From the NCBI GenBank assembly GCA_015063035.1, contig SUTG01000018.1, positions 1 through 35,533 on the forward strand: a stretch of DNA of 35,533 nt, given 5' to 3'. The DNA comes from Methanobrevibacter olleyae. Its GTDB lineage: Archaea; Methanobacteriota; Methanobacteria; Methanobacteriales; Methanobacteriaceae. Shown here one piece after another: positions 1 through 35,533 of this stretch. Position 1 is the stretch's first letter, and each line of letters starts with the position of its first letter. Both the position numbers and the translations under genes were made by a program. The notes beneath the pieces are model-generated. The model did no database searches. It saw only the letters and a program-made list of their open reading frames with translations, and had not been told where the DNA came from.

Positions 1-40
1 CTATTTATTTTTTATTTTTTCAAATATTTTTTTAATTTCC

Positions 41-183
41 TTCTTTTTAAAAATAGTAAAGAGATTATTAATTATTAGAATATTTTTTTAAGATTTTTCT
101 TTTTAAAAATAGTAAAGAGATTATTAATTATTAGAATATTTTTTTAAGATTTTTCTTTTTAAAAATAGTAAAGAGATAATTAA
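41..183. repeat. 56-bp tandem repeat, about 2.5 copies
   Basis: Two full copies and a partial third of a 56-bp unit containing TTTTTAAAAATAGTAAAGAG repeat in register (equivalent C residues at 43, 99 and 155). The array runs up to the stop codon of the minus-strand helicase gene, so it lies in its 3' flank. T-runs on both strands could help terminate transcription, but no stem-loop is evident. Confidence 0.9.
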
Positions 184-2256
184 TTAATAATTATCTGCGA
201 ATTTTTTAATGTTATGGGCTAATTTTGGACCGATTCCATCAACTTTTTGAAGCTCTTTTTCTGAATATGGTCTTAAGTCATCGCCGAAGACATCAACCAA
301 TGCTCTTGCACGACGTCTTCCCAAACGTTTAACTCCAATAACAAGAGGTATTATGTCTTCCTTTACACCGTAATAAAGTCTTGCAGAAAGGAAATCCAAA
401 TCCTTTGAATAAGCGTATTTTCCAAGAACCTCAAGGGTATTTTTTGTAAACCTTACAAGTAATGAGGCTTCATATGCAGAGCGTCTGGTGGAGGAAGAGT
501 ATACATGATAAGCATTTTCAATTTGGTACTCTGTCCTTTCGTTTATCCATTCAATTAAAGAGACTGCTGTTGCTTCAGGGTTTCCAATGTCAATGGCGAA
601 CAAACCATGGTTTGACAGCATTTCACGAACAGGGTCCTTGGATTTCCTGCCCTTAAATGCTATGAGAGGCATATCTGGAGTTTGAGCCAGTTGATAAATA
701 AGTTCTTCCGGTTTGAATTTGTCAAGATTGTTTGCATATTCCTTGATCTTTACAGCTGTTTCAACGCTATAATTGGACCTTGCTATCAGATTGCCGAATG
801 GAGTTGTCTTGAGTCCGCTTGGTGTAGCCTGCAAAATCTGGTTTTGAAGCAAGAATTCCAAAGCGTTCATGATTTCAAATTTCAAGCTTTCTTCAGCAAA
901 GAAGCTCATGGAAGAGTTTGCAGTCATTTGATATCCATAAAATGTCTTGGTGAAAAAGTCCTGAAGATCTTCAGGGGTTTTTGAGAGAGTGGATGCCACT
1001 TGTGCAATTATTTGCTTAAATACAGCATCCTTGTTTTCAATTAATTTAGAGTTTGTAGGTTCAACCTGGCCGTTAATGTAACGCTCTTCAAGTGTAATTG
1101 CCTCTTCCATTGATTTAGCGATTAAATAGGAATATCCTGTATCATCATATTGTGGTCTTCCAGCCCTACCTGACATTTGCTCATAATCAAAAACAGGAAT
1201 TGCTTGAGGGCCATCTGAAGTCCATCTTGTATAGTCTCTGATAACTACATATTTTGAAGGCAAGTTAACCCCATACATTAAGCTTGGAGTGGCTGCAATC
1301 ATCAATATGTTTCCATTTCTGAACTCCTCTTCAATGATTTCCTTTTGCTCGCTGAAAAGGCCTGCATGGTGGAAAACCGCACCGTTTTCACAGCTTTCAG
1401 CTAGTTTAAGGCAAGTTGATGTTGGCCTTGATCCCTTTTTTTCAGGTACTGCAAGCAACTTGTCTGCCACTTCCTTGAAGCGTTTCTTCTGCTCTGTTGT
1501 AGTTTTCTTTTTCAATTTTCCAGCTACATAATTGGCAAGGCTTTCTGTAAATCTTCTTGTTGACACGAAGCTCAATGCCTGTGCGTCATCTGATATGGCC
1601 TTTTCAATAACCTTCACAACCACATCATTCTTGTTCTTTGTATTGAACATTTCCGCATCCAACACATCCTTGTTTAATGGCACTGGCCTGTAGTCATGCT
1701 CTACGACAGTTGCATCCAACCAGCTTTCAATCTCACCCATATTTTCAAGTGTTGCAGACAATGCAATGATTCTTAAGCTCGGATTGATTATTTTTGCCCT
1801 GGTGATTGCACATTCGATTGTAGGGCCTCTTGTAAATTCGCCGATCATATGGAACTCATCGATGATTAATGTATCGACTTCCCTTAATGCATCCCATGAA
1901 AATCTGGTCAATGCATCAAATGATTCAAAGACCATAACTGACAAGTCTGAAGATGATGGGTGTTTACCTACCTTGATTCCGAATTCCTCAAATTTCTTGA
2001 ATTCCTTAACCTTTTCATTTTGGATTGAAAGGAGAGGTGCAGCATAAACCGCTTTTCCACCATTTAAAATGGATTTGAGAGCTGCCATTATTCCAAGCAC
2101 GGTTTTTCCACTGGCAGTGGGGATAGCTATGACACAATTCCTATTGTTTTCAAGGTATCCTGACTCAATCACCGCCTTTTGTGCAGGGTTGAAATCCTCA
2201 ATGTAAGGATAGCAGCTATTGATAATTGTCTTAATGTTTTCTGGGATGTTTTCCAT
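184..2256 (-). CDS. hel308: Hel308-type superfamily 2 DNA helicase
   Basis: This 690-aa protein has the full SF2 helicase motif set: Walker A IPTASGKT (about residues 45-52), Walker B DEFH (about 133-136), SAT motif in ALSATLEN, GVNLPSK, and motif VI QMSGRAGRPQYD. A C-terminal helix-hairpin-helix (VDGIGPKLAHNIKKF) ends the protein. The ATP-binding, winged-helix and HhH order and the length match the archaeal Hel308 family, 3'-to-5' helicases that act at stalled replication forks. The ATG start gives an N-terminus of normal length. The gene is the last of a minus-strand series; moaC lies upstream with about 120 bases between. DEFH rather than DEAH/DECH in motif II is a minor variation. Assignment as Hel308 rather than another Ski2-like helicase is confident because of the C-terminal HhH. 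Confidence 0.93.
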   Translation of the reverse strand: MENIPENIKTIINSCYPYIEDFNPAQKAVIESGYLENNRNCVIAIPTASGKTVLGIMAALKSILNGGKAVYAAPLLSIQNEKVKEFKKFEEFGIKVGKHPSSSDLSVMVFESFDALTRFSWDALREVDTLIIDEFHMIGEFTRGPTIECAITRAKIINPSLRIIALSATLENMGEIESWLDATVVEHDYRPVPLNKDVLDAEMFNTKNKNDVVVKVIEKAISDDAQALSFVSTRRFTESLANYVAGKLKKKTTTEQKKRFKEVADKLLAVPEKKGSRPTSTCLKLAESCENGAVFHHAGLFSEQKEIIEEEFRNGNILMIAATPSLMYGVNLPSKYVVIRDYTRWTSDGPQAIPVFDYEQMSGRAGRPQYDDTGYSYLIAKSMEEAITLEERYINGQVEPTNSKLIENKDAVFKQIIAQVASTLSKTPEDLQDFFTKTFYGYQMTANSSMSFFAEESLKFEIMNALEFLLQNQILQATPSGLKTTPFGNLIARSNYSVETAVKIKEYANNLDKFKPEELIYQLAQTPDMPLIAFKGRKSKDPVREMLSNHGLFAIDIGNPEATAVSLIEWINERTEYQIENAYHVYSSSTRRSAYEASLLVRFTKNTLEVLGKYAYSKDLDFLSARLYYGVKEDIIPLVIGVKRLGRRRARALVDVFGDDLRPYSEKELQKVDGIGPKLAHNIKKFADNY

Positions 2257-2376
2257 ATAAATCAGTCTAATAATTTTTTAAAGCGAATATAAAATCTAAT
2301 TTTTATTATATGTTTGTATTTAATATCTAATCTTGATTATCTTAGAGCATTTGGTAAGTTTTAAAACTTTGAATGA

Positions 2377-2847
2377 TTAGATTTTTTCTTTCTTTAAAAC
2401 GACAATGTCAGAAATCTTAGTGTCTGGATATTGTCCATTCTCATCCTTTTCAACTGCTTTTGTCATGTCCCAAATGGTGAGCAATGCTACGCTAACTCCA
2501 GTGATCGCTTCCATTTCCACACCGGTTTGTCCAGTCAATCTGCATTGGCAAGTTGCAGTGATTTCCTCATCTCCAAGTTCAAAGTCTATTTCGATTCCAC
2601 TAAGATTCAATGGATGGCAAAGGGGAATGATGTCAGATGTCTTTTTGACAGCTTGAATTCCAGCTATTTGGGCAGTTGTCAATACATTTCCCTTTTTGAT
2701 TTCCGCATTCTTGATCATTTCAATTGTTTCCTTTTGAAGGTGAATCTTTCCGCTTGCCACTGCAGTTCTTCTTTGCTGTGGCTTAGTTCCAACTTCCACC
2801 ATATGAACTCCGGTTTCAGTTAGGTGAGTAAATTCCTTTTCTCCCAT
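2377..2847 (-). CDS. moaC: MoaC, cyclic pyranopterin monophosphate synthase
   Basis: The 156-aa protein is a full-length MoaC. It acts with MoaA to turn GTP into cyclic pyranopterin monophosphate, the first committed intermediate of molybdopterin, which methanogens need for the molybdenum or tungsten cofactor of formylmethanofuran dehydrogenase and formate dehydrogenase. Recognisable segments are the substrate-binding stretch SDIIPLCHPL, the TGQTGVEMEAITG core, and the DMTKAVEKD motif with the conserved Asp and Lys. It starts at ATG after a TTAGAGGT-like ribosome binding site. No other molybdopterin gene is present here. The neighbouring intergenic DNA is low-complexity and separates it from the glycosyltransferase gene. 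Confidence 0.95.
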   Translation of the reverse strand: MGEKEFTHLTETGVHMVEVGTKPQQRRTAVASGKIHLQKETIEMIKNAEIKKGNVLTTAQIAGIQAVKKTSDIIPLCHPLNLSGIEIDFELGDEEITATCQCRLTGQTGVEMEAITGVSVALLTIWDMTKAVEKDENGQYPDTKISDIVVLKKEKI

Positions 2848-3294
2848 TTAATAACCTCTAATTAATTGATAAATTTGTAAACATGTTTTTGTTTTTCGTT
2901 TGTATTTTAAATTTAAAATTTCTATTTTTTCATTGTTTTTTTTTTTATTTTTCCTTGTATTTTAAATTTAAAATTTCTATTTTTTCATTGTTTTTTTTTA
3001 TTTTTCCTTGTATTTTAAATTTATAATTTTATTTTTCATTGTTTTTTATTTTTTATTTTCTTATTTTTTAATTTCTATTTTTCCTTTTATTTTTCATTAT
3101 TAATAACTATTATCTAAAATCTGATTATAATTTGACTGAATAATTATTATTTCTTAATTTAAGTGAATTTTATTAATTTAAATCAATTTTGCAATGTTTT
3201 AATAATTTTAATATTTTTTAATTTTTCGTATTTTTTAATTTTAATAATTTTAATATTTTTTCATTTTGATATGATTTTTAATTAATTATAAGTT
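2848..3294. other. gene-free low-complexity intergenic region
   Basis: About 447 bases of A/T-rich DNA separate moaC from the glycosyltransferase gene. It holds a tandem repeat at 2901-3040 (listed separately) and many T-runs. I see no open reading frame, RNA gene or clear stem-loop. The moaC promoter should lie near its left end and the glycosyltransferase transcript should end near its right end. Confidence 0.7.
2901..3040. repeat. 53-55-bp tandem repeat, about 2.5 copies
   Basis: The unit begins TGTATTTTAAATTTA and continues through a T-rich stretch ending TTTTTCATTG. Copies start at about 2901, 2956 and 3009, so the period is 55 then 53. The third copy is diverged. Confidence 0.88.
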
Positions 3295-4410
3295 TCAATT
3301 CAATTCATCATAAGGCAATTTGGTTTCTCCGAAGTCCTTTGCCCTATTTCTTGCATTTGACTTGAACTTTTCCATCAATTCTTCATCACTTAAGATTCTA
3401 TCAATGGATTTTGCCAAATCTGAGGGGTCATTCGGGTCAATCAATAATCCAACATCTTCAGTGATTATCTCTTTTATCCCACCTACATCGCTTCCAATAA
3501 CTGGCTTGCCGCATGATAATGCTTCAATGAGCACAAGTCCAAAGCTTTCACTGAATGATGGCAATACAAGAAGGTCGCAACTTGGAATTATGTCTTCAAC
3601 ATCTTTTCGGGAACCTGTAAAGTAAACATTATCAAGATTTCCTTCATCATGTTCCTTTTCATATTTCTCCTTCAGCTCTTTTGATAGTGGGCCGTCACCA
3701 ACGATGACAAGATTGGCTTCAACACTCATTTCTTTTTTAGCTTCAATTAGCAATCCAACATTCTTTCTTTTAATTATATTTCCGACAAATAAAATGATAG
3801 GTTTGTTAGGATCTATGCTGAATTCTTGGACCAACTCTTTTTTAAATTTATCCTTGTTTTCTTCTGTAGTTTTAAACTTAGTAACATCTATACTATTCCA
3901 GTGCAATCTTGTCTTTTGTTCAATATTTGGAATATTGGTCTTTATGATTTCATCTTTCAAAGCGTTACTTACAGCAAGAACCACATCAGCATCCTTAAGC
4001 ACTTTATTGATGAGAGGTCTTGTAAACTTTTGCTTCTTATAGGTTTCAAACATGTCAGATCCATGTGAAGTCACATAGGTTTTGGTATGAGTTGATTTTC
4101 CGGCCTTAACGCTTGCCCAACCTGCTGGAAGAAGATAGTGTCCATGGATTATGTCTATGTTTTCCCTTTCAATCAATTTCTTAAGCTCTCTTTTAGCGTT
4201 TATTGCAAAGAAGAATCCTCGAAGTCCTGGAATGTTAACTCCTTTTGTGCCGATTACATGAATTCCATCAATGTCCTTAATGTCCTTGTGAGGATAGGTT
4301 ATCACATACACTTCATGGCCTTCATTGACCAATTTTCTTGATAATGTGTGTATATGGACTCCAACTCCTCCAATATGTGGTGGAAACTGTCCAACCATAG
4401 CAATTTTCAT
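3295..4410 (-). CDS. GT4-family glycosyltransferase
   Basis: The 371-aa protein is a GT-B fold, retaining family 4 glycosyltransferase. The N-terminal domain opens MKIAMVGQFPPHIGGVGVHI, with the glycine-rich acceptor-side loop typical of the family. The C-terminal domain has the donor-binding pattern ILFVGNIIKRKN and VIVGDGPLSKEL, then the EX7E motif in ESFGLVLIEALSCGKPVIGS. Such enzymes transfer sugars from nucleotide-sugars onto lipids, polysaccharides or proteins of the cell envelope; the acceptor here cannot be read from sequence. There is no signal peptide or membrane segment, so it is likely cytoplasmic or peripheral. The C-terminus is slightly short for GT4 but both domains appear complete. 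The gene stands alone between AT-rich spacers. Confidence 0.9.
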   Translation of the reverse strand: MKIAMVGQFPPHIGGVGVHIHTLSRKLVNEGHEVYVITYPHKDIKDIDGIHVIGTKGVNIPGLRGFFFAINAKRELKKLIERENIDIIHGHYLLPAGWASVKAGKSTHTKTYVTSHGSDMFETYKKQKFTRPLINKVLKDADVVLAVSNALKDEIIKTNIPNIEQKTRLHWNSIDVTKFKTTEENKDKFKKELVQEFSIDPNKPIILFVGNIIKRKNVGLLIEAKKEMSVEANLVIVGDGPLSKELKEKYEKEHDEGNLDNVYFTGSRKDVEDIIPSCDLLVLPSFSESFGLVLIEALSCGKPVIGSDVGGIKEIITEDVGLLIDPNDPSDLAKSIDRILSDEELMEKFKSNARNRAKDFGETKLPYDELN

Positions 4411-4696
4411 GTCTTAACCTCTTTCAATTTAGAAATATTTGAACTCAATGTTTGAACTTAAATTAACTTAATATTATAATATATCTTATTAATTCTATTT
4501 ATTCTTATATAAAATTGCTTAAAAAAATAGTTGGATTATTTAAAAATAGTAAAATTTGTTTTTAAAAGGGGTGTTGAAAATTTTAATTTAATAAAGCATG
4601 TAAAAATTTGCTTTTAAAATGAGTGTAGGAAATTTAATTCAAATAAAAATAGCAAAATAGTAAAAAAGAAAAAAATATAGAAAATTGTTTTTGCAA

Positions 4697-4948
4697 TTAT
4701 TCTAATCTTTCTAATAATTCTTTGAGAGTTGGAGCACCAATGAATGCTAATGAATTGTTGATTGCAATTGCAGGAACTGCATGTACTCCATAATCAATAG
4801 CTAAGTCTCTGTTAGCAGGATCAGCAATACTGAGGACTTGAACGTCAATTTCATCCCCTAATTTTGCTTTTGCTTCTTCAACAACTTTTACAGCACCTGG
4901 ACAATGTGGACAGGTTGGTGAGGTAAATACTTCTATTTTGTGTGCCAT
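4697..4948 (-). CDS. glutaredoxin/thioredoxin-like CPHC redox protein
   Basis: This 83-aa protein is a minimal thioredoxin-fold disulfide reductase. After the first beta strand (KIEVFTSPT) comes the active-site CPHC, and the cis-Pro loop appears as HAVPAIAIN. The small size and CPHC site resemble the methanogen protein Mt0807 from Methanothermobacter, which is structurally like a glutaredoxin but can act as a thioredoxin. The expected role is dithiol-disulfide exchange in the cytosol, possibly within the redox regulation of methanogenesis enzymes. It begins at ATG preceded by AAGGTGATAAA, a good ribosome binding site, and is monocistronic, with a tandem repeat array in its upstream region. 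Confidence 0.92.
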   Translation of the reverse strand: MAHKIEVFTSPTCPHCPGAVKVVEEAKAKLGDEIDVQVLSIADPANRDLAIDYGVHAVPAIAINNSLAFIGAPTLKELLERLE

Positions 4949-4990
4949 TTTATCACCTTGTTTAATAATTATTTAAGTCTTATTTTTTTT

Positions 4991-5136
4991 AGTTAAAATG
5001 TAATTATAAATTCATAAAAATCTTTAACATTTTGTTTTTAGTTAAAATGTAATTATAAATTCATAAAAATCTTTAACATTTTGTTTTTAGTTAAAATATA
5101 ATTATAAATTCATAAAATCTTTAACTTTTATAAATT
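4991..5136. repeat. 49-bp tandem repeat, three copies
   Basis: The unit starts AGTTAAAATGTAATTATAAA and ends CTTTAACATTTTGTTTTT. Copies begin at 4991, 5040 and 5089, with the third slightly diverged (ATATAATT). The array is upstream of the redox protein gene (minus strand) and downstream of sppA (minus strand). Confidence 0.92.
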
Positions 5137-5244
5137 CATTTAATATATTATGTTCGTTACTATATAAATATTCCTATTTAAATAGAAAACGTAGTTAAGA
5201 AAAAAATAAGATTAACTTTTTCTGTTATTTAATTTAAAAATAGT

Positions 5245-6081
5245 CTAAAACTCTAAATTGAAAATCTTATTTTCACTTAAAGTTTCAGTTAGGCTTTTTT
5301 TGGATTTAGGATAATTTGTGGAAGTGTAATTAGTTGTGTTGGCTTTGGAAGCAGCTAATTCAATAGCCTTATTCTTATTTCCAAGCTTATCAACCAATCC
5401 TAAGTTTTTAGCCTCATTACCGTTGTATCTTTTGCCATGAGCTAATTTTGCAAGGTAATTTGGTTTCAAGTCTCTATTTTTAGCAATCTTTTTAATGAAT
5501 TGTGTATAATCTTGATCTATCATCTTTTGGCCATTTAAAAGATTATCTGGATCGGTTTCATTGGATCTTTTCAATTTAAGATAATCCTTATTGTAAACTC
5601 CTGTAAGCTTGACTTTAGAGTATTTGCTGCTGTCAATATAGCTAAGGCCAATTCCTCCAATTGAAGAGGATGAACTTGCAACAATGGCATCAGCGCTGCT
5701 TGCAATCAAATAGCTTTCATCCAATCCCTTATCTCCAATATAAGCGACAACTGGCTTGGTTGAGCTTTTAATGCAACTTGCAATTTCTTCACTGGCTACT
5801 TGGCTTCCACCTTTACTGTTGATATCCAAAACAATAGCCTTTACATTTGGATTGGAATTAGCTTCATTCAATGCGTTTTCTATTTGGCTTGCGCTAGTGA
5901 ATATCTTGGTGGAGTTGGATGAATCATAGGTGACAGCTCCATTGATTGTTATGACTGCTATCTCATCCTGCTGTGTAACTAAATTGCCAAATGGCAAAAC
6001 AAGTATCAAAAGCAATACTATAGCAAGTATAATAAATGCACCTAAACCGATGTTAAGCCAATTTGTATTGTTTTCACTCAT
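5245..6081 (-). CDS. sppA: SppA-like (peptidase family S49) membrane protein
   Basis: The 278-aa protein has one N-terminal membrane anchor (about residues 11-33) and a ClpP/crotonase-like S49 domain outside the membrane. Family landmarks are INSKGGSQVASEEI (usually INSPGGS) and GDKGLDESYLIASSADAIVAS, followed by SSIGGIGLS. Signal peptide peptidases degrade cleaved signal peptides or membrane proteins with a Ser-Lys dyad. By eye, the family motif GDVAASGGYYIASAAD aligns so that the nucleophile Ser position is Asp121 here; Ser123 is nearby, and Lys165 (YNKD) fits the general base. It may therefore be a pseudo-protease or use a shifted serine. The C-terminal part (KRYNGNEAKNLGLVDKLG) is typical of the family. 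Confidence 0.85.
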   Translation of the reverse strand: MSENNTNWLNIGLGAFIILAIVLLLILVLPFGNLVTQQDEIAVITINGAVTYDSSNSTKIFTSASQIENALNEANSNPNVKAIVLDINSKGGSQVASEEIASCIKSSTKPVVAYIGDKGLDESYLIASSADAIVASSSSSIGGIGLSYIDSSKYSKVKLTGVYNKDYLKLKRSNETDPDNLLNGQKMIDQDYTQFIKKIAKNRDLKPNYLAKLAHGKRYNGNEAKNLGLVDKLGNKNKAIELAASKANTTNYTSTNYPKSKKSLTETLSENKIFNLEF

Positions 6082-6322
6082 AGTATCACTCTTTTTTCTT
6101 ATAATGCAGCATTTTTAGTATCGTAATATTTCTTTATTTTTCATATTAATTTTTAAAAATTATTGTATTATAATATATTTACTTACATTAATATAAAGTT
6201 TATTTTTATAAAACTTATTTTTTTATAAATTTATACAAGACTTTCATTGATTTTACATTAAATATATATCATTTGATTTTAAAAATTAATATATAGATTT
6301 ATTAGATAATTAGGTGATTTTT

Positions 6323-7231
6323 TTGACTAAAACAGTATTTTCTCCAGGTTCTGCAACAATAATCAATGCTATTTCAACCGGTTTTGGTTCTGCATTTGGT
6401 ATAGGCTTAGGTATTGAGGCAGAGGCCAAGTTTTCCGATGTCGGTGTCAAGTGCTCATCAGATATAGGGGCTGATCCTCATTTGATGAACTTATGTGTGG
6501 AACAGGTTTTGGACCATTATAAGATAGGAAGTGCATTGGATTTCGATGATATCATACCTAGCTTGGATTTTGGTAATGGACAGGGAATTGAAGTCAATAC
6601 AAGATCCAATTTGCCTTTAGGTTCTGGGCTTTCTTCAAGCAGTGCCTTATCCAATGCTGTTGTAATGGCTACTGCTGCATTGGTTGCAAGCGAGTTTTGC
6701 CTTGAGCCATTGACAGATATGGAAATGATAAACATGGGTATTGATGCATCCCTTGAAGCGGGAGTTACAATTACAGGTGCTTTTGATGACGCTTCAGCAT
6801 CTTTCTTTGGAGGATTAACAATTACAGACAATGGCAATAGGGAGATTTTGCATCAGGAAAGAATGCCTGATTATGATGTTTTGGTCTTTATGCCTGATAA
6901 GGAATCCTTAAGCGGATCTTCTGATGTTGATAGGATGAAATTGGTTGCTCCATTTGTAAGGTTAGCCTTTAACAAAGCTCTTGATGGAGATTATCTTGAA
7001 GCTTTGACATTGAATGGGTTATTGTACGGCAATGTACTGGGTTTCGATAACAATATAGCTCTTGATGCACTTCAGAGAGGGGCACTTTCTTCTGGATTGT
7101 CTGGAACAGGTTCCTCTTTTGTAGCTATTGTGGATGAGAGTTCCATTGATGGTGTTAAGGAGGCATGGAATTCATATGAAGGCCGAGTCATTGAAACACA
7201 TGTGGATAATAGGGGAACAAGAATCATTTGA
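6323..7231 (+). CDS. archaeal GHMP-type shikimate kinase
   Basis: The protein phosphorylates shikimate at O3, the fifth step of the chorismate pathway. Archaea use a GHMP-superfamily enzyme unrelated to bacterial AroK. The ATP-binding motif is LPLGSGLSSSSALSNA; a second GHMP motif appears near the end as SGLSGTGSSFVAIVD. I choose TTG at 6323 as start (302 aa, MTKTVFSPGSATIINA). AGGTGA at 6312-6317 is a strong ribosome binding site five bases ahead, whereas an in-frame GTG at 6314 would sit inside that site. The gene diverges from sppA. A dif-like site follows 52 bases after the stop. The next aromatic-pathway gene, chorismate mutase, is 9 kb away. Confidence 0.9.
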   Translation: MTKTVFSPGSATIINAISTGFGSAFGIGLGIEAEAKFSDVGVKCSSDIGADPHLMNLCVEQVLDHYKIGSALDFDDIIPSLDFGNGQGIEVNTRSNLPLGSGLSSSSALSNAVVMATAALVASEFCLEPLTDMEMINMGIDASLEAGVTITGAFDDASASFFGGLTITDNGNREILHQERMPDYDVLVFMPDKESLSGSSDVDRMKLVAPFVRLAFNKALDGDYLEALTLNGLLYGNVLGFDNNIALDALQRGALSSGLSGTGSSFVAIVDESSIDGVKEAWNSYEGRVIETHVDNRGTRII

Positions 7232-7282
7232 TTATTCTTCTTTTTTAGTTTTATTATTTTTTAACTATTTTAAGTTTAAATT

Positions 7283-7310
7283 AATTCATTAAATCCGAGT
7301 TTTATGAAAC
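7283..7310 (-). repeat. dif-like site D1
   Basis: Read on the minus strand: left arm GTTTCATAAAA (one change from consensus), centre CTCGGA, right arm TTTAATGAATT (two changes). The conserved extension AATTTAAAC also follows. It marks the left edge of the accessory region, between shikimate kinase and the restriction-modification genes. In all these entries the strand given is the one that reads the GTTTCGTAAAA arm first. Confidence 0.85.
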
Positions 7311-7451
7311 ATTTAGTAAATTATCAAAAATTTTTGTTTTTATGATTAAATTTTTATTCAATTTTTTTTTTTTAAATGGAGTAATATACTGGAAAAAACT
7401 AAATTGAGCGTTAATTTTTTTCTTCGATAATTATTCATCTATAAATAATAG

Positions 7452-7459
7452 TATAAATA
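7452..7459 (+). promoter_or_regulatory. TATA box for the RM genes
   Basis: TATAAATA lies about 37 bases before the preferred start of the methylase gene, a normal distance for an archaeal TATA box with a short leader. Confidence 0.5.
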
Positions 7460-7495
7460 AAAATTAATTTAGGAATTATATTTTGAGTGGAGAAT

Positions 7496-9379
7496 ATGGT
7501 TAGTGAAAGAACAACAGACGATATAGTGCGGGAATTATTAAAAGATGCTGAAATAGATTATGATGAACAAATAAGTAGTAATCCTGAAATTGATGAAGCT
7601 TTAAATGGTGCAACAAAAAGTATTGAAAGTAGTTCTGGAGAAAATAAAGGTTTTCCTGAATTTATAGCTCAAGTTAATGAATTTATAATTGTAATTGAAG
7701 ATAAAAAAGACTCATTAAAACAAGTTCTTTATCTAGATGATAATCATAATAAATTGGATTTATCAACTGAAAATGCAATTAAAAATTATGCTGAAAATGG
7801 GGCTTTACATTATGCAAAACATATTGTTGAAAATTCCTCTTACAAAAAAGTATTTGCTTTTGGTTGTAGTGGTACAGATAATTTTACTATTAGGCCTATT
7901 TTTGTAGATGAAACTGATTATAAATTATTAGAGGAAGTAGAAGATTTTGAGAATTTTAGTGAAGATAATATCAATGATTATTATAGAGAAGAAGTATTAG
8001 AATTGCCTTCTCAAAAAGACATTGAATTAGAAGAAGTTATAAAAAAATCAAAAGAACTAAATGATCATTTAAGGAATTATGGCCAATTAGGGGATACTCA
8101 AAAACCTTTGGTTGTTTCTGCAATATTATTAGCATTAAATGAAGGTTTAAATTTAGATGATTTAAAAGGAAAACCTAAAGGTGGAACTGATGGAAAAAAA
8201 ATCTATGAATATGTGAGTGATAATCTTGAAAGTAGTGAGGTGGGCGATAAAAAAAGAATCATATTAAACCAATTTACTTTAATAAAAGATGATGAAACCT
8301 TAAATACAATTGAACCTTCTCTAAAAAAAACTCCTTTAAAATATTTTACTGAATTTATAAAAAATAAAATTTTTCCATCAATTACTACTGTTAATGTAGA
8401 TATTTTAGGATATTTTTATAGCGAATTTATCAAATATAGTGGTGTCGATGGAAGTTCTTTGGGGATTGTTTTAACTCCTAAACATATTACTGAATTATTT
8501 TGTGAATTATTAGAAATTAAACCGAGTGATAAAATATTTGACCCTTGTTGTGGTACTGGGAGTTTTTTAATCGCTGGAATGAACAAAATGATAGCTCAAA
8601 CTAATGATGATGATGAAAAAAGAAACATTAAATTAAATAATTTACATGGTATTGAATTAAGACCTCATTTATTTAGTATTGCAACAACAAATATGGTTTT
8701 ACGTGGTGATGGTAAAAGTAATCTTAAATTAGGAAATTTCTTCAGATATGATTCTAATGAATTAAAAAAAGAAAATTACACAATAGGATTAATGAATCCT
8801 CCATATTCTCAGGGAGGAGAATTGTCCGAAATGAATTTTATAAAACATTTGCTTGATTCATTAGGAGAAAATGGTAAATGTGCCGTCATTGTTCCCCAAT
8901 CCGTGATGGTAGGTACAAGTGATGATGATAAAAAACTTAAAAAACAAATATTAAAAGAGCACACTTTAGAGGGAGTTATAACTCTCAATCCAAACCATGT
9001 TTTTCGTAGAAGAGGAGTGAATCCAGTTATTGCAATTTTTACAGCTCATAATTCTCATCCTCCTGAAAAACGGAGCAAATTTATCAATTTTAAAGATGAT
9101 GGATATAGGTTGAAAAAACATACAGGTATAGTAGAAACAGATCGCGTTGATGAGAGAAGAAAACATTTATTACAGTGCTGGAGAGACGAAATAGATGCTG
9201 AAAGCAAATTCATGGTTAAATCAAAAGTTAAAGATGATGATGAATGGTTACATTCTTATTATTATTTTAATGATGAAATTCCTAGTAAAAATGAATTGGA
9301 AAATGTCATGGCAGATTATTTAACATTTGAATTTGATTTTATATCTCATGGAAAAGAGTACCTTTTTGAGGATGATTAA
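7496..9379 (+). CDS. BcgI-like restriction-modification subunit: nuclease-like domain fused to N6-adenine methyltransferase
   Basis: With ATG at 7496 (GGAG just upstream) the protein is 627 aa; an in-frame GTG at 7487 would add three residues. The N-terminal 150 residues look like a PD-(D/E)XK nuclease: PE at about 54-55, then FIIVIEDK with Glu68 and Lys70. The middle and C-terminal part is a gamma-class N6-adenine methyltransferase of HsdM type, with SAM motif FDPCCGTGSF (about 348-357) and catalytic NPPY (434-437). Nuclease and methylase in one chain, followed by a separate specificity subunit, is the organisation of BcgI-type (IIB) systems, which cut on both sides of their site. The stop codon abuts the start of the next gene. 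It lies within a segment bounded by two dif-like sites, and its codon use is visibly more A/T-rich than that of the core genes. Confidence 0.85.
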   Translation: MVSERTTDDIVRELLKDAEIDYDEQISSNPEIDEALNGATKSIESSSGENKGFPEFIAQVNEFIIVIEDKKDSLKQVLYLDDNHNKLDLSTENAIKNYAENGALHYAKHIVENSSYKKVFAFGCSGTDNFTIRPIFVDETDYKLLEEVEDFENFSEDNINDYYREEVLELPSQKDIELEEVIKKSKELNDHLRNYGQLGDTQKPLVVSAILLALNEGLNLDDLKGKPKGGTDGKKIYEYVSDNLESSEVGDKKRIILNQFTLIKDDETLNTIEPSLKKTPLKYFTEFIKNKIFPSITTVNVDILGYFYSEFIKYSGVDGSSLGIVLTPKHITELFCELLEIKPSDKIFDPCCGTGSFLIAGMNKMIAQTNDDDEKRNIKLNNLHGIELRPHLFSIATTNMVLRGDGKSNLKLGNFFRYDSNELKKENYTIGLMNPPYSQGGELSEMNFIKHLLDSLGENGKCAVIVPQSVMVGTSDDDKKLKKQILKEHTLEGVITLNPNHVFRRRGVNPVIAIFTAHNSHPPEKRSKFINFKDDGYRLKKHTGIVETDRVDERRKHLLQCWRDEIDAESKFMVKSKVKDDDEWLHSYYYFNDEIPSKNELENVMADYLTFEFDFISHGKEYLFEDD

Positions 9380-10468
9380 ATGACAATTTATGGTAAAAAA
9401 TGGGGAACTTTTAAAGTATCTGATATATTTAAATTAGAAACGGATAATGATATTTCGGACTCTCAAAATTTACCTGAAGGCGATTATCCTTTGGTTTCAG
9501 CAAAAAAAATGAAAAACGGTGTTGATAAATTCATTGATACTGAAAAAATTAATGATAAACATGCTATTACCTGGAATAAACAGGGGGATGGAGGCGCTGG
9601 ATTGTCTTTTTATCAACCAGTACCATTTGCAAATAAAAGTACCGTATTTGTTTTAAGACCTAAGAAAAAATTATCAAAACACCAAATGATTTTTATCGTT
9701 TCACTTTTAAATAAATATCATGGCATTTTTAATCATGGGTATGGATTGTCAAAATCTAGATTTGAAGAACTTACAATACAATTGCCTATTTTAGAAGATG
9801 AAAAACCAGATTGGGATTTAATTCAACAATATATGTTCAATTTAGAACAGGAAAAGGTAAATAAATGCTTAAAATATATTAATCAAAGGATAAATGAATT
9901 AAATTATAAAAAATTAGCGCCTTTAGAGAATAAAAGTTGGGAACAATTTTATATTGGAGATTTGTTTACAATATCTTCAGGAAAGAGATTGACAAAAGCA
10001 GATATGAAACCTGGATCAACTCCTTTTATTGGAGCCACTTCTTTAAATAATGGAATTACTAACTACGTCAATAATACCAATAATTCAATGGATAGCAATG
10101 TATTAGGTGTTAATTATAATGGTAGTGTAGTGGAAAATTTTTATCATCCTTATACTTGTTTATTCTCAGATGATGTTAAAAGATTTCACTTAAAAGATTA
10201 TCCTGACAATAAGCATGTGTTATTGTTTTTTAAAACTATCATATTAAAACAAAAAGTTAAATATATGTATGGTTATAAGTTTAACTCTAAACGAATGAAA
10301 CAACAAATTATTTTAGTTCCTGTTGATGATGAAGGCAATCCTGATTACAAATATATGGAACAATATATGATTAACTTAGAAATCAAATTGAAGAATAAAT
10401 ATAAAAAACATCTTCAAAATCAAATTTATTCAAATTATATTTCACAAAAAGAAAATTTAATGGTTTAA
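9380..10468 (+). CDS. specificity (S) subunit of the BcgI-like RM system
   Basis: The 362-aa protein has two target-recognition halves. The first opens WGTFKVSDIFKLET and the second WEQFYIGDLFTISSGKRL (about residue 190); each is followed by a YPLVSAKK/TPFIGATS-type strand and a helical conserved region. This is the HsdS/BcgIB pattern, in which each half reads one part of a split DNA target. Its ATG directly follows the methylase stop codon (TAAATG), so the two are translationally coupled. No separate HsdR gene follows, which supports a IIB-like system rather than classical type I. The TAA stop lies in the GTTTAAATT extension of dif-like site D2, so the end of the reading frame is set by the repeat. 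Confidence 0.87.
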   Translation: MTIYGKKWGTFKVSDIFKLETDNDISDSQNLPEGDYPLVSAKKMKNGVDKFIDTEKINDKHAITWNKQGDGGAGLSFYQPVPFANKSTVFVLRPKKKLSKHQMIFIVSLLNKYHGIFNHGYGLSKSRFEELTIQLPILEDEKPDWDLIQQYMFNLEQEKVNKCLKYINQRINELNYKKLAPLENKSWEQFYIGDLFTISSGKRLTKADMKPGSTPFIGATSLNNGITNYVNNTNNSMDSNVLGVNYNGSVVENFYHPYTCLFSDDVKRFHLKDYPDNKHVLLFFKTIILKQKVKYMYGYKFNSKRMKQQIILVPVDDEGNPDYKYMEQYMINLEIKLKNKYKKHLQNQIYSNYISQKENLMV

Positions 10469-10471
10469 ATT

Positions 10472-10499
10472 AGTTCATTAAACCCGAGTTTTACAAAAC
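10472..10499 (-). repeat. dif-like site D2
   Basis: Minus strand: left arm GTTTTGTAAAA (one change), centre CTCGGG, right arm TTTAATGAACT (consensus), extension AATTTAAAC. The specificity-subunit stop codon (10466-10468) lies in the extension. Its centre is identical to those of D3 and D9. Confidence 0.9.
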
Positions 10500-10565
10500 C
10501 CTTAATTATTTAAAGATTTAATATAATATGAGAAGAATAGAATGTATAAATATTGGGTGATTAAA

Positions 10566-11096
10566 ATGTTTGGAAAAGTAAAAGAAAATCTTGAAACTAA
10601 TAAATTGATAAGCAAATATAATATTCATAGATACACATTTGGAATGTTCTTAGAGAAGAAAGGAATACCAAAAACTCAAGGTACACCAGAACTCGTTGAA
10701 GAATTTATGAATGATAACACTTGGATTGAACAGGTTGACATTACTTGTATTGTGGAGTTGAATGAAACTTATTTAGATGTCAATAATGCCGCAGGAACAG
10801 TATTTGGAGGAGGTTATAAAAACTACACTATGACAAGTCGTAAAAAAGTATCTGTGAAAACAAATGCATACATTGCTCAAAAAGGTATTATTTTCAAAAA
10901 AGCAATAAATAAAGCTGAAGACTTAAGATTGCCATGGGAAGAGATTACTGATTGTATTGTTGATGGTAAGACAGTTGATGTAGTTTGTGATAATGTTTCT
11001 TTTACTGCACATTTTACTAATAAAACAATTAGTGAAATATTTGCTAGTTACATCAATGAACACAAGAAAGGTCAAGTTGATGATGGTTGGGCTTAG
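10566..11096 (+). CDS. uncharacterised protein, possible PH-like fold, in a dif-bounded module
   Basis: I do not recognise this gene. ATG at 10566 gives 176 aa and is preceded by GGGTGATT at 10555-10562; an in-frame ATG at 10542 lacks such a site. The protein is soluble, with no cysteine cluster or membrane span. The first 55 residues are charged and helical (FGKVKENLETNKLI). The rest alternates beta-strand-like stretches (ITCIVELNETYLDV, YIAQKGIIFKKAI, EEITDCIVDGKTVDVVC) and ends with a helix (ISEIFASYINEHKKG). This strand pattern resembles bacterial PH-like domains, but that is only an impression. It is the sole gene between sites D2 and D3, which have the same orientation and identical centres. 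Confidence 0.7.
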   Translation: MFGKVKENLETNKLISKYNIHRYTFGMFLEKKGIPKTQGTPELVEEFMNDNTWIEQVDITCIVELNETYLDVNNAAGTVFGGGYKNYTMTSRKKVSVKTNAYIAQKGIIFKKAINKAEDLRLPWEEITDCIVDGKTVDVVCDNVSFTAHFTNKTISEIFASYINEHKKGQVDDGWA

Positions 11097-11151
11097 ATAT
11101 ATGTTTTAAATTTTTTGAAAAAATTTTGACTAATTTTTTTCGGTTTGATTA

Positions 11152-11179
11152 ATTTTATTAAACCCGAGTTTTACGAAAC
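11152..11179 (-). repeat. dif-like site D3
   Basis: Minus strand: left arm GTTTCGTAAAA (consensus), centre CTCGGG, right arm TTTAATAAAAT (three changes). The extension is TAATCAAAC, a variant shared with D4. Confidence 0.87.
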
Positions 11180-11232
11180 GATGAAAAATATTTGAATCTT
11201 TATAAGCAGGTATTTTCTCTATTTATTTAGGT

Positions 11233-11735
11233 ATGGAATCTGTATCTCAACAAAAATTAGATTATTTTAATAAAGGAAAGACTGTTGAAATGAACAAAAA
11301 AGCATTAGCTCTATTAAGAGAAAATAATATTGTAAGTATTGTTCAGTTATTGGTTGGTCTTCCAGATGAAACAAAAGAAAGTATGCTTCAAAATGAACTT
11401 CTTCTAAAAGAAGGGGGGGGCCTGATTTAGCTCATTTTTATTTTTTGACTCCTTTGCCATGGACAGAATTTGGTAAATCTATGGAAGATAAAATATCGGA
11501 AAATAATTGGGAAAAATGGGATTATAGACATCCTATTGTCAAATTGAATGATTTAACTCCTGAAGAAATTATTAAAATGTCTAAAAAGATCAAGTTAACA
11601 TTTAATTTTAATCCTAAGAAAGTAGCAAATGTTTTAGGTATTGAAGATTCATATAGGAGAAATTTTATAGTTAATTCTTTAATTCAGAGTTTAAGACAAA
11701 GATCTGGACAAAATGAAAATCCTAATTTGCAATAA
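11233..11735 (+). pseudogene. truncated and frameshifted B12-binding radical SAM protein remnant
   Basis: Two consecutive reading frames (11233-11430 and 11445-11735) are parts of one gene. The first reads KTVEMNKKALALLRENNIVS then LVGLPDETKESM, the hallmark of the C-terminal part of BchE-like B12-binding radical SAM enzymes. The second continues with FLTPLPWTEFGKSMEDKI and WDYRHPIVKL from the same family. They are split at a run of eight G (11413-11420). With six or nine G the frame runs through as KEGGPDLAHFYFLTPLPW. The N-terminal cobalamin domain and the radical SAM CxxxCxxC core are absent, so even a repaired frame would be a fragment. It starts about 50 bases after site D3. A length-variable poly-G tract is an alternative to simple decay. 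Confidence 0.82.
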
Positions 11736-11747
11736 TAGGGGGTTTAG

Positions 11748-12443
11748 ATGAGAAATTATTATTCAAATGATTACAGTGATAAAATAGCTAAATATGTGTC
11801 TTATGTTTGTGAAGCGCCTATATTAGCAATATTTGTTTTCTTAATACTCAATTTATTTCTTGATTATGATAATCTTTTATTAATTGAATCAATATCCTTA
11901 ATTTTTGGAACACTTTTTCCAATTCTTTTTGTTGTATATTGGAGCAAATATAAAGAAATTGATAGAGATTATACTGATAGACATTCAAGAAATTTTCCTT
12001 TTATTATTGCAGTAATTATTTATTTAATTGGCACTATTATTCTATGGTTTTTGAATGCAAACCCATTAACCATTGTTTTAATGTTTTGTTATGGAACAAA
12101 CACTTTAATAGTTTTTTTCATAAATTTAAAATGGAAAATAAGTGTGCATGCTATGGGAGTAACTGGTCCAACCACTGCTTTACTACTATTTAACCCATTA
12201 GGCTTTTTAATGGGCTTAATTGCACCTTTAGTTATGTGGAGCAGAGTTGTTTTAAATAAACATTCTCCTAATCAAGTATTAGCCGGGGCTATTTGTGGAT
12301 ATTTATTAACTTTTATACAAATGTATTTAATATTAAATATTATGAATTTTAAAATAAACATCCAATTATCTTCTTGGTTAATTTTAGGTTTGATAATAAT
12401 TTCAATATTGTCATATTTACTACTAAGAAAAACTTTTAATTAA
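11748..12443 (+). CDS. PAP2-like polytopic membrane protein
   Basis: This 231-aa protein has about six membrane spans. Between them lie three segments matching the acid-phosphatase signature of the PAP2 superfamily: KWKISVHAMG, then VMWSRVVLNKHSPNQVLAGA. The spaced Lys/Arg, Ser-x-His-x-x-Gly and Arg...His pattern supports a lipid-phosphate phosphatase, which would remove phosphate from an isoprenoid or lipid phosphate at the membrane. GGGG is followed closely by the ATG (ATAGGGGGTTTAG), giving a strong ribosome binding site 12 bases after the upstream remnant's stop. It was probably the downstream partner of the intact B12-radical-SAM gene, perhaps in lipid modification; that link is inference. 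A hairpin follows the stop. Confidence 0.75.
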   Translation: MRNYYSNDYSDKIAKYVSYVCEAPILAIFVFLILNLFLDYDNLLLIESISLIFGTLFPILFVVYWSKYKEIDRDYTDRHSRNFPFIIAVIIYLIGTIILWFLNANPLTIVLMFCYGTNTLIVFFINLKWKISVHAMGVTGPTTALLLFNPLGFLMGLIAPLVMWSRVVLNKHSPNQVLAGAICGYLLTFIQMYLILNIMNFKINIQLSSWLILGLIIISILSYLLLRKTFN

Positions 12444-12827
12444 TTGTTGTAAATCTCTATCCAATAATTCATATTTTTTTTATTAGAAAAATTATTGGAA
12501 ATGAGATTAATTTATATGTTGAGAGCAAATTAAGCTGCTATAAAATAAATAGTTGAAGAATTTTTCCTATAATAATGAAATTATTATAAAGTTAAACTAT
12601 TTTTTCTAAAAGAGATAAAAAATAATACGCAAAGAGTTTCTTCAACACATAATCCATAAATAATATATTATTTTTAATTTACATTTCTTGTTCAAATAAA
12701 AGGAACCAATCCATAACAAATTATCACAAATAAAACCCTCAATTTTTATTAATTTACCCTCAATGCAACAATATGCCTTTCTTTTTAATAACAATCACAT
12801 CAACCAACTATTTTATTAAATTAATTT
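12444..12827. other. gene-free interval between convergent genes
   Basis: About 380 bases of AT-rich DNA lie between the ends of the PAP2-like gene and the PIN-domain gene. Apart from the inverted repeat at 12460-12497 I see no gene, RNA or repeat. No dif-like site is recognisable here. Confidence 0.6.
12460..12497 (+). terminator. inverted repeat after the PAP2-like gene
   Basis: CCAATAATT at 12460-12468 pairs perfectly with AATTATTGG at 12489-12497, and the outer bases (TCTC and GAGA) extend the match with a short mismatch. T-rich sequence fills the loop. It lies 17 bases after the stop codon, so it may end or protect that transcript. Confidence 0.45.
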
Positions 12828-13382
12828 TCATAGAAATAAATTAGGATTATACAACCGTTCACGTTTAACTAACTCAACAAAATCAATACACTCAAAATCA
12901 TAATCAATACTTTCATCATACTCCAATTTACAACTTTTCAGTGTACATTTAGCACCAATCTTATGACAAACAGTAGGAATCCTATAATTTTTTTCCTTAT
13001 CGGCATCAATATTCATTTTTTCTTGAGTAACTAAAGTCAACTCTTTAACTTTAGCAAAAGCAATAAGAAAATAATCTGCTTTTTCCTTATTTTGATTATA
13101 CCAACCTGGGAAAATTGTAGATAATTTTCTTAGATAAGGAGTAGTTTCTGAATCAAAATTCGGATAAAAATTGTCTTCGTTTTCTTTGGTCCATTCTAAA
13201 AAGAATGCATCCCCTTTATTATTAAGTTCCTCCTTAACTTTATCAATTGAAACAATAACTCCCTCTTTAAAAAGTCTATCAAAATTCTTCCAATGAATGG
13301 GGAAAGCTTCCTCCTCATACTCTTCTTGAGGACTTCTACGAATATAAACGTTTGTATCAACAATATATTTTGCATTGTCCAA
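12828..13382 (-). CDS. DUF4411-type PIN-domain protein (probable toxin)
   Basis: The 184-aa protein starts like a PIN ribonuclease, KYIVDTNVYI with Asp9, followed by acidic positions in KVKEELNN (Glu51/52) and EKADYFLIAFAKV (Asp103). These are the spaced acidic residues that bind metal in PIN nucleases. The C-terminal half (LVTQEK, then RIPTVCHKIG) fits the family annotated DUF4411, commonly found beside HTH/ImmA genes. There is no ATG near the N-terminus. TTG at 13382 is used, and its ribosome binding site GGAGG lies in the final Lys-Glu-Asp codons of the upstream gene, four bases separating stop and start. Tight coupling to the HTH/ImmA gene supports a toxin-antitoxin role; the target RNA is unknown. 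Confidence 0.82.
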   Translation of the reverse strand: MDNAKYIVDTNVYIRRSPQEEYEEEAFPIHWKNFDRLFKEGVIVSIDKVKEELNNKGDAFFLEWTKENEDNFYPNFDSETTPYLRKLSTIFPGWYNQNKEKADYFLIAFAKVKELTLVTQEKMNIDADKEKNYRIPTVCHKIGAKCTLKSCKLEYDESIDYDFECIDFVELVKRERLYNPNLFL

Positions 13383-13386
13383 TATT

Positions 13387-14583
13387 TCAATCCTCCTTAA
13401 GCATGATTTGGATGATAAATTTTACAACTCTTAAGGAAACATCAAGGTTTCTTGCAAAATCTAAATCAGTGATAATATCATTCATATAAGCATAAATTAA
13501 TGAATTAATATAATACTCCCCATTTTTAGTAATTGTTTTTCTTGCAATTCTCCTATCCCCCTGAATCTTATTTTCATTTATTTCCTCTGGAGTTAATTCT
13601 TTTTTCACCCTAGGCGGCCTTTTAGATTCAGTTTTAGGAGAATCAAATATGAATTTGTTCAATTTTTCTTTGAATTTTTCATACTCTTTTTTAGTGATGA
13701 AATTTTCATTTAGGAATTTTCTAACAATAACTTCATTGCTAACTCCATATTTTTTAGATAATTCTTTAATTAATTTTTCATCTGTAAAATTCTCAACATT
13801 TCTATTTTCTACTTCTTGTTTAATTACTGTTGAAGGAATTAAAATTTCACCTGCTATAGCATTACATTTAACTTCAGTATAATCTTTAATGTTTAATGAA
13901 TAGAAATTACTTAATCCTTCTTTTTTAAGTAAAATGTGTGCTAATTCATGGAAAAGAGTGAATTTTTTAGCATTATCACTTTCTTGATGATTAATACCAA
14001 TAATAGGTAATTTATCATAATAAATAACATAACCTCGTAAATCCTCAGGAGGGATTTCATAAAATTGAAAAACCAAAATACCTAATTTTTCAATTTGGAT
14101 GATCCAATCATCAGTTGTGAAATTTTTCCTTCTAGCGGTATTCAATCTTACAAAGTTATTTATTGCTTCAATTGCTTCATCAATTGTATTGACATTACAA
14201 TCCTTTAATTTAAAATCAGGAATAATAAAATCTTCATCATCTTCTTCAATGTCCAATAAAGTTTCACGTCTGGCTTTAGCATTTCTTAATTCAAAAACAA
14301 TTTTTGAAGAGGATTTCACTTTTTTATTTTTAACAGTTCTGAAATCAGCAAATGGTTTTTCATAAACTGGATCATTAGCATTGAAAAACAAGTGAGGAGC
14401 TATATGATAAATTTTAGATAACTTTATGATATCATTATATTTTAATTGGCCTGTTTTTTCCCAATTATCTAAAGTTTCTTCTTTGATTCTCATTTTTTGA
14501 GCAACTGTTTTTTTATCATAATTGACTGATTCTCTAGCCCAGACTAGCCAATTTTTGTTTGCTTGTATTACTTCAGTGCTCAT
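13387..14583 (-). CDS. HTH-XRE / ImmA-IrrE metallopeptidase, probable antitoxin-regulator
   Basis: This 398-aa protein combines an N-terminal XRE helix-turn-helix (about residues 14-65, VNYDKKTVAQKMRIKEETLD) with an ImmA/IrrE zinc-peptidase domain carrying HELAH at 212-216 and a probable third ligand at Glu237. The charged C-terminal part (about 260-398) resembles the extra region often seen in partners of DUF4411 proteins. In related pairs such proteins bind the operon promoter, and the peptidase can cleave a repressor. Here it is the first gene of a two-gene minus-strand operon. It starts at ATG after GGAGGAGACTA-type sequence (complement of TAGTCTCCTCC), a strong ribosome binding site. Which protein is antitoxin is inferred from family context only. 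Confidence 0.85.
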   Translation of the reverse strand: MSTEVIQANKNWLVWARESVNYDKKTVAQKMRIKEETLDNWEKTGQLKYNDIIKLSKIYHIAPHLFFNANDPVYEKPFADFRTVKNKKVKSSSKIVFELRNAKARRETLLDIEEDDEDFIIPDFKLKDCNVNTIDEAIEAINNFVRLNTARRKNFTTDDWIIQIEKLGILVFQFYEIPPEDLRGYVIYYDKLPIIGINHQESDNAKKFTLFHELAHILLKKEGLSNFYSLNIKDYTEVKCNAIAGEILIPSTVIKQEVENRNVENFTDEKLIKELSKKYGVSNEVIVRKFLNENFITKKEYEKFKEKLNKFIFDSPKTESKRPPRVKKELTPEEINENKIQGDRRIARKTITKNGEYYINSLIYAYMNDIITDLDFARNLDVSLRVVKFIIQIMLKED

Positions 14584-14817
14584 AATAGTCTCCTCCGTTT
14601 CAGTTTTTTTTTAAATTTTAATGTTAGTATGTAATTTATATTATTATATTTTCTTTTAAGTATAGATATTTTACTATAATTTTATTAATTATCTTAGTGC
14701 AAAAAATTAGCTTCATATGGATGCATCAAACTCCTTGTCCTAATAATACTTTTGTAATGGAATATATGAAATTTTTTAACTGGTTAAAATAGTAAAAATT
14801 AGTATAGTGTTTGATTA
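14584..14817. other. promoter region of the toxin-antitoxin operon, no gene
   Basis: Between the HTH/ImmA start and site D4 the DNA is A/T-rich and contains TATATTATTATATTTTC-like sequence near 14636-14653 suitable for a minus-strand TATA element. Nothing else was recognised. Confidence 0.45.
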
Positions 14818-14845
14818 TTTTCATTAAACCAGAGTTTCACGAAAC
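14818..14845 (-). repeat. dif-like site D4
   Basis: Minus strand: left arm GTTTCGTGAAA (one change), centre CTCTGG, right arm TTTAATGAAAA (two changes). Same orientation and identical centre as D5, 259 bases away. Confidence 0.85.
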
Positions 14846-14941
14846 TTAGAACAACATTTAAAAAAAGGAAGGAATTTTCAAAGAATTTGAAGATTGCGAT
14901 TGCAAATTGTATATGCCTTAAAAGTTAAAGGAGTTTGCATT

Positions 14942-15106
14942 ATGTCAGAAAGAGAATTAGATGATGAAAAAATATTCAATAAAATAATAAGGCTACTAAA
15001 AGAAGAGGAAGAACATATAAAAAAATTAATAAAAGACATTGAAAAGAGTAATGGTGAAATACAAGAAATACTAAAAGTCATAAACGAAACAGTCAGTTTA
15101 AATTAG
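14942..15106 (+). CDS. 54-aa charged coiled-coil protein in a minimal dif-bounded module
   Basis: I do not recognise a family. ATG at 14942 has AAAGGAG at 14927-14933 with eight bases between, an excellent ribosome binding site, so this start is preferred over the upstream in-frame TTG. The product is 54 aa, almost entirely acidic/basic helix with Ile/Leu at heptad-like spacing (IFNKIIRLLKEEEEHIKKLI), consistent with a short coiled coil. It is the only gene between D4 and D5, and its TAG stop (15104-15106) lies inside D5. A small regulator, antitoxin or phage-derived protein are all possible; nothing decides between them. Confidence 0.68.
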   Translation: MSERELDDEKIFNKIIRLLKEEEEHIKKLIKDIEKSNGEIQEILKVINETVSLN

Positions 15107-15131
15107 TTCATAAACCAGAGTTTTATGAAAC
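15105..15131 (-). repeat. dif-like site D5
   Basis: Minus strand: left arm GTTTCATAAAA (one change), centre CTCTGG, right arm TTTATGAACT (one base deleted), extension AATTTAAAC. The 54-aa gene ends within it. Same centre as D4. Confidence 0.87.
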
Positions 15132-15219
15132 TTTTTAAAATATGTTGGTTTGCAACTCTATCATTTTTTTAACTTTTTTAGTATGGTGTAGTTTCTAATT
15201 TATTATTTTTTAACTATTT

Positions 15220-16089
15220 TTAAAATAAAGTGGTCTGCTTAGTCTTGTCCCTACTTGGAAACTCATGTAAGTATTCGAATATTTCATCTGGATTGTTCAT
15301 GATCTTGTTTTCATTTGTTCTTTTATAGAAGATCTTCATTAATTCCTTTTGGTTTGGACTAGCTATTCCATAGCTCTCTCCATAAGTCCTGATGTACTTT
15401 TCTTTAAGTCCAGGGAAATGCTTGTCCAACTTATTATAGAAATATTTCCTGTTTCCATCTCTTAATGTCATTCCCATTCCAAAGCAGATTATTCCTTTCA
15501 CATTTGATTCTATGCAATAATCAAGTATTCCATTGATGTTTTCTTCTGTATCGTTTATGAATGGGAGAATTGGGCATAGCCAAACTATTGTAGGAATATT
15601 GTGTTTATTTAGAATTTTCAATACATCCACTCTTTCCTTTGTAGTGCAAACATTCGGTTCAAGTATTTTGCAAAGCTCTTCATCGTATGTTGTCAATGTC
15701 ATCTGAATGACTACTTTTGCCTTTTCATTGATTTCTTTAAGCAAATCCAAGTCCCGAAGTATTAGATTTGATTTTGTGATGCAAGTAAATCCATGACCGT
15801 ATTTGTTTATGAGTTCCAATGATTCCCTTACATTTTGTATCTTCTTTTCAAGAGGTATGTATGGGTCTGTCATTGATCCTGTTCCAATCATGACCTTTTC
15901 CTTTTTATTCTTTAGGGCTTTCTTAAGGAGTTCTGTCGCATTTGCCTTGATTTCAATGTCTTCAAATGCATGGTCCATATTGTAGACATTGCTTCTTGAG
16001 TCGCAGTAGATGCAGCCATGTGAACATCCTCTGTATAGGTTCATACCATTCTTATTGGACAGGATGCTTTTAGCGTTAACGTAATGCAT
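15220..16089 (-). CDS. radical SAM protein, spore-photolyase-like (SplB/COG1533) family
   Basis: The 289-aa protein carries the 4Fe-4S radical SAM motif CSHGCIYC with Cys22, Cys26 and Cys29, preceded by MNLYRGC, the start typical of SPL-like radical SAM proteins. The TIM-barrel continues with GTGSMTDPYIPLEKK, ITKSNLILRDLDLL and IVWLCPILPFINDTEENI. The family is widespread in archaea; most members are not photolyases and have unknown substrates. It starts at ATG, has no partner gene and is convergent with the small module to its left. It is the first core-type gene after the accessory region. Confidence 0.85.
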   Translation of the reverse strand: MHYVNAKSILSNKNGMNLYRGCSHGCIYCDSRSNVYNMDHAFEDIEIKANATELLKKALKNKKEKVMIGTGSMTDPYIPLEKKIQNVRESLELINKYGHGFTCITKSNLILRDLDLLKEINEKAKVVIQMTLTTYDEELCKILEPNVCTTKERVDVLKILNKHNIPTIVWLCPILPFINDTEENINGILDYCIESNVKGIICFGMGMTLRDGNRKYFYNKLDKHFPGLKEKYIRTYGESYGIASPNQKELMKIFYKRTNENKIMNNPDEIFEYLHEFPSRDKTKQTTLF

Positions 16090-16219
16090 GATTTCACTTG
16101 TATTTCCTATTTTTTCTTATTCTATTTTTGGTTTTATTATATTAAATTGTTTTTGAGAGCATTTGAAAAGAAATTTGATAAAAGTTAATACAAAGTAAAA
16201 GTTAATTTCAATAAGCATG

Positions 16220-16228
16220 TTTATATAA
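16220..16228 (+). promoter_or_regulatory. TATA box of the chorismate mutase-S17e operon
   Basis: TTTATATAA lies about 50 bases before the GTG start, giving an expected leader of roughly 20-25 bases. Confidence 0.65.
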
Positions 16229-16275
16229 GATGAGATATAAAGTATAATTATTATCAAAACTATGGAGTTATTTTT

Positions 16276-16599
16276 GTGGATAAGAAAGAGATTATGGGCT
16301 TATTTGAAAATGAGGAAGAAGCTCAGGATATTCTTGAAAAGTCTAGAAAAAGAATCGATGAAATTGATAATGATTTAGTTAACTTAATAAGTGAAAGAAC
16401 TTCACTTGCTAGGGATATTGTTTTAGCTAAAGTTTTTTTAGGCATGGAAATTTATGACAAGTCAAGAGAAGAGCAAATCCATGCCAAAGTAAGAAAATTA
16501 GCTGAAGACCTAAATATTGATAACGATATTCTTAGCGATATTATGGACATGCTAACAACTTTAAATAAAAATAAACAAAGAGAAATTTTGGAGGAATGA
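16276..16599 (+). CDS. chorismate mutase (AroQ fold)
   Basis: The 107-aa protein is an all-helical AroQ-type chorismate mutase, converting chorismate to prephenate for phenylalanine and tyrosine. The first helix has the signature [26 protein letters not shown], with the substrate-binding Arg and the Arg of the ISERTSLA segment; [10 protein letters not shown] contains the second conserved Lys/Arg-Glu cluster. It starts at GTG, eight bases after GGAG (16264-16267). The gene overlaps the reading of S17e so that its TGA precedes the S17e ATG by two bases. Pairing with S17e is common in Methanobacteriales as I recall. Confidence 0.92.
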
Positions 16600-16601
16600 T
16601 T

Positions 16602-16799
16602 ATGGGAAACATTAGAACTTCATTCGTAAAACGTATATCAAAAGAATTAATTGAAACTCACCAAGGTAAATTTACCACTGATTTTGAAGAAAACAAAAAA
16701 TTAGTTGCAGAGTACTCTACTGTAAGCACTAAACACTTAAGAAATAAAATTGCTGGTTACATTACTAGATTAGTAAAACAACAAGCAAACCAAGCTTAA
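16602..16799 (+). CDS. rps17e: 30S ribosomal protein S17e
   Basis: The 65-aa protein [20 protein letters not shown]... is a typical archaeal S17e, a small basic protein of the 30S subunit found only in archaea and eukaryotes. ATG at 16602 is chosen because GGAGG at 16590-16594 sits seven bases ahead and the N-terminus matches the family; the ATG at 16596 is too close to that site. The gene is co-transcribed with chorismate mutase. Confidence 0.95.
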
Positions 16800-17129
16800 T
16801 TTTATTTTTTTCTTTTTTTAAGATTAATTTATTTTAATCTTCACTACTTTTAGATTAATTAATTTTAATCTACCACTTTTTTAAATTTTTTTATTCATTT
16901 TAACATTTTTTTAAATTTCATGATTCTAATTTTAGGATCTTTATCATTTTTATTAATTATCCAGTATTTTTTATTAACAAATCTCCAATTTAGATTGAAA
17001 AATGTAAAATTAATAATTAAATATATAAATACCCTTTAATATAATTAATAAATGGATAATAGTCTATAAAATATAATTTATCAAAATATTATTTTAATTT
17101 TTAATTTAAAAGAAAAGGTGTGTAAACAA
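16800..17129. other. intergenic region with tandem T-tracts and the lysC leader
   Basis: The left part is T-rich with two near-copies of AGATTAATT(T/A)ATTTTAATCT at about 16822 and 16851, each nearly palindromic, and is a plausible termination zone for S17e. The right part holds the lysC promoter. No gene was found. Confidence 0.6.
17022..17030 (+). promoter_or_regulatory. TATA box of lysC
   Basis: TATATAAAT is about 100 bases before the lysC ATG, which would give a leader of around 75 bases, longer than for most genes here. Confidence 0.55.
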
Positions 17130-18347
17130 ATGGAATTAATTGTAGCCAAATTTGGCGGTACTTCGATTGGAAATGGACAAAGAATTAGAAAAGCTGCACA
17201 ATCTATCGTAAATGCATATATGGAAGGAAAGAAGGTTGTGGTTGTTGTATCAGCTATTAACAAGACTACTGACGATTTAGTAGCTATTGCTGATGAATCC
17301 ATTGGAAAAGAAGTAACTGAAAAGCAATTGGCGGAAATTTTATCCATGGGTGAGAGAACCAGCATTAGAGTATTTTCATCAGTCTTGGAATCATTAGGCG
17401 TAAAATCAGAATACATAGACCCAAGTCATGACTTATGGCCTGTGATAACTGATGACAACTATGGAAAAGCTCAAATTGATTTTGAAAAAACTGAAGAGCA
17501 ATCTCAAGGACTTTTAGGACTTTTAGATCAAGGAATCATTCCAGTTGTCTGCGGATTCCTCGGAAGAACTGAAAATGGGGAAGTGACCACCTTGGGAAGA
17601 GGTGGAAGTGATGTAACCGCATTCCTATTAGGTCATTGCTTAAATGCAGATGATGTGATTATCGTTACCGATGTTGATGGAGTCATGTCAACTGACCCAA
17701 GAAAAATCAATGAAGCTGAAAAATTGGATTACATCTCTGTTGAAGAGATGAGAGATTTAGCTACTCACGGAGCACAAGTTTTACACCCTCATGCTTTAAG
17801 ATTTAAAGATCCTGAAATAAAAGCGAAAATCATCAGCTTTGAAAAAGGTGATTTGTCTGACCCTGGGACTGAGATTGTAGGTCCCTTTGAAGATTCCATG
17901 AGCAAATCAGTATGCTTGCATCCGGAACCTATTTCTGTTGTCGCTTTGGTTGGAGAGGATTTGCTTAATCAAATCGGGCTCCTTGCAAAAATGACAACTT
18001 TGGTGGCGGAAGCCAATATCAACATTTATGGAATTTCTGCAGGTCAAAATTCAATTACCTTATTCTTGGACAAATGTGATGCTGATGAAGCATATCACTT
18101 ATTGCACAATCTAGTCATTGCTGAAGACAGCTTAAGCTCAATATCCTTAGGTAGAGACATTGCAATGCTCACCATGATTAATCCAGACTTTATTGAAACT
18201 CCTGGAGTAATCACTGAAATCACCAATCCACTTAAGGAAGCACACATAAACATCGTTGAAATCTCATCATCCCAAACTGCTATTGTCTTATTCATTAACT
18301 GGGAAGATGGTAAGGTAGCATACGATTTAATAAAGGGAGTTTTATAA
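17130..18347 (+). CDS. lysC: aspartate kinase
   Basis: This enzyme phosphorylates aspartate, the entry step to lysine, threonine and methionine. The N-terminal kinase domain begins [16 protein letters not shown], contains [20 protein letters not shown] (ATP/aspartate site) and [13 protein letters not shown]. Two C-terminal ACT domains follow from about residue 265 ([19 protein letters not shown], then [19 protein letters not shown]), so allosteric feedback by an amino acid is expected. ATG at 17130 gives 405 aa and has AAAAGGTG at 17113-17120 as ribosome binding site; the in-frame GTG at 17118 lies inside that site. It is first in a same-strand series with dapA, dapB and asd. Confidence 0.95.
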
Positions 18348-18432
18348 CTCTCGCTTTTATTATTTTTACCCAATAAAGAAGTGTTTACTTTTATTTTCAT
18401 TTAAGAGAAGTAAAATCTTCTGTTCGTTTTTT

Positions 18433-18457
18433 ATTGTAATTAATTTTTATTTACAAT
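18433..18457. promoter_or_regulatory. inverted repeat between lysC and dapA
   Basis: ATTGTAA at 18433-18439 and TTACAAT at 18451-18457 are perfect inverted copies separated by 11 bases. It could be an operator upstream of dapA or a terminator-like hairpin after lysC; T-rich sequence fills the loop rather than following the stem. Confidence 0.35.
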
Positions 18458-18464
18458 CCTTGAA

Positions 18465-18500
18465 GGTTCGTAAAAATATTTGGTTTTTAATGATACGAAC
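18465..18500 (+). promoter_or_regulatory. dyad GTTCGTA...TACGAAC, possible diverged dif-like site
   Basis: GTTCGTA (18466-18472) and TACGAAC (18494-18500) form a perfect 7-bp dyad with 21 bases between. The same stretch also resembles the dif-like element: GGTTCGTAAAA matches 10 of 11 left-arm bases and TTTAATGATAC most of the right arm, but the centre would be 10 rather than 6 bases. Either reading, an operator for dapA or a decayed site, is possible. Confidence 0.35.
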
Positions 18501-18638
18501 TTTAACTGATTAAGTATTTGAAATTAATATGATTCTTTAGAAATTAAAATTAGATTGAAATAAAAATCAATGATTAGATTTATTAAATAATCGAAATAAA
18601 AATTCAAAAATAATTATAATAGTAAAAAGGTGTTTTTT

Positions 18639-19532
18639 ATGCGTTTTGAAGGAACTGCTGTTGCTATGGTCACTCCTATGCATGAGGATGGATCCATAGA
18701 CGAAGAAGGATACAGACAAAATATTAACTGGTTGATTGACAATGATGTGGACGGTTTAGTTGCTGTAGGAACCACTGGTGAATCTGCTACTTTAACCCAT
18801 GATGAACATAGAAGAGTTCTTGACATCATGATTGATGAAGTTGACGGTAGGGTAACTACCATTGCAGGAACTGGAAGTAATGCAACTACTGAAGCATTGG
18901 ACTTAACCAAATATGCAGATGATGCTGGAGCAGATATGGCTCTATTGATCACTCCATATTACAACAAACCACAACAACATGGTGTTATTGAACATTATAC
19001 TCAAATTTCAAATGCAGTTGACATTGATTTGATCACTTATAATGTCCCATCACGTACCAGTTTGGATATGGCTCCTGAAACCATTGTTGAACTTGCAAAA
19101 GTGGACAACATTGCTGCATTGAAAGAGGCTTCATCCAATGTGGACAAAGTATCCAAAACCATGAAATTATTAAGGGATCAAGGTTTGGAAGACGATATTG
19201 TAATATTGTCCGGTAGTGATGAATTGACCCTTCCTTTAATGTCTGTAGGTGCAAGAGGTGTAATCAGTGCATCTGCAAACATCGATCCAAGAACCATGGT
19301 TCAAATGGTAAACTGCATCTTAGACGGTGACTATGATAAAGCGATGGAATTGCACTACAAACAATATGACTTAATCAAAGCTTTATTCATTGAAACCAGT
19401 CCAGCACCTGCAAAAGAAGCATTGAAAATGATGGGAATGCCTGCAGGTCCATTAAGATTGCCTTTAGTTCCTATGTTAGAGGAAAACAAAGCAATCTTAA
19501 GAAAAGCTTTAGAAGATGCTGGAATTTTATAA
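18639..19532 (+). CDS. dapA: 4-hydroxy-tetrahydrodipicolinate synthase
   Basis: DapA condenses pyruvate with aspartate semialdehyde, the first step dedicated to lysine. The 297-aa TIM-barrel begins [14 protein letters not shown] and contains [14 protein letters not shown] (pyruvate site), YNVPSRTS with Tyr134, and the Schiff-base lysine Lys162 in [12 protein letters not shown] at 18639 is preceded by AAAAAGGTG; an in-frame GTG at 18630 is part of that site. The 290-base gap from lysC contains dyads and may carry its own promoter. Confidence 0.95.
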
Positions 19533-19591
19533 TTCCAGTTCTTATTTTTTTTACAATTTGATTATACTTATAAAATTATTTAGATGATATT

Positions 19592-20410
19592 ATGATAAAA
19601 GTTGCTGTAACTGGAGCTGCTGGAAGAATGGGCTCCGGCATTATAAGAAAAATTACTGAACAGGATGATATGGAAGTTGTAGCTGCTATTGAAATGCCAA
19701 ACACTCCTTTAGCAGGTGTAGATGCAGGTGAAAAAGCAGGTATCGGTAATATTGGAGTTCCTATTGTCGGTTCAGAAGATTTGGAAAAAGCATTGAAAGA
19801 ATCTGGAGCTGAAGTATTGGTTGACTTTACCATTGCTCCTGCTGCTGTTGAAACAATTAAAAGAACTGCTGATTGCGGTGTAAATTTAGTGGTCGGTACC
19901 ACTGGATTTACAGAAGAGCAAGCTAAAGGAAACGCTGATGTAATCAAGGAAAAGAACATCAAGGCAGTTATTTCCTCTAATTTCTCAATTGGAGTAAACG
20001 TATTCTTTAAGGTATTGAAGGACTTGACTCCTATCTTGAATGACTTTGATATTGAAATCATTGAAGCTCACCACAACCAAAAGGCGGATGCTCCTTCCGG
20101 AACTGCAATGACTGCATTTGAAGTGGTTGCTGACGCTCTTGAAAGAAACCCTGAAGAAGTGGGTGTCTATGGAAGACAAGGTCAAGTAGGTAAAAGAACC
20201 AAAGAGGAAATCGGTATACATGCAGTACGTGGTGGAGACATTGTAGGAGATCACACTGTATTGTATGTTGGCGATGGTGAAAGATTGGAAGTTAAACACA
20301 TGGCACATACTAGAGAAGTATTCATTGCTGGTGTTATCAGAGCTTTAAGATTCGTAGGTTCAGCAGAACCTGGAAAAGTTAACGACATGTCTGATGTTTT
20401 AGGAATTTAA
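19592..20410 (+). CDS. dapB: 4-hydroxy-tetrahydrodipicolinate reductase
   Basis: DapB reduces the DapA product using NAD(P)H. The 272-aa protein opens with the nucleotide-binding GAAGRMGSGI, contains VVGTTGFTEEQ, SSNFSIGVNVF, and the catalytic signature EAHHNQKADAPSGTA with the two His and the Lys. It ends with GVIRALRFVG. It follows dapA by 59 bases, so the two are probably one transcript. Confidence 0.95.
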   Translation: MIKVAVTGAAGRMGSGIIRKITEQDDMEVVAAIEMPNTPLAGVDAGEKAGIGNIGVPIVGSEDLEKALKESGAEVLVDFTIAPAAVETIKRTADCGVNLVVGTTGFTEEQAKGNADVIKEKNIKAVISSNFSIGVNVFFKVLKDLTPILNDFDIEIIEAHHNQKADAPSGTAMTAFEVVADALERNPEEVGVYGRQGQVGKRTKEEIGIHAVRGGDIVGDHTVLYVGDGERLEVKHMAHTREVFIAGVIRALRFVGSAEPGKVNDMSDVLGI

Positions 20411-20498
20411 TTTAATTCCTCTTTCTTTTAGAAAATAAACTTTAATTATTTTCTTTTAGAAAAAATAAATAAATATTATAATTATTGAGATGATTTAA

Positions 20499-21548
20499 AT
20501 GGTAAAAGTAGGTGTACTTGGTGCAACTGGAATGGTAGGTCAAAGATTCATCCAATTGTTGGCTGATCATCCTGATTTTGAAATTGCTGCACTTGCAGCT
20601 TCCGGAAGATCTGCAGGCAAAAAATATGAAGACGCTACCACTTGGTATATGAATAGTGAAATGCCTGAATCCGTAAGAGACATTACTGTAATTGAAACTG
20701 ACCCTGCACAGATGGATAAGGATGTTGAAATAGTATTCTCTTCACTTCCTGCTGATTTTGCTGCAAAAGTCGAGCCAGAATTTGCAAAGGATTTTGTTGT
20801 GGCATCAAATGCTAGTGCGATGCGTATGAAAAAGGATATTCCTTTAGTAATTCCTGAAGTAAATCCACAATTCTTGGACATGATTGAAGCACAACAGAAA
20901 AACAACAACTGGGATGGTTTCATTGTAACTAACCCTAACTGTTCAACCATTGCTTTGACCTTAACCTTAAAGCCAATTTATGACAATTTCAACATAAACA
21001 GGATTTATGTATCTACCATGCAAGCTGTTTCAGGAGCAGGTTATAACGGTGTTCCTTCAATGGCTATTGTAGATAACTTGGTTCCATACATTGGCGGTGA
21101 AGAGGAAAAGATGGAAAGCGAAACATTGCATCTTTTAGGTTCACTTGACGGTGATGAAGTTGTACCTGCAAACTTCTCATTAAGTGCATCCTGTCACAGA
21201 GTGCCTGTTATTGACGGTCACACTGAAGCAGTATTCGTAGAGCTTGATGATGAGGCAGACATTGATAAAATCAAAAAGACAATGGCTGACTTTAGAGGAC
21301 TTCCTCAAGAATTAGGTCTTCATTCCGCTCCAGAACAACCTGTTATAGTAAAAGAAGAAGATGACAGACCTCAACCAAGAATGGACAGAATGGCTTATGG
21401 TGGTATGGCTGCTACTGTAGGTAGAGTCAGAAAAGATCAAGCATTTGATAACAGCTTCAAATATGTTCTCGTCGGACATAATACAATTAGAGGTGCTGCT
21501 GGTGCTTCTATTTTGAATGCTGAATTGATTAATAAACAAATATTATAA
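20499..21548 (+). CDS. asd: aspartate-semialdehyde dehydrogenase
   Basis: Asd reduces aspartyl phosphate to aspartate semialdehyde, linking LysC to DapA and to homoserine. The 349-aa protein begins with the NADP-binding [17 protein letters not shown], has the active-site Cys148 in [10 protein letters not shown], and the His-containing [17 protein letters not shown]. The length and the [14 protein letters not shown] segment are of the archaeal/fungal Asd subfamily. It follows dapB by 88 bases and closes the lysine-threonine gene group, after which the second mosaic region starts. Confidence 0.95.
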
Positions 21549-21631
21549 TATTTTTTATTAATTCTTTTTTTACTTTTTTTTTAATTATTTTTATTTTCTA
21601 TTTTTCTATTTTTCACTGATATTTAAAGAGT

Positions 21632-21659
21632 GTTTCGTAAAACTATTGTTTAATGAACT
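21632..21659 (+). repeat. dif-like site D7
   Basis: Both arms are consensus (GTTTCGTAAAA and TTTAATGAACT) with centre CTATTG and extension AAATTAAAC. It marks the left edge of the second mosaic region, just after asd, and lies in the 3' flank of the minus-strand zinc-ribbon gene. Confidence 0.93.
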
Positions 21660-21692
21660 AAATTAAACTTAATAATTTCATACACTTCTTTT

Positions 21693-21992
21693 TTAAAGTT
21701 TTGCACGTTTTCTTATTTCTTCCAATTCCTTCTCTGCTTTAGGCCTAAAAAACCATGCGTCCCCACAGTCATTAAGATTTCTTCCATCAATCTCATCGAT
21801 GATTTCCTCATACAACTTGATTGCATCATAATAGTTTCCTTTATCCCTGAATACATGAGCTTGGCGATACAGTTCTCTGATTTCATTTTCAAAATTTTCT
21901 GTTCCTAAAGAGAATCCTCCTACGCTGGCTCCACAACTGCATATGCTGTCTCCTTCATCTACCCATGAACCGCAATTTGGACAAGTTGGCAT
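21693..21992 (-). CDS. small zinc-ribbon protein with TPR-like helices
   Basis: The 99-aa protein starts with a zinc ribbon (Cys4, Cys7, Cys18, Cys20; CPNCGSW...CSCG), followed by a helical stretch LYRQAHVFRDKGNYYDAIKLYEEIIDE that reads like one TPR unit. Such ribbon-helix proteins are common in Methanobrevibacter and their roles are unknown; protein-protein interaction is plausible. It is the only gene between sites D7 and D8. The ATG is preceded by AGGAGTGATGAA, a good ribosome binding site. Confidence 0.8.
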   Translation of the reverse strand: MPTCPNCGSWVDEGDSICSCGASVGGFSLGTENFENEIRELYRQAHVFRDKGNYYDAIKLYEEIIDEIDGRNLNDCGDAWFFRPKAEKELEEIRKRAKL

Positions 21993-22141
21993 TTCATCAC
22001 TCCTCTTTTCTTCTCAATTTAAAAAAATATTACAATCCTCAAATAGATTTAAAAAATAAATAAGTAAAAATCGATAAAATTAATCTTTTCTTATTTTTCC
22101 ATTAATTAGTTTCCAATAAAAAGAATCATTCTGCTTTTGCT

Positions 22142-22169
22142 GTTTCGTAAAACTTTGGTTTAATGAACT
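22142..22169 (+). repeat. dif-like site D8
   Basis: Both arms consensus, centre CTTTGG, extension AAATTAAAT (one change). It separates the zinc-ribbon module from the structured-RNA module. Confidence 0.93.
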
Positions 22170-22229
22170 AAATTAAATAATAGTTAAAAATTAGTATATT
22201 TTCTGTTGTATTTAAATTTTTGTAAAAAG

Positions 22230-22386
22230 AGATGGTTTGAGATTATCCTTGTTACATCCCAAAAACAGAAGAGATTCTGCAAAACCATCTTCCCAAAGGA
22301 TAATCTCATCTGAAGCATGAAAGGAAAAATAGTACACCAGAAAAAAACAAGACATAGAAATTTGTAGTAAAAAACTTTCATGCTTC
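22230..22386. ncRNA. candidate structured RNA between two dif-like sites
   Basis: This stretch has no convincing coding capacity but is dense in perfect inverted repeats. Stem A: AGATGGTTT 22230-22238 with AAACCATCT 22282-22290. Stem B: GAGATTATCCTT 22239-22250 with AAGGATAATCTC 22296-22307. Stem C: GAAGCATGAAAG 22312-22323 with CTTTCATGCTTC 22375-22386. A and B interleave (A, B, A', B'), which is pseudoknot order or two mutually exclusive folds. Inside lies CAGAA-GAGA-TTCTG (22266-22279), a hairpin with a GNRA-type loop on the plus strand. On the minus strand the last stem strand runs into CTTTTT, like a terminator. The strand of transcription is undecided. A minus-strand frame (22184-22381, 65 aa, Phe/Cys-rich) starts inside stem C but lacks a good ribosome binding site. 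Confidence 0.55.
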
Positions 22387-22390
22387 TTGA

Positions 22391-22418
22391 GTTTCGTAAA
22401 ACTCGGGTTTAATGAACT
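22391..22418 (+). repeat. dif-like site D9
   Basis: Both arms consensus, centre CTCGGG, extension AAATTAAAC. The centre equals that of D2 and D3, which lie in the opposite orientation. Confidence 0.93.
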
Positions 22419-22434
22419 AAATTAAACAAAAAAC

Positions 22435-22528
22435 AAGAAAATAAGTAAAAAGAATAAGAAAATAAGTAAAAAGAATAAGAAAATAAGTAAAAAGAATAAG
22501 AAAATAAGTAAAAAGAATAAGAAAATAA
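22435..22528. repeat. 21-bp tandem repeat, about 4.5 copies
   Basis: The unit AAGAAAATAAGTAAAAAGAA plus T repeats exactly from 22435 (copies at 22435, 22456, 22477, 22498, 22519). It lies between site D9 and the thi4 stop codon. There are no spacers, so it is a simple minisatellite and not CRISPR. Confidence 0.93.
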
Positions 22529-22536
22529 AATGAAAA

Positions 22537-23325
22537 TTATTTCCTATTTTCCAAGTCTTCAATGACCTTTTTAGCTACATACTCACCAGACAAGAGCATT
22601 CCACCAAATATAGGACCCATGCGTTGGGAGCCATGAACTGCATTTGCAGCCATTCCAGTAACATATAATCCGGGATAGACTTCAGTGACATTTTCCAATA
22701 TCTTGGATTCTGCCCTATCAGCCCACATGGATTTCTCACCCATTATCCTACCTGTTGCAGTATTCAGTCTTCCTCCCATCTTCTCTTCAACAATCTTGGT
22801 GATTTCTGTTGGATGGCCTGTTGCATCAATGACCGCCTTAGCTCTGACAGTCAATGGATCTATGTGCAATCCAGACATCTCTACAGAGCTCCAATTCAAT
22901 ACAATCCCATTTATTCCATTTTCCCTAACCATCAAGTCTTCAATAGACATCAGATTAAATATTTTAAGCCCTGCTTGAGTTGCTTTGGAACATAAGGTGG
23001 AAGTGCATTCAACCGAATCAACAACATAATAATTGTCTTCAAAAACTTTAGATCTGATTCCAAACTCATCGAGGATTCTCTTTCCTTCCTCCTGAACGAC
23101 AACCTTATTGAACATCATTCCACCACCCCACATGCCTCCGCCTATGCTGAGCTTTCTCTCAAACAATGCAACCTTATATCCTGCCTTAGCAAGATAATAT
23201 CCGGCAGTGACTCCAGAAGGGCCTCCCCCACCAATGGCTACATCCATATCTGTGTAATCTAAAAAATCATTCATATATTCCTGTATAATCGCTTTTGATA
23301 TTGTAATATCATCCAATTTTTTCAA
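22537..23325 (-). CDS. thi4: Thi4-family thiazole synthase (sulfide-dependent type)
   Basis: The 262-aa flavin-fold protein has the dinucleotide-binding [18 protein letters not shown] (about 32-49), [13 protein letters not shown], and C-terminal [23 protein letters not shown]. Family members turn NAD and glycine into the ADP-thiazole precursor of thiamine. In yeast the sulfur comes from an active-site Cys; methanogen enzymes have His there and use free sulfide. Here the position appears as His154 in SGLHIDPL, so catalytic sulfide use is expected. Some databases call archaeal members ribose-1,5-bisphosphate isomerase. It starts at ATG after GGAGG (complement of CCTCC). It lies between sites D9 and D10 although it is a metabolic gene. 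Confidence 0.92.
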
Positions 23326-23390
23326 TATAAAACCTCCATTTGAATAGATTTTTGTTTTGATTAATTAAAACAATTATAAGTATTTTAGCT

Positions 23391-23402
23391 TTTTATATAT
23401 TT
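23391..23402 (-). promoter_or_regulatory. TATA box for thi4
   Basis: On the minus strand the sequence reads AAATATATAAAA-like about 70 bases before the thi4 start. It is the best TATA candidate in this spacer. Confidence 0.45.
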
Positions 23403-23450
23403 AAATTTTATTATAACGGCGAATTAAACTTAAAAAAGGAAATAAAAGTT

Positions 23451-23478
23451 GTTTCGTAAAACTTTAGTTTAATGAACT
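23451..23478 (+). repeat. dif-like site D10
   Basis: Both arms consensus, centre CTTTAG, extension AATTTAAAC. It lies in the divergent spacer between thi4 and the zinc-ribbon membrane protein gene, so its presence could affect both promoters. Confidence 0.93.
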
Positions 23479-23567
23479 AATTTAAACGAAACTTTGAATC
23501 AATAAATTTATTATGATGGTTGAATAAAAAAATCATTATTAAAAAATATTAATATGGGGGGATTGTA

Positions 23568-24161
23568 ATGACTAAGTTTTGTCCTGAATGTGGGGAAGAA
23601 AATGAAGATGTAGCATTGTTTTGTGCAAAATGTGGACATGATCTAAAAGATGTTGGCCAAAGAATGAAATCAGGCAACCATGCAAAGACTTCCAGAAATG
23701 CACCGAACTTTAAAGCTTTAGCTGCACTTGTAGTAATCGTGGCTATAGTGGGAATAATGGCCTTTAGTTTCATAGGAAACAACACTGATGATTCTCAAAA
23801 CATAACCTTGATTAAGGAGAACACTTATGGATTCACTTTTGTAAATGATGGAGTCCCATTTTATAATTATGAATTGGAAGGAGTCTTCAAGAACTTGCCA
23901 GATGATCCTAAAGGTTATCAGATGAAAGCAAGCTATTATGGCACAGACAATAATTTCATAAAATCTTATGAGGATGACTACTTGAGTACCGTGTTTCATT
24001 TTTCTAAGGATTCGCAGCCTTTCACTTTAGGTTCCATTCAAACCAATGAATTCTATAATGTCAGCCATATTCAATTGGAGATTACAGATCCAAATGGTGA
24101 ATTGGTTTTCAATGAGAGTGTTGATTTTGATATGGGCAAGATGGATCTATCTGGTGTTTAG
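23568..24161 (+). CDS. zinc-ribbon, single-span membrane protein with an extracytoplasmic beta domain
   Basis: The 197-aa protein has an N-terminal zinc ribbon (Cys5, Cys8, Cys19, Cys22), a basic linker, one membrane span at about 50-69, and a C-terminal beta-rich domain of about 120 residues (VPFYNYELEGVFKNLPDD, then HIQLEITDPNGELVFNESV) resembling FxLYD-like domains. The topology places the ribbon in the cytoplasm and the beta domain outside. The role is unknown. It has a strong ribosome binding site (GGGGGGATTGTAATG). It is the only gene between D10 and D11, and its TAG stop (24159-24161) lies inside the left arm of D11, where C has become A. Confidence 0.82.
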   Translation: MTKFCPECGEENEDVALFCAKCGHDLKDVGQRMKSGNHAKTSRNAPNFKALAALVVIVAIVGIMAFSFIGNNTDDSQNITLIKENTYGFTFVNDGVPFYNYELEGVFKNLPDDPKGYQMKASYYGTDNNFIKSYEDDYLSTVFHFSKDSQPFTLGSIQTNEFYNVSHIQLEITDPNGELVFNESVDFDMGKMDLSGV

Positions 24162-24183
24162 TAAAACTCCGCTTTAATGAACT
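24156..24183 (+). repeat. dif-like site D11
   Basis: Left arm GTTTAGTAAAA (one change, which makes the TAG stop of the upstream gene), centre CTCCGC, right arm consensus, extension TAATTAAAC. Confidence 0.9.
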
Positions 24184-24275
24184 TAATTAAACTAATAAAC
24201 AAATACTTTAGTTTATTAATCTATTTTTTCTTTTTTTATTCATTATCATCTTTTTCACTTTACTATTTTAAAAAC

Positions 24276-24287
24276 TTTTTATATATT
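24276..24287 (+). promoter_or_regulatory. TATA-like element before the metallophosphoesterase
   Basis: TTTTTATATATT lies about 150 bases before the start codon, an unusually long leader if it is used. A closer AAATATATATC at about 24374-24384 is an alternative. Confidence 0.35.
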
Positions 24288-24433
24288 AACTTAAACTTTT
24301 TTTAAGCCTATTCATAAAATAAATTGTAAACTATTAGGGAAAAACATACCCTAGAAGAATATAATTATTAAGAAATATATATCATTACAATATAGAAAAA
24401 ATATTTCAAAATTATCATTAAAAAGTGAAAAAT

Positions 24434-25558
24434 ATGTCTAGTGAAAAACCATTCGGACTTGTTGCCAAGCAAAAGATACAAAAGGGAATGACAATCACTC
24501 GAGAAAAGATCATACCTATGGAATTTGATGAAAGCAGATATGATATTGTTGAGGTTAATGTTGAAATCAAGGATTTGGACCCTGTTTTCCATGACTATAA
24601 AATTGTAAATCTATCTGATCTTCACCTTGGCCAATGGCTGACTGCAGAGTATTTGGAAGGTGTAATCGATATTGTAAACAGACAGGAACCGGATATGGTT
24701 GCACTTACTGGAGACTATGTTTCATATATTCTTGATGATGTTGCAGAAGACCTTGAGAGATGCCTATCAATGATTGAAGTTAAGGATGCATCACTTGCAG
24801 TGCTTGGAAATCATGACCATTGGAACGGTGCAGATGAAATTAGGCAAATCTTGAAGAATGCAGGAATAATAGATGTGAGCAATGATGTCTATTCAATATC
24901 CAGGGATGGGGAAAAGGAAGTGGCTAATCTTCATATTGCCGGTGTTGACAGCATGAAACTGAATAAGGAAGACATTGATGCTGTTATGCTTAAGATACCA
25001 GAACATGGCCCCGCAATTATGCTTGCTCATGAACCTGATTTTGCAGACATTGCCGCAACTACTGGAAGATTTGCACTTCAAATATCAGGCCATTCCCATG
25101 GCGGTCAATTCATTATTCCCGGACTCAACACCACAATTCTTAGAAGTGCATGTTCTCGAAAATACCCTGTTGGAGAATACCAAGTGGGGGATATGGTACA
25201 ATATACATCTAAGGGTTTGGGAACAAATGTTTTCTGGCTTAGAATCAATTGTGCCCCTGAAATAACTATTTTTAAATTAAAAAGCCCTGAAGTTGAAGAA
25301 AAAGATGAAAATAATGAAAGCATGAATATTAATCAAACATTATCAGTCAATCATTCCAAGAAAATGTTTCCAACAAGGGAGGATGTTGACAATTTCCTAA
25401 ATATTAATGATATAAGCGAATTTATAGAATCAAAAAGAAAAAGAATCCCAGTTTATGTGGAAAATAAAACAGACAACATTAAAGAAAACATAAATGAAAT
25501 CCCAAAATATATAGAAAATAAGACAGAAGAAATAAAAAACAATTTAAAGTTTAATTAA
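24434..25558 (+). CDS. calcineurin-like metallophosphoesterase with helical tail
   Basis: The catalytic domain has the complete di-metal signature: SDLHLG (Asp62, His64), GDY (Asp94), GNHDHW (Asn126, His127), AHEPD and GHSHGGQF. This is the YkuE/MPPE-like pattern with phosphodiesterase or lipid-phosphate pyrophosphatase activity in relatives; substrate unknown. ATG at 24434 gives 374 aa; an in-frame GTG at 24425 is less likely because GTGA there can serve as ribosome binding site. The C-terminal 100 residues are charged and hold a repeated motif, PVYVENKTDNIKENINEIP and PKYIENKTEEIKNN, suggesting an amphipathic helix. The TAA stop shares its last base with site D12. Confidence 0.87.
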   Translation: MSSEKPFGLVAKQKIQKGMTITREKIIPMEFDESRYDIVEVNVEIKDLDPVFHDYKIVNLSDLHLGQWLTAEYLEGVIDIVNRQEPDMVALTGDYVSYILDDVAEDLERCLSMIEVKDASLAVLGNHDHWNGADEIRQILKNAGIIDVSNDVYSISRDGEKEVANLHIAGVDSMKLNKEDIDAVMLKIPEHGPAIMLAHEPDFADIAATTGRFALQISGHSHGGQFIIPGLNTTILRSACSRKYPVGEYQVGDMVQYTSKGLGTNVFWLRINCAPEITIFKLKSPEVEEKDENNESMNINQTLSVNHSKKMFPTREDVDNFLNINDISEFIESKRKRIPVYVENKTDNIKENINEIPKYIENKTEEIKNNLKFN

Positions 25559-25584
25559 GTTCATAAACCATAGCTTTAAAAGGT
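25558..25584 (-). repeat. dif-like site D12, one arm decayed
   Basis: Minus strand: right arm TTTATGAACT (one base deleted) and extension TAATTAAAC are clear, centre CTATGG, but the left arm is degraded (ACCTTTTAAAG). It faces the intact D13 50 bases away, so the pair could form a hairpin. Confidence 0.7.
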
Positions 25585-25632
25585 CATTATAAAAATCTTT
25601 TACAAATTTAGTTGTTTTTTAGTTTTTATGAA

Positions 25633-25659
25633 GTTTCATAAAACTCGGTTTAATGAACT
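25633..25659 (+). repeat. dif-like site D13
   Basis: Left arm GTTTCATAAAA (one change), centre CTCGG (five bases only), right arm consensus, extension AATTTAAC. A five-base centre would be expected to impair Xer recombination. Confidence 0.85.
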
Positions 25660-25764
25660 AATTTAACAATTTATCAGTTTATTCTTATTATTTTTTTATT
25701 TAAAGCTCAAATAATCCATTATTTGCTATTTAAACATGCAAGTGAGTACTTACATTCGCAAATC

Positions 25765-25773
25765 TTTATATAT
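25765..25773 (+). promoter_or_regulatory. TATA box of the 29-aa peptide gene
   Basis: TTTATATAT lies about 63 bases before the ATG of the small gene. Confidence 0.55.
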
Positions 25774-25835
25774 GTTCTCCAATATATTAAAAAACAGGAA
25801 TTATATTTTTTTCCGAAAAGTCATGAGGTGTAAAG

Positions 25836-25925
25836 ATGAAATTGAATTATTTACTTAAAAGTCAAGTAACCTATTTAGCTATAATCTCTGTATCTGCAGT
25901 TCTTCTTGCTTGTGTTATGGCATAG
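25836..25925 (+). CDS. 29-aa single-span membrane peptide
   Basis: An ATG preceded by GAGGTG (25825-25830) opens a 29-aa peptide. It begins MKLNYLLKSQ, then a hydrophobic stretch VTYLAIISVSAVLLACVMA to the stop. Basic start and one hydrophobic helix suggest a membrane peptide, or a lipoprotein-like or toxin-like peptide. A TATA box and a strong ribosome binding site argue it is real even though it is so short. It lies alone between D13 and D14. I know no family for it. Confidence 0.55.
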   Translation: MKLNYLLKSQVTYLAIISVSAVLLACVMA

Positions 25926-26067
25926 GATTGGAATGTCATTAATAAAATGGCATATGAAGATTGCAGAAACAATTATCAAAAAAAGTTAAATTGGATCTTA
26001 ATCAATTATTTTTAATCAAATAACTATGAGAATATCCTTATTTCATAAATGAATAATCTCAAAATCG

Positions 26068-26095
26068 GTTTTGCAATACTCCGATTCAATGAGCT
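26068..26095 (+). repeat. dif-like site D14, diverged
   Basis: Left arm GTTTTGCAATA (three changes), centre CTCCGA, right arm TTCAATGAGCT (two changes), extension AATTTAAAC. Recognisable but decayed. Confidence 0.72.
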
Positions 26096-26186
26096 AATTT
26101 AAACTTAAAATAATTTTTTTTTTTAAAAAGAAAGCTTATGCAAACCATTAGAGATAGTAAGATTTCTAAGGGTTTCATATTCACAC

Positions 26187-26480
26187 TTAAAGTTCGAAAT
26201 TAAAGCTAACGCTTGTAAATTTCATTCCGCTATCCCTGATTTTCTTGCTTTCTACATTGACATCCCCGTATTTCTCAAGGAATGCATTGATCTCTCTTGT
26301 GATGGAGTTGTATTTTCTTCTTTCATAAACTCTGTATGTTCCCATGAATTTAACTGTTTCCTTTCTGTTTAGAACATTCACCTTGTCCATTCTGAAGGAT
26401 TCGTTGTTTTTCTCTAAAATGGAGTTTATTTCAGTTACAATTTCCTCTTTGATTCTATCCTTTTCATCTTGGCTAATCAT
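26187..26480 (-). CDS. small uncharacterised alpha/beta protein
   Basis: I do not recognise a family. The 97-aa protein is soluble and charged: helix (KDRIKEEIVTEINSILEKN), strands around VNVLNRKETVKFMGTYRVYE, helix YNSITREINAFLEKYG, and a final strand pair VNVESKKIRD...FTSVSFNFEL. The helix-strand-strand-helix-strand order resembles small ferredoxin-like folds, but this is an impression. It starts at ATG after GAGATGATGAT sequence. Upstream are two copies of a 40-bp repeat with a palindrome, which may be an operator. Confidence 0.75.
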   Translation of the reverse strand: MISQDEKDRIKEEIVTEINSILEKNNESFRMDKVNVLNRKETVKFMGTYRVYERRKYNSITREINAFLEKYGDVNVESKKIRDSGMKFTSVSFNFEL

Positions 26481-26518
26481 ATCATCATCTCAAACGATTG
26501 AAATTATCATTATCTTAT

Positions 26519-26598
26519 TTTTATTTGCATGAATTCATGACATTTGATAGTATTTTACTTTTATTTGCATGATTTCATGACAATTGATACTATTTTTC
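26519..26598. promoter_or_regulatory. 40-bp direct repeat with CATGAATTCATG palindrome
   Basis: Two copies (from about 26519 and 26559) share TTTATTTGCATGA(A/T)TTCATGACA and GATA(G/C)TATTTT. The first contains the perfect 12-bp palindrome CATGAATTCATG; the second has one changed base. It lies 39 bases ahead of the minus-strand small gene, so it may bind a regulator. Confidence 0.5.
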
Positions 26599-26658
26599 GT
26601 TTTATCAATATTTAAGTTTAATAGTTTCGTGTTTGACTTAGACCAATCTCTCTTTCAC

Positions 26659-26697
<39 letters not shown>

Positions 26698-26727
26698 GAA
26701 ACTAAACCATTATTATAGGAACTAATT

Positions 26728-26880
26728 CTAATCTAAACCTTTGATTCATTTACATTTCACACCATTTTCACATATTTTCTAATCTAAACCTTTGATTCAT
26801 TTACATTTCACACCATTTTCACATATTTTCTAATCTAAACCTTTGACTCAATTACATTTCATACCATTTTCACATATTTT
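26728..26880. repeat. 51-bp tandem repeat, three copies
   Basis: Copies begin at 26728, 26779 and 26830 with CTAATCTAAACCTTTGA; a fragment (CTAATG) begins at 26881. The third copy carries a few substitutions. Confidence 0.93.
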
Positions 26881-26964
26881 CTAATGTAGTGATGGCTCAA
26901 TTCAACTATTTTTCCAAGTGAAATATCCTTTCACAGAGCGAATATGGCTAGTATTAAGCAATAG

Positions 26965-26974
26965 TTTTATATAT
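26965..26974 (+). promoter_or_regulatory. TATA box of the histone gene
   Basis: TTTTATATAT is about 50 bases ahead of the GTG start, giving a leader of about 25 bases. Confidence 0.65.
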
Positions 26975-27020
26975 GGTTATTCAAAAATATTATATTAATA
27001 AGGAGTGTGGAGGTGAAAAT

Positions 27021-27221
27021 GTGAGTGAAATACCAGTTGCACCAGTTGTACGTATCTTAAAAGATGCAGGTGCAGAAAGAATCAGTGATGATGCTAAGAA
27101 GGCTTTTGCTGATGCAGTGGAAGCTTCCGCTGAAGAATTAGCTAAAAAAGTCATCAAAGCAGCAGCACACGCTGGCAGAAAAACTATTACTGTCGACGAC
27201 ATCAAGTTCATCTGTGAATAA
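27021..27221 (+). CDS. archaeal histone
   Basis: GTG at 27021 gives a 66-aa histone (SEIPVAPVVRILKDAGAERISDDAKKAF...), with GGAGGTGA at 27009-27016 just ahead; longer in-frame starts would add 16 residues not seen in the family. The three-helix histone fold is complete: the RI..DA pattern in helix 1, the long helix 2 (DAKKAFADAVEASAEELAKKVIKAAAHA), GRKTITVDDI, and a short C-terminus without a tail. Such proteins form dimers that stack on DNA and wrap it in about 30-bp steps. Confidence 0.95.
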   Translation: MSEIPVAPVVRILKDAGAERISDDAKKAFADAVEASAEELAKKVIKAAAHAGRKTITVDDIKFICE

Positions 27222-27602
27222 GCCTTTTGCAAAATGGTTTTAATCAGAAAACTTGTTTTTAATTAGTTTTTTTATTTTTTTCTATTTTTTTCTATTTTTT
27301 TCTATTTTTTCTATTTTTTCTGTTTAATGGTATTTTTATGTTTTTTGGATTTTTTTCTATTTTTTTCTATTTTTTCTGTTTAATGGTATTTTTATGTTTT
27401 TTGGATTTTTTTCTATTTTTTTTCTGTATTATTTTTGTTGTTTTTTTCATTATCCAATCCTATTTTTATTTCTTTTTCATAATTTGATTATTACTTTAAA
27501 TATTTTAGAAAAATTTAAGTGCACCTAAATTAAATTATTAACTGTAAAATTTTAATAAAAAAATTATTAAAATTTTTTTATTTCTTTTATCGAGGTGAAA
27601 AA
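27222..27602. other. T-rich intergenic region with 56-bp duplication
   Basis: The region after the histone gene consists of CTATTTTTTT-like runs. A 56-bp unit starting CTGTTTAATGGTATTTTTAT is present twice (27320 and 27376). It likely serves as terminator for the histone transcript. No gene was found. Confidence 0.75.
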
Positions 27603-28340
27603 ATGGCAAATGCAATTATTACTGGTGGATCTAGAGGAATTGGTAAAGCTATGGCTTTAAAATTAGGTGAATTAGGTTATAATGTTGCTATTAACTATCG
27701 CAGTGACTCTTCTAAACAATTAACTGAAGATTTAGTTGAAGAACTTAAATCTGAATATGGTGTAGATGCTATTGCGGTACAAGCAGATGTAAGTAAATTT
27801 GAAGACTGTAAAAAATTAGTGGAAGCTGCAGTAGAAGCATTTGGTGAAGAAATTGATGCTTTAGTAAACAATGCAGGAATTACCAACAACTGTAACTTCA
27901 TTGACTTAGAACCGGAAAAATATGAAGCTGTAATTAACACAAACCTTGTAAGTATGATGCACATGTGCCACTTAGCATTACCATATATGGTAGACCGTGA
28001 CACAGCTATTGTATGCACTGCTTCTGTAGGTGGATTAACCGGTGTAATCAACCAAGCTGATTACTGTGCTGCTAAAACCGGTGTAATCGGTTTATGCCGT
28101 GCATTAGCTTTGGAATTTGCTCCTAGAAAAGTGCGTGTAAATGCAATCGCACCAGGTATGATTATGACTGACATGTTACGTGGTGTAAATCAAGATGAAT
28201 TGAATGCTCTCGCAGCAACTATCCCACTTGGCCATATTGGTGAAGTGGAAGAGATCGCTGGTGCACTTGAATACATCTTAACTGCAGGATACTTAACCGG
28301 ACAAGTTATTTCACCTAACGGTGGATTTGTACTTCAATAA
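27603..28340 (+). CDS. SDR-family oxidoreductase (FabG-like)
   Basis: The 245-aa protein is a classical short-chain dehydrogenase. It has the cofactor motif TGGSRGIG (about 7-14), NNAGITNN, the catalytic Ser in CTASVGGLTG, and YCAAK with Tyr and Lys. The length and C-terminal GYLTGQVISPNGGF place it near FabG (3-oxoacyl-ACP reductase). Archaea lack bacterial fatty-acid synthesis, so the substrate in a methanogen is uncertain; a role with polyketide-like or sugar substrates is possible. The ATG follows GAGGTGAAAAA. Gene context gives no further hint. Confidence 0.88.
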   Translation: MANAIITGGSRGIGKAMALKLGELGYNVAINYRSDSSKQLTEDLVEELKSEYGVDAIAVQADVSKFEDCKKLVEAAVEAFGEEIDALVNNAGITNNCNFIDLEPEKYEAVINTNLVSMMHMCHLALPYMVDRDTAIVCTASVGGLTGVINQADYCAAKTGVIGLCRALALEFAPRKVRVNAIAPGMIMTDMLRGVNQDELNALAATIPLGHIGEVEEIAGALEYILTAGYLTGQVISPNGGFVLQ

Positions 28341-28520
28341 TTAAGAGTATTTTTCTCTTAATTATTTTTCTATTTTTTTTAACTTTTTTTATTATCATTC
28401 CATTTACAGGATATCTTAATCCTTTTTCCTATTTTTAACCTTTAAACTTACAAAAAGTCCAAACTTGATATTCCAATCATTTTCTTTTTCTCTTTTTCAC
28501 CCTTAAGAAGTGACAAAAAG

Positions 28521-28530
28521 TTTATATAAA
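28521..28530 (+). promoter_or_regulatory. TATA box of the DUF2249-like operon
   Basis: TTTATATAAA lies about 50 bases before the start codon. Confidence 0.6.
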
Positions 28531-28571
28531 AATTTAGTTATACCTAAATATAATCATGAATAGGTGAAAAC

Positions 28572-29258
28572 ATGCCATTTGAAGATTGGAAAGATAAAAT
28601 CGATGAATTTAAAGTAAAAGACGTTAGAGGATTATCCGGAAACTTTTTCCCTGGTTTGAAAAAGCTTGCAATGAAAACTCCAAAAGACCACGGTCTGGAA
28701 ATCATACAAACATTTGAACCAATCCCCTTATATGAAGTAATGGAAGATTTGGGATTTGAATATCATACCGAAAAAATTGATGAGAATGAATTCCATGCAT
28801 ATTTTTATCGCGTTGAATTGAAAGAAGCTCAAAAAGACATTCCAATGAGGCCTGTTGCATTAACCAACATGCCAATAATAGATGAGGGATTAGGGGAAAT
28901 CGCAGTGGAATTCTGGGATTTGACATGGAATGATAATAACAGGTTTTTAGATTATGAAACAAGGCTATTATTATCTCTAACAAATGCCGTCGGAGCGGGA
29001 AGAATGCGTCAGGCATCAAGGGAACTTATAAAAGCATATATTCAAGGAACTGATTCCAGGGCATTTGACGATGTATTTGAACTTCTTGCATGGAATCAAG
29101 GAATAGGATACTTTAGTTCTGAAATTGGCCCATCCACATTATTTAAAGCATATAAAACAATTAAGAAAATGGAACAGAAAGGAATTGAAAGAGAAAAGAT
29201 CTGCGCAAAACTCAAAGAGGAATTTGGAGATAAGAATCCCGACATCAAGGTGATTTAA
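28572..29258 (+). CDS. DUF2249-like domain fused to an AhpD-like helical domain
   Basis: The 228-aa protein seems to have two domains. Residues about 1-95 (DVRGLSGNFFPGLKKLAM, then GLEIIQTFEPIPLYEVMEDLGF) look like DUF2249/TusA-type. Residues about 100-215 (DYETRLLLSLTNAVGAGR, then AFDDVFELLAWNQGIGYFSSEI) resemble a carboxymuconolactone-decarboxylase/AhpD helical fold, but the CxxC pair that makes AhpD a peroxidase reductant is absent. Function unknown; the pairing with DUF1858 suggests redox or sulfur-carrier-related regulation. The stop overlaps the start of the following gene by one base. Confidence 0.72.
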   Translation: MPFEDWKDKIDEFKVKDVRGLSGNFFPGLKKLAMKTPKDHGLEIIQTFEPIPLYEVMEDLGFEYHTEKIDENEFHAYFYRVELKEAQKDIPMRPVALTNMPIIDEGLGEIAVEFWDLTWNDNNRFLDYETRLLLSLTNAVGAGRMRQASRELIKAYIQGTDSRAFDDVFELLAWNQGIGYFSSEIGPSTLFKAYKTIKKMEQKGIEREKICAKLKEEFGDKNPDIKVI

Positions 29259-29479
29259 TGATGGAGATTGCACCGGAAACCAAACTGATGGACTTGCTAA
29301 AAGAATATCCTTTTTTAAAAGAGGAACTTCCAAAGAAAAACAATAAATTCAATATGCTAAAAACTCCAATGGCCAAAGTCCTAATGAGAAATGCGGATAT
29401 AAATAAAATGAGTAAACGTTCTGGAATGAGTGTTGATGAAATAATCACAATGCTTAGAGAAATGATTGAAAATCATTAA
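29258..29479 (+). CDS. DUF1858-like small protein
   Basis: This 73-aa protein reads like a DUF1858 domain: ETKLMDLLKEYPFLKEELPK, then the helical end SKRSGMSVDEIITMLREMI. The domain is often attached to DUF438 or hybrid-cluster-related proteins and may bind an iron-sulfur partner; here it stands alone. Two adjacent ATG codons (29258 and 29261) are possible starts; AAGGTGATT just ahead, within the previous gene, is the ribosome binding site. Translational coupling to the DUF2249-like gene implies joint function. Confidence 0.75.
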   Translation: MMEIAPETKLMDLLKEYPFLKEELPKKNNKFNMLKTPMAKVLMRNADINKMSKRSGMSVDEIITMLREMIENH

Positions 29480-29554
29480 TTTATTTAATTTTTAAGTCAT
29501 TTAGTTATATGGGCATTTCAAGCAGTATTCTTTGGATTCAATTCTATTAATTTG

Positions 29555-29571
29555 GTTTCGTAAAACTTTAG
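29555..29571 (+). repeat. dif-like half-site D15
   Basis: A consensus left arm GTTTCGTAAAA and centre CTTTAG (same as D10) remain, but the right arm is replaced by TATGAAAAAAT. It is the rightmost clear copy. Confidence 0.6.
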
Positions 29572-29718
29572 TATGAAAAAATTAATATAAGATAATGTAT
29601 TTTATATTTTAATAGATAAGTTTATTTCTTAAAATAAGCTTTCTAAACTGTTTACTTTTTTTTTTAAAAAAAAGATGCTTTTTTAAGAGTTTAGAGTTTT
29701 TTAAAGAGGAATCATAAG

Positions 29719-30519
29719 ATGGAAATTCATTGCAAGGACTGTGGAGGCAATAAGTTTGCCAGAAAGGAAGAAATGTACATTTGCACCAGTTGTGGCAGAG
29801 AGTATTCCGCATTTGAGGTTATAGAGCTTACGGATGATGTGATATCCGATCAAAAAACTTATCAGTCAAAAAAAGGTTCCATAACTGAAAAGACTAAGGA
29901 TTTTCATCCTAAAAAACCCTTAAGCTATTATGAATCCGCTTTAAAAAGAAATCCTAATGACTTTAATGCTCAATTGAATATAATTTATCTGAATGCTGAC
30001 AAGGCTAAAGTCACTGAAATAATTCCATATATTCGAAAAATGATCAATATATCTCCTAAAATCTTAAAGTCAATAAAAGATAGTCATTTAAATGAAGATA
30101 AAGAAATGGAAGCGATTTGGGAGGTGTCTGGTGTATTTCAGATAACAGCAGTCACTTTTAAGAATTCCGAGGATACAAATGCAAGAAAAATTGCCAATGA
30201 AGCCTATGCGCAAAGAGTCAATAAGGAATGGTATCTTCGTATTCTGGAATTGACTAAACTGTTTTTCACTTTTGGTGATGATTTGGAAAGCATTTTTGAT
30301 GGAAAGTATAGGGATTTGGCTGTAAATTCCTATAAGACTGGAATTTGGTATTATTTGGATATAATTAAGCTTGCAGACAATCAAGACGTTCATATTAAAA
30401 AGATAAGACATTATGAAGAGAAGATTAGATTGGTTGAACCTGATTTTGAGTCTAAATTAGACCTTAAAGTTTCTAAAAGCAAGGATTCCTTCTTTGGAAG
30501 ACTATTCTCTAGAAAATAG
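29719..30519 (+). CDS. zinc-ribbon protein with helical repeats
   Basis: The 266-aa protein begins with a zinc ribbon (Cys5, Cys8, Cys22, Cys25). A linker rich in Lys/Ser follows, then a TPR-like segment SYYESALKRNPNDFNAQLNI and further helices to the end (FFGRLFSRK). No membrane span. It belongs to the group of ribbon-plus-TPR proteins common in Methanobrevibacter, with probable scaffold roles; the function is unknown. AGAGGAATCATAAG precedes the ATG. Confidence 0.75.
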   Translation: MEIHCKDCGGNKFARKEEMYICTSCGREYSAFEVIELTDDVISDQKTYQSKKGSITEKTKDFHPKKPLSYYESALKRNPNDFNAQLNIIYLNADKAKVTEIIPYIRKMINISPKILKSIKDSHLNEDKEMEAIWEVSGVFQITAVTFKNSEDTNARKIANEAYAQRVNKEWYLRILELTKLFFTFGDDLESIFDGKYRDLAVNSYKTGIWYYLDIIKLADNQDVHIKKIRHYEEKIRLVEPDFESKLDLKVSKSKDSFFGRLFSRK

Positions 30520-30607
30520 TAATCAATTGGATTCATAAACAATAGGCACATCTAATATTTTTTCCACAGTTTCTTTTCCATTTGCAGATTGTTTTTTCGT
30601 TTAGCAA

Positions 30608-30706
30608 AACTTAATTATACAGAGTATCATAATTTATAAACTCTTTTTTTAGTTTCTTAAAACTTAATTATATAGAGTATCATAATTAATGAACTCTTTT
30701 TTCACA
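30608..30706. repeat. 53-bp tandem duplication at a gene end
   Basis: The stretch AACTTAATTATA(C/T)AGAGTAT then CATAATT...AACTCTTTTTT occurs at 30608 and again at 30661 (period 53). The second copy contains the last codons and stop of the minus-strand gene, so its 3' end has been duplicated downstream. Each copy is preceded by a sequence similar to the dif-like left arm (GTTTAGCAAAA at 30599, GTTTCTTAAAA at 30652). Confidence 0.8.
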
Positions 30707-31350
30707 TTAACATTGTCAACATCCACTCTTTCACTGTATATGCACTTTCCAGAATCCAAATGGTTTCTGTATACTTCAAATATCGCATAATCTGCCTTTT
30801 CATCAAGGTACACTATGTATGGCACATCTCCTAGATAACAGGTTCCCACATATTTGCTGTCATTATACAACACTTCCCCATTTTTTGAGTAGAGGATAAC
30901 ATTTATTGCATGGGTGCCAAAGCTTTTCTGATTGTATGTAATCTCATATCCCTTATCTGTAGAAACTTTTGATTCATACTGGACTGAATGGATGTATCGG
31001 GTAATCTTCAAATCGTCTACGATCACTGAATTAGACATTGAGTCAGTAATTGCAGGTACAAGAACCGTTGGTATAAGCAGTATCGCAAGAACAATAAGAA
31101 TTCCTGCAATGCAATATTTTTCCTCGCTGTCATTTTCAGAACTTTCTTGAGCGGCAGATTCATATTTTTCATAGCTGTTATTTTCAGAACTTTCTTTAGC
31201 TGTGGATTCATATTTTCCATAGCTGATGGGTATGTATCCTCCAACATAGTCGGAAGAATCATTGTAGTTTCTCCCATACATCTTTTCTGTATCACTGGCT
31301 CCATAGTGATAGTCTGCATTCTGCATGAAAAAGTCATCGTCACCTATCAT
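30664..31350 (-). CDS. membrane protein with internal 16-aa repeat
   Basis: The 228-aa protein has an acidic, Tyr/Ser-rich N-terminus, one membrane span at about 80-101 (IAGILIVLAILLIPTVLVPA) and an extracytoplasmic domain of about 125 residues rich in beta strands. Within the N-terminal part a 16-residue unit (KYES(T/A)A(K/Q)ESSEN(N/D)S) is tandemly repeated; the DNA repeat is 48 bp long (copies near 31133 and 31181). The plan is like that of the zinc-ribbon membrane protein at 23568 but without the ribbon. No family was recognised. The ATG follows GGGGGAAAATC. Confidence 0.72.
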   Translation of the reverse strand: MIGDDDFFMQNADYHYGASDTEKMYGRNYNDSSDYVGGYIPISYGKYESTAKESSENNSYEKYESAAQESSENDSEEKYCIAGILIVLAILLIPTVLVPAITDSMSNSVIVDDLKITRYIHSVQYESKVSTDKGYEITYNQKSFGTHAINVILYSKNGEVLYNDSKYVGTCYLGDVPYIVYLDEKADYAIFEVYRNHLDSGKCIYSERVDVDNVNVKKEFINYDTLYN

Positions 31351-31575
31351 GATTTTCCCCCTTTCATTTCTTGTTTATTCTATTTTTATTATAAGTATTT
31401 ATTTTTTTATATTTCTTTTTTCATTCTCTTTCTCTTTTTCAAAGTTTTCTCAACTTTTTCTTTTTTAATATTTTCTTATCTGCTATTGAATACCTAAATA
31501 AAACAAAATAGTTAAATAAGTTAAAGTATAAAATAATAATATTGATTTTTTTTTTTTTTAAAGATGTTTTTGTCC

Positions 31576-31649
<74 letters not shown>

Positions 31650-32013
31650 CTTTTTAGTTTTGAAGAACTTTTTTTAAATTATTAAACTATTAATTTATTA
31701 AATACTTAAATTATTAAATTAAACATATTATGTTGATAACTTAAAATAGGTCTTTTTTATTTTTTTGGGGGTTTTCCTTTATTTGCTTATTTTCAGGTGT
31801 TTTTTATTTTTTTCTAGGGATTTTTTCCTTATTTTTTCTAATTTTTCTTAAAATTATCTAGTTTTTTATAAAAAACTTAAATATTTCATAAAATTTGTTA
31901 TATTTAATTAATTAAGTTTAAATAAGAGATTAAACATAAATTAAATTAATAGTTTTAATTATAGATTAATCTATTTTGATTAGCGTTAAATTAAGTTATG
32001 TTTAAGTGATAAA
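31650..32013. other. intergenic region after tRNA-Lys
   Basis: About 360 bases of AT-rich DNA contain T-runs (likely tRNA terminator at about 31651-31655 and again near 31669) and, nearer the coiled-coil gene, AAATATTTCATAAAATTTG and TTTAAATAAGAG sequences that could hold its promoter. No gene or repeat was recognised. Confidence 0.55.
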
Positions 32014-33681
32014 ATGAGTTTTGAGAATTCTAGTGAAATATTTAAATTACAAAAATTAGTGAAGTCTTCCCTTTTGGAAATCAATAAGCTTAAGATGGAA
32101 ATTGCCCAATTGAAGGATGAGCAAAATTCCCTAATGTCCAATGATGAATTTGAAACCTTAAAGATGGAATCTGAAGAGTCCTTAAAGCAAAAAGATGACG
32201 AAATTCTCGATTTGAAGAAACAGCATGAAATGGAAATTTCAGATTTAAAACTTAAATATAATGAAAATTTAAGAGTCAAAGATGATGAAATCTCTTCTTT
32301 AAAAAATCAGTTTGAAGATGACTTAAAAAGCAAAGGATTAGAGCTTAGCGACTTTTTAGATAAGTTTGATAATGACATAAAGGCTAAGGATGAAGAAATT
32401 TATGATTTGAAGGCTAAGTATCAGGCTGATTTGAAAACTAAAAACTATGAAATTGAAAACTTAACTCATTCTTTAAATACTAACATTGAAGTGTTGAACA
32501 GGTCCAAGGATCTATTGAATTCAAAGGATGAAACCATCAGAAACTTGTCAGATAAGGTTAATGAACTTTCTGAATTAAATGAATCTCTTTCTAAAATGAA
32601 GGAATCCTTTGATGAAGAATTTAACAGCTTTAAAACTTTAGAGTTAGGTCAGGCAAACCTTAAATTGAAAGAGGCATTGAATGATGTAAGCTCTAAAGAA
32701 AATGAAATTCAAGCTATTTCCAACGATTTGAAGATTGCTGAAAATAAGATAAGTGATGTTCAACGACAATTGGATGAAGCAAAGAATAAGGAAAATGAAG
32801 CCAATCTCAAATTGGCAAATACATTAAGCACTGTAGATGATAAAAATATGGAAATCCAGTCACTTAATGCTCAAATAGCTTCTCAAAATGAGGAAATCCT
32901 TGACTTGAAGAATAATTTGGTAAATAAGGATAATCTTGTAGTATTGCAAAGGGAACTTGACTCTCGTGATGTAACAATTCGTGAGAAGGATGTTCAAATC
33001 CAATTGTTGAAAGACAAGTCTGTTTCCCGTGAGGAATATGCTAAAGTCCAGAATGAACTCTCTAAAAAGGACTTGCAAATCCAAAGATTGAATGAAGTGA
33101 AAGACCTATTCTTTGAATTGTCTGATGACAGCTTCTTGGATAGCCAGTCTCATGATGGGGTCATTAACAAAACCTCTGTTGAAGATAGGGAATTGCTTGA
33201 ACTAAATGACATTAAGAGAGAATTGGAATTAGCTAAGGAAAATAAGCTTAAGATTAAGGCTGTTGGTGATGAAGAATTGGAAAATGTGGCTAATATGATT
33301 GATTCTCAATCAAATGATGATGTAGCATCTCTCAGTCTAAACAATTCAGAGGAAGTCGAAAGGCTTAAAGCGGAACTTGAAGGATACAAATCCACAGTTG
33401 AGGAATTGGAAAAATTCAAGTTTGTCTATGATAAGTTGACTGCTCCTCAATTAAAGAACTTAAATTCCATTCAGTCTCAAATATATCATTTGCTTCCTGA
33501 AGATGAAGCTATGGATACATTGTCTGTAAAAGAGTATTTAAATGATCTTGCATTCAAGAACCTTTCCTTTGGCAATACAAAGAACATTCTTAAAAGCCTA
33601 GAGAGAAAAGGCTATGTTGAAGTGGCTAAAAAAGAAAATGACATATTCTTCTGGCAAAAGCTTCCTTTACCTGAAGAATAA
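32014..33681 (+). CDS. long coiled-coil protein with C-terminal winged-helix-like domain
   Basis: The 555-aa protein is almost continuous coiled coil from residue 10 to about 460, with repeated units such as KDDEILDLKKQHEMEISDLK and VKDDEISSLKNQFEDDLK at roughly 18-28-residue spacing. The last 90 residues (LNSIQSQIYHLLPEDEAMDT, KNILKSLERKGYVEVAKKEN) look like a winged helix. There is no ATPase head, so it is not an SMC. A DNA- or cytoskeleton-linked structural role is possible; the family is unknown to me. TAAGTGATAAA precedes the ATG. Neighbours give no functional clue. Confidence 0.75.
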   Translation: MSFENSSEIFKLQKLVKSSLLEINKLKMEIAQLKDEQNSLMSNDEFETLKMESEESLKQKDDEILDLKKQHEMEISDLKLKYNENLRVKDDEISSLKNQFEDDLKSKGLELSDFLDKFDNDIKAKDEEIYDLKAKYQADLKTKNYEIENLTHSLNTNIEVLNRSKDLLNSKDETIRNLSDKVNELSELNESLSKMKESFDEEFNSFKTLELGQANLKLKEALNDVSSKENEIQAISNDLKIAENKISDVQRQLDEAKNKENEANLKLANTLSTVDDKNMEIQSLNAQIASQNEEILDLKNNLVNKDNLVVLQRELDSRDVTIREKDVQIQLLKDKSVSREEYAKVQNELSKKDLQIQRLNEVKDLFFELSDDSFLDSQSHDGVINKTSVEDRELLELNDIKRELELAKENKLKIKAVGDEELENVANMIDSQSNDDVASLSLNNSEEVERLKAELEGYKSTVEELEKFKFVYDKLTAPQLKNLNSIQSQIYHLLPEDEAMDTLSVKEYLNDLAFKNLSFGNTKNILKSLERKGYVEVAKKENDIFFWQKLPLPEE

Positions 33682-33845
33682 TTAATTTTTCTTATTTTCT
33701 TTTTTCTATTTTTTCGTATGCTTATTTTTATGGCGGTTTTGAATTTCATGTAATTTTTTTAAAATTTCATGAAATCCATTCTTTTTTTATTTTTTCTGTT
33801 TTCAATGCCTTTTCAATACCTAATTTTTTTCTAATTTCCCTATCA

Positions 33846-34652
33846 TCATTTCATTATGTACTGAATATGTCTTATTGTGGAAATGATTGGCACCAATAGG
33901 AACAGATAGATAAAGTTAGGGTTTACGTTAAAGTCAAGCAGGTTTACAATAACTGTGAGACCCATAATGATACACAAAGTGTTGAATACATGTTTCTTAT
34001 CCTCTTCAGATGTGTATTCCTCAAGGAATCCCCTTTTTTGAGCATAATAGAAGTTCAGTAAGAAGAAGCCTACAACTAAAAGTATATTCACTCCAAAGAT
34101 CACATTCGCCAAGAAGAAATGGGAATAGTTTCCAATTAGGGATGTTGTAAAAGGTATGAAGCATAGGCTTGCCAAATAAAACATATTCATCCATAGATAA
34201 GGAATATTCAATCTTTTTATTTTCAAAAACTCATGATGGTAAATCCAGAATGAAGCCAACAATATGAAACTTACAATCACCACTCCTGCTATTGGTGATA
34301 TAGAGCCGATGAAGTTCATGAATCCTGTGTAATTGGCTATTTCATTTTCAGGCAATGCCATTCCAAATATCAAAAGGGTCATTACTATACTGAATATTCC
34401 ATCAGTAAGTCCCATCAGTCTTCCAGGATCAATATCAAGGTCCTTTTCAAATGCGTCCATGAATCTTTGGTAAGTGCTGATTATCCTATTGGCTTTTTCA
34501 AGCTTCTGAATCTCTTCATCAATGTTTTCTTCATTGATATTTTCACTCATTTGATTCTTTTTACTCTTTTTGAACATTTCATGAATCTTTTCAGCCCTGT
34601 TTTCCTCCATTTCATCCATTTGCCGAATGATATCTTCTTTCAAGCTTTCCAA
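33846..34652 (-). CDS. TMEM175-like (DUF1211) membrane protein, probable potassium channel
   Basis: The protein has six predicted membrane spans after an acidic, coiled N-terminus. The first span carries RLMGLTDGIFSIVMTLLIFG, matching the R...FSDG(V/I)FAI..TLL signature of TMEM175 channels, in which this helix lines the potassium pore. Prokaryotic members form tetramers. The start is uncertain. TTG at 34652 gives 268 aa but lacks a ribosome binding site. Reading in the same frame continues upstream without a stop to about 34757 and includes acidic, plausible coding sequence. AGGTGA (complement of 34735-34740) sits four bases before an ATA codon at 34730, so translation may begin there. Confidence 0.8.
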   Translation of the reverse strand: MESLKEDIIRQMDEMEENRAEKIHEMFKKSKKNQMSENINEENIDEEIQKLEKANRIISTYQRFMDAFEKDLDIDPGRLMGLTDGIFSIVMTLLIFGMALPENEIANYTGFMNFIGSISPIAGVVIVSFILLASFWIYHHEFLKIKRLNIPYLWMNMFYLASLCFIPFTTSLIGNYSHFFLANVIFGVNILLVVGFFLLNFYYAQKRGFLEEYTSEEDKKHVFNTLCIIMGLTVIVNLLDFNVNPNFIYLFLLVPIISTIRHIQYIMK

Positions 34653-34836
34653 TTCCTTATACTTCTCATCAAACTTTTCTTCATCATAATCATTGGATGA
34701 AGTGTGATTTCCAATTCCTTTATCCCTTATAAAATCACCTTCATGTCTATTTAATTACTTAAAATTTTGTTTATCTTATTATAATAATATATTGGAAAAA
34801 ATGATTACTTCATCATTCCCCTTTCATTTGTTTACC

Positions 34837-34868
34837 GCAAAGGAACTAGTGTTAACTGCAAAGGAACT
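34837..34868. promoter_or_regulatory. direct repeat GCAAAGGAACT with 21-bp period
   Basis: GCAAAGGAACT occurs at 34837-34847 and 34858-34868, with similar TTTACC/TTAACT bases ahead of each. A spacing of 21 bp, two helical turns, puts both on the same DNA face, as expected for a regulator binding as a dimer. It is about 110 bases from the TMEM175-like gene start region and about 155 bases ahead of the thermosome TATA box, so either could be the target. Confidence 0.5.
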
Positions 34869-35022
34869 TTCAATTTTAATATATTTTTGTAACTAAATTA
34901 TATTTATATTATTTTGTTCATATTTTTTTCATATTATTATAATTTTATTTAAAAAATACTTTTTTTTATTTATTTTTCTTTAAAATAATAATTTTATAAA
35001 AAATCATAATAAAAACAAAAAC

Positions 35023-35030
35023 TTTATATA
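35023..35030 (+). promoter_or_regulatory. TATA box of the thermosome gene
   Basis: TTTATATA lies about 130 bases before the ATG, implying a leader of about 105 bases. It is the strongest TATA match in this spacer. Confidence 0.55.
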
Positions 35031-35158
35031 TTACTTTAAACCCATTGTTATTATAGAATAAATATTATTAAATTAGTTTAAACTATCTTTGATTTAAATT
35101 AAATTATATTTATTTATCTATCAAAAAATTATTTATTAAAAAAATTGAGGTGTATAGA

Positions 35159-35533
35159 ATGGCACAAGGTCAACCTATTTTCATTTTACCTGAAGGAACT
35201 AACAGATTGTTAGGTAGAGATGCACAAAGAACCAACATCTTAGCAGGTAAAGTATTAGCAGAAACTGTAAGAACTACTTTAGGTCCAAAAGGTATGGACA
35301 AAATGTTAGTGGACGGACTCGGAGATATTGTAGTAACCAACGACGGAGTTACTATCTTAAAAGAAATGGATATTGAACACCCAGCAGCAAAAATGCTCGT
35401 AGAAGTGGCAAAAACCCAAGAAGACGAAGTTGGAGACGGAACTACTACTGCAGTAATCATTGCTGGGGAACTCCTCAAAAAATCTGAAACCTTATTAGAT
35501 ATGGACATTCACCCAACCATCATTGCTATGGGT
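35159..35533 (+). CDS. thermosome subunit (group II chaperonin), 5' part
   Basis: The first 125 codons of a thermosome gene run off the right end. They read [20 protein letters not shown], then [14 protein letters not shown] (ATP-binding P-loop analogue), [16 protein letters not shown], and the GDGTTTAV catalytic motif. Thermosomes are ATP-driven double-ring folding chambers of archaea. The ATG follows GAGGTG (35147-35152) at six bases. The rest of the gene lies outside the window. Confidence 0.96.

Follow-up and report, generated by a model that had tools for sequence, protein, structure and literature searches.

Between two Xer/dif-like sites on a contig of the rumen methanogen Methanobrevibacter olleyae we found a shortened copy of R, as we call a non-coding element that recurs in Methanobrevibacter. 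R is probably a structured small-RNA gene of ~155 nt, a reading to which we give a probability of roughly one half. Among the explanations weighed here, a lineage-specific structured small RNA, likely a candidate of the minus strand, appears to be the most likely one. The features are compiled in Table 1; the window is the whole stretch of DNA that was analysed (35,533 nucleotides). If expressed, R would represent a small-RNA family of rumen methanogens without an Rfam match, in a setting (defence islands) that makes RNA genes easy to overlook. With an RNA-only module between dif sites, the exchange of dif modules would also reach archaea and non-coding cargo.

Repeats and Borders of the Module in the Window

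The first-pass annotation had described a non-coding, structured module bounded by dif sites. This description is supported. The perfect inverted repeats of 9, 12 and 12 bp which it had listed (stems A, B and C) are all present, with stem B being 13 bp rather than 12 bp long. Likewise, the interleaved order A-B-A'-B', the hairpin with a 5-bp stem and GAGA loop and the CTTTTT following the last arm on the minus strand were recovered.

Chance levels were determined with 1000 dinucleotide-preserving shuffles of the 214-bp module. One or more perfect repeats of at least 12 bp occurred in 5 of the 1000 shuffles and two such repeats in none of them, whereas a perfect repeat of at least 9 bp was present in 231 (23%). 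Consequently, stems B and C lie beyond chance and call for an explanation, while stem A alone lies within chance and does not. Compared to shuffled sequences the module folded better on both strands, with z-scores of -2.5 for the plus strand and -1.8 for the minus strand; the corresponding values after trimming were -4.6 and -2.5, respectively.

The dif-like sites flanking R are exact (0 expected by chance) and of the Xer type, with inverted arms on both sides of the module. The shape of the dif-like sites in the window fits archaeal dif, which has been described as a single copy per chromosome (PMC8371274). In contrast to that description, multiple sites per genome were observed. Six are located in the window, at 21633, 22143, 22392, 23452 and 24157 (+) and at 10464 (-), most of them differing in the 4-bp core, and 13 of 19 genomes of the genus carry dif-like sites, often several clustered together. 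The sites in the window bound single-gene segments (99-aa zinc-ribbon/TPR, R, Thi4, zinc-ribbon), and R itself is flanked by the Thi4 gene and the 99-aa zinc-ribbon/TPR gene, each of them dif-bounded. Between the right dif site and Thi4 (22428-22532) there are ~5 copies of a 21-bp tandem repeat, AAAGAATAAGAAAATAAGTAA.

On Acinetobacter plasmids, p-dif modules are single-gene segments between Xer recombination sites. The segments described here resemble them in being bounded by Xer sites with different core spacers. However, they are located on archaeal genome contigs, the R module contains no protein gene, and their mobility is putative. A related paper on p-dif modules is PMC11705084.

Table 1: Features of the R module in the window and copies of family U. 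Positions refer to the window unless a genome or locus is named.
Feature	Position	Strand	Remarks
dif-like Xer site, left border, core TTTG	22143-22177	+	exact match to TTTCGTAAAACNNNNGTTTAATGAACTAAATTAAA
BRE/TATA promoter ACAAAAATTTAAATAC (minus)	22208-22223	-	directed away from R, toward dif site and 99-aa gene
Stem A, 9 bp	22230-22238 / 22282-22290		overlaps B at base 22238; lineage-specific, not conserved
Stem B, 13 bp (12 bp in relatives)	22238-22250 / 22296-22308	-	repeat search, alignment of relatives
Inner hairpin CAGAA-GAGA-TTCTG, within loop of B	22266-22279		kept in 7/8 copies, broken in G009d
Stem C, 12 bp	22312-22323 (3' arm in minus reading) / 22375-22386	-	
Stem C arm	22375-22386	-	predicted 5' end of minus-strand RNA in full-length copies
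Conserved linker GGAAAAATAG	22323-22332		alignment of copies
65-aa open frame, rejected as gene	22184-22381	-	no Pfam match; reading frame shifted in relatives
dif-like Xer site, right border	22392-22426	+	starts 6 bp past stem C
Copies of U	G012 C1:454140-454320 (L058), L061, L065, L067-L073, L105, L107		

Copies of R in Related Genomes

A covariance model search of 139 Methanobacteriaceae genomes detected nine copies of R, together with decayed and miniature ones, in six genomes, four belonging to the same genus and two to another. A DNA search of relatives gave copies besides that of the window in the own genome and in G009, G012 (a single contig of 2,937,203 bases) and G013. Copies of R are mostly 78-90% identical. 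The miniature copies of G012 and G009 (n = 2) possess the same stem B arms with another loop, and the arm spacing differs between R and these copies by about two helical turns. Rfam yielded no match up to E = 10 for the window stretch and none for the homologues, and plasmids and phages contained no match to R. In viral contigs neither R nor the dif pattern nor the core pattern of a second family, U (see below), was present; only chance palindromes within phage genes were seen there. At locus L057 a decayed 3' half and a 5' half of R (317-400 and 13724-13988) are inverted and lie ~13 kb apart, and the genes between them resemble a mobile element (primase/helicase-like).

The borders of the module differ between the window copy and those of G013 and G009. 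The dif site of G013 interrupts R ahead of the far stem C arm, only the beginning of stem B remains on contig 9 of G009, and in G009a the dif site is found on the opposite side of R. In the window the right dif-like site occupies the place of the TATA-like region which is seen in full-length R copies.

In the loci compared here, full-length R usually lies beside genes of anti-viral defence (DndFG, type III R-M, GmrSD-like, type II REase, SNF2 helicase). Co-oriented downstream or on the flank are DndF and DndG in G012, type III methylase and restriction subunits in G110, a TPR protein, a methyladenine glycosylase and a type II REase in G009b, and DUF285 proteins with an SNF2 helicase in G009d and on contig 22 of G000, the other side being occupied by a Methylase_S-like or a GmrSD/LmuB-like protein. 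R might be a functional RNA of archaeal defence islands, for example a regulator or guide of the co-oriented defence operons, with dif modules ferrying RNA-only genes between methanogen chromosomes; this far-reaching combination we consider quite unlikely. Like type III toxin-antitoxin RNAs of the ToxI class, R would be a small, structured RNA encoded among defence genes or close to them. However, R contains no tandem repeats, including the pseudoknot repeats of that class, and the tested neighbour proteins of the R copies comprise no known toxin and no ToxN-like protein.

Conservation and Anatomy of R

In minus sense, full-length R contains, in this order, the conserved sequence TTAGGTATCC (diverged in G009d), the TATA-like sequence TTTATATG, TTTAAATG or TTTATGTG, a spacer of ~21 nt, hairpin C, whose long loop is rich in T, and hairpin B enclosing the inner hairpin. 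A short tail leads to the BRE/TATA promoter of the following gene or RNA. The TATA-like sequence is found on the minus strand ~29 nt outside stem C, i.e., at one TSS distance, in 4/4 full-length copies, and the window copy lacks it. The motif shared by these TATA regions is carried by R copies alone; other matches ahead of genes were at control level.

Eight copies were aligned. The arms of stem B vary at only 1 of 24 columns, whereas their loop varies at 21 of 45 (Fisher p = 0.0003). Since stem B is invariant, covariation carries no information on it. In stem C 92% of the cells are paired and two pairs have changed on both sides (AU/GC and GC/AU), a count not above shuffles; the counts for the whole structure did not exceed shuffles either. 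Folding of the alignment with RNAalifold gave z-scores of -3.1 to -4.4 against column-shuffled controls; both strands folded better than the controls and the minus strand had the lower energy. Four of the eight copies do not contain the minus-strand start, yet stem B is kept in them. R is a conserved, non-coding and foldable sequence in several genomes, as would be expected of a structured small RNA gene.

Archaeal intergenic small RNAs are known, e.g., sRNA154 and sRNA162 of Methanosarcina mazei. Like these RNAs, R is a short, intergenic, hairpin-rich and lineage-restricted candidate of methanogens. In contrast to them, it is a sequence-based candidate, is repeated, is tied to defence islands and dif sites and belongs to no Rfam family.

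Proposed RNA Gene and Its Strand

In favour of an RNA gene we count the nine copies in six genomes, the fixed arms of stem B, the miniature copies, the folding, the changes in stem C and the lack of a conserved frame. Counted against it are the invariance of stem B with respect to covariation, the divided evidence for the strand, the four of eight copies without a start and the lack of a good BRE ahead of the minus-strand TATA-like box.

The repeats of R and their conservation, its homologues and context, its lack of coding content and its truncation at dif are observations; its transcription, strand, ends and function we infer as follows. In full-length copies the TATA-like box would serve as a minus-strand promoter element, placing the RNA start at the 5' arm of hairpin C. 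The RNA would consist of hairpin C, directly followed by hairpin B with the inner hairpin, and would stop immediately ahead of the next gene's promoter. Hairpin B, invariant in sequence, may be the part bound by a protein or a partner RNA. Acting in trans, the RNA would be a small regulator of its host islands. Xer/dif recombination presumably removed the promoter side of the window copy, which as a result is possibly silent or driven from elsewhere.

On balance we lean towards the minus strand as the RNA strand. In G012 and G009a stem C is paired at 12/12 positions on the minus strand via two G-U pairs and at 10/12 positions on the plus strand, and in one miniature copy a T-G on the minus strand corresponds to a C-A on the plus strand. 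The spacing of the TATA-like box to stem C points to the same strand. So do the TATA-like box and the T8 run of the miniature copy of G012, both of which are on the minus strand, and, in the copies without dif, the shared orientation of R and the gene or RNA downstream of it.

Alternative Explanations

The main rival is a DNA-level regulatory element acting in cis, in which inverted AAGGATAATCTC half-sites would bind a regulator of the next minus-strand promoter; we regard it as rather unlikely. It agrees with arms which are conserved as sequence, beyond mere pairing, and with the difference of about two helical turns in the arm spacing of the miniature copies. The inner AAGGATAATCTC half-site also lies close to the next promoter: in every copy examined a BRE/TATA promoter directed away from R starts 14-17 nt past stem B. 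With a promoter matrix built only from promoters of family U, the best match beside stem B was this minus-strand promoter (seven copies); the scan of G012 was centred on its miniature copy, and the same match is there the promoter of U. However, the miniature copy has no promoter at a distance of 14-17 nt, and the cis element leaves stem C, the inner hairpin and the conserved linker unexplained. Furthermore, lone AAGGATAATCTC sites in the 19 genomes are about as rare as expected by chance, lie mostly in coding sequence and are not positioned ahead of promoters. There is thus no regulon of such an operator, which was rejected, and this weakens the cis element.

The same RNA gene may be read from the plus strand, starting with stem B and continuing with an A-/C-rich internal loop, the GNRA hairpin and stem C. 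We consider this unlikely, although several observations point to it. The plus strand contains no T-run longer than 5 (usually 3), while runs of 6 to 8 occur in loops of the minus strand. The inner loop GAGA is of the GNRA type on the plus strand, the z-score of the trimmed window module is the more negative one (-4.6), and the truncations among the aligned copies are always on the same side, so that all truncated copies lose the plus-strand 3' side and keep the B end. However, a better explanation of the TATA box 30-33 nt ahead of stem B is a minus-strand promoter that drives the next gene, because the box is also found beside family U where R is absent. In addition, the G-U pairs of stem C favour the minus strand.

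A palindromic mobile repeat of the MITE or REP type, or a relic lacking any function of its own, would likewise account for multiple copies in a genome, some of them decayed or partial, for the patchy distribution and for the locations in islands. R showed neither terminal repeats nor target duplications, however, and the copies are old, as judged from their identities, with the stem B arms still fixed; a mobile repeat or relic is therefore improbable.

The first-pass annotation had proposed a pseudoknot or switch formed by stems A and B, with a topology recalling the nested pseudoknots of HDV-like self-cleaving ribozymes. This reading fails because stem A is within chance and is not conserved, and we regard it as scarcely tenable. 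The 9-bp helix A exists fully paired only in the window and in its near-identical sister in G013; 8/9 pairs are formed in the recombinant G009a. Over the eight copies 64% of the cells of helix A are paired, and 5/9 pairs depart by broken cells only. Similarly, loop-tail pairing at A reached significance in the window and G013 alone; in the other lineages it was no better than shuffled. The pseudoknot A-B was rejected. R resembles HDV-like ribozymes in a helix interleaved with another one enclosing an inner hairpin, in the window lineage only. It differs from them in that this helix is not conserved, in the lack of a catalytic core or P4 and in the lack of an Rfam match.

A small minus-strand protein of 65 aa is of negligible likelihood: an open frame with ATG is present and G012 contains a partly similar frame, but indels which are not multiples of three shift the frame between copies and Pfam gave no match. 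No conserved protein of this kind was found, and the opinion of the first-pass annotation that no convincing protein is encoded is now supported by the comparison with relatives.

Family U and Further Observations

A second multicopy RNA candidate, U, adjoins R on the same strand in G012, G009b and G110. Its layout comprises a BRE/TATA promoter, a stem, a loop with ACATATCACCCCCTTTACATATG, a second arm and often a T-run. A 39-nt stretch of U is identical in at least nine genomes of the genus. Stems of unrelated sequence (GAACTAATCC, GAGAATAATATG, TTGATTACCCTA, AACTATAC) are each matched by the second arm, and by inspection the stems of U appear to covary. RNAalifold detected no structure in an unguided, sequence-only alignment of U, because stems of different sequence do not align. 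Rfam contained no match for U. The loop ACATATCACCCCCTTTACATATG, which is fixed among the copies, resembles the anti-Shine-Dalgarno end of 16S rRNA. With this fixed loop, U would give a testable entry to post-transcriptional control in Methanobrevibacter. Copies of U lie beside genes recognised by eye as argininosuccinate synthase and inorganic pyrophosphatase.

In the window, decayed tandem copies of the U loop are located at 26686-26880 (-) beside an archaeal histone gene (26973-27221). Between R and a decayed copy of U, loci L037 (~11000-11351) and L040 (10124-10381) each encode a small hydrophobic protein, judged by eye to be ~50 and 63 aa long. For the L037 protein, the ribosome-binding region resembles the target of the U loop.
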